Assembly: GCF_026625745.1 (NCBI RefSeq)
Contig: NZ_CP113061.1
Location: forward strand, 2,195,501 to 2,259,500
Reading direction: 5' to 3'
Length of the DNA stretch: 64,000 bases
Origin: Asticcacaulis sp. SL142
Lineage (GTDB): Bacteria; Pseudomonadota; Alphaproteobacteria; Caulobacterales; Caulobacteraceae
Shown here one piece after another: positions 1 through 64,000 of this stretch. Position 1 is the stretch's first letter, and each line of letters begins with the position of its first letter. Position numbers and translations under genes: made by a program. The notes below the pieces were generated by a model. The model was not told where the DNA came from. It worked only from the letters and a program-made list of their open reading frames with translations, and did no database searches.

Positions 1-2
1 TC

Positions 3-1112
3 TGGTTGTTCAACCATGCTCTCCCTATGTGGTGGGAGGTCGGCGGCGACGTTGAAAAAGGCGGATTTTTTGAGAAGCTTGGGCTGGACGCAAAGCCCGT
101 TGATGATCCGCGCCGCACCCGTGTCGCGGCTCGTCAGGTCTATTCTTATGCCCTCGCCCAGCGCATGGGCTATTCGGGTGAGACCAACGCCGCCATTGAT
201 CAGGGCCTTAAGTGGCTATCCGGCCCGGCCCGCACACCCGAAGGCCTGCTCTATGCCGTGCTGGCCCCCGACGGCAGCGTCATCAAGGGTGAATTCGATT
301 TCTACGACCACGCCTTTGCCCTTTTGGCCTATGCGTCGGCGTTTACGGTGCGCCCGCACGATAAATCGCTGGAAGCCGCCGGTGTGGCCATTCGCGACCA
401 TTTGCTGACCCACTATAAGCATCCGGTGCGCGGCTTTGAAGAAGCCAATCCCCGCACCCTGCCGCTCAAGACCAACCCGCACATGCACATGTTTGAGGCC
501 TGTCTGGCGTGGATCGAAGCGGGGGGCGATCACAAATGGCATGAGGTTGCCGCAGAGATTTCGGCCCTTTGCCTCGATAAGTTTTTGCACCCTGAAACGG
601 GATCTTTGCGCGAATATTTCGACGGCGACTGGAACCCGGTTGAGGGTGAGATGGGCCGCATCATTGAACCCGGCCATCAGTTTGAATGGGCGTGGCTGCT
701 GATCCGCTGGGCTGGAATTACCGGTGATACCCGCTTTATCGCGCCCGCCAAACGGCTGATCGAGATTGCCGAAAACCACGGCACTGACCATGACCGCAAT
801 GTGACCATTTTTGAACTGTGGGACGACTTCTCACCCAAGGATCAAAAGGCCCGCCTGTGGGCGCAGACCGAACGCATGAAAGCCTATGTGGCCCTTTATA
901 GCGTGGCCGAAACAGATGAGGATAAAGCATTTGCAGTCGGTAAGGCCGTCACCGCCGCGCGTGGGTTAGAGCTTTACCTGAACACCGATATTGCCGGTCT
1001 TTATCTTGATAAGATGAACCCCGATGGGTCGTTTGTCGATGAACCGGCACCGGCGTCGAGCCTTTATCACATCATCTGCGCCATAGATGAACTGCACCTG
1101 CTCGCGGATTAA
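3..1112 (+). CDS. AGE-family sugar epimerase/isomerase (5' end outside window)
   Basis: This is the C-terminal part (369 residues visible) of an N-acylglucosamine 2-epimerase (AGE) superfamily enzyme, a cytosolic (alpha/alpha)6-barrel that interconverts mannose- and glucose-type sugars. Family signs are HALPMWWEVGG at the start, RVAARQVYSYA, HAFALLAYA, NPHMHMFEACLAW, and EPGHQFEWAWLL, which supplies the usual His/Glu of the barrel core. The open frame runs to the window edge (a Trp codon precedes the first Leu codon), so the start is upstream. The neighbour facing it is a mannanase, so a mannose isomerase or mannobiose/cellobiose 2-epimerase role fits. The exact substrate cannot be read from the sequence. 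Confidence 0.88.
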   Translation, partial: WLFNHALPMWWEVGGDVEKGGFFEKLGLDAKPVDDPRRTRVAARQVYSYALAQRMGYSGETNAAIDQGLKWLSGPARTPEGLLYAVLAPDGSVIKGEFDFYDHAFALLAYASAFTVRPHDKSLEAAGVAIRDHLLTHYKHPVRGFEEANPRTLPLKTNPHMHMFEACLAWIEAGGDHKWHEVAAEISALCLDKFLHPETGSLREYFDGDWNPVEGEMGRIIEPGHQFEWAWLLIRWAGITGDTRFIAPAKRLIEIAENHGTDHDRNVTIFELWDDFSPKDQKARLWAQTERMKAYVALYSVAETDEDKAFAVGKAVTAARGLELYLNTDIAGLYLDKMNPDGSFVDEPAPASSLYHIICAIDELHLLAD

Positions 1113-1120
1113 TCATTATT

Positions 1121-1197
1121 TTTAGTCCCTCGCCGGGCGGTGGCTACGCCACCTTGGCCGCCGCCTCAGTGGCGGCTTGAGCGGAAGTCATTCCGCT
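1121..1197 (+). repeat. Palindromic repeat family A, copy 1
   Basis: This is one of three copies of an approximately 75-95 bp intergenic element (others at 43336-43427 and 46136-46226). It consists of three successive hairpins: GGTGGC/GCCACC, GCCGCC/GGCGGC, and a terminal AGCGGA/TCCGCT. It fills the gap between the convergent epimerase and mannanase genes, and its last arm forms the final codons of the mannanase gene. Confidence 0.8.
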
Positions 1198-2234
1198 CCA
1201 AACCAGCGGCTGAATATATTACGGGCCGGCGGTTTTTCGGTGGCTTGCCCAAAAATCGCCGCCGGTTTTGAGGTCGCTTTGATGCCCCCCTCACCGTGAA
1301 TGATACGCTCGCCCCACGGCGTTATGTGGCGGGCATTAAACTTCACCGTCATATCCAGATCACGCGCCTTTGGCCCATTACCCGACCATGACCAGCCCAG
1401 ATAGCCGATGCCATGCTGGTTCGTCAGGTCAAAGATCGTCGCCTCATCGACCGGTTCGCCCTCGTGATCCGGTCCAAATTCACCGACTACCAAGGCTAGT
1501 CCCTGCGACCGAAACCCGTCGAGATAGGCCCTGATCACGGCGTCATTGCTATAGACCTGATACATATGGACGCTGAACATCGTCGCCTTCAGCGGGTCAG
1601 CCTCAAACACCTCCCGCGCCCGACGCAGCATGGTTTGCGATCCGTCCTGCCCCCAATTCGGGCCATCGACCATGATGACGTTTTTTAAGCCAGCTGCCCG
1701 TAAGCGGACAATGGCGGCCTTATGTTCATCCACCCAGTAGCTTTCCGCCACCCCGTTGCCTGATGGCTCATTGGCGATGTTGAGGATGACATAATCCTCC
1801 TGACCGATCAGGGCGTCTTTAATCTCAATCCAATAGTCCGTAGCCTGAGCGATGGTGGCGGCATCCTTGGCCGCGCCGTCTCCGGTCTGGCCGTAGCCGG
1901 TCGTGTCATGGACCTCCAGCACCGTGATCAAACCGGCGGCCTTTGAGCGTGCAATCAGTTGGCGCACCGTCCGCTCAGACGTCCGGTTCCAGCGCACACC
2001 GTTGCCGAGCACGATGCGCACCGTATTAGCCCCCGCTGCGGCAATGTCTTTCAGCGCCCGCTCCGTCCGGTTCGGAAACCACAGGTGAGCGTGATTGATG
2101 CCGCGCATGACAAACGGCGCACCTGATGCCTCCACCACCTGTCCGTCGCGGATCATCATATCGGCGTGAGCGGGCACGGTCAGCACTGCGGCCAAGACGG
2201 CGGCCATCCCACAAGATTTCAATATTGTTTTCAT
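1188..2234 (-). CDS. Secreted endo-beta-1,4-mannanase, GH5 (subfamily 8-like)
   Basis: A glycoside hydrolase family 5 enzyme of 348 residues that would cut the backbone of beta-mannans outside the cytoplasm. The ATG at 2234 opens a signal peptide (MKTILKSCGMAAVLAAV, cleavage near AHA-DM). Motifs of the GH5_8 mannanases follow: MRGINHAHLWF, ANTVRIVLGNG, VLEVHDTTGYG, acid/base Glu in NIANEP (about residue 156), DGPNWGQD, SVHMYQVY, nucleophile Glu in VVGEFG (about residue 252), and GYLGWSWSGN. Longer in-frame starts (to 2348) would bury the signal peptide. The stop codon lies inside palindromic repeat A. It converges on the AGE-family epimerase, which supports mannan catabolism. Confidence 0.9.
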   Translation of the reverse strand: MKTILKSCGMAAVLAAVLTVPAHADMMIRDGQVVEASGAPFVMRGINHAHLWFPNRTERALKDIAAAGANTVRIVLGNGVRWNRTSERTVRQLIARSKAAGLITVLEVHDTTGYGQTGDGAAKDAATIAQATDYWIEIKDALIGQEDYVILNIANEPSGNGVAESYWVDEHKAAIVRLRAAGLKNVIMVDGPNWGQDGSQTMLRRAREVFEADPLKATMFSVHMYQVYSNDAVIRAYLDGFRSQGLALVVGEFGPDHEGEPVDEATIFDLTNQHGIGYLGWSWSGNGPKARDLDMTVKFNARHITPWGERIIHGEGGIKATSKPAAIFGQATEKPPARNIFSRWFGAE

Positions 2235-2397
2235 TGCGGCACTGTCCATGCAGTTATTTAATAAATCAAAAATATTTATTTCGCATCGCATATCTTTGGC
2301 CTGAAACCACCCCTTTGAACAGGCGTGAATTGACGAAGGCCCTGACATGGCTTAGGCGAAAGGTACGATTTTCATAGTATTATTCAGGACTTCGCGC

Positions 2398-3018
2398 GTG
2401 ACCACTTTTTACCATGATGGCGACCTGCCGGACGGCCTTGACCTTGGGGCGGTTGTGGCCATTGACTCTGAAACCATGGGCCTGCGCTTTCGACGCGATG
2501 ACCTGTGCGTGGTGCAACTGTCGTCCGGTGACGGCCATGCCCATGTGGTGCGGATGCAGCGTCCGACCTATCAGGCCCCGAACCTCAAGGCCCTGCTGAC
2601 TGACCCGAAGGTGCTTAAGCTGTTCCACTATGGCCGCTTTGATATTGGCATGTTCCAGCTTCATCTGGGGGTGGTGACGGCCCCGGTCTATTGCACCAAG
2701 ATCGCCTCTAAACTGGCGCGCACCTATACTGACCGCCACGGCCTGAAGGATCTGGTGCGTGAATTGTTGAGCCTTGATCTGTCCAAGGCCCAGCAATCGT
2801 CCGACTGGGGGGCGGAGACCCTAACGCCTGAACAACTGGCCTATGCGGCCTCGGATGTGTTGCATCTGCATGCCCTGCGCACCAAGCTCGATCTGATGCT
2901 GGCCCGCGAAGGCCGCACCGAACTGGCGCAAAAATGTTTCGACTTCCTGCCGCACCGGGTCGCCCTTGATTTGGCAGGCTGGGAAGATTGCGATATCTTC
3001 GCCCATTCCTGGTCTTAA
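2398..3018 (+). CDS. Ribonuclease D-like 3'-5' exonuclease (short alphaproteobacterial form)
   Basis: A 206-residue DEDDy exonuclease without the C-terminal HRDC domains of enterobacterial RNase D. The catalytic acids are visible as AIDSET (D23, E25), GRFDIG (D82) and the Y149/D153 pair in LAYAASDV. HGLKDLV is also family-typical. It probably trims the 3' ends of tRNA or other stable RNAs in the cytoplasm. The start is a GTG with a weak AGGA about 10 bases upstream. It precedes the lpt operon, from which it is separated by 59 bases and a separate promoter. Confidence 0.9.
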   Translation: MTTFYHDGDLPDGLDLGAVVAIDSETMGLRFRRDDLCVVQLSSGDGHAHVVRMQRPTYQAPNLKALLTDPKVLKLFHYGRFDIGMFQLHLGVVTAPVYCTKIASKLARTYTDRHGLKDLVRELLSLDLSKAQQSSDWGAETLTPEQLAYAASDVLHLHALRTKLDLMLAREGRTELAQKCFDFLPHRVALDLAGWEDCDIFAHSWS

Positions 3019-3042
3019 AACCCCAATTCTGATCTTAAATCT

Positions 3043-3071
3043 TTGAATGGTCTTAATCTAAGCTCTATATA
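3043..3071 (+). promoter_or_regulatory. Predicted sigma-70 type promoter of lptC, possibly leaderless
   Basis: TTGAAT at 3043-3048 and TATATA at 3066-3071 are separated by exactly 17 bases. A start site 7 bases after the -10 box would fall on the A of the lptC ATG at 3078, so the transcript could be leaderless. No Shine-Dalgarno sequence is present upstream of that ATG. Confidence 0.5.
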
Positions 3072-3077
3072 GGCAGC

Positions 3078-3785
3078 ATGGCTCTGAACCCGATGACATC
3101 TGCGTCTCCTGTCGCGCCGGATACTCTTGATCCGGTGATGGTGACCTATGACCTGGTTGAAGACGCGCAGGCTCAGAAGCAACGTCTGTTGAAACAGGCT
3201 CAGGCCTGGCGCAGTCGTTCCCGCCGTATCAAGCTGCTGCGGCTGGTGTTTCCGGGACTAATTGTCGCCACTCTGGTGGCCATTGTTGGGTGGGTCATCG
3301 TCCAGAGCATCCTTAATTCGCTCAACGTCTATCAGGCCAGTCAGGCTGATATTCGCATGACCAACCCGCGCTTTTTCGGCCAGACCAATAACGGCGACCG
3401 CTATATCATCAGCGGCCTTGAGGCCATCCGGCGCGGCAATAGTGCGCCGGTCATTTCGGTCAATGCCCCCAGCATGGAACTGAAAAGCGACAACAGCAAA
3501 CCGACCCTGCTTAAGGGCTTAAAAGGGGTCTATAACGAACCCGATAAGACCTTTACCGTCGAAGGCGATGTGGTCTTAAACGGTGGCCCGAACGATTTCA
3601 GCTTCCGCACTCAGGAAGCGATTGTCGACCTTAACACCTCGACCGTCAGGGGTAATAAACCTATTGAAGGTTTTGGCCCCACCGGTCATATTAAGGGTGA
3701 ATCCTATATTATTTCTGACAATGGCCGCCATATCGCCATCAAAGGCAAGGGCTCAACGCAGGTCAGGGTTACGATTAACAATTGA
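3078..3785 (+). CDS. lptC: LPS export periplasmic-face protein LptC
   Basis: A 235-residue inner-membrane-anchored protein of the Lpt bridge that hands lipopolysaccharide from LptB2FG to LptA. A basic stretch (RSRSRRIKLLR) precedes a single transmembrane segment at about residues 56-80, then comes an LptC/YrbK beta-jellyroll with MTNPRF, GVYNEPDKTF and KGESYIISD. The next gene, lptA, starts at the lptC stop. The ATG at 3078 has no ribosome-binding site but sits at the predicted transcription start. A second in-frame ATG at 3093 also lacks one. Confidence 0.92.
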   Translation: MALNPMTSASPVAPDTLDPVMVTYDLVEDAQAQKQRLLKQAQAWRSRSRRIKLLRLVFPGLIVATLVAIVGWVIVQSILNSLNVYQASQADIRMTNPRFFGQTNNGDRYIISGLEAIRRGNSAPVISVNAPSMELKSDNSKPTLLKGLKGVYNEPDKTFTVEGDVVLNGGPNDFSFRTQEAIVDLNTSTVRGNKPIEGFGPTGHIKGESYIISDNGRHIAIKGKGSTQVRVTINN

Positions 3786-3817
3786 TGCGTCCGCTATTTA
3801 CAAAGGCACCTGATATC

Positions 3818-4342
3818 ATGTCACGCAAACACACCTCTACGCTTATGATCATGGCCGCCCTTAGTCTGGGGGCCGTGGCCCCGCAAGCCTGGGCGCAATT
3901 GTCACCGAAACGCGGCCCTATCTCGATCGGCAGCGATGATTTTGCTGCCTCCGAGCCTGAGCGGTTGCAGACCTACACCGGCCGCGTTGAGATCCTGCAG
4001 GACAATACCCGCCTGCGCGCCGACAACGTCAAGATGTTCCACGGCACCAAGCCCGGCGGGACCGGCTGGGGTGAAGTCGACCGCATCGAAGCCAATGGCA
4101 ACCTCTATTTCGTCAATGGCACTCAGGTCATCAAGGGCGACAAGGCCGTTTACACCAGCGCGGATGACACCATGGTCGTCACCGGTGACGTCATCGTCAC
4201 TCAGGGCGAGAACGTCATGACCGGCAACCGTCTGGTCTATAATGTCGCCGCCGGTCGCACCACCATGGATGCCACACCGGGCACCCCATCCAAGGGCCGG
4301 GTCCGCGCCGTGCTGTATCCGGACAGCAAACCCGCTCAATAG
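3818..4342 (+). CDS. lptA: LPS transport periplasmic protein LptA (OstA-like)
   Basis: A 174-residue periplasmic bridge subunit with an OstA/LptA jellyroll repeat. The ATG at 3818 starts a clean signal peptide (MSRKHTSTLMIMAALSLG, cleavage after WAQ or QAWA) and has AAAGG 11 bases upstream. An alternative ATG at 3785, overlapping the lptC stop, adds 11 residues. Domain cues are TYTGRVEILQDNTRLRADNV, NGNLYFVNGTQVIKGDKAVY and MTGNRLVYNVAAG. It sits between lptC and lptB, the standard alphaproteobacterial order. Confidence 0.93.
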   Translation: MSRKHTSTLMIMAALSLGAVAPQAWAQLSPKRGPISIGSDDFAASEPERLQTYTGRVEILQDNTRLRADNVKMFHGTKPGGTGWGEVDRIEANGNLYFVNGTQVIKGDKAVYTSADDTMVVTGDVIVTQGENVMTGNRLVYNVAAGRTTMDATPGTPSKGRVRAVLYPDSKPAQ

Positions 4343-4412
4343 GCGGCCCTTAAGGCACAATCCCGCGTCAGATGCGGTTATTTTTCGCCTGTTTAGGGTA
4401 ATTTTAAGAGGC

Positions 4413-5195
4413 ATGAGGGATAGTGCTACCGTGATTGAACACCTGGACACCATGACGGACACTTCCGACACGACCTCTGACGGGCTCAGCGTCGACGGCA
4501 TAGGCAAGACCTATGGCGAGCGCACCGTCGTCAAGAGCGTATCCCTGCGCGTCGGGCGCGGCGAAGTCGTTGGCTTGCTCGGCCCGAACGGTGCTGGGAA
4601 AACTACCTGCTTTTACATGATCACCGGTCTGGTCGAGGCTGACTACGGCACCATCATGCTGGACGGGCAGGATATTACCTCCCAGCCCATGTATCAGCGC
4701 GCCCGCATGGGCGTAGGTTACCTGCCGCAGGAAGCCTCCATTTTCCGCGGCATGACGGTTGAGGAAAACCTCAAGGCCGTGCTGGAACTCAATGAGACAA
4801 ATCCCTCCGTAATTGCCGATGATGTCAGCCGCCTGCTTGAGGAACTGCGCATCACCCATATCCGTACCTCTCCGGCCACAGCCCTGTCGGGTGGTGAGCG
4901 CCGCCGCGTCGAAATCGCGCGCGCCCTCGCTGGCAAACCCTCATTTATGTTACTGGATGAACCCTTTGCGGGGATTGATCCACTGGCGATTGCCGACATC
5001 CGCGAAGTCATTACCTATCTTAAGGCCCGTGGCATCGGCATACTGATTACCGACCACAACGTCCGTGAAACGCTTGATATCATTGATCGCGCGTCGATTA
5101 TCCATAGCGGCGAAGTCCTGTTTGAGGGCTCGCCGGAGGAAATCCGCAACGATCCGGAAGTCAAACGCGTTTACCTGGGCGAGGCATTTCATTAA
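4413..5195 (+). CDS. lptB: LPS export ABC transporter ATPase LptB
   Basis: A 260-residue cytoplasmic ATPase that powers LPS extraction with LptF and LptG (not in this window). It has Walker A GPNGAGKTT, Q-loop PQEASIF, signature LSGGERRR, Walker B FMLLDEPFAGIDP and the switch His in TDHNVRE. The ATG at 4413 is chosen because AAGAG lies just upstream and upstream codons do not resemble the family. The N-terminus is about 20 residues longer than the E. coli protein. It is followed by rpoN after 23 bases, the conserved lptB-rpoN pairing. Confidence 0.96.
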   Translation: MRDSATVIEHLDTMTDTSDTTSDGLSVDGIGKTYGERTVVKSVSLRVGRGEVVGLLGPNGAGKTTCFYMITGLVEADYGTIMLDGQDITSQPMYQRARMGVGYLPQEASIFRGMTVEENLKAVLELNETNPSVIADDVSRLLEELRITHIRTSPATALSGGERRRVEIARALAGKPSFMLLDEPFAGIDPLAIADIREVITYLKARGIGILITDHNVRETLDIIDRASIIHSGEVLFEGSPEEIRNDPEVKRVYLGEAFH

Positions 5196-5218
5196 CCATT
5201 GGCGGGCATCATCACGGC

Positions 5219-6739
5219 ATGGCACTCGGGCAAAGGTTAGAACTCAAACAGGGACAGGGGCTGGTCATCACGCCCCAGTTGCAGCAGGCGATCAAGCTGC
5301 TGCAATTGTCAAATCTCGAACTCGAAGCCGTGGTTGAGGCCGAGTTAGAAAAGAACCCCCTTCTGCAACGCGAAGATACCGAGCCCGTCTCTGATACCGG
5401 CCCCGAATCTGAGCGCGAAACCTTTGAAAGTGATGGCCGCGAACTGGAACTGGGCGACGGCGATTCGCTGCGCGCCGGCTCAGACCTTGATGCCTCAAAC
5501 TCTGATCTTTACGGCGATGAAGCCCCGACCGTGCGTGAGCCCGATAGCGCCGCGTCGTCTGCCGATATGTCCGATGGCCCTATGGTCGACTGGTCCAAGG
5601 CCGGTAAGGGCGGCGGCAGTTTTGACGGCGATGAGGACATGGAACGCGCCCTCACCCGCGAAAAAACGCTGCAGGAACATCTGACCGATCAGGCCCTGAT
5701 TGCCGGGTTCAGTGCACCCGAAATGGCCATTGCGCAGGTTCTGATCGACGGGGTCGATGAGGGTGGTTACCTGCGCGCTGACCTCAGCGAAATCTCCGAC
5801 CGGCTGGGCTGCGATCCGGCGCTGGTTGAAAAGGTGCTTACCACCTGCCACGGCTTTGAGCCGACCGGCGTAATGGCCCGCAGCGTCCCCGAATGTCTTA
5901 AGCTGCAACTGATTGAACGCAATCGCTTCGATCCGGCTATGGAAGCGTTGATCGATAATCTTGAACTGTTGGCCCGGCGTGACCTGAGCGCCCTGCGTAA
6001 GGTTTGCGGCGTCGATGACGAAGACCTGAGCGACATGATCCGTGAGCTTAAGGCCCTGACGCCGCGCCCCGGCGCGGCCTTTGGCTCTGAGCCGTCGCAG
6101 ACCGTGGTGCCGGACGTGTTTGTGCGTCAGGATGCGACCGGCGGCTGGCGGGTTGACCTCAATACCGACACCCTGCCGCGTGTGCTGGTCGATCAGAAAT
6201 ACCATGCTCAGGTCGTGGGCGGCGCCCGCTCCAGCGAAGAAAAAACCTATCTTAGCGAATGCCTCAATCAGGCCAACTGGCTGATCAAGAGCCTCGATCA
6301 ACGGGCCCGCACCATCCTTAAGGTATCGTCCGAAATCGTGCGCCAGCAGGATGCCTTTCTGGTTTACGGCGTCGAACACCTGCGCCCGCTGAACCTCAAG
6401 ACCGTCGCTGATGCGGTGGGGATGCACGAATCGACCATCAGTCGGGTGACCTCAAACAAGTACGTCTCGACCCCGCGCGGGGTATTTGAACTGAAGTTCT
6501 TCTTCACCTCCTCGATCTCTTCCAATGACGGCTCCGAAGCCCATTCCGCCGAGTCAGTCCGCCATAAGATTAAGAACCTTATCGATGGAGAGAAGTCATC
6601 GGGGGAAATCCTGTCCGATGACCGGATCGTCGAAATCCTGAAAGAGGCCGGGGTCGATATCGCCCGCCGCACGGTCGCAAAATACCGCGAAGCCCTGCGC
6701 ATCCCCTCATCGGTCGAGCGCAAGCGCCAACTTAAGTAA
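5219..6739 (+). CDS. rpoN: RNA polymerase sigma-54 factor RpoN
   Basis: A 506-residue sigma-54. Region I is Gln/Leu-rich (GLVITPQLQQAIKLLQLS, then EKNPLL), followed by an acidic region II (about residues 50-140), the core-binding domain, the HTH (TVADAVGMHESTISRVTSNKY) and the diagnostic RpoN box ARRTVAKYREAL near the C-terminus. It would direct transcription from -24/-12 promoters with AAA+ activators. The position after lptB and before hpf and ptsN is the classical proteobacterial arrangement. Confidence 0.97.
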   Translation: MALGQRLELKQGQGLVITPQLQQAIKLLQLSNLELEAVVEAELEKNPLLQREDTEPVSDTGPESERETFESDGRELELGDGDSLRAGSDLDASNSDLYGDEAPTVREPDSAASSADMSDGPMVDWSKAGKGGGSFDGDEDMERALTREKTLQEHLTDQALIAGFSAPEMAIAQVLIDGVDEGGYLRADLSEISDRLGCDPALVEKVLTTCHGFEPTGVMARSVPECLKLQLIERNRFDPAMEALIDNLELLARRDLSALRKVCGVDDEDLSDMIRELKALTPRPGAAFGSEPSQTVVPDVFVRQDATGGWRVDLNTDTLPRVLVDQKYHAQVVGGARSSEEKTYLSECLNQANWLIKSLDQRARTILKVSSEIVRQQDAFLVYGVEHLRPLNLKTVADAVGMHESTISRVTSNKYVSTPRGVFELKFFFTSSISSNDGSEAHSAESVRHKIKNLIDGEKSSGEILSDDRIVEILKEAGVDIARRTVAKYREALRIPSSVERKRQLK

Positions 6740-6919
6740 GGCTGCGGCGCACTCTACAGGCTTACGCTTAATTTCACGTAAGGATTCAACCCCTAAGCGG
6801 CAAATGGACGCGCATTTGGCGCACACATTTTAGTGACTTAACAGGGCCGCCAAAGAGCGTAAGGTGAGGATGCGCGTAACCTCCACGCGCGGTCCTCGCC
6901 CCACTCCCATGAGGTCACC

Positions 6920-7027
6920 ATGAGGCACAAGCCCATGATCTGCAAAGCGTTTTACAACTCGCCCGGCATGTTCCCTATGGGGCCGGACAGGGGCGCGGAC
7001 ACCAAACCCTCTAAAAATGGAGCGTAG
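6920..7027 (+). CDS. Candidate small ORF (35 aa) directly upstream of hpf
   Basis: A possible 35-codon gene reads MRHKPMICKAFYNSPGMF onward, ending in KPSKNGA. It has GAGGT 4 bases before the ATG, and its stop (TAG, 7025-7027) lies 8 bases before the hpf start, so it could be translationally coupled to hpf. I do not recognise the sequence. The rest of the 296-base gap between rpoN and hpf holds no other evident gene. The case rests only on the start context and position, so this is speculative. Confidence 0.3.
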   Translation: MRHKPMICKAFYNSPGMFPMGPDRGADTKPSKNGA

Positions 7028-7035
7028 ATCAAGCT

Positions 7036-7659
7036 ATGCAAATACAAGTCAACGGAAAACAGGTTGAAGTGGGTGATGCGCTGCGTGAGCGCATCGAGCA
7101 GGAGCTGTCGGCGGGCATCGCTAAGTATTTCGATCGTGGCGGTGAAGCCGAGGTGACCCTGTCCAAGCAAGGCCATCTGTTTAAGGCCGACTGCTGGGTC
7201 CGCCTCGCCTCCGGCCAGACGCTCGTGTCGAGCGGCACTGGCGGCGACGCCCACTCCGCCTTTACCGGCACCCTTGATCGCATCGAGACGCGTGTACGCC
7301 GCTACAAGCGCCGCCTGAAAAACCACCATAACCCGTCGCCGTCGCAGGAACTGGCGTCCATTACCGTGCTTAGGTATGACAACACCGGTGACGACCCGCT
7401 TGAGGACTATGATGACGGTCAGGCCGTCAATGGCTGGGATCATGACTCCCCGCCGCAGGCTATGGTTATCGCTGAAACCGAAGCGCCGCTTCGCACCATG
7501 ACGGTGTCGGGCGCGGTGCTTGAAATGGACATGTCGAACTACCCGGTGCTGATGTTCCGTAATGCCGCCCATGGTGGCCTGTCGGTCATCTATCGCCGTC
7601 CGGACGGCAATATCGGCTGGATCGATCCGGAACGCACCCGCGCCCGCTCGGTGGCCTGA
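7036..7659 (+). CDS. hpf: Long-form ribosome hibernation promoting factor (HPF/RaiA)
   Basis: A 207-residue long HPF. The N-terminal S30AE domain (MQIQVNGKQVEVGDALRER onward, about residues 1-105) would bind the 30S decoding site. A linker leads to the C-terminal dimerisation domain at about residues 145-200 (LEMDMSNYPVLMFRN, GGLSVIYRRPDGNIGWIDP), which pairs ribosomes into inactive 100S dimers. The start has GGAGCG 7-12 bases upstream. The rpoN-hpf-ptsN order is standard. Confidence 0.95.
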   Translation: MQIQVNGKQVEVGDALRERIEQELSAGIAKYFDRGGEAEVTLSKQGHLFKADCWVRLASGQTLVSSGTGGDAHSAFTGTLDRIETRVRRYKRRLKNHHNPSPSQELASITVLRYDNTGDDPLEDYDDGQAVNGWDHDSPPQAMVIAETEAPLRTMTVSGAVLEMDMSNYPVLMFRNAAHGGLSVIYRRPDGNIGWIDPERTRARSVA

Positions 7660-7681
7660 TCCTTATCCGCTCTATAACTGC

Positions 7682-7754
7682 CCTTATAGGGACGCCCGCG
7701 CACGTTAAAGTGTAACCGCTTAACGGTTGACGTGCCGGTGACGTCCCTATAAGG
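7682..7754. repeat. Three-tier inverted repeat (cruciform) between hpf and ptsN
   Basis: Three nested arms were read directly. CCTTATAGGGACG (7682-7694) pairs perfectly with 7742-7754, GCACGT (7700-7705) pairs with ACGTGC (7730-7735), and AACCG (7714-7718) pairs with CGGTT (7724-7728). There is no T-tract after it, so it is not a plain intrinsic terminator. It lies 22 bases after the hpf stop and about 160 bases before ptsN. Confidence 0.75.
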
Positions 7755-7914
7755 CACATCTCGCCCGCCTCTAAGTGCGGGGGACTAAAATACCGGTGCG
7801 GTCTTTGGGGGCGCATCGCCTTCAGGTCTCTTAACATGGGGGCTTGGCCTGATAAATCCGGCGCAGGTTTTGCAGGGGAGGAGTCTCCCTGCCTGCGCTC
7901 AACCTGGAAGTATA

Positions 7915-8382
7915 ATGTCTCTCTACGGGCTTTTGGATCGTCATTCGATTAACGGTCATGTCAGTGTAAATTCTAAGCGTCAGGCCTTGCAGGCGGTGGC
8001 CGAGCATGCCGCCAAGCTGTTCAAGATGGACGCCGACGTTATTTTCAATGCGCTGGTCGACCGCGAAAAGCAGGGCTCTACCGGTGTGGGCTTAGGCGTT
8101 GCCGTGCCCCATGCGGCGCTTGAGGGCCTGACCCAGATGCGCGGTATCTTCGTGCGGCTGGAAAGCCCGATCGATTATGATTCGATCGACCATGTGCCGG
8201 TCGATCTGGTGTTTGCGTTGTTTGCACCGCCGGAGGCGGGTTCCGAGCACTTGCGCGCGCTTGCCAAGGTCTCGCGGGCCCTGCGCCAAAAATCGATGCG
8301 TGAGCAATTGCGCGCACTTGATACCAATGATGCCCTCTATGCGCTTTTGGCCGACAGCGGCGGTAATACGCACGCGGCCTGA
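7915..8382 (+). CDS. ptsN: Nitrogen-related phosphotransferase protein PtsN (EIIA-Ntr)
   Basis: A 155-residue PTS EIIA type-2 domain. The phospho-accepting His is in STGVGLGVAVPHAALEG (about H66), followed by VDLVFALFAPPEAGSEHLRALAKVSR, typical of PtsN. It is the terminal phosphate acceptor of the nitrogen PTS (EI-Ntr/NPr) and regulates rather than transports. The ATG at 7915 begins the family-like MSLYGLLDRHSI. An earlier in-frame start at 7870 would add unrelated residues. It belongs to the rpoN-hpf-ptsN string, with a structured 255-base gap after hpf. Confidence 0.94.
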   Translation: MSLYGLLDRHSINGHVSVNSKRQALQAVAEHAAKLFKMDADVIFNALVDREKQGSTGVGLGVAVPHAALEGLTQMRGIFVRLESPIDYDSIDHVPVDLVFALFAPPEAGSEHLRALAKVSRALRQKSMREQLRALDTNDALYALLADSGGNTHAA

Positions 8383-8390
8383 CGCGTAAA

Positions 8391-8672
8391 TTACCCTTTA
8401 AAAAAGCTATAGACTGCGAATATGGCCGCTCCCGCGACCAAAAGCAGAAAAAGCAGATTACGGGCCATAGCGACATAAAATTCTATTGGACTACGCGCTT
8501 TCCTAACCATCTTTTCCAGCGGAAGCATGCTCTTAAAAGGGAATGTTGACATTCTTCTTACTGTGATTTCGCCATACCTGATGCCCCGATAAAATAACCA
8601 GGCTGGGTATCCGAATAAACCGGCGCAAATGAGCAAAAATATCACGAGCAAGATAAAGAGAAAAAAATGCAT
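8391..8672 (-). CDS. Small two-helix membrane protein, unknown function
   Basis: A 93-residue protein that I do not recognise. It has an N-terminal hydrophobic segment (about residues 2-28, ending in an aromatic turn YPAWLFYRG), a basic central loop (RRMSTFPFKSMLPLEKMVRKAR) and a second hydrophobic segment (about residues 72-90). It would sit in the inner membrane with both ends on the same side. It converges on ptsN with 8 bases between the stops. Codon use is less GC-biased than that of its neighbours. Confidence 0.6.
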   Translation of the reverse strand: MHFFLFILLVIFLLICAGLFGYPAWLFYRGIRYGEITVRRMSTFPFKSMLPLEKMVRKARSPIEFYVAMARNLLFLLLVAGAAIFAVYSFFKG

Positions 8673-8762
8673 AGCGCGAGCAAACCTGATTAGACTTAAA
8701 CTTTAGGTCGATCTTTCAGACTCTTCAATAGGCGCGGGCTATATAGGCTTGACTAAAAGTTT

Positions 8763-8923
8763 GCCCCCACCACCCCTTTGCTACGCAAAGCGGCCCCCCT
8801 CCCCAACGCATTTTAGCGCGCTACCGCTTCGCTGCTTGAGCGCATTGGGGAGGTATGATTTTCTTATACTCCCCCGGTGTACCGGGGGAGATGTCACGAA
8901 GTGACAGAGGGGGGCTCTTGCGA
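8763..8923. repeat. GC-rich palindromic repeat cluster, family D copy 1
   Basis: The 262-base gap between two minus-strand genes contains stacked hairpins: an imperfect CCTCCCCAA/TTGGGGAGG stem around 8798-8853, a perfect 10-bp stem CTCCCCCGGT/ACCGGGGGAG (8869-8890), and TGTCAC/GTGACA directly after. Its central part resembles the element at 44361-44546. No coding sequence is evident. Confidence 0.6.
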
Positions 8924-8934
8924 ACTTTTGGGCC

Positions 8935-9609
8935 TTAACTGCTGTCCGTGATGCCAGCGGTGATGCTATCCAGCAAGACCAGCTTCACCTCACCGCGCGC
9001 TACCCGCCAGTACATCTCGCCACCTTCGGCTTCAAACCACGGCGGATGCTGAGTGGCCAGAATCGTCCGCTCATCCAGCCACAACAGGCCGGTTTTCGGA
9101 TCAAGGCGTGGCGAGGTTTGCGGCGCCTCCTCTGGCTCGTCTACCAGATCGTCATCAAGATCATCATCGAACGCGTCATCAATCCCGAAATCGGGTTCCG
9201 ACAAATCAAGGCCCTTGATGCGCGTGATTAACTCATCCGGCGTGAGGGTTTGCGCCTCTGATACAGGTGCCATTTGGGGGCTGAGTTTTGGGGCCAGTTT
9301 GGCGCACACCGCGTCATGGTTTTCGCGCAAAGCCGCCAGTTTCAGGCCGAACTCTTCGCGGCTGCGGGCGACCTCTTCAGGTGTGAGTTGCTTTGAGGCC
9401 GTGCGCTCGGACGCATCGACGCGGGCGTAGATGCGCTCGATCAGCAGCCCTGCGCGCGCCATCTGCTCTAGCTCAGGCGCATCATACGGCGACGGCAGAT
9501 CGCCCAGCCGCTCCAGCATTCGGTCGGCAAAGGCCCGCAGCCGCGCCCGCCGTTCTTCGGGCGTGAAGCGTTCTTTCAGGTCAAAAGATGTCGGCGCATC
9601 GGCAGTCAT
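8935..9609 (-). CDS. Conserved-looking hypothetical protein with acidic linker
   Basis: A 224-residue soluble protein that I cannot assign. The N-terminal half is helical and charged (FTPEERRARLRAFADRML; LTPEEVARSREEFGLKLAALRENHDAV). A very acidic stretch follows at about residues 142-160 (FGIDDAFDDDLDDDLVDEP). The C-terminal part has LDPKTGLLWLDERTILATQHPPWF and GGEMYWRVARGEVKLVLLDS, which looks like a small folded domain. The base composition fits the host, so it is probably a lineage-specific core gene. Confidence 0.65.
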   Translation of the reverse strand: MTADAPTSFDLKERFTPEERRARLRAFADRMLERLGDLPSPYDAPELEQMARAGLLIERIYARVDASERTASKQLTPEEVARSREEFGLKLAALRENHDAVCAKLAPKLSPQMAPVSEAQTLTPDELITRIKGLDLSEPDFGIDDAFDDDLDDDLVDEPEEAPQTSPRLDPKTGLLWLDERTILATQHPPWFEAEGGEMYWRVARGEVKLVLLDSITAGITDSS

Positions 9610-9699
9610 CCCCTTAGCATGGGGGAAACACGAACAGGGGGGATAAGTTGCTTCGCCTTGCCATCAGGATGGCAAGGCGGGAAGGTTGGTTGTAGGGGA

Positions 9700-10590
9700 T
9701 TATTGGAAATGACGCTGAAAAATATCGCCCTTGTCTTCTTGTAGAGCGATATTCACGCGCATGCGTCGAGTGGGGGACACTTGAACCCATTTATGCTGAG
9801 GCAGATCAGCGTAAAGAAGTGGTCGCTGGCCGTCCTTGGTAACGGCACCATAAACGCGACAAACTTTGTTCCACTCCAGTATCCAATACCAGTCGCCGCT
9901 TGGAGCATCCTTATAGATGATGGCGCGGAAAAAGCCGGCGGCCGTGTCCAGTTGCAAGATTTCTTGAAGCCCTTGAAATCGTCGGGCAAGTTCGATGAGT
10001 TGGACGTTGCCCCAATCGGAGTGTTGAAAAAAGCCAAAAGAATACAGCGTACCATAAGGGATGATACCCATACCTTCGATTTTCAGATGGTCGTGCGTCG
10101 ATATCATGCTGCCGAGACCCTGAATGTGGAAGAAGGCTAGATCACGCACATAGTCGGAATTCAATTGCGGCGGCGAGTGCAGCCCAAAAGTCATCGGTAT
10201 TTGCCCCATTTTACCTGAGACTTTCATTTCGCCGTGAGCATCCATAACCACTTTTCCCTTTTTGTCGGGGTGAAAGTCTTTCGATGCTTTGTTAATTGCG
10301 ATAGCTCGAACGTCCTCGTCGTAAAGCGGCAATCCATTATAGAGCGTCACTGATGATACATGCCGTTCACGTTCGGCTTTTACACCATTGCAATCACGAC
10401 ACGCGCGAAACTGAAAATTAAAGCGGCCATCGCGTTCAAATGAACCTGTCGGAACAAACCTCCTACCGATCAGGTGTTCTTTATCGCTAGGTATTTCAGG
10501 GGTAAAAAGATGGCTAGCGCAGTAAGGGCAAACTTTATTCGACTTGTCCTTATACCGGGAATACCAATCGAGATGTTCAAGAGCTCTCAT
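9700..10590 (-). CDS. HNH-endonuclease-like protein
   Basis: A 296-residue protein whose first 75 residues look like an HNH/ββα-metal nuclease: a zinc-type pair C21-P-Y-C24, the DKEHLIGRRFVP segment (E38-H39), and a second pair C64-R-D-C67 followed by N68. The remaining 220 residues are not recognised and could be a substrate or partner domain (GLHSPPQLNSDYVRDLAFFHIQG; GDWYWILEWN). Base composition is clearly lower in GC than the neighbours, which suggests transfer. It is monocistronic in a gene-poor stretch. A defence or mobile-element role is possible but unproven. Confidence 0.65.
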   Translation of the reverse strand: MRALEHLDWYSRYKDKSNKVCPYCASHLFTPEIPSDKEHLIGRRFVPTGSFERDGRFNFQFRACRDCNGVKAERERHVSSVTLYNGLPLYDEDVRAIAINKASKDFHPDKKGKVVMDAHGEMKVSGKMGQIPMTFGLHSPPQLNSDYVRDLAFFHIQGLGSMISTHDHLKIEGMGIIPYGTLYSFGFFQHSDWGNVQLIELARRFQGLQEILQLDTAAGFFRAIIYKDAPSGDWYWILEWNKVCRVYGAVTKDGQRPLLYADLPQHKWVQVSPTRRMRVNIALQEDKGDIFQRHFQ

Positions 10591-10750
10591 TACCGCAACC
10601 CAATGCCCAAGATAACTATTAGAAGAGAATAGTATCTAAACTCGATTCGCATCTACGGTTCAGCATAACAAATCAACCAGCATTTGGCCCTTTCAACATT
10701 ATAAAGGGTTGCAATACAAAAACATTCCGGGTGCAGGGGCCGTGCCCCTG

Positions 10751-11170
10751 CTAGCGGCTAATGATGGGGATAAGCTTAACCTTGTCATCCGGTTCGGGGC
10801 GTTTCAGGTCGATATGCAACAGGCCATATTCCAGAACCGCCGCCGTCACTTCCATGCCGTCGCCGATGACAAAGCTGCGGGTAAAGCCGCGCTGGGCGAT
10901 GCCGCGATGGAGGAAATCACGGGCCTCGGCGTCTTCGGGTTCACCGTCTTTTTGCGCCGTAAGGGTCAGCAACTGCCCGGTCAGGGCCAGTTTCAGATGA
11001 TCAGACGTAAAGCCCGCGACCGCCACGCTGATGCGGATATGGTGGTGAGACAGGGCTTCGACATTATAGGGCGGATAGTTTTCCGACACGCGTCCCAACC
11101 GCTCGATCAACGCGCGCGTATGGTCAAAGCCTAACAGGTAGGGACTATCAAAAATTACCGTGCGCGCCAT
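10751..11170 (-). CDS. Small heat-shock protein (Hsp20/alpha-crystallin)
   Basis: A 139-residue ATP-independent holdase. The alpha-crystallin domain spans about residues 30-130 with YPPYNVEALSHHHIRISVAVAGF, LTLTAQKDGE, and FLHRGIAQRGFTRSFVIGDGMEV, ending in a beta-strand YGLLHIDLKRPEP and a C-terminal I-P-I motif (KLIPIIS). It binds unfolding proteins as large oligomers. The length and HRGIA-R-F motif match the alphaproteobacterial IbpA/HspD-type class. It is a single gene; no clear heat-shock promoter was found. Confidence 0.92.
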   Translation of the reverse strand: MARTVIFDSPYLLGFDHTRALIERLGRVSENYPPYNVEALSHHHIRISVAVAGFTSDHLKLALTGQLLTLTAQKDGEPEDAEARDFLHRGIAQRGFTRSFVIGDGMEVTAAVLEYGLLHIDLKRPEPDDKVKLIPIISR

Positions 11171-11197
11171 CTAACCTATCCCCTGAACCCATTTTTA

Positions 11198-11265
11198 GCG
11201 CGCATTTGAGTCCGAAACAGAGTTCGGCGCAGCCAAAACCGCTTCACACTTTTCGGAATGCGCTT
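11198..11265. repeat. CCGAAAAGTG-type palindrome, family B copy 1 (degenerate)
   Basis: Ends GCGCAT...ATGCGC enclose AACCGCTTCACACTTTTCGG, the conserved core shared with 45943-45991, 46974-47019, 48396-48443 and 49420-49466. This copy is longer and has an imperfect left arm. It lies between the hsp20 and alpha/beta hydrolase genes. Confidence 0.7.
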
Positions 11266-11303
11266 TGAAATATATGGGTTCGGCCCGCGCATGTTCAATA
11301 AAC

Positions 11304-12197
11304 CTACGGCAAATCCTGCAAAAATTCCAGAACCGCCGCTTTTGATGAGGCTTCGGTCAGCATAGGCGCATGGCCGACGCCCTCCACATCGACGCGCGTC
11401 AGGTCAGGTGAGATGCCCTGCATGACCTTGACTTCGTGATCCTCGATCAGGTCGGACAGCGCCCCGCGCACCAGCAGCAGAGGCCTGCCGGTACTCAGCG
11501 ACATATAGAGCGGCATCATGTCATAGACGGCCGGAGAGGTCGGCGCAGAGACGGGAATCGTAATCGCCGGATCATAGGCCAGCTTAAGCCCGTCATCGCC
11601 CTCACGAAACAGGCGGCGGGCAAAGGCCATCCAGTCCTTGTGGCCATAGTCCGGAAAGGCCACTTCGTTATGCAGGCGGGCGTAGTCGGCGGCCTCATGC
11701 CAGGACTTGATCTCAGAGCGGTTCTTTCCGGCGTAACCGGCGATGCGCGTTAGGCCCTTGGCCGACAGCACAGGCCCGACATCATTGAGCACGGCGGCCT
11801 TGATCAGGGCGGGCCTGAGCGTCGACAAAACCATAGTCGTTAAGCCGCCCATGGACGTGCCGATAAAGATCGCTCGTGCGATCCCTAAGCCATCGCACAG
11901 ATCGAGCACGTCCTTGGCATAGGTCCACAGATGGTAGTTTTTCGGGTCAGTGTCATAGTCTGAAAAGCCCCGCCCGCGGATATCCGGCACGATCACGCGC
12001 CTGCCCGTGGCGGCGATGTAGGGCGCCACCCCTTCGAAATCGGCACTGTTGCGCGTCAGGCCGTGCAGGCACACGACCGGCAGATGGATGCCCCCACCAG
12101 CGCCGGCATAATCACGCGCATAAAGGCGCAGGCTGTCATCAGATGACCACCAGCGCTCCTCATAAGTGTGGGCAGGTGATTTGTTAAAAGACAGCAT
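11304..12197 (-). CDS. Alpha/beta-fold hydrolase
   Basis: A 297-residue serine hydrolase of unknown substrate. It has the oxyanion segment VVCLHGLTRNSADF, the nucleophile elbow GTSMGG (Ser about 122), the acid in a strand ending VRGALSDLIEDH, and the final His in GVGHAPMLTE. The fold is typical of esterase/epoxide-hydrolase-like enzymes with a short lid. The ATG at 12197 is preferred over a GTG at 12218 because AAAGGG lies 9 bases upstream of it. No operon partners are apparent. Confidence 0.85.
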   Translation of the reverse strand: MLSFNKSPAHTYEERWWSSDDSLRLYARDYAGAGGGIHLPVVCLHGLTRNSADFEGVAPYIAATGRRVIVPDIRGRGFSDYDTDPKNYHLWTYAKDVLDLCDGLGIARAIFIGTSMGGLTTMVLSTLRPALIKAAVLNDVGPVLSAKGLTRIAGYAGKNRSEIKSWHEAADYARLHNEVAFPDYGHKDWMAFARRLFREGDDGLKLAYDPAITIPVSAPTSPAVYDMMPLYMSLSTGRPLLLVRGALSDLIEDHEVKVMQGISPDLTRVDVEGVGHAPMLTEASSKAAVLEFLQDLP

Positions 12198-12280
12198 TAC
12201 CGGAACCCTTTGCGACACTTGGTCAACTGAGCCATAAATAGGCGTGGATTGCGACGAAAATTATGGTTACACCATGACAT

Positions 12281-12748
12281 ATGAATCTCAGACCGTCTCA
12301 GCCCCATGCGCTCACTGAACTTTACTGGAGTGGCAGCGTACTCAACAGCTATACGATTGCGCTTTTGATCGCGTCCCCGTTCTGGAGCGGGCTGATGCTG
12401 GCCAAGGGACAGGGGCTGGCTGTGCTGGTGATGTGGGTCGCTTTGGGCGGTATGATCGCCCTAAGCGTCATAGACAAACCCCTGTTCGCCTATGATCCGG
12501 CGCGTAAGGTTTTCGTAGCCCCCGATGGCCAGGAAATACCTCTGAGCGATATCCATAGTATCGAAATGGACGCCCGCGACATCTACTTCATCCCCAAATC
12601 CCATACGATCGAAGGCTGGCATCTGTCGCAGCGGGTCTGGGTTTTGTCCCCGCGCCGGGTGCTGAAAAAAGCCGCCGCCGACTATGACTGGCCGCTGAAA
12701 GACATTACCCACCCGCTGCTGAGGTTTGGGTTCTGGATCGCCCCTTAA
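12281..12748 (+). CDS. Hypothetical membrane protein
   Basis: A 155-residue protein that I do not recognise. Two hydrophobic helices at about residues 22-40 ([18 protein letters not shown]) and 45-64 ([17 protein letters not shown]) precede a soluble domain of about 90 residues ([36 protein letters not shown]). Its last four bases overlap the 3' end of rimO on the other strand. Codon use fits the host. It may sense or scaffold something at the membrane, but nothing in the sequence says so. Confidence 0.6.
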
Positions 12749-14154
12749 AACCGCGAAATAATGCGGTGGACCTTGCCTTTTGGACGGGCTGTCGGCAGGC
12801 GGTCAAGCTTGATCAGGCCTTCGGGTTCGCCGTAAAGATCAAACGCATCGGCGCGGATGACCTTGGCTCTGGCAAACTCACCGACTTTAAGGCCGGTGAA
12901 GCCCTTAAGGTAGATATGGCCGTCGATTTCCGGGGCATCGCCCTTGGTGCGGGCCACGCCTGTGCCATCGGCGCGGATGTCATCGACCAGCACGTCCACA
13001 ACCTGACCGACCTTGGTTTGCAGCTTCTGGGCGCTGATGCGCGCTGCCACCGACATGAAGCGGGCCAGACGATCCTGCTTGACCTCTTCCGGCACATGGT
13101 CGGGTAAGTCCTTGGCCGGGGCACCATCGACATTCTCATAGGCAAAGGCCCCGACGCGGTCCAGTTGCGCCTCTTCCAGCCAGTCGAGCAGGAAGTTGAA
13201 ATCGGCCTCGGTCTCGCCCGGAAAGCCAACCACAAAGGTCGAGCGGATGGTGATATCGGGCGCAATTTCGCGCCATGAGCGGATGCGCTCCAGCGTGCGA
13301 TCCTGATTGCCCGGCCGCTTCATAGCCTTGAGCACCTTGGGCGAGGCGTGCTGGAACGGGATATCGAGATAGGGCAGGATCTTGCCCTCGGCCATCAGCG
13401 GAATGACGCTGTTGACGTGCGGATAGGGGTAGACATAGTGCATCCGCACCCAGATGCCCAACTCGCCCAAACCGCGGGCCAGATCCTCAAACGACGCATC
13501 CCACTTTTGACCGCGCCATTCTCCTTGGGCATATTTAATGTCAAGACCGTAGGCCGAGGTGTCTTGAGAGACCACCAGCAGTTCCTTGACGCCGCTCTGG
13601 GCCAGGATTTCGGCCTCTTTCAGCACGTCGGCAATCGGGCGCGAGGCCAGATCGCCGCGAAGCTGCGGGATGATACAAAAGCTACAGCGGTGATTGCAGC
13701 CTTCGGAAATCTTGAGATAGGCATAATGCTTGGGCGTCAGGCGCACGCCGGGATCGTTATCAGGAATAAGATTCCTAAATGGATCAGGTCTGGGCGGCAC
13801 GATATTGTGGACGGCGTCCATAACCGCGTCATACTGATGGGCGCCGGTGATCGCCGCCACATTGGGAAAGCGCGCCCGGATCATATCGGCCTCAGAGCCC
13901 ATGCAGCCAGTGACCACGACCTTGCCGTTTTCGGCCAAAGCCTCACCGATGGCGTTCAGGCTTTCTTCCTTGGCCGAATCGAGAAACCCGCAGGTATTCA
14001 CCACCACCACGTCAGCCCCGGCGTAGCTTGCGGCGGTGTCATAGCCCTCAAGGCGCAGCTTGGTCAGGATGCGCTCAGAGTCGACCAGCGCCTTGGGGCA
14101 ACCCAGCGAGACAAACCCCACCTTCGGGGCATCGGTTTTTAAGGATGTGGACAT
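12745..14154 (-). CDS. rimO: Ribosomal protein S12 methylthiotransferase RimO
   Basis: A 469-residue radical-SAM methylthiotransferase that adds a methylthio group to a conserved Asp of ribosomal protein S12. The N-terminal MTTase domain starts [17 protein letters not shown] with cluster-binding cysteines (NTCGF, TGCMG). The radical-SAM motif is CNHRCSFC (CX3CX2C). A C-terminal TRAM domain (about residues 395-465) binds S12. Features such as [10 protein letters not shown] and [14 protein letters not shown] separate RimO from MiaB. Single gene; convergent with the small membrane protein. Confidence 0.96.
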
Positions 14155-14249
14155 TTACGTGCGTAATACAGATTTTAGCGCATAAGGCAAGACAATCACG
14201 ACGGGGCATCCTATAAGCCGCGCGTCCATACAGTCCATAAAGGCCACTT

Positions 14250-14792
14250 ATGCACGTCAGGCATTTTGAGATTAAAGGCCCCGCCCTGATCCTTCCCAAA
14301 CGGCACGAAGATGCGCGTGGCTATTTCTTTGAAGCCTTTCGCGATGATGCGTTTCGCCAGACCGTGGCCGATGTCATCTTCGTACAGGACAATCAGGCCC
14401 TGTCGAAAGATCGCGCGACCTTAAGGGGGCTGCACTATCAAATTGCGCCCGCCGCACAGGGCAAGCTGGTGCGCTGCCTCAAAGGCTCAATCTTTGATGT
14501 CGCGGTCGATATCCGCAAAGGTTCAGACACCTTTGGGCGCTGGCTGGGGCAAACCCTGACGGCCTCCGGCGGCGAGCAGTTGTGGGTGCCCGAAGGCTTT
14601 GCCCACGGCTATGTCACGCTGGAAGACGATACCGAGGTCTTTTACAAGGTAACCCATCCTTACAGCCCCGAACATGAGGCCGGAATCGCCTTTGATGACC
14701 CCGACCTCAGTGTGGCATGGCCATTTGATCCGGCTTTGGTTATATTGTCGCCCAAAGACAAAATGCAGCCCCGGCTGGCTGAGATGATTTGA
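14250..14792 (+). CDS. rfbC: dTDP-4-dehydrorhamnose 3,5-epimerase RfbC/RmlC
   Basis: A 180-residue cupin-fold enzyme, the third step of dTDP-L-rhamnose synthesis. Family motifs are [34 protein letters not shown] (active-site His), [34 protein letters not shown] and [21 protein letters not shown]. It opens an rfbC-B-D-A operon with very short or overlapping gene junctions. AAAGG lies just before the ATG. Composition is host-like, unlike the sugar genes downstream at 17.6 kb. Confidence 0.97.
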
Positions 14793-14800
14793 GGCTTGAT

Positions 14801-15853
14801 ATGCGAATTCTGGTCACCGGCGGCGCCGGCTTTATCGGATCGGCGGTCGTAAGGTACCTGATATCGGAAATCGGCGCGGATGTGCTCAATCTTGATAAGC
14901 TGACCTATGCCGGTAATCTGGAATCTCTGGCCCCCATCGAGACCTCACCACATTACCGTTTCCTGAAAGCCGATATTTGCGACGCGCAGGCGGTGAGTGC
15001 CGCCCTCAACAGCTTTCAACCGACCCACATCCTGCATCTAGCCGCCGAAAGCCACGTCGATCGCTCCATCACCGGCTCCGGTGATTTCGTGCAAACCAAT
15101 CTGGTCGGCACTTTCACTCTGCTGGAGGCAGCGCGAAACTACTGGTTATCGCTTAAGGCCGAGGCCCAGCAGGAATTCCGCTTTTTACATGTCTCAACCG
15201 ATGAGGTTTACGGCTCGCTGGGTGACGAAGGCCGCTTCACCGAAACCTCCAACTATAGTCCTTCGTCACCCTATTCAGCCTCCAAAGCCGCGTCTGATCA
15301 TCTGGCAATGGCCTGGCACCGTACCTATGGCCTGCCGGTGATCATCACCAACTGCTCCAATAATTACGGGCCATATCATTTCCCGGAAAAGCTGATCCCG
15401 CTCAATATCCTCAACGCTATGGAGGGTAAGCCGCTTACGGTTTACGGCGACGGCTCCAACATCCGCGACTGGCTCTATGTCGAAGATCATGCCCGCGCGC
15501 TCTACCTCATCGCCATGCGCGGCCGCACGGGGCAGACCTATAATGTCGGTGGCCGCAATGAGTGGACCAATATAGACGTTATTCGCCGCGTCTGCGCCCT
15601 CATGGATCAGCGCCGCCCCCGCAGCGCCCCGCATGACCGCCTGATCAGCTTTGTGCCGGACCGGCGCGGCCACGATTACCGCTACGCCATTGACGCCACC
15701 AAACTTGAGACCGAACTGGGCTGGCGCGCGCAGGAAACCTTTGACAGCGGCATTGAAAAAACCGTCGACTGGTATCTTAATAACGAAGCGTGGTGGGGGC
15801 CATTACGGGAACGGGTCTACACCGGCGAACGCTTAGGCATGCTCAGGTCATAA
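14801..15853 (+). CDS. rfbB: dTDP-glucose 4,6-dehydratase RfbB/RmlB
   Basis: A 350-residue extended SDR, the second step of dTDP-L-rhamnose synthesis. It has the NAD-binding [30 protein letters not shown], catalytic [11 protein letters not shown] and [15 protein letters not shown] (Tyr-X3-Lys), and [18 protein letters not shown]. The ATG at 14801 (GAGG 6 bases upstream) gives the expected [13 protein letters not shown] start and lies 8 bases after the rfbC stop. Confidence 0.97.
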
Positions 15854-15855
15854 CC

Positions 15856-16761
15856 ATGCGCATTGCCGTTACCGGAACGAAAGGCCAGGTCGTAAGCGCC
15901 CTGATCGCCGCCGCACAAAACTACAGCGATATAGAGATAATCCCCATCGGGCGGCCGCAGCTCGATCTTAGCCGCCCTGACAGTATCGGCCCGGCCATTA
16001 CGGCCATCAAACCCGATGCCGTGATTTCCGCTGCTGCCTATACCGCCGTCGATCAGGCGGAGTCTGATGCAAACATGGCCGAGCAGGTTAACGCCACGGC
16101 CCCCGCAATATTGGCGCACACCACATCCGCCCTGAATATTCCGCTGGTTCATCTGTCGACCGACTATGTCTTTGACGGCCTAAAAACCGGTGCCTACGAT
16201 GAGACGGATAGGCCCTCCCCCATCAATGTGTATGGGCGAACCAAGCGGGCCGGAGAGCAGGCCGTTCTTGCCGAATCCGGGCATGTCGTTGTGCGCACCT
16301 CATGGCTTTATTCGCCCTATGGCCATAATTTTGTAAAGACCATGTACCGACTGGCCCATACCCACGACGAGGTCAGGGTGGTCGATGACCAGTATGGCGG
16401 CCCGACCTCAGCCCGTGATCTGGCAGATGCCCTGCTGAACGTCTGCGAACGGCTGGGCAACGACCGCGATCCCGCCCTGCGCGGCCTGTTTCACTTCACC
16501 GCCCCCGACAGCGGCAGTTGGGCAGATCTGGCCGATGCCGTATTCACCGATCTGGCGGCACGGGGCATGCGCCGCCCTGAACTTATCCGCATCCCAAGCG
16601 CGCAGTTTCCCACAGCCGCGAAACGACCGCCCAATTCACGCCTTGATTGTCGTAAAATATCACAGGCTTATGGCCTTGCGCTTCCACCCTGGCGTCACAG
16701 CCTCATGACGTGTCTGGATGAAATGATGTCTGGCGAATCCAAAAGAAAAGAGACGGCATGA
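15856..16761 (+). CDS. rfbD: dTDP-4-dehydrorhamnose reductase RfbD/RmlD
   Basis: A 301-residue SDR that makes dTDP-L-rhamnose in the last step of the pathway. Motifs are [54 protein letters not shown] and the catalytic [10 protein letters not shown], then [18 protein letters not shown]. The ATG at 15856 is 2 bases after the rfbB stop. Its 3' end overlaps rfbA by 4 bases (ATGA), so the two are probably coupled. Confidence 0.96.
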
Positions 16762-17621
16762 AGGGTATTATTCTGGCGGGCGGCACGGGTACGCGTCTGC
16801 ATCCGATGACACTGGCCGTATCGAAACAGATGATGCCGGTTTACGACAAACCCATGATCTATTACCCGCTGACCACCCTGATGCTGGCGGGCATTCGCGA
16901 TATACTGATCATCACCACACCGCACGACCTGCCCCTGTTTGAAAAGCTGCTCGGCGACGGCAGCCAGTGGGGCATTAAGCTGTCCTACATCCCCCAGCCG
17001 CAGCCGCAGGGCATTGCTCAGGCCTTTGTCATTGGTGCCGATTTCATTGACGGAAAACCGTCCTGCCTTATCCTTGGAGACAACATATTCTACGGCTCAA
17101 ATCTGGCCACCATTTTGGAGCAAACCACCAAGCTCACCCACGGCGCCTGCCTGTTTGCCCATCAGGTGTCTGACCCGAACCGTTATGGCGTGGTCGAGTT
17201 CGATAAGGCCATGCGTGCCGTCTCGATTGAGGAAAAGCCGCAAAATCCCAAATCCAACTGGGCGGTGACCGGGCTATATTTTTATGACCATAAGGTATGT
17301 GATATCGCCACCAGCCTCACCCCCTCCGCGCGTGGTGAGTTTGAAATCACTGACATCAACCGCACTTACCTCGATCGCGGCGAACTGGAGATTATGACTG
17401 TTGGACGGGGCTATGCCTGGCTTGATACCGGCACGCCGGAAAGCCTGCTGGAAGCGGCCGAGTTCGTCCGGATTATCGAAAAACGCCAAGGGTTTAAAAT
17501 CGCCTGCCCTGAAGAAGTGGCGTGGCGGCGAGGGTATATATCTGATCACCAACTATCAAGATTAGCTACCAAGCTAGGGAAAAGCATGTATGGCGATTAT
17601 TTAAATTTATTAATATCTTAA
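16758..17621 (+). CDS. rfbA: Glucose-1-phosphate thymidylyltransferase RfbA/RmlA
   Basis: A 287-residue nucleotidyltransferase, the first committed step to dTDP-sugars. Motifs are [62 protein letters not shown] and [18 protein letters not shown]. It overlaps rfbD by 4 bases and ends the operon. The last 80-100 bases change abruptly to an AT-rich composition (the region after [14 protein letters not shown]), so the boundary with the AT-rich island falls inside this gene. The protein still reads through to a normal length. Confidence 0.96.
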
Positions 17622-17631
17622 TTTACAAATA

Positions 17632-18534
17632 TTAAACATTCAACATCCATGCCAAAGTCTCTTCAATAGGGTGTTTGTTTACAAACCCAACAGAATTAAT
17701 TAATTTTTGCGGATTACCTGACAAGGTTTTTATTTCATTTCTTCTTACAAAGCTGGGGTTAACCCTAACAGAAACATTCCTGCCTGTAATTTTTTCACAT
17801 GTCTTAATTATATGATCCAGACTATGAGGAGCTCCAGAACATATATTGTATATATTCGCGATACAGGCCGGAGTCTCAATAAGACGCTTCATATATTCAA
17901 CAACTGTGCGGACATCAGAAAAATCACGCGATACGTCCGTATTTCCCAATTCTATAAAATCAGCACCTTTTTTAAAATGATTTACAATTTTAGGTATTAA
18001 GAAATTTTCAGACTGTCCTCGGCCTGTATAATTAAATGGCCGCGCTATTATGATATTTAGACGCTCCAAAAATTGCCTGGACATATACTCCATCGCCAAC
18101 TTACTAACGGCATAATCATTAGCAGGATTTACTTCGTCTATCTCCGAAAAAACAGATTGTGATGATATTCCATAAACATTTGCAGAACTAGTCAACAAGA
18201 TTGCATCAGGCTTAACCTCAAGCGTATCAAGTGATTTCAGCAGATTTCTGGACCCGACAATATTAGTCTCATAAATCTCATTAATATTTTCATGCGCGAC
18301 AAAAGATATTGCTGCTAAGTGCACAACATGAGTCGGCTTTATAGACTGAATGGCATGTCTAAGCGCATTAAAATCCCGAAGATCAACCTGATAAGAAACC
18401 TCGACTCCATCCTGTTTTAGCTCGGCATCACTATGAACGGTTCCAAACACTCTATAGCCAGAGTCAACCATAAGCGGCGCTAAATACCTGCCTGCAAAAC
18501 CACTTACGCCGGTAATCAGAAGTCTCTTCTCCAT
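17632..18534 (-). CDS. rmd: GDP-6-deoxy-D-mannose (GDP-4-keto-6-deoxymannose) reductase
   Basis: A 300-residue extended SDR. It would reduce the Gmd product to GDP-D-rhamnose. Motifs are LLITGVSGFAGRYLAPLM, THVVHLAAISFVAHENI, LLTSSANVYG, catalytic YAVSKLAMEYM and ARPFNYTGRGQSENFLIPKIV, the last typical of Rmd rather than of GDP-fucose synthase. The ATG at 18534 has AGGGCG upstream; a GTG 6 bases earlier is less likely. It lies 55 bases downstream of gmd on the same strand. It is AT-rich compared with rfbCBDA. Confidence 0.85.
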   Translation of the reverse strand: MEKRLLITGVSGFAGRYLAPLMVDSGYRVFGTVHSDAELKQDGVEVSYQVDLRDFNALRHAIQSIKPTHVVHLAAISFVAHENINEIYETNIVGSRNLLKSLDTLEVKPDAILLTSSANVYGISSQSVFSEIDEVNPANDYAVSKLAMEYMSRQFLERLNIIIARPFNYTGRGQSENFLIPKIVNHFKKGADFIELGNTDVSRDFSDVRTVVEYMKRLIETPACIANIYNICSGAPHSLDHIIKTCEKITGRNVSVRVNPSFVRRNEIKTLSGNPQKLINSVGFVNKHPIEETLAWMLNV

Positions 18535-18589
18535 CGTCACGCCCTAATTTTAGCTGTAGCAGAAAAGTCATCCGGAACCTTTTCATTAA

Positions 18590-19633
18590 TTAAAATGAAA
18601 ACCCTTGAATATTACGCCGAATATCGGCCTCAACCATTAGTGCACATAAATCTTCCAAAGTGGTTCTCGCTTCCCAACCCAATTTGGTTTTAGCTTTAGA
18701 CGCATCTCCAATAAGCAAATCAACTTCGGCAGGACGGTAGAATTTAGGATTTATACGAACAATTTCTTTCCCGGAATTAGCATCCACTCCGACTTCGCTT
18801 TCCTCCTTGCCCTTAAACTCAAGTTCAAAACCGGCAGCTTTTGCGGCGAGCGAAACAAAATCCCGGACTGCCACAGTTCGGTTAGTAGCCAGGACATATG
18901 TATCAGGCTCATCTGCCTGAAGCATGCGCCACATGCCCTCAACATACTCTTTCGCAAAACCCCAGTCACGCTTAGCGTCCAGGTTCCCAAGCTCAAGTAC
19001 ATCCATCTGACCCAGTTTAATCTTTGCCATACTATCAGTAATTTTGCGGGTCACAAATTCACGCCCGCGTAACGGCGACTCGTGATTGAATAGGATCCCG
19101 CTGCTACCGAATATTCCAAAGCTCTCTCTGTAGTTTACTGTCATCCAGTGTGCATAGAGCTTTGCCGCTCCATAGGGGCTGCGGGGGTAAAACGGGGTAT
19201 CTTCTTTTTGCGGGACAGCCTGCACCAAACCGAACATTTCCGAAGTACTCGCTTGATAGAAACGGATTTTCGGGTTTACGATTCGGATGGCCTCCAAAAT
19301 ATTAACGGGCCCAATACCCGTAATCTCGGCCGTTGTAATTGGCTGATCGAAGGACACACCGACAAAGCTCTGAGCCGCCAGGTTGTATATTTCTAAAGGC
19401 TGGGTTCTCTCTATTAGACGAATACTTGATGAAAGGTCGGTGAGATCATGCTCGACCAAATGTAGGTTGGGGTGTTTTTCAATGCCGACCTCTTCAATAC
19501 GCCAGAAATTCACCGAACTGGTACGGCGGTAAGTGCCATAAACGGTATAGCCCTTTTCGAGCAATAATTCCGCCAGATACGCACCGTCTTGCCCTCCGAC
19601 ACCCGTTACGATAGCAACTTTAGACATACCCAT
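18590..19633 (-). CDS. gmd: GDP-mannose 4,6-dehydratase
   Basis: A 347-residue extended SDR converting GDP-D-mannose to GDP-4-keto-6-deoxymannose. It has [58 protein letters not shown], catalytic [17 protein letters not shown], and [17 protein letters not shown]. With the adjacent reductase it would supply GDP-D-rhamnose. An in-frame ATG 6 bases inside (MSKVAIVTG) is equally possible as the start. Composition is intermediate between host and the AT-rich genes that follow. Confidence 0.95.
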
Positions 19634-19760
19634 CCCATTCGAAAAATCTTAAAGCCTAGACGCTATTCCTCCATAAGCATCCATATCACGACATTCAAGC
19701 CAATTAATCCCTCCCTCGAAGAGAAACTTGACTTGCCCTTTTTAAACACCTGACAGAGCC

Positions 19761-20836
19761 TGACCTGCCCCCCCGGAAATTGAGTCCATTTAAAACTGGA
19801 ATTTTCCAATTAAGATCCCGGATGCAGGATGAGGAGAATTTCATGAAGAAGTTGTAGTTCACGGAGTCGCAAATCGCGTTCATTTTGAAGCAGGCGGACG
19901 ACGGCGTGGCGGTAGCCGAGGCCTGCCGCAGGCCGGAATATCTGATGCAACCTTATACAACTTCTGTAAAAAGTACGCTGGCTTGATGCCGTCAGAGATG
20001 CGGCGAATGCGTCAATTGGAAGAAGAGAATGCCAAGTTGAAACGCATTGTCGCGGACCTTCCGCTTGATTAAGGCCATGCTCCAAGATGTTCTGGAAAAA
20101 AAGCGCTAAGGCCTGCCGCCAAGCGTGAGCTTGTCGATCGGGTGATTGTCGCCTGGCAGGTGTCGGTCCGCCGAGTCTGTCGGGCCCTTCGGATGGATCG
20201 CCCCTCTACAGATTTTACAATGAATTGGGCCTTCAGGTCAGGAACTAAACACCGAAGCGGCGCGTGAAAGCCAAGCTTCGGGAAGGTCGCTGCGAAGCCA
20301 CCGAGCATAACGATACCTAGGCCATGGACTTTGTCCACGACCAACTCTGTACGGGACGAAAGCTGCGCATTCTGACGGTCGCTGGGACGTTCTCTAGCTT
20401 CTCGCCGGCAATCGACCCTCGCTATACCTATCCGGCGAAGACGTCGTGCAGACTCTGGAGAAGGTCTGCAAACGGGCCAGCTACCCCAAGGCCATTCGGG
20501 TCGATCAGGGCTCAGAGTTCATCTCCCGTGATCTAGACCTGTGGGCTTAACACAAAGGGTCACGCTTGACTTATAGAGGCCCGGCAAGCCGACGGACAAT
20601 GCCTTCATTGAGTCTCTCAATGGCAAATTCCGGGCAGAGTGCCTTAACGCCCATTGGTTCATGAGCCTTGACGACGCCGGAGACAAGATGGAGTCTTGGC
20701 GCAAGAACTACATCGAAGTCCGACCCACAGTGACCACCGATATCACACGTTTATGGCTCCGCGGTACCCGCCGCGCCCTGATCCCAAACCGCAGGAAATT
20801 CCAGTTTCGGGTGGCCAAGAAATGGGTAGCGGGTCA
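19761..20836 (+). mobile_element. Decayed IS3-family (IS407-like) insertion sequence
   Basis: This is the remnant of an IS3-family element. Imperfect ends begin TGACCTGCCCCCCC at 19761 and, on the other strand, TGACCCGCTACCC at 20836. Both ends also share AAACTGGAATTTCC-like sequence further in. Between them lie recognisable but broken orfA and orfB reading frames. I did not find a convincing target-site duplication. It occupies most of the 1.47-kb gap between gmd and the O-antigen exporter genes. Confidence 0.8.
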
Positions 20837-20865
20837 ACCCGAGCCTCCCAAAAAAAGTTGGTGAT
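19843..20865 (+). pseudogene. Broken IS3-family transposase (orfA + orfB)
   Basis: OrfA starts at 19843 but has a TAG as its fifth codon. It continues FTESQIAFILKQADDGVAVAE and, in another frame, AGLMPSEMRRMRQLEEENAKL. OrfB pieces read KRELVDRVIVAWQVSVRR, then an internal deletion after RMDR, then AMDFVHDQLCTGRKLRILTV with a stop replacing the conserved Trp of NDTWAMDFVHD, and further frameshifted pieces for the DDE region (RVDQGSEFISRDLDLWA; NAFIESLNGKFRAECLNAHWF). Several stops, frameshifts and a deletion rule out function. It is a fossil of a past insertion at the O-antigen locus. Confidence 0.85.
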
Positions 20866-21103
20866 TATAAAATCGAAAGCGCCTATGAAAAAAGCTTATA
20901 CAAATCTGCAACTGCAGCCTAAAATTAAAACTAGGAACTAAGTTTATATTTTTGTAGAAATAATAGGCAAATTCCGCACATGGACAGACGCAGCCTCATA
21001 AGTCAGAAGCACCTTAAAAGAAGAATCATTGAGCAGCCGCCCTTGACGCACATGCAGGTCCCTTGCTAACTCATCATCAATAATTTCAGTAAAGTGGCTA
21101 AAT

Positions 21104-21913
21104 ATGGCAGATAATTTGAGTGTATCAACACGCTCTTGGAATGGATACATTGATGTCTTAGATGGCTTTACAAAGTGGCGTTTGTGGCTTTTTTTAGGCT
21201 ATCAAGACATTAAACAGAGATATGCGCGAAGTGTGCTCGGTCCATTATGGTTAGTAATGGGCTTGGGAGCGACTATTATTGGCGTTGGATTTCTCTACAG
21301 TCAAATTATGAGATCAAACCCTGGAACCTACCTACCCTTTATAGCCATTAGCCTTGCGGCATGGAACCTGATATCTGCAATAATTACTGACTCTACGGCT
21401 ATATTTCAGGCCAATGCTAGCCTTATAAAATCAGTTTCCATTCCCTATTCAACAGTTATACTTAGAGGTATCGTAAGAAACTGCATTGTATTTTTACATT
21501 ACCTGATTGCCGTTTTAATAACATTTGTAGTTGCAGGATATAATGTCGATTATAAAATTATATTTGCTATTCCAGGCTTAATTCTGGTTGTTGCAAATAT
21601 GTTCTGGATATCAATATGTTTAGGCATGCTTTGCGCTCGCTTTAGGGACATGGCGCAAATGACACAATACACATTGTTGCTCGCTCAGTTTGCTACCCCT
21701 GTCATATGGATGCCGTCACAAGTTTCAGCGCAAAGCCCCTACTTGCTCTTTAATCCGATCTATCATTTGATAGAGCTGATACGCGCCCCTATCTTCGAAC
21801 ATAACGTGCCTGTTAACAGCTTCATATTTTGCACCGTAATGTTTTTGATCGGAACGACCGTCACGGTGTTTCTTTTTAATCAATACAAACGCTATATAAA
21901 TTTTTGGCTGTGA
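21104..21913 (+). CDS. wzm: O-antigen ABC transporter permease (Wzm-type)
   Basis: A 269-residue ABC-2 permease with about six transmembrane helices. Family cues are WRLWLFLGYQDIKQRYARSVLGPLW, then a long amphipathic and membrane region, and YTLLLAQFATPVIWMPSQV with LLFNPIYHLIELIRAPIF near the C-terminus. It would flip a finished undecaprenyl-linked O-polysaccharide across the inner membrane. The downstream ATPase start overlaps or follows the stop within 3 bases. It is AT-rich, like the rest of the island. No Wzx flippase or Wzy polymerase is present nearby. Confidence 0.9.
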   Translation: MADNLSVSTRSWNGYIDVLDGFTKWRLWLFLGYQDIKQRYARSVLGPLWLVMGLGATIIGVGFLYSQIMRSNPGTYLPFIAISLAAWNLISAIITDSTAIFQANASLIKSVSIPYSTVILRGIVRNCIVFLHYLIAVLITFVVAGYNVDYKIIFAIPGLILVVANMFWISICLGMLCARFRDMAQMTQYTLLLAQFATPVIWMPSQVSAQSPYLLFNPIYHLIELIRAPIFEHNVPVNSFIFCTVMFLIGTTVTVFLFNQYKRYINFWL

Positions 21914-21915
21914 AC

Positions 21916-22686
21916 ATGACCATAGAATTGCGCTCTGTATCTTGCTATCTACCTATATATTCCGTGTCAGCCAAATCGCTCCGGCGTTCTGCGGCATCAC
22001 TGGTTGGAGGCTCCTTATTCAAAACCGGTCGGGATGTTGTCAGCGTTCGCGCTCTTGAAAACATTACCCTCTTTGCTAAAGATGGGGATAGAATTGGACT
22101 CGTTGGCCACAACGGGGCTGGCAAATCAACACTTCTAAAAGTCTTGGCCGGTGTAATTGCCCCCACAACAGGCACTGTGACTGTGCATGGTGAAATTTCC
22201 GCAGCTCTGAACACAACCCTCGGGCTGGACATGGAAATATCAGGACGAGAAAATATACTTTTGTTAAGTTATTATCGCGGCATTAAACGTGAGAAAGTTC
22301 TTGATAATATTGATGAGATAGTAGCTGCCGCAGATTTGGGCCACTTCATAGATTTACCTGTACATACCTACTCTTCCGGCATGCTTGGCAGGCTTACATT
22401 CGCCGTTGCCACTTCTTTTGAGCCTGATGTCGTCTTAATGGATGAATGGTTACTAGCAGGTGATATTAATTTCTTATCACGCGCGGTTGAACGTACAACC
22501 GACTATGTAAAAAAGTCGCGGATCCTTGTTTTAGCCTCTCACTCTACAAACATCATAAAGAGCATCTGCAATAAGGCCGTTTATCTAAAAAAAGGCCAGA
22601 TAGTTGCCGTCGGTGATCCTGATGAGATTATAAAAATGTATGAAACCGACCCCGAAGTTATCGGCGGGCATTTTGTATCGCAATAA
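21916..22686 (+). CDS. wzt: O-antigen ABC transporter ATPase (Wzt-type, short form)
   Basis: A 256-residue ATPase partner of Wzm. It has Walker A GHNGAGKST, signature YSSGMLGRL, Walker B VVLMDEW and switch His in LASHS. It ends soon after the nucleotide-binding domain (IIKMYETDPEVIGGHFVS) and therefore lacks the C-terminal carbohydrate-binding domain that Wzt proteins of termination-coupled systems use to recognise a capped chain. A GTG at 21910, overlapping the wzm stop, is an alternative start. Tight coupling with wzm is likely. Confidence 0.9.
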   Translation: MTIELRSVSCYLPIYSVSAKSLRRSAASLVGGSLFKTGRDVVSVRALENITLFAKDGDRIGLVGHNGAGKSTLLKVLAGVIAPTTGTVTVHGEISAALNTTLGLDMEISGRENILLLSYYRGIKREKVLDNIDEIVAAADLGHFIDLPVHTYSSGMLGRLTFAVATSFEPDVVLMDEWLLAGDINFLSRAVERTTDYVKKSRILVLASHSTNIIKSICNKAVYLKKGQIVAVGDPDEIIKMYETDPEVIGGHFVSQ

Positions 22687-22707
22687 TATAAATGATTCGG
22701 GTGAATT

Positions 22708-23532
22708 ATGTCTTCAGAAATTACATCGGTAATAATTGCCTATAATGAAGAAAGTCTGCTAAGGCATACTTTGGCACCGATTAAATCCATAAGTAATCAG
22801 GTAATAATAGTCGACATGGGATCATCTGACGAAAGTCATTCCATTTATGATGAAATACTTGATAAAGATGATTTAGTACTAAACTACCGTCGTGAAAATC
22901 TTTATGATTTTGGTTTTGCTCACCCAAGAAATTATGGCGCTAAACGTGCAAAAACCGAATGGATTTTAGCCATTGATTGCGACGAGTACATTAATGCTGC
23001 TGATTTTATAGCAGCTAAGTCGATACTGGAAACTACGAAAACTAATGCATTTGATTTGACGCGTTTAAACTATGTAAAAACGCCGGATTTTGACCTAACT
23101 AATATAGGCACGATTATCGAATCTGCCGAAAAACGCATTGAAAGCCACCGTAGACTTTACCGTAATACTCCGCGGGTTCGGTGGGAAGGGATGATACATG
23201 AAGAACTGTGGGTAGGCGACATAAATGCTTATTTTGATTGCGAACCGTTTCCAGTTCCGCTTCACCACCTAAACCAATTTAAAGAAGGCGAGTCTGCGCA
23301 TACCAAATTTGGACTATATTCTTACTTAACCTTGCAAGCAATAATTTTTCCATGCCTAAGGTATGGTACAAACGATTTTTGGTTTACAGAGTTCCCCAAG
23401 CAGAGCCTTGAGGCTATGTTAAACGCTTCCCGCGACTTTGCTACATTAATTCAATTACCTCAGCTTGATGAGGATGTTATTCGCAAACAATTGGGGGAAG
23501 ATCAGCTTAAGGCTTCATCAGATAATGCTTAA
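22708..23532 (+). CDS. Family 2 glycosyltransferase
   Basis: A 274-residue GT-A-fold glycosyltransferase. The N-terminus ITSVIIAYNEESLLRHTLAPIKS and VIIVDMGSSDES are GT2-like. The metal-binding acid motif is in WILAIDCDEYI, and FAHPRNYGAKRAKTEWI is typical of this subgroup. RVRWEGMIHEELWV resembles the region seen in SPT- and LPS-core-type GT2 proteins. The probable role is adding one sugar in O-polysaccharide assembly; donor and linkage are unknown. It lies 21 bases after wzt in the same direction and ends 3 bases before the convergent two-module GT4 gene. Confidence 0.85.
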   Translation: MSSEITSVIIAYNEESLLRHTLAPIKSISNQVIIVDMGSSDESHSIYDEILDKDDLVLNYRRENLYDFGFAHPRNYGAKRAKTEWILAIDCDEYINAADFIAAKSILETTKTNAFDLTRLNYVKTPDFDLTNIGTIIESAEKRIESHRRLYRNTPRVRWEGMIHEELWVGDINAYFDCEPFPVPLHHLNQFKEGESAHTKFGLYSYLTLQAIIFPCLRYGTNDFWFTEFPKQSLEAMLNASRDFATLIQLPQLDEDVIRKQLGEDQLKASSDNA

Positions 23533-23535
23533 AAA

Positions 23536-26439
23536 TCACACATCCCGTCGCCAGACTTTGTATTCTTGGTGATTTACAACTGCATTGTATAAATCATTAG
23601 CACTCTCTGCCCAAGTTTTGACCTTAAGTGACCCTGCAGCCTTTTTGTATTTTTTTTGCATTTTCAACCACGTATTAATTGAATCCGCAAATTCACGCCC
23701 GGATTTCTCATTAAAATAGTAAGGGCTTTTTCCGCCAATCTCCCTAAATACAGGCAAGTCACGCGCTAAAACGGGCTTTCCGTGTCGAGTAGCTTCGACT
23801 AACGGCAATCCAAATCCTTCACCTTCACTTGGCAATATTACAGCCGTTGCACGCATGTAAAGGCTCTCCAGAACCTCATCTGAAGCCTCACTAAACCAAA
23901 ACAATCGGCGTCCCATTTCAGGATGGCAAGACAAATATTTAATGAGCGGCTCAACCGCCCACCCTTGCTTGCCCACTAGTACGAAGCTGGCATTTCCGCC
24001 AGATTTCCAAAACGCCTCAGCGCCATCTAAAAGTCTGCGAATTCCCTTTCTAGGTTCAATAGTCCCGACAGTTAGAAATACTGGCCACTCGGCAGAGATT
24101 TGATCTAAAAGAGATTGATGAGAGCAACTTATCCCGCGTGTAGGTACGATATTACCTAAATCTGCACCTAAATGCCACCACGACAAAGTTAGGTCTCTGA
24201 TCCGATCAGGTTTTTGGCATTGCAAATGACTTAAAACATCATCAGCAACTGCTCGAGATATGCAAACCAATTGATCCGCACAAACTTCAATACGATTGAC
24301 CCAATTATTGACGGCGTCGCCGAGACCAACGTCAAACCACTCAGGTCTTAAAACTGGCAGCATATCATATATCACCCATACCAATTTGACTCCTCTCATT
24401 CGCTCACGCAGCAATGCTTGCATTGCCCCCTCGGAAATCGTTGCGTCCAGATCAAGGCCAAGAAAGATATCACCTGAATAAAATGTTACGTAGGTATCAA
24501 CATTTTCTAAATTTGGTAAATCCAAAAATCTGGACGTATAAGCACGCGCATATTTATAATAATCCCCCTCACGATAAACAGGCTCAACCCGGTAAATTGT
24601 TTCCATAGAGAGAAAATGCCTCAAAATACTGCGTACAACACGTTGAATGCCTGTTTTTGCATCCCTGTGGACTAGTTCAGAAATATCGACCAGAAGTGCA
24701 GGGGGGCGGTTATGTGGTAATAAATTAGACCCCATAAGAACTGCCAATTCCGTGGCATCTTCTGACGGAAAATGGTTAGGCAACTGGGTCAGAAGCTCTA
24801 ATATTGGCGTGATTTGGGACGAAGCAGACCGTAGCCCCTGACGCGTTGAAGATGATAGTTTATATCCTGGCTCAAAAGCGCCAAGAAACAATGCACCTTG
24901 TATGTTTCGCAATGAATTAACGTCGATGCTTAGATTCTCATCACGCAAACCACCATAGCCTTTTGTTAAATAGCGCAGGTATGGAGACGTATTAATGCGG
25001 ACGACATCATGCGCATGTAATATAATTGCAGGCCCTTCGCTTAAAGTTTTTTCTTGGGCGTTTGTAAGGCAGTTGCCTTCGATAACGACCAAAGGCAGTC
25101 GGCTTCGATCAAAATTGGGCTGTTCTGAGGCCTGAATATCGATAGCATCGTTATCTATTTGAACTTTTCTACCTAAAAAGGTGTATTTGACATCAAAATC
25201 ATCGCCCCTGGCTGAATGGCGGTTCGTCAATTCTGAAAAACCATCCATGGCCAACTCAGCCGATCGCTTCCATGAGAACAAGGCTTGCTGTCTAAGCGCA
25301 TGACTTCGTCCAGCTTCCCACGCGCCTCGATCATTCAACAGGCTGTGGATTTTGAGCGCCAATTCATCGGACGAGAACGGGTCAAAGGTATAGTCATCAC
25401 AACCAATGACCTCAGGAATGCTCGTCGTGTCGGCACCAAGCACAGGCGTACCGCACCTCATGGCTTCCAACAGCGGCAATCCAAAACCCTCAGTAAATGA
25501 GGGCATTATAGTTATTTGAGCCAGATTGTAGATTTTAACTAGATCTTCGTCCACCACGTAGCCCGGAAACACAATGTCTCCAGGCACAAGCCCGCACTTG
25601 GCGGCATAGTTCAATACATCTCGCTTCTGGGCCTGCGTCGCATTGGCTATGAGGACGAGTTGATGACGGTGGCGCATCTCATCGGGTAACTTACTGAATG
25701 CCGACACAAGACAAGCTACATTTTTTCGGGCCTCAAGAATGCCCGTATGCATGATGAATGGCTTAGTGATGCTAAAACGATGCAGAACAGCACGACGCTC
25801 GTCAGGCGTAAAATCAAGCGGCTTGAACAAGGGGCTTGCGTCGGCAAAGATCGTGACGATTTTAGCCGGATCGATACCCGCCTGATCAATGGCGACCTTA
25901 CGAGTATAATCAGAAATAGCGAATAAACCGTCACAGGTTTTTAGCACGGCCAGCCGTGAGTCAAACCAAGCTTTATAGCGGGCATCCGCCAGATGCAGTT
26001 CAGGTTCCTGAAAGGGGATCAAATCATAAAGCGTAGAAAATCGGAGAGTGTGATTATCAACCCCTAGCCGGCGGTCACCTATAACCGTTTCATCACCCAT
26101 GCCGTCAAAAGGAGCCGGAGTATGCAAGGCATCAACGCCTAGTCGCCGCACAAAAGCATCATATAATCCCGCGGCTCTTTGCTGGCGTATTTCATTACCC
26201 GCGATCAGCCCCATAGTCCGGTCCATGCCGCGAAAAACACGGATTGCCGACTTTGGGAGTCGTTTCTGTGCCCAATCATACGCCTTTTCGAATCTCGACG
26301 GCAGAGCCGTGTTTAGAACGGCTGTAACATCCGCCTGGCCTGTGCCTATGATGGCATCTGCCAAACCCTCAGAGTAGCGGCCGACGCCTCTTTCGGCGGA
26401 TTCGCCCTGCAGAACTTGCAAATCCAAACATAGCCGCAT
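23536..26439 (-). CDS. Two-module GT4 glycosyltransferase (O-polysaccharide polymerase candidate)
   Basis: A 967-residue protein with two GT-B/GT4 modules. Module 1 (about 1-405) begins MRLCLDLQVLQGESAERGVG and carries the EX7E motif in FTEGFGLPLLEA. Module 2 (about 583-960) begins LLVDISELVHRDAKTGIQRV and carries EGEGFGLPLVEA plus TVGTIEPRKG. A 175-residue linker of unknown fold joins them. Both modules keep EX7E, so both may be active, as in WbdA-type polymerases that make two linkages in turn. The ATG at 26439 is preferred over a TTG 6 bases upstream. It shares architecture with the larger gene at 28685-32878. Confidence 0.85.
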   Translation of the reverse strand: MRLCLDLQVLQGESAERGVGRYSEGLADAIIGTGQADVTAVLNTALPSRFEKAYDWAQKRLPKSAIRVFRGMDRTMGLIAGNEIRQQRAAGLYDAFVRRLGVDALHTPAPFDGMGDETVIGDRRLGVDNHTLRFSTLYDLIPFQEPELHLADARYKAWFDSRLAVLKTCDGLFAISDYTRKVAIDQAGIDPAKIVTIFADASPLFKPLDFTPDERRAVLHRFSITKPFIMHTGILEARKNVACLVSAFSKLPDEMRHRHQLVLIANATQAQKRDVLNYAAKCGLVPGDIVFPGYVVDEDLVKIYNLAQITIMPSFTEGFGLPLLEAMRCGTPVLGADTTSIPEVIGCDDYTFDPFSSDELALKIHSLLNDRGAWEAGRSHALRQQALFSWKRSAELAMDGFSELTNRHSARGDDFDVKYTFLGRKVQIDNDAIDIQASEQPNFDRSRLPLVVIEGNCLTNAQEKTLSEGPAIILHAHDVVRINTSPYLRYLTKGYGGLRDENLSIDVNSLRNIQGALFLGAFEPGYKLSSSTRQGLRSASSQITPILELLTQLPNHFPSEDATELAVLMGSNLLPHNRPPALLVDISELVHRDAKTGIQRVVRSILRHFLSMETIYRVEPVYREGDYYKYARAYTSRFLDLPNLENVDTYVTFYSGDIFLGLDLDATISEGAMQALLRERMRGVKLVWVIYDMLPVLRPEWFDVGLGDAVNNWVNRIEVCADQLVCISRAVADDVLSHLQCQKPDRIRDLTLSWWHLGADLGNIVPTRGISCSHQSLLDQISAEWPVFLTVGTIEPRKGIRRLLDGAEAFWKSGGNASFVLVGKQGWAVEPLIKYLSCHPEMGRRLFWFSEASDEVLESLYMRATAVILPSEGEGFGLPLVEATRHGKPVLARDLPVFREIGGKSPYYFNEKSGREFADSINTWLKMQKKYKKAAGSLKVKTWAESANDLYNAVVNHQEYKVWRRDV

Positions 26440-26465
26440 ACCCAACCGCCTGACGTTTATAAAAC

Positions 26466-26747
26466 CTAGTTACGAAGGCGGTCATAGATCCATTTCACCT
26501 CACCCAGCAAGCCCGGATCGACAGGTGTACCGATCGCTGCAATTATGCCGGCTTCCTCTGGAGTTGGTGGCGCTATGGCCACAAGCCTGCGTTTGAGCGA
26601 TGCGGGAAACAGGTCAATGATCCGATGCATAACCCGGCGCAAGGCTGCGTTCGAACGCACAACTCGCGCTAAAGCACTTATTATTATTTTTAGAATCCCG
26701 AGATTGAGCAATATTAACGCCGCCGAATGGATATTACGAAGAAACAT
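26466..26747 (-). CDS. Small protein of the O-antigen locus, unknown
   Basis: A 93-residue protein that I do not recognise. A hydrophobic N-terminal half (AALILLNLGILKIIISALARVV) is followed by a basic helix (RRVMHRIIDLFPASLKRRLVA) and a C-terminal PPTPEEAGIIAAIGTPVDP tail. Its start overlaps the 3' end of the FkbM-type methyltransferase gene by 14 bases, and it ends 26 bases before the two-module GT4 gene, so it is probably part of one minus-strand operon. It may be a membrane-associated accessory peptide. The function is unknown. Confidence 0.5.
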   Translation of the reverse strand: MFLRNIHSAALILLNLGILKIIISALARVVRSNAALRRVMHRIIDLFPASLKRRLVAIAPPTPEEAGIIAAIGTPVDPGLLGEVKWIYDRLRN

Positions 26748-27615
26748 AATTGGGGATATCGTCTTTATGGAAACACATCAGATCGCCAATACGATTTTGT
26801 ACATTAGCTAATTTCAGAGTAATAGGATCGTAAGGAACATAATCAATAGATTCTATAACCTTGAAAAGATCCTGATCATCCTCATGTGCAAACCAAGCAA
26901 ACCATTCGACAAATAAAACCGGCTTCATTCGGGCAAACAAGTCACGACAAGGCCTCAGTATTTCTTTATCATAACCTTCGCAATCAATTTTTATAAAACC
27001 GACCGGCTGCTTAATTTCAGTTTCAATATTTCTGAAAAGCGTTTCCATACTTACGCCACGAGCCATATATTTGGTGCCCGCAACATTTTTCAGATGCTGC
27101 GCAACATCTCTGGAGAGCCCGCCATCCAAAACACCTCCGTTACACTGGGCGTTACCATGATCGGCTAATTCAATTTCGTCCATGTCAGTGTTAGTAATTG
27201 CCGCCTGAACCACATAGAAATCACCAATATGCGTATTCATCGCTAAATTAACATGTAAAACCGGCAATACAGCAGGATTTGGCTCAACGACAACAACGCT
27301 GCCCTTACACTGAGAACTATTATCATAGCTCATTAATGCCATCGGTATCGCTGTATCCCCAGAGTGCCCGCCTATATCAATAGCAATGTGGCCCGGTTTT
27401 AGAACCTTACCCCAATGATATCCAATCGGTCCCTCCATAATTGACGTAAGACTTCTGCTCCCCTCACCCGGATGACTCCACTCGCCCCAAAGGGCACGAC
27501 CACTTTTACCTGTCCAAGGCTCAGATGATATGGAGTGCAATGTCCTAAGCACCCCCATATCATAAGTTGTCTCCTGGCCATCCGCCGATATGGTGGGAAG
27601 TAGAATTTTGTTCAT
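26734..27615 (-). CDS. FkbM-family methyltransferase
   Basis: A 293-residue SAM-dependent methyltransferase of the FkbM type. SAM-binding motif I is HIAIDIGGHSGDTAIPMALM, then VVVVEPNPAVLPVLHVNL, and the FkbM hallmark is VGFIKIDCEGYDKEIL, followed by KPVLFVEWF. Members O-methylate sugars or polyketides. In an O-antigen locus it could methylate a sugar hydroxyl, either along the chain or at the non-reducing end as a terminator. The short gene downstream overlaps it by 14 bases. Confidence 0.87.
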   Translation of the reverse strand: MNKILLPTISADGQETTYDMGVLRTLHSISSEPWTGKSGRALWGEWSHPGEGSRSLTSIMEGPIGYHWGKVLKPGHIAIDIGGHSGDTAIPMALMSYDNSSQCKGSVVVVEPNPAVLPVLHVNLAMNTHIGDFYVVQAAITNTDMDEIELADHGNAQCNGGVLDGGLSRDVAQHLKNVAGTKYMARGVSMETLFRNIETEIKQPVGFIKIDCEGYDKEILRPCRDLFARMKPVLFVEWFAWFAHEDDQDLFKVIESIDYVPYDPITLKLANVQNRIGDLMCFHKDDIPNYVSS

Positions 27616-27679
27616 ATTTTTTTCCGCTAATTGAATTCTGCAACCGTGCTAAAGTATCAAACCTAATTAAATTTATCTG

Positions 27680-28360
27680 TTACATCTCAATTGAGGGATC
27701 AATAGTAGGCTTCATAATTACACATTTACCGCCAGTATTTCTGATATAATCAACCTCGAAAAACTTATGAAATCCCTCTCTCACTTCTGGCCATGTTTCC
27801 CCGTATGGGTGGTAATCATCGCCAATCAATAGGCCTCCCTGGCGCAACATCGGCCACCACATCTCCAAGTCTCCGGTGACTGATTTCAAATCATGGCCGC
27901 CGTCAATGTGAATGATATCCGCCACCAAGCCCTTACGCTTTAAAACCTCTCCTGCGTTTATTGAGTCTAGGGGCAGGGGGATGACGTAATTTTGCAAGCC
28001 TTGGCTAACTATGTTTGCCGCGAAAGTTTTATAAAGCGATGGATATCCGCCTTGCAGCCTTAAGCTAGCGTGCCATTCTTCGTCTATCCAATGCTCGGAC
28101 GCGCCAAGCCATGTGTCAATTGCGATCACCGCTCCATCAATACCAAGTTCTTTCATCCGACGCGCCATAGTGATAACCGACCCCCCCTTCCAGACGCCGA
28201 TTTCGACAACAAGCCTCGGCTTCAACTCCTCTATAGCGTGAGTCAAATATATATTGTCACTGGCCCAACCTTGCAAATCAACCAGGTCTTGGTTGGCGTC
28301 TGAATATGGGTCGCTTTTGCCCCAAATAGCATTAGCCCAGTATTTTTTCGTATCGGTCAT
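27680..28360 (-). CDS. Class I SAM-dependent methyltransferase
   Basis: A 226-residue methyltransferase of the Methyltransf_24/cephalosporin-hydroxylase-like group. Motif I is LVVEIGVWKGGSVITMARRM, an acidic residue follows in VIAIDTWLG, and ADIIHIDGGHDLKSVTGDLEMWW with GGLLIGDDYHPYGETW gives the metal-type acid/His cluster seen in this group. It lies 64 bases upstream of the FkbM gene on the same strand, so two different methyltransferases serve the locus. One may modify the repeat unit and the other cap the chain; the sequence does not tell which. Confidence 0.85.
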   Translation of the reverse strand: MTDTKKYWANAIWGKSDPYSDANQDLVDLQGWASDNIYLTHAIEELKPRLVVEIGVWKGGSVITMARRMKELGIDGAVIAIDTWLGASEHWIDEEWHASLRLQGGYPSLYKTFAANIVSQGLQNYVIPLPLDSINAGEVLKRKGLVADIIHIDGGHDLKSVTGDLEMWWPMLRQGGLLIGDDYHPYGETWPEVREGFHKFFEVDYIRNTGGKCVIMKPTIDPSIEM

Positions 28361-28684
28361 CAGTTACCCCTAAAAAATCACAACTGGTTTAAACGACATT
28401 CAGCACGTCGGCAAGACGGCACCACACTTCATATTTTAAATTCATTACAGCGTTTTGGGCGCTTATACATATTGCAATTAGTGTCTTTATTATCGCTTTA
28501 GAATGTGGGTGAACGTTATTTTTGTAGAGCACGGCAGCTCATGAATACCACGTCCGGACGGCAAATATAACTTTGCAAAAAACTGATATCATTACAGGGC
28601 AAAGCTTAAACTATTTAGCCCCCCTTACATATATGTCCTAATTAATTATGCGCCTTCGAATGCATTATAAATTCGTAGGCGCAT
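28361..28684. other. 324-base AT-rich intergenic region without a gene
   Basis: It lies between the class I methyltransferase gene and the three-module GT4 gene, both on the minus strand. It is AT-rich with no reading frame of note on either strand and no strong hairpin followed by a T-tract. It may hold the promoter for the methyltransferase operon. I could not pick -35/-10 boxes with confidence. Confidence 0.4.
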
Positions 28685-31600
28685 CTATTCAATTTCGACA
28701 GAATTTAAATCCTTAATTTCCACTGCAGTCACTTCAACAAGATGGTTAGCCTCTACCCATACACGGATTTCCAAATCGACAATAGGTTGGGTGGACGCAA
28801 TGGTAAAGTCCGCCAAAACCTCGTCATGACTTAAAGGCTTTAGCGCCATTTTAGACAGAACCAACCGGCCCTTATCTGCGGCCACGTCAACAAAACTGGC
28901 CCCGCTCCCCTTAGTCGCGGAGCGCCCCTTAACCTTTATAGAATAGTTTCCGGGACTTATGGCTACATATGGCCCAAACAACAAAAATCCCGCCTCACCA
29001 TTGCTTCGAACTCCATCTTGCGTGCGCTGCCCATTAGCTGTGTGAAACCGGCGGTCGTGCGCTTTATAGACCCTAGAACGCTTTGATTTTCGCTTTTTAT
29101 ACCAGTCACCGTCAATAAGGCTTCGCTGCAATTGATCCGCACTGCCCGCCCAGGTCAGACGTTCTATATCTTTAACAAACCGTTGTTTAGGCTCTGGAGA
29201 CAGCGCAAGCCACGCCTTAATCGCGCCCGCCAGATCATCAGGTTCCATGCCATTAAAATACGCCGGATATTCCCCGGCCACCTCTTTGAACACCGGCAAA
29301 TCACGCGCTATAATAGGCAAACCGTGATGCATAGCCTCAATCAGCGGCAGACCAAAACCTTCGCCCTCAGAGGCAAATATCAGGCAGTCTGAGATAGCGT
29401 AGAGCTCTTCGAGACATTCATCACTCACATCTTTCAACCATATCAAATTTGAGCCAAAATGCGGATGATTAATAATATCAGAACTCAAATTTTCTACATT
29501 CCAGCCTTTGGAACCGACAATTACCCAAACCAGCTCACTATCCTGTGCCCAGAGTAAATTCATAGCCTCAAGAATTTGCCGGTGCCCTTTACGGGGCTCA
29601 ATTGTTGAAACCGTCAGGAATACACGCTTTGATCTAAGTTGGTCCAAAGTATTCCGATGTATGGGTTCAATACCTATTGAAGGCGTGGTGCTCTTGATAT
29701 CGCAGCCCAGATGAAAATAACCGATATTAATGTCGTTGGCACCTTCGCCGTGAGCTTCAAGCCAACGATCCAACTCATCAGCCACAGCACGCGATATGCA
29801 GATTATACCATCATTTTTTGTTACGCTGTGTAACCAATGCCGGTATCCGTCTTCAGTGCCGTCTGGGAAGGCATGAGGCATAAGCAACGGCAGAAGATCA
29901 TATACGATATAATAGACCTTCACGCCAGCATTTCGAAATCCCGCTAAAAATCCCTCTTGTCGCGGCGCCAAACCTAAATGCAAATCCAAGCCAAGGAATA
30001 TATCCCCGTCCTTAGGCTTCAATGGCTCGTCAGGAACATCAAGGTTCTGAAGATTGTGAGAGGAAAACAGGAAATCATGCGCACAATAATAGCCTACAGT
30101 GTTTAGGTCGGCATAAACGGGCATGATGCGAAAGCCATCAGGTGGATTCTTTATTAATTCCGAGAATATCCCTCTCGTAACGCGTTGAATCCCGCTTCGA
30201 CTATCCTTTCTGATAACTTCACTAACATCAACGAAGAGGGTATTTTCATGAATTTGATGCGCTTGCCTACCTAGAAGTTGGGTAGCCTTCACTGACAGAT
30301 TGATCAAATCTGTGTCCGTATTGTTATCAACATCACTTGAGAAGTTATATTGCCATCTATTTTTGATAATAACATTTAGGAGGTTTTGGGCACTTTGCTT
30401 CCATGTTAACCAGTTAGGCTTAATTTCCCCAAGCGCAATTCCATCTTGACGGCTGCTCAGCCAATTGAGCAAGCATTCGCTGATCGCCTTGGGCTCAGCG
30501 CCTGAAAAATAATGAGCAGCATCAGAGGCAACCTCCCTGAATACGGGAATATCTCGTGCGATAACCGGCAAACCATGTTGAGCGGCTTCTACAATAGGCA
30601 GTCCAAACCCCTCACCTTCTGATGCAGCTATTAGACAGCAAGAGACGTCATAAATATGCTCAAGATATTCATCGCTTATACCCTCTAACCAAAAAAGACG
30701 CGCGCCAGAGTAATTATGTTTACGAATCGACTCAGCAAGTTTGCTGACATTCCACCCTTCCCGCCCAACAATTACCAAGTTTACATCTACACCACCCCGC
30801 CAAAGATCTTCGAACGCTGCGAGCACTTGAGCATAGCCTTTCCTAGGCTCAACTGTACCGACCATAATAAAGGTCGGACGAGAGGCTAGAATATTAAGAG
30901 TTACCTCAGCCTCTTCGGGCAAACCATCATTCGGCTGCGACCCCTTAATATCAGCGCCGATATGAAACCATCCGAAAGATAGAGGACTTATCCGTTTAGG
31001 GCCATTCCTGATGAGCCATTTGCTCAAATCCGTAGCAACCGCATCACTAATACACAATAAACCATTCGAGTTAGAGATTATTTTTAGCCATGCCTCATGC
31101 AGAGGAGGCAGATAATCAGGAAATTTATCTGACATAATTAATGGCAATATATCATATACTATAAAATAAACTTCCACTCCGCAAAGCCTAAGATACGAAT
31201 AGTAAGATTTATTGGCAATGACTACATCATGTTGAAGATCTAACCCTATAAAAATGTCTCCTGATGATATTTTAACAGAATCATCTTCGATTTTTGGATC
31301 ACCTGAACAGGTGAAATTAGCCTGGTACCGCCTTGCATATCTATATCCTGCTTGGTCATGACGACCATATACAGCCTGAACATCAAAACCGGCAGGTGGG
31401 TTACTTAATATTTCCTTAAGCAAACTTCTGGTTACTCGTTGAACGCCTGTTCTGGAATCTCGGTGTACCAACTCAGATATATCAATCAAAAGTTGGCGCA
31501 TCCCCTTATGTCCATTTTGGGAAATACAGATTGACTGCTCTTTGACTTCTTGGTCTTCGGGCTTGTGCAGCGCGTAGGAGTCTTTAAGTTCCTTAGCTAT

Positions 31601-32878
31601 GAGGGGGACAATAAATTTACTGTAGTCGGGGAGGTCAGACACGCGAACAACATTCGAAGCATTGTATTGAGCTTCCATAGCGTCCAGGGCACGCTTTGCA
31701 CTGATATCCCAAGAAAACAGTCCAGATTGAGTTTCGGCATGCTCGCGCAGAGCCATTTTAAACGCAGGATCACTCAACACTTCCTGCATTTTTGCCGAAA
31801 TCGACCTCTCATCAAAAGGGTCAAACAAAGCACGACTTAAGCCTATAACTTCAGGAATACTTGTTGTATTAGACCCAATTACAGGCGCTCCACATGATAA
31901 CGCTTCCAATGCCGGCAGCCCGAAACCTTCATGCCATGACGGAAATACAAAAAGATCGCAGGTAGAATATAGTTGCGCTAATTCGACATCACTAACACGG
32001 CCGCTTATAATCAGAGATCTTGACGGCAAACCGCACTGAGCCGCCTCATGCTCAAACCGCAGCTTATGTTCGCTTGGAAGGCTTCCAACGAATACCAATT
32101 GATATTTTTCACGAAGCGTTGCGGACAGCAAACTAAAGGCACGTATAAGGCGTAGGTGGTTCTTCCTCTCATCCGTGGCGCCGGAATACATAATAAAGGG
32201 CTTATCAATACCAAACTTTGTGAATAGAGCCCGCTTATCGGAATCGCCAGGGACAGTGGGTATAAAGTTACCATCCACACCCGCCATAATGTTAGCAATA
32301 CGGTCACCAGGAATATTAAGCTCCGTTATCAATTCCTGACGGGCAGATTCTGAAATCGCCAGAAAAAGATCAGCTCGTTTTAAATCCTCAATCTTGCGGT
32401 TATAAAAGGCTTCGTAGTTCGGGTTAGGCGTTAGATATATCTCCTTTTGCATATAAGGAATTAAATCATAAAAAGTAACCGCGGTCGGACAGCGACCTGG
32501 CAACCGGCCGATAGAATGCACAGCGTCATCACCAAAACCTTCAAACAGGCTCGATATGTGTACAAAGTCGGGCTCCAAATTCATAAGAAATGCCTCACGA
32601 GACAGTTCAGCAACATCTGAACGCCACGCACTACCCGGCATTAAAGGCGAAGTTGGGCCAACAGCATCCCAGACCTTGATATTCTCCTGCGGTAATAGCC
32701 CTTCAAAGGCCGCACGTATGGGCGCTATCGTCTGCGTAAACATCCCATTTAACGCGATAATAACGTTATGATCAGCCCGATTTTTGATTAATGCTTTAGC
32801 GAGTGATAGGCTATAACGGCCAATTCCCCGATTTCGGCTTTCTCCTTGTACGCCCTGCAAATCCAGTACAATTTTCAT
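28685..32878 (-). CDS. Three-module GT4 glycosyltransferase with C-terminal beta domain
   Basis: A 1397-residue protein with three GT-B/GT4 modules. Module 1 (about 1-410) begins MKIVLDLQGVQGESRNRGIG with EX7E in HEGFGLPALEA (E317/E325). Module 2 (about 460-845) begins LLIDISELVHRDSRTGVQRV with E756/E764. Module 3 (about 878-1260) begins LFVDVSEVIRKDSRSGIQRV with E1173/E1181. A basic linker (KKRKSKRSR) leads to a 110-residue C-terminal beta-rich domain (LLFGPYVAISPGNYSIKV). Modules 2 and 3 are clearly duplicates of each other and of module 2 of the 967-residue protein. It probably polymerises the O-polysaccharide with three linkages. Confidence 0.87.
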   Translation of the reverse strand: MKIVLDLQGVQGESRNRGIGRYSLSLAKALIKNRADHNVIIALNGMFTQTIAPIRAAFEGLLPQENIKVWDAVGPTSPLMPGSAWRSDVAELSREAFLMNLEPDFVHISSLFEGFGDDAVHSIGRLPGRCPTAVTFYDLIPYMQKEIYLTPNPNYEAFYNRKIEDLKRADLFLAISESARQELITELNIPGDRIANIMAGVDGNFIPTVPGDSDKRALFTKFGIDKPFIMYSGATDERKNHLRLIRAFSLLSATLREKYQLVFVGSLPSEHKLRFEHEAAQCGLPSRSLIISGRVSDVELAQLYSTCDLFVFPSWHEGFGLPALEALSCGAPVIGSNTTSIPEVIGLSRALFDPFDERSISAKMQEVLSDPAFKMALREHAETQSGLFSWDISAKRALDAMEAQYNASNVVRVSDLPDYSKFIVPLIAKELKDSYALHKPEDQEVKEQSICISQNGHKGMRQLLIDISELVHRDSRTGVQRVTRSLLKEILSNPPAGFDVQAVYGRHDQAGYRYARRYQANFTCSGDPKIEDDSVKISSGDIFIGLDLQHDVVIANKSYYSYLRLCGVEVYFIVYDILPLIMSDKFPDYLPPLHEAWLKIISNSNGLLCISDAVATDLSKWLIRNGPKRISPLSFGWFHIGADIKGSQPNDGLPEEAEVTLNILASRPTFIMVGTVEPRKGYAQVLAAFEDLWRGGVDVNLVIVGREGWNVSKLAESIRKHNYSGARLFWLEGISDEYLEHIYDVSCCLIAASEGEGFGLPIVEAAQHGLPVIARDIPVFREVASDAAHYFSGAEPKAISECLLNWLSSRQDGIALGEIKPNWLTWKQSAQNLLNVIIKNRWQYNFSSDVDNNTDTDLINLSVKATQLLGRQAHQIHENTLFVDVSEVIRKDSRSGIQRVTRGIFSELIKNPPDGFRIMPVYADLNTVGYYCAHDFLFSSHNLQNLDVPDEPLKPKDGDIFLGLDLHLGLAPRQEGFLAGFRNAGVKVYYIVYDLLPLLMPHAFPDGTEDGYRHWLHSVTKNDGIICISRAVADELDRWLEAHGEGANDINIGYFHLGCDIKSTTPSIGIEPIHRNTLDQLRSKRVFLTVSTIEPRKGHRQILEAMNLLWAQDSELVWVIVGSKGWNVENLSSDIINHPHFGSNLIWLKDVSDECLEELYAISDCLIFASEGEGFGLPLIEAMHHGLPIIARDLPVFKEVAGEYPAYFNGMEPDDLAGAIKAWLALSPEPKQRFVKDIERLTWAGSADQLQRSLIDGDWYKKRKSKRSRVYKAHDRRFHTANGQRTQDGVRSNGEAGFLLFGPYVAISPGNYSIKVKGRSATKGSGASFVDVAADKGRLVLSKMALKPLSHDEVLADFTIASTQPIVDLEIRVWVEANHLVEVTAVEIKDLNSVEIE

Positions 32879-32901
32879 GCCGTCCTCATTTAGTTTGAAT
32901 G

Positions 32902-34257
32902 CTAATGCTTTTTAGTCAAAAGTTCGAAGAAAAGAAGATCCTCGTTTTCTTTTTCCTGTAAATGAGGGTTAATCCCTATGATTTCCATACCATCAATGTG
33001 CTTATTCGTCTCAAGATTGGTATATTTAAGGTCTTTATGTTTGTAATTTGAATAAAACTCTTTATTAAAGCGCTCGCTTTTAGAGTATTGTTTAGATGTT
33101 AGTATTTGAATAATTTCATTGCGAAATCGGCCTTGTTGGTTTTCGACACGACGAAGTTGCCTCTCAATAGCGGATACTCCAATCACCGCATGTAAAAAGC
33201 CCCTCAAATGGCTTGCAATACGTCGCCAAAGCGGTCTTCCTGTAATCAAACCCGGCAGCTCGACACCAGCCTTACGCCCTTCAACAGAGGTTCTCATCTC
33301 AAAGACTATGTGGCGTTTGTCATACCCTGCGCGCACCCTATTCAGGTAATAATTAAACCCGGCAGTATCCGGCGCCCTTAGCAGTAAATTATAATACGCT
33401 GACGAAATAAAGTTCTGATCATAAAGATCAATAAGTTCATCAAGGTTTTTGCAAATTTTTGAATTGTCTTCATCTTTATTATGCTCTAGAATAGCGCCTC
33501 CTTGATCTTCATAGCAATTTAACGTTTCAATAATAAGTTTATGATCAGAAATAACGCTCTTATTCTCCTCAACAAGAGCTTTGCACTGATTTAACATTTC
33601 CGCAACTTGACCGACTTGCAGAGAAATTATATCTTTTAATTCATTGTATTTGTTTTGCCAAACATCACGCTCGGCAAAGCTTTCTACAGCTTTTTTCTCC
33701 TTGTAATATATATCATTTCGCAAAGCCTCAATAAGTGATCCAAATTTTGCGTCGCGCTCACTTTGAACTCCTATACTGAACCCTAAGTAAGACATGTACT
33801 GGTCGTGAAGTTTTAGGATTACAGCATTTATTTCCCTTTCACGACTTAATTGATCATGCAAGTATGCATCTAGTTTGTTTTTTACTTCTTGTGTTTGCTC
33901 ACATGAAGCCCGCTCAAGCTTTCTGTTTTCGATTATTAATGCCTGCTCTTTTTCTTTGATAAGCTGCAACTCTTTTATTAAGAGCGAAACATCGGCTTGA
34001 GCAGAATGAAATTTTGCATTGACTTCATTCGCATTAGAACGAACCCGCTCTAACTCCTCGGTAAGATCGGCAAAGGCTTGGTCATTTGAGGCCAGTTGTT
34101 GCCGCAAGTCATTGGCCCCGACCTGCTCCAACAAGCGATCACGCTCCGCAGATAAGCTGGCAATATCGTTTACAAGATCTTGTTCACGTTTAGAAAAGGC
34201 TGCGTTCAAAGAACTTATCTGATCGAGCATGATGTCGTTTTCCAGAATTATGGTCAT
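32902..34257 (-). CDS. Coiled-coil protein with DUF4214 domain
   Basis: A 451-residue protein. Heptad-rich coiled coil fills about residues 10-250 (SKREQDLVNDIASLSAERDR; FADLTEELERVRSNANEV; LLIKELQLIKEKEQALII). A DUF4214 module follows at about residues 275-330 (NFISSAYYNLLLRAPDTAGF then NYYLNRVRAGY). The tail is basic and not recognised. The start at 34257 makes an ATGA overlap with the upstream gene. A long coiled coil beside multi-GT4 polymerases and methyltransferases recalls the ruler part of WbdD, but no catalytic domain is fused here. Confidence 0.72.
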   Translation of the reverse strand: MTIILENDIMLDQISSLNAAFSKREQDLVNDIASLSAERDRLLEQVGANDLRQQLASNDQAFADLTEELERVRSNANEVNAKFHSAQADVSLLIKELQLIKEKEQALIIENRKLERASCEQTQEVKNKLDAYLHDQLSREREINAVILKLHDQYMSYLGFSIGVQSERDAKFGSLIEALRNDIYYKEKKAVESFAERDVWQNKYNELKDIISLQVGQVAEMLNQCKALVEENKSVISDHKLIIETLNCYEDQGGAILEHNKDEDNSKICKNLDELIDLYDQNFISSAYYNLLLRAPDTAGFNYYLNRVRAGYDKRHIVFEMRTSVEGRKAGVELPGLITGRPLWRRIASHLRGFLHAVIGVSAIERQLRRVENQQGRFRNEIIQILTSKQYSKSERFNKEFYSNYKHKDLKYTNLETNKHIDGMEIIGINPHLQEKENEDLLFFELLTKKH

Positions 34258-36071
34258 GAAGATTGCCTGGCATCCAATTCTATAGGTTCGGACAGCACAC
34301 CCCATACAGATGGCGCGGCGGGTCGATAATCATCAACGCTTTTAACACTTTCAATATATCGTGCACTTACGCGACTCAAACTAAATCCGAGTAAGCGTGT
34401 ATCAGGGCTGCCGTTAATCTGATTTGGGCTTACAAGATGTGTCTGTTTAAAACCAATGACCAATTCTGGTTGCTGAGATAAAATTTCAAAAGACACTGTT
34501 TGCGGTTCCGAATTCATAGTACGAAAAAGGACATACCCTGTTGCATAGTCGCCTACAGATATTTTTAAAACTGGGGCAGATAACGAAGCCCCGTCATAAA
34601 TACCTATTTCCATTTCCAAAACTATTCGAGCATATGACGAGGCGCCTACACTTACAGGAATAACAAGTTCTGATACCACGCTGCCTGACCATATTCCCCA
34701 GTGCTCGCTAGCATGGAAACCACTCCTGAAGTAGTGACCGCTTTGACGTGATGATATGGGCAAGGTCCAATTTTGCGAAAGGGAAAGGGGCTTATCAAGG
34801 ACACCAAGTGCTATACCTTGTGTTTCCGCCAGCGCTACAGATACGTCTAGTTTTTGGTCATGTATTGATGGCGTTCCTGTAAAAGCAGATGCCAATAGTT
34901 TGACTTCATTTTCATCAGAGCTAACTGATGGCAAAATTGTTCGCACGGACGGTTCAATTTTGATTTCATATTGCAACGCCCTAAATGCCCAAGCATCCAA
35001 GCTATTACGAACCAGGTTATCCCCTAAAAAGAAAGCGCCCTTTTCGTGCAATTCAGAAACGTCTCCTTTTCCTATCAACGCCTTCCAAAAAGTCTCAGTG
35101 AGGATTGAGTGACCTAAAAAATGCATAGGGTGTTCAATGCCTTGACTCGACAACTTGAGTCTTGGGTCAGATATCAAAAACTGCGTATCATGTCCTATAG
35201 CCTGAGCTTCAACACCCAAAGACGACGACAGGGTTATGATCGCAGGAATATCAGGATTGGAAAATAATAACCCGTAGCTATTACCCCTCATGGAGATAAC
35301 AGTTTTGCCAAGTCGGCTACGTAAAAATTCTGTGATGTGGCTGCTGTTAGACCTGCCTGGATGCTCCAGGAATGCTACGGTATTATATGGTTTTAGCCGT
35401 TCACTTAACACCCCAGCATAATCTTGCCAGGTGGCAAAGGTACCATCCTTAATAACAACACTATCAGCGGATGTTTGCCCGATTAGCAAGGGGATACCAT
35501 CAGGTAAATGACAAGCGGGGTGCTGCGATCTCATAAAAAAAGCTTTAAACCGACTGACCTGGGTGGATATCTCCGATGGATCGAACTGTAAATTAGCGAG
35601 ACATGACTCTATCTGTGGGCAATTGGATGTTGCTCCAAAGGCGAGGTCTTTCAAAAATCTTAGAGGATGAATAAATAGATTTATGTATCTTTTGCTATCA
35701 GTATGCAGCCGATTTCGAATAGAGGGCGGCATTTCAAAACCAACTACTAAATCCTGATTTAATAGTTGGTCATAAAGGCTCGCAAATAATATGGGCGAAG
35801 CGGCCTCATAATTTTTAGCCCAAGCACTCTCAGAATTTATGATATAATTTTCATAGGCCTCAGCACTACCAAAACACGCTTGAAAAAGTTCTGGGTCTTC
35901 AGGCGCATTCACTAATGAAAGTTCCACATCTCCGCTACTGATCAGAGCTTTTTGGATCAATTCATAACACCACCTAAGGTTACGGTTCTGGAAGTTAGAA
36001 ACTTCGCTTTTTCCGGGTTTGAAACGGTAAAGGTCGCAGGTTATAGCGACACGAATTTTACTCTTTACCAT
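34254..36071 (-). CDS. Large unrecognised protein at the head of the O-antigen operon
   Basis: A 605-residue soluble protein that I cannot assign with confidence. Residues 1-400 look alpha/beta: VAITCDLYRFKPGKSEVSNF at the start, and a central stretch VAFLEHPGRSNSSHITEFL followed by FSNPDIPAIITLSSSLGVEA, which faintly recalls capsule Kdo-transferase/KpsC-KpsS-like proteins. The last 200 residues are beta-rich (HYFRSGFHASEHWGIWSG; VLEMEIGIYDG), like a carbohydrate-binding domain. The ATG at 36071 has CGGA upstream. It overlaps the coiled-coil gene by 4 bases and is probably co-transcribed with it. It may be a glycosyltransferase; certainty is low. Confidence 0.6.
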   Translation of the reverse strand: MVKSKIRVAITCDLYRFKPGKSEVSNFQNRNLRWCYELIQKALISSGDVELSLVNAPEDPELFQACFGSAEAYENYIINSESAWAKNYEAASPILFASLYDQLLNQDLVVGFEMPPSIRNRLHTDSKRYINLFIHPLRFLKDLAFGATSNCPQIESCLANLQFDPSEISTQVSRFKAFFMRSQHPACHLPDGIPLLIGQTSADSVVIKDGTFATWQDYAGVLSERLKPYNTVAFLEHPGRSNSSHITEFLRSRLGKTVISMRGNSYGLLFSNPDIPAIITLSSSLGVEAQAIGHDTQFLISDPRLKLSSQGIEHPMHFLGHSILTETFWKALIGKGDVSELHEKGAFFLGDNLVRNSLDAWAFRALQYEIKIEPSVRTILPSVSSDENEVKLLASAFTGTPSIHDQKLDVSVALAETQGIALGVLDKPLSLSQNWTLPISSRQSGHYFRSGFHASEHWGIWSGSVVSELVIPVSVGASSYARIVLEMEIGIYDGASLSAPVLKISVGDYATGYVLFRTMNSEPQTVSFEILSQQPELVIGFKQTHLVSPNQINGSPDTRLLGFSLSRVSARYIESVKSVDDYRPAAPSVWGVLSEPIELDARQSS

Positions 36072-36277
36072 AATTATTCCGTTCATACGATTCGGCTAAC
36101 GCCTTTTTGAAGGTATATATTTACGTCTAAGATATAAAAATAATTTGGCAACCTACAAATCCAATAGCTCTTGAAAAGCATTCTTAACTCCTCGCATATC
36201 ACGCTTGTATTGGGAAAAATCCTTGGCTCAACAGCGTAGAACCGATATACGCCCAAGGGAATTCAGGAGCCCAGATA

Positions 36278-36931
36278 ATGCAATTATTCGCTGATACCGC
36301 CGACACCAAGGTGCTGGCTGAACTTATGGAAACCGGTCTGATCGACGGGGTCACGACCAACCCGACCATTATCGCCAAGTCCGGCCGCAATATGTTTGAG
36401 GTCATTAAGGAAATCTGCGACCTGGTGCCCGGCCCGATCTCAGCCGAAGTGGTATCAAACGACGCCAAAAACATGATATTAGAGGGCGAAAAACTGGCCA
36501 AGATCGCCACTAACGTCGTGGTCAAGGTGCCGCTCACCGTTGAGGGCCTCAAAGCCACCAAGGAATTGTCGGCGCAAGGGCTGATGACCAATGTGACCCT
36601 ATGTTTTTCGGTCTCTCAGGCCATGCTGGCCGCCAAGGCGGGCGCGACCTTTGTGTCGCCGTTCATTGGCCGTCTGGATGATCACGGCGCCGACGGTATG
36701 GGCCTGATCCACGATATTCGTCAGCTTTATGACATGCATGAGTTTGACACTGAGATTCTGGCGGCGTCTGTGCGCAATTCAAAGCATGTCGCCGATGCGG
36801 CGCTTGCCGGTGCCGATTGTGCCACCCTGCCGCCGTCGGTGTTTATGGAGCTGTTCAAGCATCCGCTGACCGATAAGGGCCTGGATGCCTTTATGAAGGA
36901 TTGGGCCTCGACGGGTCAGTCGATACTGTAA
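36278..36931 (+). CDS. fsa: Fructose-6-phosphate aldolase / transaldolase-like protein
   Basis: A 217-residue small transaldolase-family enzyme. [29 protein letters not shown], the Schiff-base lysine in [33 protein letters not shown] and [20 protein letters not shown] are all family motifs. It cleaves or forms fructose 6-phosphate, or acts as a transaldolase in the pentose phosphate pathway; the two functions cannot be told apart safely here. AGGAG lies 8 bases before the ATG. Composition returns to host-like values, marking the right end of the O-antigen island. Confidence 0.92.
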
Positions 36932-36934
36932 TTT

Positions 36935-36967
36935 AAAAAGCCGCCTGAGACGATCAGGCGGCTTTTT
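36935..36967. terminator. Bidirectional intrinsic terminator between fsa and the NifU-like gene
   Basis: GCCGCCTGA/TCAGGCGGC forms a 9-bp stem with A5 on the left and T5 on the right, so it can stop transcription from both sides. The stop codon of the minus-strand gene (36954-36956) lies in the stem. Confidence 0.9.
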
Positions 36968-37376
36968 CTATAGCCGCAACCGTCGCTTCAAAGGCCAGTT
37001 GAGTTGAGGTATGGCGGGCCGGGAAATCCTTGACCGATTTCAGGATCACCAGATCGGCAAAGCGGTCAGGGAATGTGGCGTCCTCGCCCTTAAGCATGGC
37101 TTTAAGCGCATCGCGGGCGGCGGTGATTTCCGCGGTCGTCGCCCCAATCACATGCTGGCTGAGGATGGCCGCGCTTGCCTGCCCCAGGGCGCAGGCTTCG
37201 ACATCGTGAGCAAAATCGGCCACCACATCGCCGTCCATTTTGACATCCACGACGATATGACTGCCGCACAGTTTTGAGGCGCGCTCGGCGGTGCCGTCGG
37301 GGGCTTCAAGCCGCCCGACGTGCATGAGTTGCGTCGTGCGTTTCAGGATTTCGCGGGAATAAAGTTCGTCGATCAT
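36954..37376 (-). CDS. NifU/IscU-like iron-sulfur scaffold family protein
   Basis: A 140-residue protein of the NifU_N/IscU fold. Two of the usual cluster-ligand cysteines are visible (KLCGSH near residue 37 and EACALGQASAAIL near residue 82). The N-terminus LYSREILKRTTQLMHVGRLEAPDG is typical of the alphaproteobacterial stand-alone form. It may assemble or deliver Fe-S clusters, or act as an accessory with SUF. The gene overlaps the upstream SRPBCC gene by 4 bases (ATGA), so the two are translationally coupled. Confidence 0.85.
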   Translation of the reverse strand: MIDELYSREILKRTTQLMHVGRLEAPDGTAERASKLCGSHIVVDVKMDGDVVADFAHDVEACALGQASAAILSQHVIGATTAEITAARDALKAMLKGEDATFPDRFADLVILKSVKDFPARHTSTQLAFEATVAAIEKAA

Positions 37377-37819
37377 GAACTTGAAATCGTGCCTTCCACG
37401 CGGTTTTTCAAGGCCGTAGCCATGGCTTCAAACCCTTTGCGTAGATGCGGGCGGTAAAGCTTGCCCTCGCGTTCCGAGAAATACCCGCCGAACAGGGCAC
37501 CTACCGCAAAGCTGGAGCCGGTTTTCGACAGTTCTTCCATCTCGAAATAGCGGGTCAGGCTGCCTTCCCAAAAGCGCTTGGGCACGCCGATATGCAGGTG
37601 TGACATCGGCGACCAGTCGGACAGGAAACCCTTGACCTCCCAATCGCCCAGACCTTCGTAATGCTCAATGACGTGGAACGGCCCGCCGAATTTCAGGGTC
37701 GCTTCGGCATGTTTATGGATCGGTGACCATTGCGGCCAGTTGTTGATGTCGGCAATGACCTCATAGACGTGATCGACCGGGGCGGCGATGCCGATGCGAT
37801 ATTCAACCTTTACAGCCAC
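37373..37819 (-). CDS. SRPBCC-fold (polyketide cyclase/START-like) protein
   Basis: A 148-residue START-like beta-barrel protein: VEYRIGIAAPVDHVYEVIAD, INNWPQWSPIHKHAEATLKF, VPKRFWEGSLTRYFEMEE and the long C-terminal helix LRKGFEAMATALKNRVEG. Members bind hydrophobic ligands; the specific ligand is unknown. It ends with a 4-base overlap into the NifU-like gene and starts 2 bases after the cysS stop, so cysS, this gene and the NifU-like gene may be one transcript. Confidence 0.8.
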   Translation of the reverse strand: MAVKVEYRIGIAAPVDHVYEVIADINNWPQWSPIHKHAEATLKFGGPFHVIEHYEGLGDWEVKGFLSDWSPMSHLHIGVPKRFWEGSLTRYFEMEELSKTGSSFAVGALFGGYFSEREGKLYRPHLRKGFEAMATALKNRVEGTISSS

Positions 37820-37821
37820 AG

Positions 37822-39315
37822 CTATACTCCTGCCTTGAGTTTCCAGGTCGCACCCGTGGGTGAATCCATCACCTCGACCTTGAGCGCGTTCAGTTCATCA
37901 CGGATGCGGTCGGCCTCGGCCCAGTTTTTGGCGGCGCGGGCCTCTGTGCGGGCGACCAGCAAGGCCTCGACCTTAGCAGTCAGATCGTCCGACGCACCGC
38001 CTTTGAACCAAATTTCGGGGTCTTGTTGGAGGATGCCGAGAATATCAGCAGCCTGCTTAATAGATGCACGCAACCAAGCCATATACTTGTCTCTTGGTTC
38101 ACTAGAGCTTAGTTCGCGTTCGAGCGCCGAAGCTGCCTCAAAGATGACTGCAAGCTGTTGCGGAGTATTGAGATCATCCAAAAGCGGCCACAAATTAACT
38201 TCCGCTTGCTGCTCCGCGGGATAAAAGCCGTGGTCCATAGGATCACGACTAGCGGTCTCTTCCATCAAGGCATTCAGGTGAACTGTACGCCGCCATAGGC
38301 CATAGAGACGATCCAGATTTTTCTTACTCTGCTCCAGCAGTTCAGGCGTCCAGTTGAGGGGCGAGCGATAGTGACCACTCAACAAAGCCCAGCGGATTAC
38401 CTCACCCGGATATTGTTTGGTCAGATCGTGGACCAGAACCACATTGCCAAGCGACTTCGACATCTTCTCGCCGGACATATCGAGAAAACCATTGTGCATC
38501 CAGTAGCGAGCATAGGCCGCCGGATCGTCATGACCGTGGGTGGCGCAGGACTGCGCAATCTCATTGGTATGGTGCGGGAAAATCAGATCCTGACCGCCGC
38601 CATGAATATCAATCGGCAGGGTCAGCACCGCTTCGCTCATGGCGGAGCATTCAATATGCCAGCCCGGCCGCCCCGGCAGAACCTCTCCGGTTTCAGGGTT
38701 GCGTGGCCCCGGCCAGACCGGCTCACCGGGCTTTGACGGCTTCCACAACACAAAATCGGCGGCATCGTCCTTGTTTTCAGCCACTTCGACCCGCGCGCCG
38801 GCAATCATATCATCCAATGATCGCCCCGACAGCTTGCCATAGCGGCCTGAGCCGGCGTCATAATCGGCCACGCGGAACAGCACTTCGCCATCGTCGGTGA
38901 CATAGGCCGCTTGGCGTTCGATCAGTTTTTCAATCATCGCCACCATGTCGGGCATGTGATCGGTCGCGCGCGGCTGGTAGGTCGGCGGCAGGGCGTTTAA
39001 TGCCGCCATATCGGCATTATAGATATCGGCAAATTTATTAGTGATGACGGAGATATCGACGCCCTCATCCATCGCCTTTTTGTTTATCTTATCGTCAACA
39101 TCGGTGATGTTGCGAGCGTAGATGACATGCTGTTCGCCGTAGATATGGCGCAGCAGGCGATAGAGCACATCGAACACCACGACCGGGCGGGCATTACCGA
39201 TATGGGCGTAGTTATATACCGTCGGCCCACAGACATAGAGCGTGACCCGCTCCGGATTTTTCGGTTCAAACTCGCGCTTTTTCCGCTCAAGCGTGTCGTA
39301 GATCGTTAGTTTCAT
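37822..39315 (-). CDS. cysS: Cysteinyl-tRNA synthetase
   Basis: A 497-residue class I aminoacyl-tRNA synthetase. It has the zinc/HIGH region YVCGPTVYNYAHIGNARP, zinc ligands around GWHIECSAMS and HGGGQDLIFPHHTNEIAQS, and the KMSKS motif in SGEKMSKSLGNV. The C-terminal anticodon-binding part ends AEADRIRDELNALKVEVMD. The DNA between about 38010 and 38400 (residues about 305-435) is noticeably AT-richer than the rest of the gene, which suggests intragenic recombination, but the frame is intact. Confidence 0.97.
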   Translation of the reverse strand: MKLTIYDTLERKKREFEPKNPERVTLYVCGPTVYNYAHIGNARPVVVFDVLYRLLRHIYGEQHVIYARNITDVDDKINKKAMDEGVDISVITNKFADIYNADMAALNALPPTYQPRATDHMPDMVAMIEKLIERQAAYVTDDGEVLFRVADYDAGSGRYGKLSGRSLDDMIAGARVEVAENKDDAADFVLWKPSKPGEPVWPGPRNPETGEVLPGRPGWHIECSAMSEAVLTLPIDIHGGGQDLIFPHHTNEIAQSCATHGHDDPAAYARYWMHNGFLDMSGEKMSKSLGNVVLVHDLTKQYPGEVIRWALLSGHYRSPLNWTPELLEQSKKNLDRLYGLWRRTVHLNALMEETASRDPMDHGFYPAEQQAEVNLWPLLDDLNTPQQLAVIFEAASALERELSSSEPRDKYMAWLRASIKQAADILGILQQDPEIWFKGGASDDLTAKVEALLVARTEARAAKNWAEADRIRDELNALKVEVMDSPTGATWKLKAGV

Positions 39316-39528
39316 AAGCCAGACTTAAGTAGGATATAAGTATTTTTCGGTTGTAATAACCGCCATTCGCCCCATATAGACGCGGTTAGGTCATGACTGC
39401 ACGTAAATTTTGGCGCTGATTTCATCTAAATAGGCGCGCTTTGCGTAAGTTCATAGACCGCAGAGGGATGCCACGCGTCATTCCGGGCCCGTCGGTCCGG
39501 CGCCACTCGGCCCTCATAGAGAGATGTA

Positions 39529-40179
39529 ATGGACAGTTTTGACCCCAATCATGGCACCGTGTCTGAAAACGCCGCCAATGATCTTACCCCGACCCCCAAA
39601 GCGCACCCCGCCCGCCCCAGCCGGGATGAAGCTCTGGCCGCCGTACGCACGCTTTTGGCCTGGGCCGGTGACGACCCCACCCGCGAAGGCCTGATCGATA
39701 CGCCCAAGCGCGTTGTCGATGCCTACAATGAGTGGTTCCAGGGCTACACCGCTGACCCGAAGAAGGAGCTTTCGCGCACCTTTGAGGACGTGCAGGGCTA
39801 TAATGACATGGTCATGCTGCGCGATATCGACGTCGAAAGCCACTGCGAGCACCATATGGCACCGTTTCTGGGCAAGGCCTATGTCGCCTATGTCCCGACC
39901 GATAAGGTGGTAGGGATTTCCAAAATCGCCCGCGTCGTCGAAATCTACGCCAAGCGCCTGCAGACTCAGGAAACCCTGACCAAGCAGATCACCGAAGCCT
40001 TGCAGGAATCTCTGAATCCGGAAGGAATCGCTATCCTGATTGACGCCGAGCATCAGTGCATGACCACCCGCGGCGTGCACCACAAACACGTCTCGACCAT
40101 CACCACCAGCTTTACGGGCGTGTTTGAGACCAATCTGGCGCTGCAGGAACGCTTTATCCGCCTAAGCCAGTCACGGTAA
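39529..40179 (+). CDS. folE: GTP cyclohydrolase I FolE
   Basis: A 216-residue type I enzyme, the first step of tetrahydrofolate synthesis, converting GTP to dihydroneopterin triphosphate. It has [19 protein letters not shown], the zinc-binding [42 protein letters not shown] and [19 protein letters not shown]. An N-terminal extension of about 25 low-complexity residues precedes the core. The 213-base leader upstream shows no recognisable riboswitch. Confidence 0.96.
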
Positions 40180-40212
40180 GCGGGCGCGGTAATTATAAAG
40201 TTTTTATGAATT

Positions 40213-40243
40213 AAACGCCCCGCTGATTATTCTGCGGGGCGTT
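40213..40243 (+). terminator. Hairpin downstream of folE
   Basis: AAACGCCCCGC pairs with GCGGGGCGTTT around a 9-base loop, ending in TTTGTATTT. It starts 33 bases after the folE stop and is probably its intrinsic terminator. Confidence 0.75.
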
Positions 40244-40415
40244 TGTATTTAAGGGCTTGCGCACTCCGATTAAAATAATTTAATCTCATCACATGAGGTT
40301 ACAGATATAGGGCTTTATGGGCTTTACAAACGCCTGTTAATTATCCTAAATCGCAAACCTGAGATTTACGACGCCCCGCAGGCTTAAGCCACACGGGCTT
40401 TTAGGGAGTGTGCAT

Positions 40416-40853
40416 ATGGGCGCGAAGCTCGGTGGCGGTGGCGGTTCACGCTATACTGTCGAACAGAATTCTGACATCAACGTGACGCCCTTCGTGGACA
40501 TCATGCTGGTTCTGCTGATTATCTTCATGGTGTCGGCACCTATGGCGACCGTGTCGATCAAGCTGGACTTGCCGCCCGCATCGGCACCGCTGAACCCGCT
40601 CGAAGAAAAGAAAGACCCTGTGTTCGTGTCCATTCAGGACAAGGACACCTATTATGTCGGCACTAAGCAGGTGACCATCGAAACTCTGGCCGCTGATCTA
40701 GCCGCGGCTCTGGCCAGCCCGAACCCGACCGATGAGCGCGTTCTGGTGCGCGCCCAACCGGACGTTGAATACGAAGAGTTCATGAAGGTTCTGAACGAGC
40801 TTCAGGAAAATGGTTACTTCAAGATCGGCCTGATCAACGAAGACATTTCGTAA
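40416..40853 (+). CDS. exbD: ExbD/TolR-family biopolymer transport protein
   Basis: A 145-residue inner-membrane protein: Gly-rich cytoplasmic start MGAKLGGGGGSRY, then NSDINVTPFVDIMLVLLIIFM with the conserved transmembrane Asp (in VDIMLV), and a periplasmic domain. It would couple the proton motive force to TonB-type uptake as the partner of an ExbB stator. No exbB or tonB is adjacent; the gene has its own terminators on both sides. The ATG at 40416 has AGGGA about 8 bases upstream; a GTG 6 bases earlier is possible. Confidence 0.92.
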   Translation: MGAKLGGGGGSRYTVEQNSDINVTPFVDIMLVLLIIFMVSAPMATVSIKLDLPPASAPLNPLEEKKDPVFVSIQDKDTYYVGTKQVTIETLAADLAAALASPNPTDERVLVRAQPDVEYEEFMKVLNELQENGYFKIGLINEDIS

Positions 40854-40881
40854 TTCATTCAGATCATTGAATGATAAGTTT

Positions 40882-40912
40882 AAGCGCCGGAAGCCATCTT
40901 CCGGCGCTTTTT
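40882..40912 (+). terminator. Intrinsic terminator of exbD
   Basis: AAGCGCCGGAAG pairs with CTTCCGGCGCTT around a CCAT loop, followed directly by T-residues. It lies 28 bases after the exbD stop. Confidence 0.9.
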
Positions 40913-40928
40913 CGATTAAGCTGCACAT

Positions 40929-41966
40929 ATGACACCCCAAGACGCCCAAGACGAAGACATTGATGACGATCTGCTGGAGGCTTCGGCGCAAAGCGACGGG
41001 CAGGTTGTTGACCTCGTTCTTACGTCCGATGCCGCCGGAGAGCGGCTGGATCGTGCCCTGATGGCAGTTCTGGGTGAGGCAGCCCCCGATATTTCACGCG
41101 CGCGCTTACAAGCCCTCATTGCCGGAGGCCGCCTGACCTTTGAGGGCCACCTCATCCCTGACGGCAAGCATAAGGCCAAGGCCGGTCAGTACAGCCTGAC
41201 CATACCCGCGCCGATTGCCGCGCTTCCGCAGCCTCAAAACCTGCCGATTGAGATTCTTTATGAAGATGCCCATCTGATTGTGGTCGTCAAACCCTCTGGC
41301 ATGGCCGCGCACCCGGCACCGGGGACGCCAGACGGCACGCTGGTCAACGCCCTGCTCCATCACTGCGGCGACACATTATCCGGCATAGGCGGGGTGCTGC
41401 GCCCCGGCATTGTCCACCGCCTCGATAAGGACACGTCGGGCGTTATGGTCGCCGCCAAATCCGATGCCGCCCATCACGGCCTAAGCGCGCTATTTGCCAA
41501 ACACGACATCGGCCGCGCCTATCTGGCGATCGTGCGCGGTACGCCCAAGGCCACAAAGGGCACCGTCACCACCCAGATCGGCCGCTCCCACCATGACCGC
41601 AAGAAAATGGCGGTGCTTAAGGCCGGCGGCCGCGAAGCCACCACCCATTACACGGTTCAGGCAAGCTTTGGCGGCACCAAACCCGCCGCCTCACTGGTGC
41701 GCTGCGAGCTGGAAACCGGCCGCACCCATCAGATTCGCGTCCATATGGCCCATCTGGGCGCGCCCTGCCTCGGTGATCCGGTCTATGGCTCAGGTGCTCC
41801 GGCAGCCCCCGTGCAGGCCCTGCTGCGGGAACTGAACTTCACCCGTCAGGCGCTGCACGCCACCCATCTGGCCTTTGTTCACCCCATAACGGGCGAGGCT
41901 TTGAGCTTTGACGCCCCTCCGCCAGATGATTTTCAAAACCTGCTCACCGGGCTCACAGAGTTGTGA
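40929..41966 (+). CDS. rluD: Ribosomal large-subunit pseudouridine synthase, RluD family
   Basis: A 345-residue RluA/RluD-type enzyme. The N-terminal S4 domain (about residues 35-85: GERLDRALMAVLGEAAPDIS, RARLQALIAGG) is followed by the catalytic domain with GIVHRLDKDTSGVMVAAKSD (catalytic Asp) and CELETGRTHQIRVHMAHLG. It would convert helix-69 uridines of 23S rRNA. The acidic 35-residue N-terminal extension is longer than usual. It precedes rpoH by 297 bases, a gene order known from other Caulobacterales. Confidence 0.93.
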   Translation: MTPQDAQDEDIDDDLLEASAQSDGQVVDLVLTSDAAGERLDRALMAVLGEAAPDISRARLQALIAGGRLTFEGHLIPDGKHKAKAGQYSLTIPAPIAALPQPQNLPIEILYEDAHLIVVVKPSGMAAHPAPGTPDGTLVNALLHHCGDTLSGIGGVLRPGIVHRLDKDTSGVMVAAKSDAAHHGLSALFAKHDIGRAYLAIVRGTPKATKGTVTTQIGRSHHDRKKMAVLKAGGREATTHYTVQASFGGTKPAASLVRCELETGRTHQIRVHMAHLGAPCLGDPVYGSGAPAAPVQALLRELNFTRQALHATHLAFVHPITGEALSFDAPPPDDFQNLLTGLTEL

Positions 41967-42263
41967 TCCGGCCAAAAAGCTGAAAACACCTGTTATGCAT
42001 CGCCTTTTTGTCGTATAAGATGTGGAGATTACGGATGATACCCACCTTAAGCTGATGACTTTCGCCCCTTAATTTCTATTTTGTGCAGCTTCGCATAAAA
42101 ATAATTCCTCATTGCGGGGATTACCCCTTTTAATTCATTTAGCCGATACCTACATCTGGATTTGATCATTGATCGTATCTTCTGATGCACGCCATGTAAT
42201 TGCCGCGAGGTTCAGGTAGAACCCAGGGCTATTACCGGGGGCTGGCTTTAAAGGACACGCATC
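41967..42263. promoter_or_regulatory. Upstream region of rpoH
   Basis: This is 297 bases with no coding sequence. It is AT-rich in the middle (TTTCTATTTTGTGC, AAAAATAATTCC) and ends in a leader with AAAGGA 8 bases before the rpoH ATG. Several promoters are expected here from what is known of rpoH, but I could not assign sigma-32 or sigma-70 boxes with confidence. Confidence 0.4.
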
Positions 42264-43220
42264 ATGGCAGACACAAACGAGGCCCAGATCACCTATGGCG
42301 ACGGGCCGGTCAAGGATACGCAGATGAGCACTTCCGTAGCTATTCCAAACCCATCGGTACTGTCACCCGATGGCGGCCTTAACCGTTACCTGTCCGAGAT
42401 TCGTAAATTCCCGATGCTGGCCAAGGACGAAGAGTTCATGCTGGCCAAAAGCTGGCAGGAGCATCAGGATTCCAAATCGGCGCACCGGCTGGTGACGTCG
42501 CACCTGCGGCTAGTCGCCAAGATCGCCATGGGCTATCGCGGCTACGGCCTGCCGATGGGCGAAGTCATCAGTGAAGGCAATGTCGGCCTGATGCAGGCGG
42601 TCAAGAAGTTCGATCCTGACCGCGGTTTCAGGCTAGCGACCTATGCTATGTGGTGGATCAAGGCCTCGATTCAGGAATATGTCCTGCGGTCATGGTCGCT
42701 GGTGAAAATGGGCACCACCGCGGCGCAAAAGAAGCTGTTCTTCAATCTGCGCAAGGTGAAGTCCGAAATTTCGGCTCTCGAAGACGGTGACCTGAAATTC
42801 GATCAGGTTGAGCAGATCGCCACCAAGCTGGGCGTCTCGAAAGATGACGTGATCAGCATGAACCGCCGCATGTCCTCACCGGACTCGTCGCTCAATGCCC
42901 CCTTACGCGCCGCCGAGGGTGACTCAGAATGGCAGGACTGGTTGGTCGACGACAAGGTTGAGAATCAGGAGACGGTTCTGGCTGAGTCCGAAGAACATTC
43001 CCTGCGCATGGGCCTGCTCGAAGAAGCTATGGTCGAACTGAACGACCGTGAGCGTGAAATCCTGACGGCCCGCCGCCTGAAAGACCAGCCGGTGACGCTT
43101 GAGGAACTGGCGGAACGGTTTGGGGTGTCGCGTGAGCGCGTCCGCCAGATCGAAGTCCGCGCCTTTGAAAAGCTGCAAAAAGCAATGATGGAAGCGGCCC
43201 GTTCACAACAACTGGCCTAA
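42264..43220 (+). CDS. rpoH: RNA polymerase heat-shock sigma factor RpoH (sigma-32)
   Basis: A 318-residue group 3 sigma factor. Region 2 is RLVAKIAMGYRGYGLPMGEV and GNVGLMQAVKKFDPDRGFRL then ATYAMWWIKASIQEYVL. The RpoH-specific box is QKKLFFNLRK. Region 4 HTH is TLEELAERFGVSRERVRQIE. It directs chaperone and protease genes in heat stress. The N-terminus is about 20 residues longer than E. coli RpoH; the ATG at 42264 has a good ribosome-binding site, while the second Met (42324) lacks one. Confidence 0.97.
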   Translation: MADTNEAQITYGDGPVKDTQMSTSVAIPNPSVLSPDGGLNRYLSEIRKFPMLAKDEEFMLAKSWQEHQDSKSAHRLVTSHLRLVAKIAMGYRGYGLPMGEVISEGNVGLMQAVKKFDPDRGFRLATYAMWWIKASIQEYVLRSWSLVKMGTTAAQKKLFFNLRKVKSEISALEDGDLKFDQVEQIATKLGVSKDDVISMNRRMSSPDSSLNAPLRAAEGDSEWQDWLVDDKVENQETVLAESEEHSLRMGLLEEAMVELNDREREILTARRLKDQPVTLEELAERFGVSRERVRQIEVRAFEKLQKAMMEAARSQQLA

Positions 43221-43226
43221 AAATAT

Positions 43227-43272
43227 CTCGATAAAAAGTTTCGACGCTAAAGCGTCAAATACATTTTTATCG
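43227..43272. repeat. Palindromic repeat family C, copy 1
   Basis: The order is CGATAAAAAGTTT, then GACG-CTAA-AGCGTC hairpin, then AAATACATTTTTATCG. The outer CGATAAAA/TTTTATCG arms and the inner stem are both self-complementary. It sits 7 bases after the rpoH stop. The same layout, with a different but still paired inner stem, is at 55828-55869. Confidence 0.7.
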
Positions 43273-43283
43273 TTTCAATACTG

Positions 43284-43321
43284 TAAAATCCAAGCTCGGG
43301 GCGGCCCGACGCTTGGATTTT
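43284..43321 (+). terminator. Terminator hairpin of rpoH
   Basis: AAAATCCAAGC pairs with GCTTGGATTTT around a GC-rich loop, followed by TGCTTTATTATTT. It lies 64 bases past the rpoH stop, after repeat C. Confidence 0.7.
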
Positions 43322-43335
43322 GCTTTATTATTTAG

Positions 43336-43427
43336 AGCGGAATGACTTTTGATAGAATTATTCCGCTCAAGCCGCCACTGAGGCGGCGGCCAAGGTGGCG
43401 GAGCCACCGCCCGGCGAGGGGCTAAAA
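43336..43427 (-). repeat. Palindromic repeat family A, copy 2 (reverse orientation)
   Basis: The same three hairpins as at 1121-1197 occur in reverse, with the outer AGCGGAAT/ATTCCGCT arm extended. It ends 3 bases from the stop codon of the receiver-domain gene (TAG at 43431-43433 on the minus strand). Confidence 0.8.
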
Positions 43428-43430
43428 TAG

Positions 43431-44228
43431 CTAAGCGACCGCTTCGCTTTTGGGCGGATCATCGATGCGGAACAGCTTGGCCAGCGTCGCCACCGGCCCG
43501 CGCAAGCTATCGCCGCTCAGGGTGCCGCCCTTATAGGCCATGAAAATTTCCGTCACCGCCCCTTTGAAGCCGGGATCGCTGATCGCCTTGCACGCCGGGA
43601 CCAAGACTTCGAGCTGGGCCACGATCGCGCGATTGGCCTGCTTACGGTCAACATCAAACTGATCGGCGGCGGCGCGCAAAATGCGCACACTCTGCTCAAT
43701 CCGCTTCATACCGTCCGACATAGTCTCCGGTGCCCGTTTACGCGGTCCGGCACCTGAGTTAAAGCGCCTACGATCAGGGCCGACATACATGACCGCCTCA
43801 ATCCACGGCGGGGATTTTGTGACGGCATGTTCAAGCCGTTTCAGCAAATCACCCGACGCGAACGGCTTTTTCATGATCTCATCGGCGCCACAGTCGCGCG
43901 CCTCTTTGAGCGTTTCCGGCAAGTCGTTCGACGCCATCATGATGATCGGGATCTTGCGGCATTTCATGTCCGACCGGCGCACGGCCGTGACGAACTTAGC
44001 GCCCTCAAGATTTTGCGCCCGAAGATCGCAAAAAATCAACTGGGGGTCCATGTCTTCGCAGATCATCATGGCCCGGCGGTCATTGGTCTCAACTATGGTT
44101 TTCTCAGTCCCCAGAACCCGCAGCATATCCATGAGGATACGCGCATAGGCCGGATTGCTTTCCAGCACCAGAACCCGCTTGACGTGGGGCTTAATTTTGG
44201 CTTCGAGCTTTGGGTCGAGAGAAAACAC
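43431..44228 (-). CDS. Response-regulator receiver protein with unrecognised C-terminal half
   Basis: A 265-residue protein. Residues about 17-135 form a receiver domain: VLVLESNPAYARILMDML, phospho-acceptor Asp in LIFCDLRAQNLEGAKF (about D67), and Lys in EIMKKPFASGDLLKRLEHAV. The C-terminal half contains MYVGPDRRRF, a motif seen in several alphaproteobacterial signalling proteins, then a helical region (GMKRIEQSVRILRAAADQFD). There is no DNA-binding or output enzyme motif, so it may act by protein contact. The start is GTG. No histidine kinase is adjacent. Confidence 0.82.
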   Translation of the reverse strand: MFSLDPKLEAKIKPHVKRVLVLESNPAYARILMDMLRVLGTEKTIVETNDRRAMMICEDMDPQLIFCDLRAQNLEGAKFVTAVRRSDMKCRKIPIIMMASNDLPETLKEARDCGADEIMKKPFASGDLLKRLEHAVTKSPPWIEAVMYVGPDRRRFNSGAGPRKRAPETMSDGMKRIEQSVRILRAAADQFDVDRKQANRAIVAQLEVLVPACKAISDPGFKGAVTEIFMAYKGGTLSGDSLRGPVATLAKLFRIDDPPKSEAVA

Positions 44229-44360
44229 AGTGTTCCAGCCGTAGTGAATGTTACCGCACTCTAAGCCTTATTAGTAAAAATAGATTTTATTTGCGCGGTA
44301 TCATTGCAACAAAAAAGGCCCTCATCTCTGAGGGCGGTAACATTAATCGCAAGCTAATTT

Positions 44361-44546
44361 TCCTCCCTACGCAGTGGGGAGGTGGATGCGAGTTAACGAG
44401 CAGACGGAGGGGTATTCTTACTTTTCTTTTAAGCGTTCTCAATGATGGCTATGTACCCCTCCGTCAGCCCGCCAAAGGCGTTCTGCCACCTCCCCACGCC
44501 TTAAGTGCGTTACCGCTGCGCGATATAAGCGCTGGCGTAGGGAGGA
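44361..44546. repeat. Large three-tier inverted repeat, family D copy 2
   Basis: Three perfect 12-bp arms are nested: TCCTCCCTACGC (44361-44372) with 44535-44546, GTGGGGAGGTGG (44374-44385) with 44486-44497, and GACGGAGGGGTA (44403-44414) with 44454-44465. It fills most of the 328-base gap between the receiver gene and purA. It shares sequence with the element at 8763-8923. No coding sequence was seen in the gap. Confidence 0.8.
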
Positions 44547-44556
44547 GGAGAGATAA

Positions 44557-45846
44557 TTAATCCTGAAACGGATCGCGCATCAGGATGGTGTCTTCCCGTT
44601 CCGGAGACGTGGACAGAAGCGCTACCGGCGCCCCGATCAGTTCTTCGATGCGGCGAACATATTTGACCGCATTGCCGGGCAGGTCTTTCCACGAGCGCGC
44701 CCCTTGGGTCGATTCCGACCAGCCCTCTAATTCCTCATAGACCGGCTCGATCACGCTCTGGGCTTTGATGCCCGACGGCAGATAGTCGATGACGTCGCCG
44801 TTCAGTTTATAACCGACGCAGATTTTTAGGGTCTCGATCCCGTCCAGCACGTCGAGCTTGGTCAAGGCGATGCCGTCAATGCCGTTGATGGCAATGGATT
44901 GGCGCGCCAGCACGGCGTCCAGCCAGCCACAGCGGCGGGCGCGACCGGTAACGGTGCCAAACTCATGACCCACCCGGCCAATGCGCTCACCGATCTCATC
45001 GAACAGTTCAGTCGGGAACGGGCCGGAGCCGACGCGGGTGGTATAGGCCTTGAGGATACCCAGCACATAGCCGGCTGAACGCGGGCCCATGCCGGACCCC
45101 GCAGCCGCCTGCCCTGCCACCGTGTTGGAGGAGGTCACAAACGGATAGGTGCCGTGGTCGATATCCAAAAGCGCACCCTGCGCGCCTTCAAACAGGATAC
45201 GCTTACCGTCTTGCTTTGCCTTATCAAGCACATACCAGACGGGCTTGGCGAACGACAGCAGGCGCGGCGCAATCTCTTTCAGGCCGGCCAGAAGTTCGGC
45301 CTTATTCACTTCGGCCAGATCGAGCCCGCGACGCAGGGCATTATGGTGCGTCAGCAGACGATCCAGTTTGGCATCCAGCGCCTCAAAATCCTCAAGGTCA
45401 CCGACGCGGATGGCACGACGGCCAACCTTATCCTCATAGGCCGGGCCGATACCACGCCCGGTCGTACCGATCTTGGCGGCCCCGGCAGCGGCTTCACGCG
45501 CGGCGTCCAGTTCGCGGTGGATCGGCAGGATCAGGCAGGCATTGTCGGCCAGCACCAGCAATTCGTTGGTTATGCTCAGGCCTTGCGCCTCAACACGGGC
45601 AATTTCGTCAAACAGCGCCCACGGGTCAACGACCACGCCATTGCCGATAACCGACAACTTACCCTGCACCACGCCGGACGGCAGGAGTGACAGTTTATAG
45701 ACCTTACCATCGACCACCAGGGTATGACCCGCATTATGACCGCCCTGAAAGCGCACCACCACATCGGCGCGATTGGACAGCCAGTCAACCAGCTTACCCT
45801 TACCTTCGTCGCCCCACTGGGCACCCACAACGGTCACATTGGCCAA
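44557..45846 (-). CDS. purA: Adenylosuccinate synthetase PurA
   Basis: A 429-residue GTP-dependent enzyme that joins IMP and aspartate on the way to AMP. It has [19 protein letters not shown] (phosphate loop and catalytic Asp), [47 protein letters not shown] and [11 protein letters not shown]. The start is TTG, giving the family-typical [16 protein letters not shown], with GGAG about 10 bases upstream. It is a single gene flanked by repeat elements on both sides. Confidence 0.96.
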
Positions 45847-45942
45847 GGTTCACGTTCTCCGCAAAAAAGCCCGCCGGAGAGCGTCTGAAAGCTTCCGGTG
45901 CGGGCGAATACATAATTCAAGCGGTTGCAGGCTTTGAACTCA

Positions 45943-45991
45943 GACGCGCATTCTTAGCCGAAAACCGCTCACACTTTTCGGCATGCGCTTT
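45943..45991. repeat. CCGAAAAGTG-type palindrome, family B copy 2
   Basis: ACGCGCAT and ATGCGCTT ends enclose CCGAAAACCGCTCACACTTTTCGG. It lies about 100 bases upstream of the purA start, in the 380-base purA/pagL gap, which otherwise holds a hairpin (46092-46125) and repeat A copy 3. Confidence 0.8.
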
Positions 45992-46091
45992 AGACCATTA
46001 AGCCCGACATTGAAACCGCAAACTGGTTCACATCTGCGGTTTAACCGGATGTAACGGACTTTTTGATCCGGTGCGGTTTCGTCGCACAAAA

Positions 46092-46125
46092 AACCCATAT
46101 CGTTTCAATGGAAACAATATGGGTT
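46092..46125. repeat. Isolated two-tier hairpin
   Basis: AACCCATAT pairs with ATATGGGTT, and inside it GTTTC pairs with GAAAC around AATG. This is a nearly perfect 34-base palindrome. It is directly followed by repeat A copy 3 and may belong to the same composite or be a terminator. Confidence 0.65.
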
Positions 46126-46135
46126 CTGAACTTAT

Positions 46136-46226
46136 TTTAGTCCCTCGCCGGGCGGTGGCTACGCCACCTTGGCCGCCGCCGCAATGGCGGCTTAAGCGGA
46201 ATGATCCCTTTAACGATCATTCCGCT
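46136..46226 (+). repeat. Palindromic repeat family A, copy 3
   Basis: Three hairpins as in copy 1, with the terminal arm extended to AGCGGAATGATC/GATCATTCCGCT. It ends at the base before the stop codon of the minus-strand pagL-like gene (46227). Confidence 0.85.
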
Positions 46227-46844
46227 TTACTTGCCGAGTTTATAGCTGACGCGCAGCCCCAGATCATCAAGGCCCTGATTCTTGCCCTGACCCAGAATCT
46301 GACCGTTCGACAGATGGATATAGGCCAGCTCGATCGAGGTGCGCTCGCTCAGGTCATAACCCAGGGCTATATTGGGCTGGAACAGCAACTTTGAGCCAAA
46401 TTCGATATGGTCGTCACGCATGGCGACCCGGCGGGCGATTTCTTCCTGCGACAGGCCCGGTGTGCGGAAATCGGGAAGCTCATCATAGCCATCGGTGTAG
46501 GCCAGGCCAAAGCCCGGACGCACGAACCACTTTTTCGTTTCACCGAAATTGACCTTCCAGGTCAGGCCCGTGGCGATATGGCTGGAATCGCCCTGAGTGT
46601 TGACGGCGGCCATCACATAGACGCTGGGGTGGCGTAAGAAATCCCAGGTTTCTTTTTTATCCGAGCGCCAACCGAGCTCAATATCAGCCCCGCCTTCACG
46701 GCCCGCCGCGCCGATGCCGAGCGCTTCGCCCAGAAAGGTCACGTCATGGGCATAGGCCCCGCCATAAATCTCACCCGCCGATGCCGATCCGGCCAGCATC
46801 ACCACGCCCAAGGCTAATGCGCCCACAAAACCCGATTTAATCAT
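46227..46844 (-). CDS. PagL-like lipid A 3-O-deacylase (acyloxyacyl hydrolase family)
   Basis: A 205-residue outer-membrane beta-barrel. A signal peptide (MIKSGFVGALALGVVMLAG, cleavage after SASA) leads into aromatic-rich strands. The catalytic His-X-Ser of PagL is visible as YIHLSNGQI (about H177/S179), followed by the family-typical NQGLDDLGLRVSYKL end. It would remove the 3-linked acyl chain of lipid A, altering recognition or permeability. Its stop codon abuts repeat A. Confidence 0.85.
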   Translation of the reverse strand: MIKSGFVGALALGVVMLAGSASAGEIYGGAYAHDVTFLGEALGIGAAGREGGADIELGWRSDKKETWDFLRHPSVYVMAAVNTQGDSSHIATGLTWKVNFGETKKWFVRPGFGLAYTDGYDELPDFRTPGLSQEEIARRVAMRDDHIEFGSKLLFQPNIALGYDLSERTSIELAYIHLSNGQILGQGKNQGLDDLGLRVSYKLGK

Positions 46845-46973
46845 GAATAAATCCCTGAAATACAGCCGCGCAACTTATCAACTGATTGGTGCATTTGCGC
46901 CAGAGCCTTGCCCGTATATGCGAAAATTCCCTGCCACTGCTGCTTTTAAGCTACAGACAGTTCAAATTGTCAT

Positions 46974-47019
46974 AGCGCATTCCGAAAAGTGTGAAGCGGT
47001 TTTCGGAAATAAATGCGCG
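46974..47019. repeat. CCGAAAAGTG-type palindrome, family B copy 3
   Basis: AGCGCAT...AATGCGCG ends enclose CCGAAAAGTGTGAAGCGG followed by TTTTCGG. It lies between the start of the pagL-like gene and the serC terminator. Confidence 0.85.
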
Positions 47020-47023
47020 TCAA

Positions 47024-47063
47024 AAAAATTGGAACACATCTCGATTATATCGAGATGTGTTCC
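47024..47063 (-). terminator. serC terminator whose hairpin contains the serC stop codon
   Basis: A perfect 15-bp stem (GGAACACATCTCGAT with its complement) spans 47031-47063. On the minus strand it is followed by AATTTTTTT. The serC stop codon TAA (47045-47047) coincides with the 3-base loop, so one arm encodes the last residues (HISI region) and the other is untranslated. Confidence 0.85.
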
Positions 47064-48205
47064 AGCGCCTCAGCGTAAGCCCATTCCAGCCACGGCAGCA
47101 GGGCGCAGATGTCATCGGCATCGACCGTGCAGCCGCACCAGATACGCAGGCCCGGAGGGGCGGCGCGGTAGCCGGTAATATCATAGGCGACCCCTTCACC
47201 TTCCAGCAAAGCGTTGACCTTAGAGGCCAGCTTGGCCTGAACCTCAGCCGGTTGGCCGACAATAGCCGGGTCAACAAACTTCAGGCATACCGAGGTGGTC
47301 GAGCGGGTTTCAACCTTTTCGGCCACAAAATCGATCCACGGCGTCGCTTCGACCCATTCGCGCAGATAGGTAAAATTCTGCTCGCAGCGCGCAATCAGCC
47401 CCTCTAACCCGCCTTCGCGCAAACCCCATTTCAGGGCATCAAGATAGTCTTCGATCACCAGAAACGAATAGGTGTTGATGGCATCGCCGCCCAGAATGGT
47501 CATGTCGGCGGCATCACCTTTGCGCAGGCGGATGACCTTGGGGATGGCGCGGCCCGGATCGAAGGTGTTGAGCCGCTCAACGGCCTTCGGGGACAGGATC
47601 AGCACGCCAATGCCCGCTTCACCGCCCAGCGCCTTTTGAAAGGAGAAGGTCGTCACATCCAGCTTTTCCCACGGCAAATCCATGCAGAAAGCCGCCGACG
47701 TCGCATCACACAACACAAGACCCTGATGATCATCGCTGATGAACGCGGCATCCGGCACCTTCACGCCAGAGGTCGTACCGTTCCACGGAAAAATCAGATC
47801 GGCTTCGGGATCGATCCGGCTCAGATCCGGTAACTGGCCATAAGGTGCCGACAAAACCTCGGCATCCAGTTTCAGATGCTTTACGGCATCATCGGCCCAC
47901 AACTGCCCAAAGTTTTCAAAAGCGACCACCTGAACCTTACGCAGTCCCAGCAGATTCCACATCGCCGCTTCGAACGCACCGGTATCCGACGCCGGGGTCA
48001 TGAAGACCTGATAGTCAGCGGGGATGCCTAAGATATCGCGGGTCAGCTCCAGCGCTTCCTTGATCCGACCGACCGTGACCTTAGACCGGTTTGAGCGGCC
48101 CACAGGGGCGGCACTCAAGGCCTGCGGCGTCCAGCCGGGACGCTTGGCGGTCGGGCCGGAGGAGAACCATGGTCTCTCAATCAAGCGGGCAGGTTTGGCG
48201 GTCAT
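47045..48205 (-). CDS. serC: Phosphoserine aminotransferase SerC
   Basis: A 386-residue class V PLP aminotransferase converting 3-phosphohydroxypyruvate and glutamate to phosphoserine, the second step of serine synthesis. It has WFSSGPTAKRPGWTPQAL, FMTPASDTGAFEAAMWNLL, CDATSAAFCMDLPWEKLDV and the PLP lysine in FSFQKALGGE. It matches the long alphaproteobacterial SerC subgroup. The ATG at 48205 gives MTAKPARL; an earlier in-frame start would add 21 unlike residues. serA, often its neighbour, is not in this window. Confidence 0.94.
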   Translation of the reverse strand: MTAKPARLIERPWFSSGPTAKRPGWTPQALSAAPVGRSNRSKVTVGRIKEALELTRDILGIPADYQVFMTPASDTGAFEAAMWNLLGLRKVQVVAFENFGQLWADDAVKHLKLDAEVLSAPYGQLPDLSRIDPEADLIFPWNGTTSGVKVPDAAFISDDHQGLVLCDATSAAFCMDLPWEKLDVTTFSFQKALGGEAGIGVLILSPKAVERLNTFDPGRAIPKVIRLRKGDAADMTILGGDAINTYSFLVIEDYLDALKWGLREGGLEGLIARCEQNFTYLREWVEATPWIDFVAEKVETRSTTSVCLKFVDPAIVGQPAEVQAKLASKVNALLEGEGVAYDITGYRAAPPGLRIWCGCTVDADDICALLPWLEWAYAEALEHISI

Positions 48206-48309
48206 CGAAGGCACCCCGGATGTGTAAAACGGTGAGCGCCTTTTGCGTCCAAAGCCCGCCAAACACAAGGGGTCTTATCCCAAAATCATTTACGCTCATG
48301 AACCGAAGA

Positions 48310-48338
48310 TGAACCCCACCGTTCAGGTTCGGCTCAGG
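48310..48338 (+). promoter_or_regulatory. Conserved upstream element of the small periplasmic paralogues, copy 1
   Basis: A 29-base block, 26 of 29 identical to 48931-48959. It contains a direct repeat TTCAGG-N5-CTCAGG, 11 bp apart (one helical turn), as expected for a dimeric regulator. A second shared block (TCAACGCTGAGA) follows at the same 49-base offset in both copies. Confidence 0.65.
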
Positions 48339-48395
48339 GGCGGTATGTTTATATGGCGTCAACGCTGAGATTAAGCGCTGAACCTATTTGTATCA

Positions 48396-48443
48396 ACGCG
48401 CATCTTTTCCGAAAAACCGCTTCACACTTTTCGGGATGCGCTT
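48396..48443. repeat. CCGAAAAGTG-type palindrome, family B copy 4, in a 5' leader
   Basis: ACGCGCAT...GATGCGCT ends enclose CCGAAAAACCGCTTCACACTTTTCGG. It lies between the conserved upstream block and the start of the gene at 48459. The paralogue at 49024 lacks it, and its leader is shorter by about the length of the element. Confidence 0.85.
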
Positions 48444-48458
48444 CTAAGGAGCCAAGTT

Positions 48459-48815
48459 ATGAAAACGATCAAGACCTTCACCGCCGCGGCTTTGGTTGCC
48501 CTGTCGATGGGCGCTGCCTCTACCGCCGCTCTGGCCGACTCGCCCCATTCGCACGTTCGCGAAAACAGCGTCGAGCGTCGTCTCGATACGCTTGATGAAC
48601 GTATTGACCGTGGTGTCCGCACCCGCGAACTGAACCGTAACGAAGCCAGCCGCCTGAGAGGCGAATTGCGCGACATCGAAAAGCTGTCGAACAAGTTTGA
48701 GCGTTCCGGCCGCGGCTACGATCGTCAGGAAATGAATATCCTGACCTCACGCATTGATCGTTTGTCGCAAAAGGTGGCGTACAACACCCACGATCGTCAG
48801 ACCCGCCGCTACTAG
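48459..48815 (+). CDS. Small charged periplasmic protein, paralogue 1
   Basis: A 118-residue exported protein of unknown function. A signal peptide (MKTIKTFTAAALVALSMGAA, cleavage after ALA-D) leads into a mature part of about 90 residues dominated by Arg, Asp and Glu in helical heptad-like order (RRLDTLDERIDRGVR; ELNRNEASRLRGELRDIEK; LSNKFERSGRGYDRQEMNIL). It is about 45% identical over the mature part to the product of 49024-49416. Both genes share an upstream element, so they are probably co-regulated. AAGGAG lies 9 bases before the ATG. Confidence 0.8.
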   Translation: MKTIKTFTAAALVALSMGAASTAALADSPHSHVRENSVERRLDTLDERIDRGVRTRELNRNEASRLRGELRDIEKLSNKFERSGRGYDRQEMNILTSRIDRLSQKVAYNTHDRQTRRY

Positions 48816-48818
48816 CCC

Positions 48819-48882
48819 TTCTCCTCCCCACTTAGTGGGGAGGAGAAAAGAGAACAAATTAGCCTCCTTCGGGAGGCTTTTT
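48819..48882 (+). terminator. Double hairpin terminator after paralogue 1
   Basis: TTCTCCTCCCCAC pairs with GTGGGGAGGAGAA (around 48820-48848), then AGCCTCC-TTCG-GGAGGCT runs into TTTTTT (about 48860-48883). The second hairpin is a textbook intrinsic terminator. Confidence 0.85.
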
Positions 48883-48930
48883 TGCGCTCTGTAATCATAT
48901 GTTTTTCCATTCATCTGGCTGAACGGAATA

Positions 48931-48959
48931 TGAACCGCACCGTTCAGGAACGGCTCAGG
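48931..48959 (+). promoter_or_regulatory. Conserved upstream element of the small periplasmic paralogues, copy 2
   Basis: The same 29-base block as 48310-48338 with the TTCAGG-N5-CTCAGG direct repeat, 65 bases before the start codon at 49024. TCAACGCTGAGA follows at the same 49-base offset. Confidence 0.65.
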
Positions 48960-49023
48960 TGGCAAGTGCTTAAATGATCTCAACGCTGAGAGACAGCGCC
49001 AACCCACAACAGGAGACGTAAAG

Positions 49024-49416
49024 ATGAAAACCCAGTTTAAAGCTTTTGCCATTGCCGCGTTTGCTTGCGCGGGTATGGCCGCCGCTTCGGTCCCCGCTAT
49101 GGCCGACAGCCGCTATGACCACAACCGCCACGACTACCGCGAAGACCGTCGTGATCATCGCGATGACCGTATCGATTACCGCCTTGATCAACTGGATCGC
49201 CAGATTGATCGTGGCGCGCGCCACGGCAATCTGAGCCGTCGCGAAGAATACCGCCTGCGGGCCGAACTGCGCGATCTTGAGCGCCTGTCGCATCAGTTTG
49301 AACGCTCAGGCCGCGGCATAGACGGGCGTGAGATGCAAATCCTCAACCGCCGCACCCAGGACCTGTCGCGCGCGGTTGCCTATAATAGCCGCGACTACAA
49401 TGGGCGTAGATATTAA
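49024..49416 (+). CDS. Small charged periplasmic protein, paralogue 2
   Basis: A 130-residue exported protein related to the preceding gene. The signal peptide (MKTQFKAFAIAAFACAGMAA, cleavage near AMA-D) is followed by a His/Arg/Asp-rich stretch (YDHNRHDYREDRRDHRDD) absent from paralogue 1, then the shared repeat-like core (YRLDQLDRQIDRGARHGNLS; EYRLRAELRDLERLSHQFE; RSGRGIDGREMQIL). The His-rich segment could bind metal, but this is a guess. AGGAGA lies about 10 bases upstream of the ATG. The stop is followed after 3 bases by a family B palindrome. Confidence 0.8.
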   Translation: MKTQFKAFAIAAFACAGMAAASVPAMADSRYDHNRHDYREDRRDHRDDRIDYRLDQLDRQIDRGARHGNLSRREEYRLRAELRDLERLSHQFERSGRGIDGREMQILNRRTQDLSRAVAYNSRDYNGRRY

Positions 49417-49419
49417 CCA

Positions 49420-49466
49420 AAGCGCATTCCAAAAAGTGTGAAGCGGTTTTTGGATAAAATGCGCGA
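49420..49466. repeat. CCGAAAAGTG-type palindrome, family B copy 5
   Basis: AAGCGCAT...ATGCGCG ends enclose CCAAAAAGTGTGAAGCGG then TTTTTGG; both bases that differ from other copies change in a pair-preserving way (CCG/CGG to CCA/TGG). It lies between paralogue 2 and thiD, both of whose 3' ends face it. Confidence 0.85.
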
Positions 49467-49473
49467 CAAAAAA

Positions 49474-50256
49474 TTATATCGCCCAGTTATGTTTTAACGG
49501 GCCATGGCCGCCCCCCAGACCGGGGGCGGCCTTTATGGCATTCAGCACATAGGCCCGCGCCTTATCCACCATGCCCTCAAGGGCCATATCCTCGCGGTAA
49601 AGGGCGGCACAGGCACTGGCCAGGGTACAGCCGGTGCCGTGGGTATGGCGGGTCTCAATGCGCGGAGCCTCAAAACGCACGACGCGGTTTCCGGTCATCA
49701 GCAGGTCACAGACCACGTCGCCCTCAACATGCCCGCCCTTCATCAGCACCGCCTTGGCCCCCATTTTCAGCAAAGCCTCCCCCGCCCGTTGCAGGTCATC
49801 GTGATTTTCAACAGACATACCCGTCAGAACGGCGGCTTCCGGCGCATTGGGGGTCAACAGATCGGCGCGCGGGATCAACAGATGGCGGATGGCGTCGATC
49901 GCCGCTTCGGGTAAAAGCCTGTGACCGCCCTTGGCCACCATGACCGGATCAATGACGCGAAAGGCATCGCCGGCCAGATCAAGCACGCTGGCCACGGTTT
50001 CGACCACACCAATAGAGCCCAGCATACCGGTCTTGACGGCATCAACGCCAATGTCTTCGATACAGGCCATGGCCTGAGCGGCAATAACTTCTTCGGGGAT
50101 CGGAAACACGTCCGTCACCCCCAGCGTATTTTGTACGGTAAGCGCCGTGATCGCCGTCATGCCGTAAGCCTTAAGGCAAGTGACGGTTTTCAGATCGGCC
50201 TGAATGCCCGCCCCGCCGGAGGGGTCAGAGCCTGCGATAATAAGGACGCGGTGCAT
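49474..50256 (-). CDS. thiD: Hydroxymethylpyrimidine/phosphomethylpyrimidine kinase ThiD
   Basis: A 260-residue ribokinase-fold enzyme that phosphorylates HMP and HMP-P in thiamine synthesis. Motifs are VLIIAGSDPSGGAGIQADLK, AYGMTAITALTVQNTLGV, VIDPVMVAKGG, LLTPNAPEAAVL, AVLMKGGHVEGDV and the anion-hole HGTGCTLASACAALY. The ATG at 50256 gives MHRVLIIAGSDP; a GTG 15 bases upstream is possible. No TPP riboswitch is visible upstream. Confidence 0.95.
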   Translation of the reverse strand: MHRVLIIAGSDPSGGAGIQADLKTVTCLKAYGMTAITALTVQNTLGVTDVFPIPEEVIAAQAMACIEDIGVDAVKTGMLGSIGVVETVASVLDLAGDAFRVIDPVMVAKGGHRLLPEAAIDAIRHLLIPRADLLTPNAPEAAVLTGMSVENHDDLQRAGEALLKMGAKAVLMKGGHVEGDVVCDLLMTGNRVVRFEAPRIETRHTHGTGCTLASACAALYREDMALEGMVDKARAYVLNAIKAAPGLGGGHGPLKHNWAI

Positions 50257-50322
50257 GATTAAAGGCTTCACTTTGAGTTTCGTTGTCTATAATCCCCCCG
50301 GTTCATATAGGTAACATATATC

Positions 50323-50595
50323 ATGACTGCTCCTGCTTTCGATACGGGTAAGCCTTTTGCGGCGGATTTTTACGCAAGCACCTTAAAGAGCGGCCACTAC
50401 CGCCACTATAAGGGCAAATATTACATCGTGTTCGGCACCGTCACCCACTCAGAAACCGAAGAGGTCATGGTATTGTACGCGCCAGAGGCCCAGAGTGCCG
50501 GTGACGCACGGTTATGGGTCAGGCCGCTTTCCATGTTCACAGAATCCGTTCAGACTGAGGACGGAACCGTGCCGCGTTTCGCCTATACCGGTTGA
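50323..50595 (+). CDS. DUF1653-family protein
   Basis: A 90-residue small soluble protein with the DUF1653 signature: SGHYRHYKGKYYIVFGTVTH, SETEEVMVLYAP, and ARLWVRPLSMFTESVQ at the end. Members are widespread and of unknown function, with a small beta-rich fold. AGGTAA lies a short distance before the ATG. It is followed by two small genes and kdsD in the same direction with short gaps; together they may be one transcript. Confidence 0.85.
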   Translation: MTAPAFDTGKPFAADFYASTLKSGHYRHYKGKYYIVFGTVTHSETEEVMVLYAPEAQSAGDARLWVRPLSMFTESVQTEDGTVPRFAYTG

Positions 50596-50605
50596 ATTTG
50601 TCTTC

Positions 50606-50992
50606 ATGCGACAGAGACTAAAAAAACACCTCCCCCCTGAACCCGCCAAATCGTTGTGGAACGAACTGGCGCCGGAGGTGTTTGCCGATAGTCATGATCC
50701 GATATTGACCGCCATGCGTGGTGCCGTGGTGATTGTGCGCCTGAACGACATTGACGCCCATGATGAGTTGGTGGGCTATGAGATTCTGGCCGGACGGCTG
50801 ATCCGCGCCAACCGCGAAGAAGGGTTTGTGCTGTCTATGGTGGGCACTAAGGCGGGGGAAACGCTCAACCTGCCGCTGGTGCCGGGGGCCTTCAAGCTTA
50901 TCCCACCGGGTCGCTATGGCCTCAGTGATGACACCATCGTCACTGACCCTGATTTTCAGGTCGCCTTTGATATTTACAGGCCTAATAATTGA
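50606..50992 (+). CDS. Hypothetical protein
   Basis: A 128-residue protein that I do not recognise. The sequence is beta-rich (TAMRGAVVIVRLNDIDAHD; VGYEILAGRLIRANREEGF; GTKAGETLNLPLVPGAFKL; PGRYGLSDDTIVTDPDF) and has no signal peptide or membrane segment. The ATG at 50606 lies 10 bases after the DUF1653 stop, and host-like codon use supports a real gene. Confidence 0.6.
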   Translation: MRQRLKKHLPPEPAKSLWNELAPEVFADSHDPILTAMRGAVVIVRLNDIDAHDELVGYEILAGRLIRANREEGFVLSMVGTKAGETLNLPLVPGAFKLIPPGRYGLSDDTIVTDPDFQVAFDIYRPNN

Positions 50993-51046
50993 CGTGATGA
51001 CTTAGGCGGGCCTATAACGCCACCCATATTCACAAGGCGGTGCCGA

Positions 51047-51313
51047 ATGCCCGACAAACTGTTTTATCCCGTAATGGCCGCCGTGGCGCTGATCATGATC
51101 GCGCTTAGTCTGGTGTGGCCACAAGGGATCGGATCACGCTCACCCGCGCCGTTCGGGAAAGATATTGAACTGCCCGACTTCGTGCGCATGGAACGTGAGC
51201 GCGCCACCCGCGAAGCCCATAAGCAGGCTGAGACCGCACGCCTTGCCGCTGAAAAAGCTGCCCTTAAGGCCACCGAAGCCCAAACCGCGGCCTCTGCCGC
51301 CGCCGCTCAATAA
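51047..51313 (+). CDS. Small membrane-anchored alanine-rich protein
   Basis: An 88-residue protein with an N-terminal transmembrane helix (about residues 5-25: LFYPVMAAVALIMIALSLVW) followed by a soluble tail that becomes a charged, Ala-rich helix (MERERATREAHKQAETARLA, then Ala/Glu/Lys to the end). It looks like a short membrane-tethered helix facing the periplasm. The function is unknown. It ends 13 bases before kdsD. Confidence 0.6.
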   Translation: MPDKLFYPVMAAVALIMIALSLVWPQGIGSRSPAPFGKDIELPDFVRMERERATREAHKQAETARLAAEKAALKATEAQTAASAAAAQ

Positions 51314-51326
51314 TTTCCGAGATCTT

Positions 51327-52289
51327 ATGTCCGATAGTTTGTCAGCCGCCCGTAATGTCCTGAAAATCGAAGCCGAGGCCCTGATGCAGATGGCCACCGC
51401 TCTGGAGCGCGGCCCGTTGGCCGATAATTTTGAACGGGCCATCGACACCCTGTTTGACCACAAAGGCCGCGTCATCCTGACCGGCGTCGGTAAATCCGGC
51501 CATGTGGGTAAGAAAATTGCCGCGACTTTTGCCTCAACCGGCACCTCGGCGTTTTTTGTGCACGCCACCGAAGCCAGCCACGGCGATCTGGGCATGGTTG
51601 GGCCTGACGACGTGATCATGGCCCTGTCGAAATCGGGGGAAACCAAGGAATTGGCTGATGTTATCGCCTATTCCAAGCGCTTTGGCATTACCCTCATCGG
51701 CATCACGGCCCGCGCCGACAGCGCGCTCGGCAAGGCCGCCGATATTCCGCTGATTTTTCCGAATGCGCCCGAAGCGTTTGACGGGGTTGATGCCCCGACG
51801 ACCTCAACGACCCTGCAAATCGCGCTGGGGGACTGTCTGGCGGTAGCGTTGATGAAAAAGCGCGGCTTCACGGCGCAGGATTTTGGCACCTATCATCCCG
51901 GCGGCAAGCTGGGGGCGGCGCTGAAATCTGTGTCCGATCTTATGCACGGCACTGAAGTGCCGCTGGTCGCGCAATCCGCGCCCATGCCGACCGCCCTGAT
52001 TACCATGACCGAAAAACGCTTTGGCGCGGTCGGGGTAGTGGATGGCGATGGCCACCTGATCGGGGTCGTCACCGACGGCGATCTGCGCCGCCATATGGAC
52101 GGCCTGATGGATAAGACCGCCATTGAGGTCATGACCGCAAAACCGCTGACCGTATCGCCCACCATGCTGGCGGCTGAGGCGCTCAAGATCATGAACGAAA
52201 AGCGCATCACCGTGCTGTTTGTAACCGACAACAACATCCCCGTTGGCATATTGCATGTCCATGATGTGCTGCGGGCCGGCGTTGTTTAA
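51327..52289 (+). CDS. kdsD: Arabinose-5-phosphate isomerase KdsD
   Basis: A 320-residue enzyme that interconverts ribulose 5-phosphate and arabinose 5-phosphate, the first step to Kdo for LPS. The SIS domain (about 30-170) carries RVILTGVGKSGHVGKKIAATFAS, FVHATEASHGDLGMV and ALSKSGETKELADV. DYHPGG-type TYHPGGKLGAALKSV precedes two CBS domains (about 200-320: HLIGVVTDGDLRRHM; ITVLFVTDNNIPVGILHVHD). The ATG at 51327 yields the family start. It overlaps the next gene by about 26 bases. Confidence 0.94.
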   Translation: MSDSLSAARNVLKIEAEALMQMATALERGPLADNFERAIDTLFDHKGRVILTGVGKSGHVGKKIAATFASTGTSAFFVHATEASHGDLGMVGPDDVIMALSKSGETKELADVIAYSKRFGITLIGITARADSALGKAADIPLIFPNAPEAFDGVDAPTTSTTLQIALGDCLAVALMKKRGFTAQDFGTYHPGGKLGAALKSVSDLMHGTEVPLVAQSAPMPTALITMTEKRFGAVGVVDGDGHLIGVVTDGDLRRHMDGLMDKTAIEVMTAKPLTVSPTMLAAEALKIMNEKRITVLFVTDNNIPVGILHVHDVLRAGVV

Positions 52290-53154
52290 ACACGCCTTTA
52301 TATTCGGTTATGGCTTTATCGGCGCGGCCTTTGCCGAGGCTTTACGCGCCGACGGATACACCATTTCAGCCACTGCCCGCGCCCCCGAAAAGCGCTCTGA
52401 ACTGACGGCGCAGGGCATCATCGCGGTTGATCCCACCGACCCAACGGCCCTTAAAACCGCCGTCGAACAGACCACAGTCATCCTACTGACCGCTGCCCCA
52501 AATGACGAAGGCTGCCCCGCCTTCACCGCCCTTAGCCCCCTTTTGGTTTCGGCAGCGGCGCCTCGCCGCCGCTGGATTGGCTATTTGTCGACGACGGGGG
52601 TTTACGGCGATCGTGGCGGCAGCTGGGCGTTTGAGGACAGCGCCCTTAATCCTATTTCGCGCGAAGGCCAGCGCCGTGTGGATGCTGAACAACAGTGGCT
52701 CGGCCTTGGCCAGCATACGGGCGATTGCGTGACCGTGTTTCGCTTACCCGGACTCTATGGCCCCGGCCGCAATGTGCTGGAACGTCTGACGGATGGCACC
52801 GCCCGCCGCATCCATAAGCCCGGTCAGGTGTTCAGCCGCCTTTATGACAGCGATTGCGCCACCGCCCTGATGGCCAGCGTCAAACGTCCCCGCCCCGGCG
52901 GCATCTATAATCTGTGCGATGATGAACCGGCCCCCGCCGATGAGGTGCTGGTCTATGCGGCCCAAACCTATGGGTTTGAGGTGCCGCCGGAAATTGCCTT
53001 TGATGATCCGAACCTGTCGGGCGGCATGAAGCGTTTTTATGCCGAAAACAAACGCGTTTCCAATGCCTTGGCCAAGGCCGAACTGGGCTGGCGGCCGCAA
53101 TATTCGACTTATCGCGAAGGATTAGCGGCTATCTACGCGTCAATGAGTTCCTGA
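52264..53154 (+). CDS. NAD(P)-dependent epimerase/dehydratase-like protein (YeeZ group)
   Basis: A protein of about 296 residues with a Rossmann fold: HAFIFGYGFIGAAFAEALRA at the N-terminus, then VILLTAAPNDEG, GYLSTTGVYGDRGGSW and FRLPGLYGPGRNVLERL. The usual SDR Tyr-X3-Lys is not evident, as in YeeZ-type proteins, so catalysis is uncertain. The start is ambiguous: ATG at 52264 or 52261, or a TTG at 52282 that would give MFKHAFIFGYGFIG. It overlaps kdsD at its 5' end and the convergent hydrolase by 22 bases at its 3' end. Confidence 0.8.
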   Translation: MCCGPALFKHAFIFGYGFIGAAFAEALRADGYTISATARAPEKRSELTAQGIIAVDPTDPTALKTAVEQTTVILLTAAPNDEGCPAFTALSPLLVSAAAPRRRWIGYLSTTGVYGDRGGSWAFEDSALNPISREGQRRVDAEQQWLGLGQHTGDCVTVFRLPGLYGPGRNVLERLTDGTARRIHKPGQVFSRLYDSDCATALMASVKRPRPGGIYNLCDDEPAPADEVLVYAAQTYGFEVPPEIAFDDPNLSGGMKRFYAENKRVSNALAKAELGWRPQYSTYREGLAAIYASMSS

Positions 53155-53900
53155 ACCATCGCCGTCAGCAACTTCAAGTGCTTTGCGCCCGACAAACGAT
53201 GATCGCCGTCCTTGATCAGGGTCAGGCGCACATCATTACCGGAGATATGTTCGGCCAGTTTCACGCCGTGCGACCACGGCACCACATCGTCTTTCATACC
53301 GTGCAGAATACGCACCGGCCCGTCGAATGTCAGCGGTGCCCCAAACACCAGATGGTCTTTGGCCTCATCAAAAAAGGCCTGCGACATGGCGACATCCTGA
53401 TCATAGCCGGTCATGACAAAGGCCCCGGAAACCGTCAGCGCGCGGCGTTCTTCCGGGTTCAAATTCGGCAGCATCAATTCGTGCGTGAAATCCGGCGCCG
53501 GCGCGATAAAGCCCACCCCTTTGATCCATTCCGGCCGATCCTTCATCAGCAGGGTCGTCATCCACCCGCCCATGCTGGAGCCCACGACCACCAGCGGCCC
53601 CTCAGTCAGATTATCAACCACCTCAAGCACATCCAGACGCCACAGGCCGACGCGGGCCGCATTCCAGTCCCCTCCGGTTGCGCCATGACCGAAATAGTCA
53701 AAGCGCACAAAACCAAACCCTGCGCGCACCGCCATATCCGCCAGAACCTGCGCCTTCGTGCCGGTCATGTCGGATTTGAACCCGCCCAACCATAGCACGG
53801 TCGGGCCAGCGCCCGTGATTTGCCGGTAAGCGAGGTCGTGGCCGCTCTGGGTTCGCCAAAAACGGACCGCATCTTGATTATCATCAGGGTTCATGGTCAT
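53133..53900 (-). CDS. Alpha/beta hydrolase, ABHD10/acyl-thioesterase-like
   Basis: A 255-residue serine hydrolase: VLWLGGFKSDMTGTKAQVL, RFDYFGHGATGGDW, nucleophile elbow VVVGSSMGGWMTTLL, acid in LHGMKDDVVPW, and His in IKDGDHRLSG. The arrangement matches bacterial relatives of ABHD10 depalmitoylases. The natural substrate is unknown. The start could be the ATG at 53900 or the one at 53894. It overlaps the upstream-facing epimerase gene by 22 bases at the 3' ends. Confidence 0.85.
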   Translation of the reverse strand: MTMNPDDNQDAVRFWRTQSGHDLAYRQITGAGPTVLWLGGFKSDMTGTKAQVLADMAVRAGFGFVRFDYFGHGATGGDWNAARVGLWRLDVLEVVDNLTEGPLVVVGSSMGGWMTTLLMKDRPEWIKGVGFIAPAPDFTHELMLPNLNPEERRALTVSGAFVMTGYDQDVAMSQAFFDEAKDHLVFGAPLTFDGPVRILHGMKDDVVPWSHGVKLAEHISGNDVRLTLIKDGDHRLSGAKHLKLLTAMVQELIDA

Positions 53901-53943
53901 AAGGTCGCCATATCAGACTTACTACCCTTCCCGAAAGATCAAA

Positions 53944-55110
53944 ATGGCGGATACGCCGGACCACTCCTTTCCCCACTGCGTGCTACAGGTCGTGCCCAAC
54001 CTCGATACCGGCGGGGTCGAGCAGACAACGCTTGATATGGCTGAGGCCATCGTCAAGGCCGGTGGTCGGGCGATCGTCGCCTCAAAAGGCGGCCGTATGG
54101 AAGGCCGCCTCAAGGCCGCCGGTGCCGTCCTTATCCCCCTGCCGGTGCATTCCAAGAACCCGCTGAAACAGCTTAAGAACTATTTCCGCCTGAAAAAAAT
54201 TATCCGCGCCTTTAAGGTCGATATCGTCCATGTCCGCTCGCGCGCGCCAGCACTTGCCGCCATCAATGCCGCCAAAGCCTGCAAGGTCAAAAGTCTCACC
54301 ACCTATCACGGCATCTATAAGGCCAGGGGTAAGCTGAAACGCTGGTACAATTCGTGGATGGTGCGCGCAGATCTCACCATTGCCAATTCCGAATTTACCC
54401 GCCGCCATATTTTGAGCCACTACCGTGTCGATGCGGGTAAGGTCATAACCGTCCCGCGCGGCGTTGATATACAGCGCTTTGACCCCACCCGCGTCACAGG
54501 GGAACAGGTCGAAAGCTTACGCAAAGCCTGGGATTTGCGTGCGGACGATATCCGCCCCCTGTTTGTGCTGGCCGGACGGCTGACGCGCTGGAAGGGTCAT
54601 GAACTGATCTTAGAAGCCCTGCACCGCCTGAGACAGCGCGGCCTCACGGATGTGCGCGTCGTGTTTGCGGGTGATTCTCAAGGGCGCGTTGATTATGAGC
54701 GCCACCTTAAAGGGCTGATTGATACCTATAGCCTGAATGATCAGGTCTATATGGTCGGCCACTGCGCCGATATGCCGGCCGCCTTTATGCTGTGCGACTT
54801 TGCGCTGGCCCCGTCCGTTGAACCCGAAGCGTTCGGCCGCACGGCGGTTGAGCCGCAGGCTATGGCCAAGCCTGTTCTGGCCGCCGATCATGGCGCGACG
54901 TCTGAGACCGTAATTGACTGCGATACCGGCTGGCTGATTACGCCGGGCGATGCTGACATATGGGCAAACGCCATCGAGCGCGCCCTGAATATGCCGGAAA
55001 CCGAGCGGGGCGCTATGGGTGCCAAAGGCATGGCGCATGTCCGGGCTCAGTTCACATTAGAGGCCATGTGCGCGGCAACCCTTGACATCTATCGCCGTCT
55101 GCTGTCTTGA
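53944..55110 (+). CDS. GT4 glycosyltransferase, cell-envelope type
   Basis: A 388-residue GT-B enzyme. The N-terminal domain has VLQVVPNLDTGGVEQTTLDM, the Rossmann-like middle TTYHGIYKARGKLKRWYNS, and the GT4 acid motif EX7E in EPEAFGRTAVEPQAM. LAGRLTRWKGHELILEAL is the donor-binding strand. Such enzymes sit in Caulobacterales LPS-core or glycan genes. The ATG at 53944 fits the family start; an upstream in-frame ATG at 53893 overlaps the divergent hydrolase gene. Confidence 0.87.
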   Translation: MADTPDHSFPHCVLQVVPNLDTGGVEQTTLDMAEAIVKAGGRAIVASKGGRMEGRLKAAGAVLIPLPVHSKNPLKQLKNYFRLKKIIRAFKVDIVHVRSRAPALAAINAAKACKVKSLTTYHGIYKARGKLKRWYNSWMVRADLTIANSEFTRRHILSHYRVDAGKVITVPRGVDIQRFDPTRVTGEQVESLRKAWDLRADDIRPLFVLAGRLTRWKGHELILEALHRLRQRGLTDVRVVFAGDSQGRVDYERHLKGLIDTYSLNDQVYMVGHCADMPAAFMLCDFALAPSVEPEAFGRTAVEPQAMAKPVLAADHGATSETVIDCDTGWLITPGDADIWANAIERALNMPETERGAMGAKGMAHVRAQFTLEAMCAATLDIYRRLLS

Positions 55111-55195
55111 AACGGTCAGGGGCGCACACTTACATGCATAAAGCGGCTAATATCCGAAAATTAACCGATTGCGCCTATTTTCCGGCGGCAGGGGA

Positions 55196-55225
55196 TTGAT
55201 CGGCAGCCCTACTATAGTCCATAAT
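55196..55225 (+). promoter_or_regulatory. Possible promoter of infC
   Basis: TTGATC at 55196-55201 and CATAAT at 55220-55225 are 18 bases apart, about 65 bases before the infC start. This is a weak match, given as the best candidate in the 179-base gap before infC. Confidence 0.35.
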
Positions 55226-55289
55226 CGCGCGCGTGACGCGACCCTTAAAATTTCGCGCAAACCGTATTAACAATATCAGGAGACTAACT

Positions 55290-55823
55290 ATTCGTCGCCC
55301 CATTCAAACACCGCCCACTAAGGACGGCCCCCGTATCAATCAGGACATCAAGGTTCCGCGCGTTCTGTTGATCGACCACAATGGCGAAAAACAAGGCATC
55401 ATGCCGACCTCCGCAGCGATCGAAGCTGCCGAAGAAGCCGGTCTTGATCTTGTCGAAGTGTCTCCGACTGCTGATCCCCCCGTTTGCAAAATTCTCGACT
55501 ACGGCAAGTTCCGCTTCCAGGAGCAGAAGAAAAAGGCCGAAGCGCGCAAGAAGCAAAAGGTTGTCGAAATCAAGGAAATCAAGCTGCGCCCCAATATCGA
55601 TATTCACGATTATGAGGTAAAAGCCAAAGCCATGACCCGCTTTTTTGACGAAGGCGATAAGGTCAAGGTGACTTTGCGTTTCCGCGGCCGTGAAATGGCC
55701 CACCCGGAACTGGGCATGAAGCTGCTGCAAAAGGTGAAGGCCGATTTCGAGGCCACCACCAAGGTCGAGTACGAGCCCCGTATGGAAGGCCGCCAGATGA
55801 TCATGATTTTGGCGCCGAAATAG
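55290..55823 (+). CDS. infC: Translation initiation factor IF-3, AUU start
   Basis: A 177-residue IF-3. The N-terminal domain ([60 protein letters not shown]) and C-terminal domain ([40 protein letters not shown]) are complete. The start is called at the ATT codon 55290 because AGGAGA lies 6-11 bases upstream and the reading [17 protein letters not shown] has the right length. Upstream in-frame ATG/GTG codons lack a ribosome-binding site. Use of AUU in infC is the known autoregulatory device of IF-3. Confidence 0.92.
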
Positions 55824-55827
55824 AACT

Positions 55828-55869
55828 CATCGATAAAGTTTTTGGCTAAAGCCAAAATACTTTTCGATG
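55828..55869. repeat. Palindromic repeat family C, copy 2
   Basis: The order is ATCGATAAAGTTT, then TTGGCTAAAGCCAA hairpin, then AATACTTTTCGAT. It has the same layout as 43227-43272 but the inner stem changed from GACG/CGTC to TGG/CCA with pairing kept. It begins 4 bases after the infC stop and is followed by another hairpin (55885-55916, AAAATTATC-T-CGAAG/CTTCG-ATAATTTT). Confidence 0.7.
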
Positions 55870-55930
55870 TTTGCTGATTTGAAAAAATTATCTCGAAGCG
55901 GTTCTTCGATAATTTTTACTTTAATCATTT

Positions 55931-55962
55931 AAATGCCTCAGCATTAATGCTGAGGCATTTTT
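55931..55962 (+). terminator. Terminator of infC
   Basis: AAATGCCTCAGCATT pairs with AATGCTGAGGCATTT, followed by TTTC. It lies about 107 bases past the infC stop and 12 bases before the cupin gene. Confidence 0.85.
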
Positions 55963-55974
55963 CTTGGAGCGACT

Positions 55975-56325
55975 ATGTCAAAGCTATTGGTGTTTGATCG
56001 TAATGCGTTGCCGGAGCCGGAAGTGGGCGGGCCTTTGCCTGAGCGGATAGTCTCAGGTGAGCCGCAGCATCTGACGTGGAATCTGGAAACCTCAGCGGAT
56101 GAAACCGTGTTCAGCGGTTTGTGGCAATCAACGCCGGGGTCATGGCGGACCGCTTACGACGAATGGGAGTTTTGCACGATCCTTGAGGGCGTCTCTATCC
56201 TGCACGAAGACGGCGCGTCATCAGTTACCCTTACCGCCGGATCGCAGTTCGTTATCCGCCCCGGCTTTACCGGCATCTGGGAAGTGGTTGAAACGACGCT
56301 GAAAACCTACGTCATCCGCATCTAA
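55975..56325 (+). CDS. Cupin-domain protein (DUF861/EutQ-like)
   Basis: A 116-residue single-domain cupin with SGLWQSTPGSWRTAYDEWEF, CTILEGVSILHEDGASSVTL and GSQFVIRPGFTGIWEVVE, typical of the DUF861 group. Residues that bind metal in other cupins are only partly present (Glu in EWEF). The function is unknown; members occur near small-molecule catabolism genes. GGAG lies 7 bases before the ATG, and a terminator separates it from infC. Confidence 0.85.
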   Translation: MSKLLVFDRNALPEPEVGGPLPERIVSGEPQHLTWNLETSADETVFSGLWQSTPGSWRTAYDEWEFCTILEGVSILHEDGASSVTLTAGSQFVIRPGFTGIWEVVETTLKTYVIRI

Positions 56326-56439
56326 TCACCGGCCTGAAAATCGTGAGATTTGAGGCATATAATAGCCGGCAAGCGCCGCAGGTACATTCAGGTACCTGCC
56401 AGCGCAGACTGCGTATTAGATGGCCAAATACCGCGATTT

Positions 56440-57720
56440 TTACTCCCAGAATTCGGCGTTTTCCGGTATCCGGTTAAAGGCCACCTTCGCGCCGACAAAA
56501 CCATGCACCTTGGTGCGCGGCCCGATGGTGACGGCGTCCTTGCCGAATTTCTGATTTAACCCGTCCAGCGCCTTAAGCACCAGCATGTGGCGCGCATCTT
56601 CGGCCCCTTCCGGCGTCCAGCCAAACAGATCAGGCGGCAGATCGGCCGGTATGACGCGCGTACAGGTGATCGAGACCTTTTTCACGCGCGGGCTGTTCAG
56701 TTTGGCCGCACAGTGCCGCCACAAGCCGTCCATGACCTCAATCATCCGAAAACTGTCGGCGGTAACATCGAAATGGGCCTCGGCCTGAGCGCGGCCATCA
56801 CCCCGGTCGGCGCGGATCGACAGATGTAAGCCCCCGCATTTATAGCCCATGCGCCGCAGCCGCGACCCGCATTTGGCCACCAGCCGCCGGGCCACCCCGC
56901 GCGCCGCCTCAATCGGGCGCAGATCGGACGCCAGTACATGGGAATGGCTGATCGATCCCCGGACGGTATCCATCTCCGGCGGGTCAATGCCGTGCAGGCT
57001 GTACCAGAAATTATCGCCGCCGATCCCGCCCCAGATCTGACGCAGACGTGGCGCGGGCAAGGCGTAGAGTTCCGCCACGGTGAACACGCCCGCCTTGTTC
57101 AGCCGCAGGTTCATCGAGGCCCCCACCCCCGGCAGGTCGTTCAGCTTCAGATCCAGCAACTTCCCCGGCAAGTCGTCCTGCCTAAGCACGGTCAGCCCCA
57201 ACGGTTTGACGATATCCGCCGCGGTCTTGGCCAGCATCCGTGACGGCGCAATCCCGATAGACGACCTCAGACATTCGCCGATATTGGCCATGATATTTTG
57301 TTGAATCCGGTAGCCCAAAGCTTTAGCTGCCGCCTCATGGCGTTGCCCCATCGTCAGTCGGCACGCGACCTCATCAATCGAGCAGACCTTTTCGATTGGC
57401 AAAGTGCGATCAACCTCTTCCAATATGCGGTTATGCACCTGAACATAGCGGTCCGGCCGTGCCTCACGAATCTGGATCGCCGGACACAGCGCCCGCGCCT
57501 CCCTGACACTGGTGCCGGTTCTAATCCCCAGCGCCTTGGCTTCATAGCTGGCGGCAATGGCTGAGGTATAGTCCGAGGTCACCGGCACGACAATCATCGG
57601 ACGGTTACGCAGGCGCACGTCATCCTGCTGCTCGACACTGGCGAAATAGGAATTCATGTCGAGATATAACCAGTTGAGGTTACTCGAATTTATGTCGTCT
57701 TCGGGGCTGGCTGCGGGCAT
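56440..57720 (-). CDS. SOS-regulated Y-family DNA polymerase
   Basis: A 426-residue Y-family translesion polymerase. The palm has the first catalytic acid in YLDMNSYFASVEQQ and the second pair in VCSIDEVACRL. It carries thumb HhH-like LNDLPGVGASMNLRLNKAGV and a little-finger domain (YKCGGLHLSIRADRGDGRAQ; TIGPRTKVHGFVG). It is not a close match to DinB or UmuC by eye, and an insertion (residues about 130-160) is present. The ATG at 57720 has AAAGG 9 bases upstream. A SOS box overlaps its promoter. Confidence 0.88.
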   Translation of the reverse strand: MPAASPEDDINSSNLNWLYLDMNSYFASVEQQDDVRLRNRPMIVVPVTSDYTSAIAASYEAKALGIRTGTSVREARALCPAIQIREARPDRYVQVHNRILEEVDRTLPIEKVCSIDEVACRLTMGQRHEAAAKALGYRIQQNIMANIGECLRSSIGIAPSRMLAKTAADIVKPLGLTVLRQDDLPGKLLDLKLNDLPGVGASMNLRLNKAGVFTVAELYALPAPRLRQIWGGIGGDNFWYSLHGIDPPEMDTVRGSISHSHVLASDLRPIEAARGVARRLVAKCGSRLRRMGYKCGGLHLSIRADRGDGRAQAEAHFDVTADSFRMIEVMDGLWRHCAAKLNSPRVKKVSITCTRVIPADLPPDLFGWTPEGAEDARHMLVLKALDGLNQKFGKDAVTIGPRTKVHGFVGAKVAFNRIPENAEFWE

Positions 57721-57741
57721 GTTCTTGCACCTTTCAATTCG

Positions 57742-57772
57742 GAACATATCAAGAACATTTAAATAATGTCAA
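57742..57772 (-). promoter_or_regulatory. SOS (LexA) box and promoter of the Y-family polymerase
   Basis: On the minus strand a GTTC-TTGATAT-GTTC box (57756-57742) matches the alphaproteobacterial GTTC-N7-GTTC LexA site. A TTGACA -35 (57772-57767) lies upstream, and the -10 (ATATGT or TATGTT, 17-18 bases later) falls within the box. LexA binding would therefore block the polymerase promoter. Confidence 0.85.
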
Positions 57773-57884
57773 GTCATGACTGGCCATATGCTTCGCCACG
57801 GCGTACATAACGCCTCCATCAAAACGCCCTCGCACCTGCGGTCAAATTGTCTATAGCCCGCGCCCCATACTGCAAAGTGGCCCT

Positions 57885-59201
57885 ATGTCGAACCCTGTAC
57901 CCCTGCCCGAAAAACCGGAAACGCGTTTGGTTTCCGACGCGGGCGCCTCCTCGCCGCCCAAGCCACCTCACGCGCCCAAACCACCGTTTTTCAAGGGCAT
58001 AAGGGACGGATTGCGCGATAATGGCGCGCTGGTGGCGCTGTTTTCGGTCGTGTTCGTCAATATGGTCGGCTTCGGCATCGTCATGCCGCTGCTGCCATTT
58101 TTTGCTGAGCATCTCAACGCCGGGCCGTTTCAGGTTGCGCTGATGTTTTCAGCCTATAGCCTAGGACAGTTTTTTGCCGAGCCTTTGTGGGGCTGGCTGT
58201 CCGACCGGCTGGGACGCAAGCCGGTTTTGCTGGTCACCACTGCCTCCAATGTGTTGTTCTATGTCGCCCTTGCTCTGTGCGGCAATATCTGGCTGGCGAT
58301 CTTCATCCGGTTTTTGAGCGGTCTGGGGTCCGGCAATATCTCGACCATTCAGGGCTATATTTCCGATATGTCCGAACCCCATCAGCGGGCGTCACGCATG
58401 AGCCTGCTGGGGGCGGCGTTCTCGCTTGGCTTCATCATCGGCCCGTTTATCGGCGGAGTACTGGCGCGCGATGCCGGTAATTCCGGCGATGAGGTCTACG
58501 CCCTGCCGCTCTATGCCGCCGCCGTTATGGCGGGCCTTGCCGCTCTGGGGGTCGTGTTCTTCGTCAAGGAAAGCCGCCCCAAAAGCCATGCCAAGCCGCC
58601 TGATTTCTTAGGTGCGTTCAGCGAGGCTCGCGCCAATCCGGTCATCAGCCGCGTAATCATCGCCACGCTTTGTTATATGGGCGCCTTTGCAGGGTTGGAG
58701 TCGATCTTCGCCCTGTGGGCCAAGCACCGCTACAACTGGGGCCCGCAGGATATCGGCATGATATTCCTGTGCATCGGCATCACCGCCGCCCTGATGCAGG
58801 TGGTACTCACCCGCCGTCTGGTCAGGCTCTATGGTGAAGCCAGGGTCATGGCGGGCGGACTTGCGCTATTTGGGGCCAGCTTTATCCTTCAGGGGGCTAA
58901 TCAGTGGGCCATACTGATCGCGCCAATTGTCATGTTCGGCACGGTGGGTCAGGCCGTCGTTTTTTCCAACATCTCGGCCCTGATCTCAAAAGCCGCCCCG
59001 CCCGACCGGCAAGGGGCAATGCTGGGGTTCAATATGTCGATGGGGGCGGTCGCCCGTATCATAGGCCCTATACTTGCCGGGTTCCTGTTTAGCCGGTTCG
59101 GGCCGGACGCCCCGATCCTGTTTGGCGCGGTATTATGCCTGCCCGCCGCATGGATGGCGCTTCAGGTTGATAAGGCGGCACAAAAGATGGGTATTCGGTA
59201 G
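57885..59201 (+). CDS. MFS transporter, TetA/multidrug-type
   Basis: A 438-residue major facilitator protein with about 12 transmembrane helices. The N-terminus is proline-rich and cytoplasmic. The MFS motif after TM2 is [20 protein letters not shown], and motif C-like [18 protein letters not shown] occurs in TM5, which favours drug/H+ antiport. The C-terminal repeat is FQ-like ([20 protein letters not shown]). The substrate is unknown. It is divergent from the polymerase gene, with the SOS box in between, and might therefore share DNA-damage control, but the box favours the polymerase side. Confidence 0.88.
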
Positions 59202-59329
59202 AAGACTCCGCTTGCCATCAAAGTCCTTATCCTGTAATGACCCGCCTTCCCAAGTTCGCCGGGCCCATGACATGCCTTGGCGGATATTTCTTCTATCCAG
59301 AGGACAGCGCTAATCCCGCTGTATATGAA

Positions 59330-59527
59330 ATGTCAAAACTGAAGACGAAATCGGGCGCCAAGAAGCGTTTCCGCTTCACGGCCTCGGGCAAGGTAAAGGC
59401 CGGCGTTGCCGGTAAGCGCCACCGTTTGATCTCGCACAATGGCAAGTACATCCGCCAGAACCGCGGTACGCAGGTGATGTCGGATGCCGACACCATCAAG
59501 ATCAAATCCTACATGCCCTACGCCTAA
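59330..59527 (+). CDS. rpmI: 50S ribosomal protein L35
   Basis: A 65-residue L35 ([38 protein letters not shown]). The ATG at 59330 fits the family length; a longer in-frame reading from 59237 has no family match. The usual second residue Pro is Ser here. It precedes rplT by 14 bases. Confidence 0.95.
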
Positions 59528-59541
59528 GGAGAACCTGAAAC

Positions 59542-59904
59542 ATGGCTCGCGTTAAAAGAGGCGTAACTTCACACGCCAAACACAAAAAAGTTCTGGCCCA
59601 GGCTAAGGGTTTTTCCGGCCGCCGCAAGAATACCATCCGCACCGCTAAGGCCGCCGTCGATAAGGCTGGTCAATATGCGTACCGCGACCGTCGCAACAAG
59701 AAGCGTAACTTCCGCGCTCTGTGGATTCAGCGTATCAATGCGGCTGCCCGTATCGAAGGCTATACCTATTCGCAGTTCATCCACGGCCTGACCGTCGCTG
59801 CGATCGACATCGACCGTAAGGTTCTGTCGGACATCGCGATGCACGACGCCGATGGCTTCAAGGCCATTGCCGATAAGGTTCGCGCCGCTCTGCAAGCTGC
59901 CTAA
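59542..59904 (+). CDS. rplT: 50S ribosomal protein L20
   Basis: A 120-residue L20 ([60 protein letters not shown]). AAGGAGA lies 9-12 bases before the ATG. It forms the rpmI-rplT pair and is followed by a strong terminator. Confidence 0.98.
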
Positions 59905-59927
59905 TTGATCTGAAAAGATTGAGATTA

Positions 59928-59959
59928 AACCCCGTCATCTTCGGATGGCGGGGTTTTTT
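59928..59959 (+). terminator. Terminator after rplT
   Basis: AACCCCGTCATC pairs with GATGGCGGGGTT around a TTCG tetraloop, followed by TTTTT. It begins 23 bases after the rplT stop and separates rplT from the Ntn-hydrolase unit. Confidence 0.9.
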
Positions 59960-60041
59960 CATGCCGGAGTCCTGACACCCGGCTTTCCTTTTGGCCTCAG
60001 CTATGGTTGATTAACTATATGGGGACGGCGGGGGAATTTGC

Positions 60042-61337
60042 GTGACCAGCGAAGTATTACTGATGAATCTTGAGGCCGTCGTTATGGGGGCCGACAGCGC
60101 GGTCACCATTTCTGACGGCGAGGCATATCGTGTCTCGCAATCCGGCGTCGAAAAGATCTTCGTCATCGATGACAGCGGGCCGGTAGCCGCCATGATCTAT
60201 GGCGGTGGCGATTTCGGGGGCTTGCCGTGGAAGACAGTGTTCGGTCAGTTTAAGCTTCAGCACACACCCGATATCGGCTCGGTCAAGGCCTATGCTAAGG
60301 CGATGATTGCGGGCCTGTCCGACGTATCGGGACTGGGCCTGACGCCCCATGCCAACGCCGAACAGCAGAGTTTTTCCGTCTATATCCGTGGCTTTCTGCT
60401 CGATTACGCGGCGGGTATGGTCAAGCTGGGCTGGGAGTTCGCCCGTCCCGTCAATACCGATATCGCCACACGGGCCTTAAGCGCTCTGCGTGAGGATATC
60501 CTGTTTGAGGCGGTCGATCCGATCACGGCCACGGATCACACGGGCAAGACCCGCGATCCCCTGCCCCGCCGCCGGATCGAGGCTGGGCAAGCCCTGACCG
60601 ACTACATCTATGCCCATATCGGCACTACTTTAAGCGAGGAAATGGGCCGCATTTTTGAGGGCGCTCAGTACCCGGAATCGCTGGTGCGAGAGGTGCTGAA
60701 ACTGGCCGCCGAATCCCTGCTACTGGAGTGGCTGCCGGAACATACCTATGGCTATACGACCGGGCTGGTGATCGCCGGTTTCGGGGCCGCCGATGCCCTG
60801 CCCGCCATGGTGTCGATGGAGTTTATCGGTGCGTTTGGCGGCACGCTTAAATACCGCATATTGCGCAGCGACAGCCCCAGTGCGGCCTCAGAGCCGGTTA
60901 TTGTTGAAACCTATGCCCAGGATGATCTGACGCGCGCCTTCCTGACCGGGGCCATGCCGGAATATGAGCACCACGCCCTGCACGCCACCGAAGATATCCT
61001 GCTGGCGGTGATCAAAGAAATCGGCGGCACCATCGGCCAGACCAACCGCAAACTGTCAGATGAGTTGGTGAAAACCTTGCGCCCCATCGCCCAAATGGCC
61101 CCGCACGCTGGGCTGCATGTGGCCCGCATGGAACGCTGGCACCGGGTAAGCTCCAAGCTGGGGCCATTGCTGGATTCAGCCAATGCCGGTATCTTAGCCG
61201 ACTATGCGCAAAAGTTCATGGAATTGCCCGTGATCGAGCATGAACTGATGAAAGAGTCGAGCGTGGCGCGCCCGATCTCGATCCTCAGCATGGAACGCGG
61301 CCGCTATCAGACCTATCGTGACGGAGTGAAGTCATGA
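60042..61337 (+). CDS. Proteasome-like Ntn-hydrolase protein
   Basis: A 431-residue protein. Residues 1-70 follow the plan of proteasome beta/HslV subunits: MTSEVLLMNLEAVVMGADSA, then VEKIFVIDDSGPVAAMIYGG. After removal of the start Met, Thr1 is exposed, and the acid in GADS falls at position 17 (as Asp17 of proteasome beta); Lys37 would correspond to Lys33. The remaining 350 residues, largely helical, are not recognised. The start is GTG with GGGGG about 8 bases upstream. It overlaps the next gene by 4 bases. A threonine protease role is inferred and untested. Confidence 0.75.
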   Translation: MTSEVLLMNLEAVVMGADSAVTISDGEAYRVSQSGVEKIFVIDDSGPVAAMIYGGGDFGGLPWKTVFGQFKLQHTPDIGSVKAYAKAMIAGLSDVSGLGLTPHANAEQQSFSVYIRGFLLDYAAGMVKLGWEFARPVNTDIATRALSALREDILFEAVDPITATDHTGKTRDPLPRRRIEAGQALTDYIYAHIGTTLSEEMGRIFEGAQYPESLVREVLKLAAESLLLEWLPEHTYGYTTGLVIAGFGAADALPAMVSMEFIGAFGGTLKYRILRSDSPSAASEPVIVETYAQDDLTRAFLTGAMPEYEHHALHATEDILLAVIKEIGGTIGQTNRKLSDELVKTLRPIAQMAPHAGLHVARMERWHRVSSKLGPLLDSANAGILADYAQKFMELPVIEHELMKESSVARPISILSMERGRYQTYRDGVKS

Positions 61338-61612
61338 ACCTTAGTGCCATCATGAAATCTGCCCAAAAGCTGACGGCCACGCGCAAGATCCTGCGTGAAC
61401 TGATGCGCGAGAGCGGCCCGCACGAGGCCGTGCGCCTGATGCCCGCCAAACGCCGTCTCCGGGACATGTTCCGCAAGAAAGAATCACCCTTTGCCCTAAA
61501 ATCGGGGCAGGTTGAAGTGTGGCTCGACGATATCCGCCAGCATCACCCGTCGTTTTTCGATGAGGCCAAGATGGAAAAGATCGATACAGAGAAAAAATCA
61601 AACGCGGCCTGA
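61334..61612 (+). CDS. Small basic protein coupled to the Ntn-hydrolase gene
   Basis: A 92-residue protein that I do not recognise. It is basic and helical (SAQKLTATRKILRELMRESG; RRLRDMFRKKESPF), followed by VEVWLDDIRQHHPSFFDEAK and a charged tail. The ATG overlaps the stop of the Ntn-hydrolase gene (ATGA), so the two are translationally coupled and probably work together. It may be an adaptor, inhibitor or substrate; nothing in the sequence decides this. Confidence 0.7.
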   Translation: MNLSAIMKSAQKLTATRKILRELMRESGPHEAVRLMPAKRRLRDMFRKKESPFALKSGQVEVWLDDIRQHHPSFFDEAKMEKIDTEKKSNAA

Positions 61613-61673
61613 ACTGTAACAAATATGACAAACGGTGCGGCTATGGCATAGGGCTTATCCAAGGATGACCGCC

Positions 61674-63671
61674 ATGCCCCACAATCGTCGCACCCTGCTT
61701 AAGGCCGCCGCAGGCTTCGCTGCCTTTCCGGCCATTGCCCGCGCCCTAGATATTCCGGCAAAAGTGCGTACCGGCACAATCAAAGATGTCGAGCACATCG
61801 TCATCCTGATGCAGGAAAACCGCTCGTTCGACCACTATTTCGGGGCTATGAACGGGGTGCAGGGCTTTGGCGACCGCTTCCCCATCCCTGTGGCGCATGA
61901 CCGCACCGTCTTTGCCCAACCGCGTGAGGAGGATAAGACGCGTCTGATCGCGCCGTTTGCACTCAATACCGCCAAGGATTTCCGCCTGATGCGGGTCGAG
62001 GGCACGCCCCACAGCCTTAAGGATGCGCAGGACGCCTGGAATCACGGCCGCATGGATAACTGGCCGGCCGCCAAGCACAATCATTCGCTCGGCTATTTTA
62101 CCCGCGCCGACATCCCGTTCCAGTATGCGCTGGCCGATGCCTTTACGCTGTGTGATGCTTACTTTTGCGCCATGCATTCGGGCACCAATCCGAACCGGGT
62201 ATTCCACTGGGCCGGTAAAAACGTCGGCCCTAATGGCCCCGTTATCGACAACGGCTATGACGACATGAAGCACGATCCCAAAGGCCACGGCGGCTATGAC
62301 TGGACGACCTATCCTGAACGCCTGAGTGCCGCGGGTGTGTCGTGGCAGGTCTATCAGGACATGAAGGATAACTTCACCGACAACCCCCTCGTCGGCTTCA
62401 AGACCTATCGCGCTGCGGACAAAGCGACCGGTGGCAAGCTGGCTGAATTGGCGAAGCGGTCGGTGCGCACCCGCGATCTGGATAAGCTCAAAGAGGATGT
62501 GCTGGCGGGCAAACTGCCGCAGGTGTCATGGATCGTCGGCACGGCTGAGGGGTCTGAGCATCCGTCGACCTCATCACCCGCCCAAGGGGCCGATTATACC
62601 GCCAAGGTGCTTGATGCCCTCACCGCCAATCCTGAAGTTTGGGCCAAGACCGTTTTCCTGATTAATTTCGACGAAAATGACGGCTATTTCGACCATGTGC
62701 CGCCGCCCGCACCGCCATCCCTGGATGAAAACGGCACACCGCTCGGCTTTGCTGAAGGGGCGGAGCCCGAATATCATCAGGGCGACGATAAATATCGCAA
62801 CCGTCCTTACGGCCTTGGCCCGCGCGTGCCGATGTATGTGATCTCGCCGTGGTCAAAGGGTGGTTATGTCGCCTCAGAAGTGTTCGACCATACCTCGGTC
62901 ATCCGCTTTATTGAGGCCCGTTTTGGCGTATCAGAACCTAATATCTCCGCCTGGCGACGGGCCGTGTGCGGTGATCTGACCTCATGTTTCGATTTCAAAA
63001 CGCCCAATGACCAGCCGTTTTTTGCCGCCATGCCGCAAACCACGGAACTGGCCGACCGCGCCCGAAGCTTAAGCGGTGAGACCAAGCCGCAGGCGCCGGA
63101 AACTCTGGTTGCACCGGTTCAGGCACAGGGCCAACGGCCGCGCCGGACCACGCCCTATGACTTGGGGTGCGGTGTAACCGCTGATCGCCAGCTCAGCCTG
63201 ACCAATAATAGTCTCGCAGGGGCGGCTGTCTTTCATGTCTATGACATGGATAACCTGGCCGCCATTCCGCGCCGCTTTACGGTGAACGCCGGTAAGGCCG
63301 TCGCCATGCCGCTGAAAGATACCGTTAATCTGTGGATATCCGGCCCGAACGGGTTTTTCCGCCGGATCGAAGGGCAAGCCGCCTTCACCTGTGACTGGGG
63401 GCCAAAGGGACTGGAACTGCGTAATCTGACCAAAGCCCCGCTGACCGTCATTTTGCGCGACGAAGCCTACGGCGCCCCGGCCCAGACGATCGCCCTGACG
63501 CCGCAGGAAACCCGTCTGGTGACCGTTGATCTGGCCGCTAGCCATAACTGGTACGATCTGAGCCTGACTTCGGGTGCGAGTAAACTGCGCCTAAGCGGTC
63601 ATATCGAAGACGGCAAGCCATCCCTGTCTGATCCGGCAGGATTTGGCGCGGCCAGACTGGACCTGGCCTAA
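61674..63671 (+). CDS. plcN: Phosphocholine-specific phospholipase C, Tat-exported
   Basis: A 665-residue enzyme of the PlcN/PlcH type, which cleaves phosphatidylcholine to diacylglycerol and phosphocholine. A twin-arginine signal (NRRTLLKAAAGFAAFPAIAR) starts the protein. The catalytic core (about 40-440) has the hallmark HIVILMQENRSFDHYFG, and DAYFCAMHSGTNPNRVFHW, INFDENDGYFDHV and VISPWSKGGYVASEVFDHTS. Two C-terminal beta domains follow (about 465-665). The ATG at 61674 has AAGGA 8 bases upstream; 61665 is an alternative. Expression under phosphate starvation is usual, but no Pho box was identified. Confidence 0.93.
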   Translation: MPHNRRTLLKAAAGFAAFPAIARALDIPAKVRTGTIKDVEHIVILMQENRSFDHYFGAMNGVQGFGDRFPIPVAHDRTVFAQPREEDKTRLIAPFALNTAKDFRLMRVEGTPHSLKDAQDAWNHGRMDNWPAAKHNHSLGYFTRADIPFQYALADAFTLCDAYFCAMHSGTNPNRVFHWAGKNVGPNGPVIDNGYDDMKHDPKGHGGYDWTTYPERLSAAGVSWQVYQDMKDNFTDNPLVGFKTYRAADKATGGKLAELAKRSVRTRDLDKLKEDVLAGKLPQVSWIVGTAEGSEHPSTSSPAQGADYTAKVLDALTANPEVWAKTVFLINFDENDGYFDHVPPPAPPSLDENGTPLGFAEGAEPEYHQGDDKYRNRPYGLGPRVPMYVISPWSKGGYVASEVFDHTSVIRFIEARFGVSEPNISAWRRAVCGDLTSCFDFKTPNDQPFFAAMPQTTELADRARSLSGETKPQAPETLVAPVQAQGQRPRRTTPYDLGCGVTADRQLSLTNNSLAGAAVFHVYDMDNLAAIPRRFTVNAGKAVAMPLKDTVNLWISGPNGFFRRIEGQAAFTCDWGPKGLELRNLTKAPLTVILRDEAYGAPAQTIALTPQETRLVTVDLAASHNWYDLSLTSGASKLRLSGHIEDGKPSLSDPAGFGAARLDLA

Positions 63672-63757
63672 GCGGGACACGGAAACATTTTTTGCTTTCA
63701 TGACGCGGGGCTTTCGCCTAAACAACCGGCCTGCAAAGGCTTTGAGTTGATCCGATC

Positions 63758-64000
63758 ATGAGCGATTATTCCGCGTTACAAACCGAAATCGAGGCTGAAA
63801 TTGCCGCAGCCCAGGACCTTGCCACGCTTGATGCCGTGCGCGTCTCGGCGCTGGGTAAGACTGGCCGCATTTCCGGCCTGCTGAAGACGCTGGGCGCCCT
63901 GCCGCCCGAAGACCGCAAAGCCACGGGGGCGGCCATCAATGCCGTGCGCGATCAGGTTCAATCCGCGCTCGATGCCCGCAAGGATGTACTTGAGGCTGAG
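63758..64000 (+). CDS. pheS: Phenylalanyl-tRNA synthetase alpha subunit (3' end outside window)
   Basis: The first 81 residues of Phe[21 protein letters not shown] is the N-terminal coiled coil, and [20 protein letters not shown] contains the conserved GK(x)G motif. The rest lies beyond the window edge. The ATG at 63758 is 84 bases after the phospholipase stop. It would normally follow rplT directly, but here three genes intervene. Confidence 0.92.

Follow-up and report, generated by a model that had tools for sequence, protein, structure and literature searches.

The window, the whole 64,000-nucleotide stretch of Asticcacaulis sp. SL142 DNA that was analysed, carries a pair of genes for a predicted proteasome-like hydrolase and a small basic protein (Table 1). 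The enzyme ORF starts with GTG, its product opens M-T-S-E-V, and each of the two ORFs is preceded by a purine-rich, Shine-Dalgarno-like sequence, as read by eye. In the mature enzyme, Asp is residue 17, within GADS, and Lys is residue 37, within VEKIF, four positions beyond the canonical Lys33. The original prediction had described a proteasome β/HslV-like start, the lack of a propeptide and a unit of 431 and 92 residues coupled by ATGA; we indeed find these residues, with Thr directly after the start Met, and the unit is borne out by its ORFs and by their conservation across loci. The 431-residue enzyme finds no Pfam family at E ≤ 10, and hence no PF00227 match, and the 92-residue partner has a single Pfam match far below the family cut-off. 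NCBIfam and the 2023 PADLOC library hold no match for either protein. The enzyme matches PHROG 5990, a family annotated as function unknown (E = 1.1e-29). Across 11 aligned partner rows, Arg40 and Phe53 are invariant inside the conserved stretch, and Arg17 is invariant outside it.

Table 1. Features of the gene pair and its upstream region (window coordinates)
Feature	Position	Strand	Basis
Proteasome-like Thr-Ntn hydrolase (predicted), PMI-4-type, 431 aa	60042..61337	+	ORF call, fold model, PHROG 5990
Small basic partner protein, 92 aa	61334..61612	+	ORF call, purifying selection, strong matches only beside enzyme (149 genomes)
ATGA overlap of enzyme and partner genes	61334..61337	+	Sequence
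Thr2 codon (mature Thr1, predicted nucleophile)	60045..60047	+	T in 87/88 rows, S in 1/88; faces residue 1 of matched chains
Asp18 codon (mature Asp17)	60093..60095	+	D in 88/88 rows, partly forced by search pattern
Lys38 codon (Lys33 equivalent)	60153..60155	+	K in 88/88 rows
Helical insertion after H1/H2, residues ~94-239	60321..60758	+	Model secondary structure; limits by eye
Helical insertion between H3 and H4, residues ~303-381	60948..61184	+	Model secondary structure; limits by eye
Partner's conserved stretch KRRLRDMFRKKESPF	61448..61492	+	11-row alignment
Terminator-like hairpin after rplT	59932..59958	+	Hairpin scan, weak

The enzyme is predicted to adopt an Ntn-hydrolase fold of the proteasome β type. 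In the model, strands S3 (residues 21-24) and S4 (30-33) lie five residues apart, helices H1/H2 are present (63-73 and 81-93), and later strands at 240-277 and 413-426 finish the proteasome fold around two helical insertions. The structural matches listed for the model are proteasome and Anbu chains, and the first aligned residue of the enzyme, Thr2, faces residue 1 of the matched chains; TM-scores are low (0.10-0.28 by query length, among the 50 matches listed). The single enzyme sequence finds no match among solved structures, and its profile mainly retrieves helical or designed proteins that align with the insertion helices, together with three weak proteasome β matches at the C-terminal strand (E 0.12-0.14). 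The predicted model and its structural matches thus place the enzyme within the Ntn-hydrolase superfamily. Fold, Thr as residue 1, lack of a propeptide, presence of a second such enzyme next to an HslV-like one and gene unit are the parts of the earlier interpretation that stand; what it took for about 350 unrecognised residues appears in the model as the rest of the proteasome fold plus the two helical insertions, and nothing we have seen points to the amidase-like enzyme with its own cofactor that it also considered.

Named genomes yielded 308 confirmed loci and viral contigs 101, and 80 of each were kept for analysis. They were fetched by peptide patterns, with ADS in both scans and MTxEV in the viral scan, so that Asp18 is partly forced. 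Thr2 was absent from the genome-scan pattern and is Thr in 80 of 80 loci from that scan; over the 160 kept loci, position 2 is Thr in 159 and Ser in one, the viral locus L186. The three residues singled out in the original prediction are conserved in an 88-row alignment that includes the window protein: position 2 is Thr in 87 rows and Ser in one, and positions 18 and 38 are Asp and Lys in all 88. The column presumed to correspond to the oxyanion Gly47 is less strict, with Gly in 59 and Asn in 23 of the 88 rows. Judged by the alignment counts, the residue pattern of the enzyme exceeds chance. A second copy in one genome (L019 in G069) reads ADV in place of ADS and has Arg at the Lys38 position, and is possibly a degenerate enzyme.

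Of 149 genomes sampled from the host's taxonomic family, 15 contain a relative, counting the window genome and one contig-end fragment. At the level of the phylum, a profile search gave a match in 10 of 398 genomes, and an earlier single-protein search in 17 of 398, several of them marginal partial matches. Matches were further found in 13 phage and 10 plasmid records, and 22 of 5426 E. coli genomes have partial DNA matches to a viral-contig member. One viral-contig copy (L165) has an early, altered C-terminus and is 390 aa long; a 402-aa ORF, perhaps a transposase, begins 59 nt further on. The Rhizobium leguminosarum copy (L267, CP090551) is split into a 358-aa ORF and a 60-aa ORF that carries the C-terminal strands.

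Fuchs, Alva and Lupas described 22 new proteasome-like families in 2021 (PMC8665760). Their survey lists PMI-4 (proteasome homolog with multiple insertions), for which its Table 1 counts 501 sequences at 90% identity; PMI-3 and PMI-4 both have insertions at two sites, after H1/H2 and between H3/H4, and in the available portion of the survey phage occurrence is given for PMI-4, not PMI-3 (PMC8665760). Judged by the published description of the group, whose reference sequence is HDY66466.1, the window enzyme fits PMI-4. It would thus not be new in itself, fitting a type listed in 2021 that the available text leaves uncharacterised. The original prediction had also envisaged a second proteasome-type enzyme alongside HslV, and the window's genome does contain a separate HslV-like gene with a PF00227 match (G000:C1:3015240-3015752). 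On the strength of this gene and of the missing PF00227 match of the enzyme, we reject the idea that the enzyme is an HslV duplicate.

We found that the enzyme gene nearly always has a small gene behind it. In 95 of 96 representative loci (98 minus two at contig ends), an ORF of 30 aa or more begins on the same strand within 60 nt of the enzyme stop. Since short ORFs arise by chance, stronger tests of the pairing were made. Using a crude gene caller, a small same-strand ORF comes next for 58 of 85 enzyme genes, compared with 91 of 466 control genes from the same loci. In 85 of 93 cases the nearest downstream ORF encodes a protein with a net basic charge. Cross-locus homology of downstream ORFs is seen in 67 of 96 loci versus 46 in a reverse-strand control, which itself holds real neighbours and shadow frames.

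Two partner types could be followed by profile. The YFP family (52-76 aa, motif Ser-x-x-Glu...Tyr-Phe-Pro) has members in Planctomycetota, Poribacteria, KSB1, Nitrospirae, a cyanobacterium, Methanosaeta and viral contigs, among others. Its first 16 seeds were picked by eye, and leave-one-out searches recover 19 of 19 members, every one above its 200 shuffles. Six partners came from loci of a pattern-free search, which covered 13 loci, one without a clean ORF (L230) and one interrupted (L235), and set aside the partial matches L231-L234 and L236-L241. Three of the six (L228, L229, L250) match the YFP profile clearly (E ≤ 1.7e-5) and one (L243) weakly (E 0.002); the profile matches neither the other two (L247, L249) nor the partner from the window. 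Across 246 genomes the YFP profile gave one match, a seed beside the enzyme, and overlooked the partners of G671 and G725, which direct YFP scoring recognises; its absence elsewhere thus reflects limited sensitivity. The window-type profile gave 12 matches in 149 genomes, 11 strong and one weak that contains a stop. All 11 strong matches lie directly behind the enzyme by coordinates. As 10 of them come from the window or from seeds of the profile, what this search tells us lies in the other 138 genomes, none of which has a strong match. Of the 15 enzyme-bearing genomes in the family, 11 have the window-type partner; different small ORFs follow the enzyme in three of the rest, and the fourth is the contig-end fragment. 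Second enzyme copies are likewise followed by different small ORFs or by a contig end, and some gammaproteobacterial partners are only 34-37 aa long (L163, L166, L180, L258).

Some observations would favour the view that the enzyme alone matters and that the small ORFs have nothing to do with it, being neighbouring genes or products of chance. Profile comparison joins none of the Caulobacteraceae, Parvularculaceae, YFP, gammaproteobacterial and other partner types (all probabilities ≤2.3%). Moreover, no convincing partner was seen at L107, at the Mesorhizobium copy L260, or at two of the 11 intact pattern-free loci (L244, L245), chance alone often produces short ORFs, and the reverse-strand control is positive as well. 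Yet the leave-one-out recovery, the lack of strong partner-profile matches away from the enzyme and the selection on the partner all speak against this view. We estimated dN/dS for 14 hand-picked gene pairs, which are not independent; in the 13 informative pairs, the enzyme's values span 0.03-0.17 and the partner's 0.06-0.43, the latter staying below 0.45 in all 13 and exceeding the enzyme's in 12. Both genes are under purifying selection. We therefore regard the chance-ORF view as very improbable, and the YFP and Caulobacteraceae types, at least, already contradict it: the two-gene unit is real and conserved. Within types, partners carry conserved short aromatic or Pro motifs. A looser aromatic-Pro motif outside the YFP set shows weak enrichment (12 of 74, shuffle mean 4.8, maximum 11 in 300 shuffles); its choice was post hoc and it was dropped. 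Modelling enzyme and partner as one read-through chain gives the partner block-mean pLDDT values of 53-88, a moderate local confidence, and no view of docking.

Our best reading, which we hold to be somewhat better than an even bet, is that the enzyme is a hydrolase dependent on Thr, which probably does not form a double-ring barrel and is controlled by a dedicated small partner. The analysis shows the predicted fold, the conserved catalytic residues, the gene pairing and the purifying selection on both genes; that the enzyme is a peptidase and binds the partner, how it assembles, which way the regulation runs and what the pair does in the cell are what we infer. The start Met is expected to be removed before Thr. 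Its removal would expose Thr1 as the nucleophile, which would work with Asp17 and the Lys33 equivalent. The long helical insertions are placed at the pore-loop and ring-ring faces, which argues against an HslV-like double-ring barrel, and the enzyme probably acts independently of HslU, either as a monomer or in a small assembly. The 92-residue partner would bind the enzyme as its dedicated companion, either as an adaptor that decides which substrate gets to the active site or, alternatively, as an inhibitor that holds the enzyme off until a trigger. Many Ntn hydrolases are amidases, and the enzyme could instead be a peptidase or amidase that works alone on a peptide or small molecule, in which case the partner would do no more than help it fold or assemble. 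β propeptides help proteasome assembly (PMC8665760), and the enzyme family has none, which is in line with such a role. However, the structural matches listed are proteasome and Anbu chains, and no Pfam family recurs in more than three of 110 neighbour proteins; we judge this alternative quite unlikely. The 110 proteins, from 33 loci, belong to 122 neighbours called in 34 loci, the other 12 (8 partner ORFs and 4 more, including all of L094) being set aside from the scan. The readings weighed here overlap in part, and their probabilities do not add up to one.

In Asticcacaulis, rplT is followed by the enzyme-partner unit in 8 of 25 genomes, by pheS directly in 10 and by a phospholipase gene in 6, and in one genome none of the probes was seen. 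That eight genomes of the genus share this position makes the unit a lineage feature and not a one-off insertion. The original prediction had placed it between rplT and pheS: it does lie behind rplT, but it does not abut pheS, since a gene for a phospholipase C-type protein intervenes (61674-63671; PF04185 and PF05506, with a Tat-like signal peptide by eye). A hairpin scan of the region gave three terminator-like sites versus 1.6 expected, and the hairpin after rplT weakly suggests that the unit may be transcribed on its own. The window also encodes a Y-family DNA polymerase-like protein (56440-57747, minus strand; PF00817 and PF11799).

Phage and prophage copies of the enzyme gene occupy accessory positions. 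The gene precedes holin and lysozyme in a Providencia phage, where an annotated 58-aa gene follows it, adjoins holin in a Stenotrophomonas phage, lies at the right end of the Streptococcus Javan85 record past the endolysin, and is carried by Streptococcus satellite phages. One E. coli prophage copy sits directly behind a helix-turn-helix gene and another between a methyltransferase region and an antiterminator gene; both are followed by an unannotated ORF (34 and 49 aa) with a Shine-Dalgarno-like sequence ahead. In one E. coli locus (L283, 4902-6305) the annotated start lies 33 residues upstream of the conserved Met-Thr, and the internal MTAE is probably the true start. Conflict involving phages or mobile elements would be the most likely biological role. 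A prophage-borne toxin-antitoxin-like or superinfection-exclusion module, in which the partner holds a harmful protease that is released upon infection by a competing phage, overlaps with the inhibitor form of our best reading. The helix-turn-helix neighbour, the positions beside holin and lysozyme genes or at a record's right end, the carriage by satellite phages and the higher partner dN/dS in 12 of 13 informative pairs are all consistent with it. Against it stand the absence of PADLOC matches for either protein, the finding that no PADLOC family matches more than two of the 110 neighbours (among the best 25 of 39 families), and the single chromosomal site in Asticcacaulis. We consider such a module possible, if doubtful.

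On plasmids, multiubiquitin and ThiF E1 genes are found within about 4 kb of the enzyme in one Mesorhizobium (L260) and three Rhizobium regions (L267-L269), the latter additionally holding a ClpP-like gene, and coordinates point to a fifth such neighbourhood in R. gallicum R602sp. Four other plasmid regions with the enzyme have no multiubiquitin or ThiF gene nearby; together, these nine regions cover the ten enzyme-bearing plasmid records except CP131057. Four of the five neighbourhoods are one orthologous locus (83-100% identical), leaving two independent arrangements, and because multiubiquitin itself occurs in 170 plasmid records, we treat the association as a lead and not a rule. A Multi_ubiq search of the window's genome gave no match, in a test whose control also matched nowhere. 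The two rhizobial arrangements count in favour of the idea that the small protein is the substrate, which a connectase-like enzyme would cut and/or ligate at a short motif, for example to tag other proteins. Connectase is a proteasome relative that works as a monomer and ligates proteins in a sequence-specific manner (PMC8665760), and the partners are short, mostly basic and share short motifs within types. No motif is common to all partner types, however, and the connectase-specific S3/S4 insertion is missing from the enzyme model, so that we think this idea unlikely.

In the incomplete open literature searched, we found no account of the enzyme-partner pairing, which appears to be undescribed there. 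According to the available part of the 2021 survey, its authors saw no genomic context hinting at a specific function (PMC8665760), leaving the large PMI-4 family without a functional clue; the conserved partner gene, which includes small ORFs unannotated in two E. coli prophage records, now provides a handle and makes co-expression and binding tests feasible. This would also bear on how proteasome relatives work outside barrels, and on whether phages make use of them. As a speculation to which we give a low probability, PMI-4 might be a two-component machine of an enzyme and an obligate, fast-evolving micro-partner that serves as a dedicated substrate or tag, with which mobile elements would modify or destroy chosen proteins and which would be coupled on rhizobial plasmids to a bacterial ubiquitin-like E1 system.

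We compared the window enzyme to known proteasome relatives. HslV, of about 175 aa, likewise has Thr at its N-terminus, Asp17 and a Lys close to position 33, whereas the window enzyme has 431 residues and no PF00227 match. The listed chains of Anbu (ancestral β-subunit) are 229-241 aa long and 10-15% identical, and the window enzyme differs from them by its two large helical insertions. Connectase is alike in being a proteasome relative acting outside a barrel, but, as far as the available description goes, it lacks H1/H2 and has a two-helix S3/S4 insertion, whereas our model has H1/H2 and no such insertion. PMI-4, as described in the available text, shares Thr1/Asp17/Lys33, the absence of a propeptide and the insertions after H1/H2 and between H3/H4, and is found in phages, Proteobacteria, PVC, Cyanobacteria and Euryarchaeota; a similarly broad spread is seen here (L054, L058, L091, viral loci and phages). 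That description comes without informative genomic context, whereas in our loci a small downstream gene is nearly constant.
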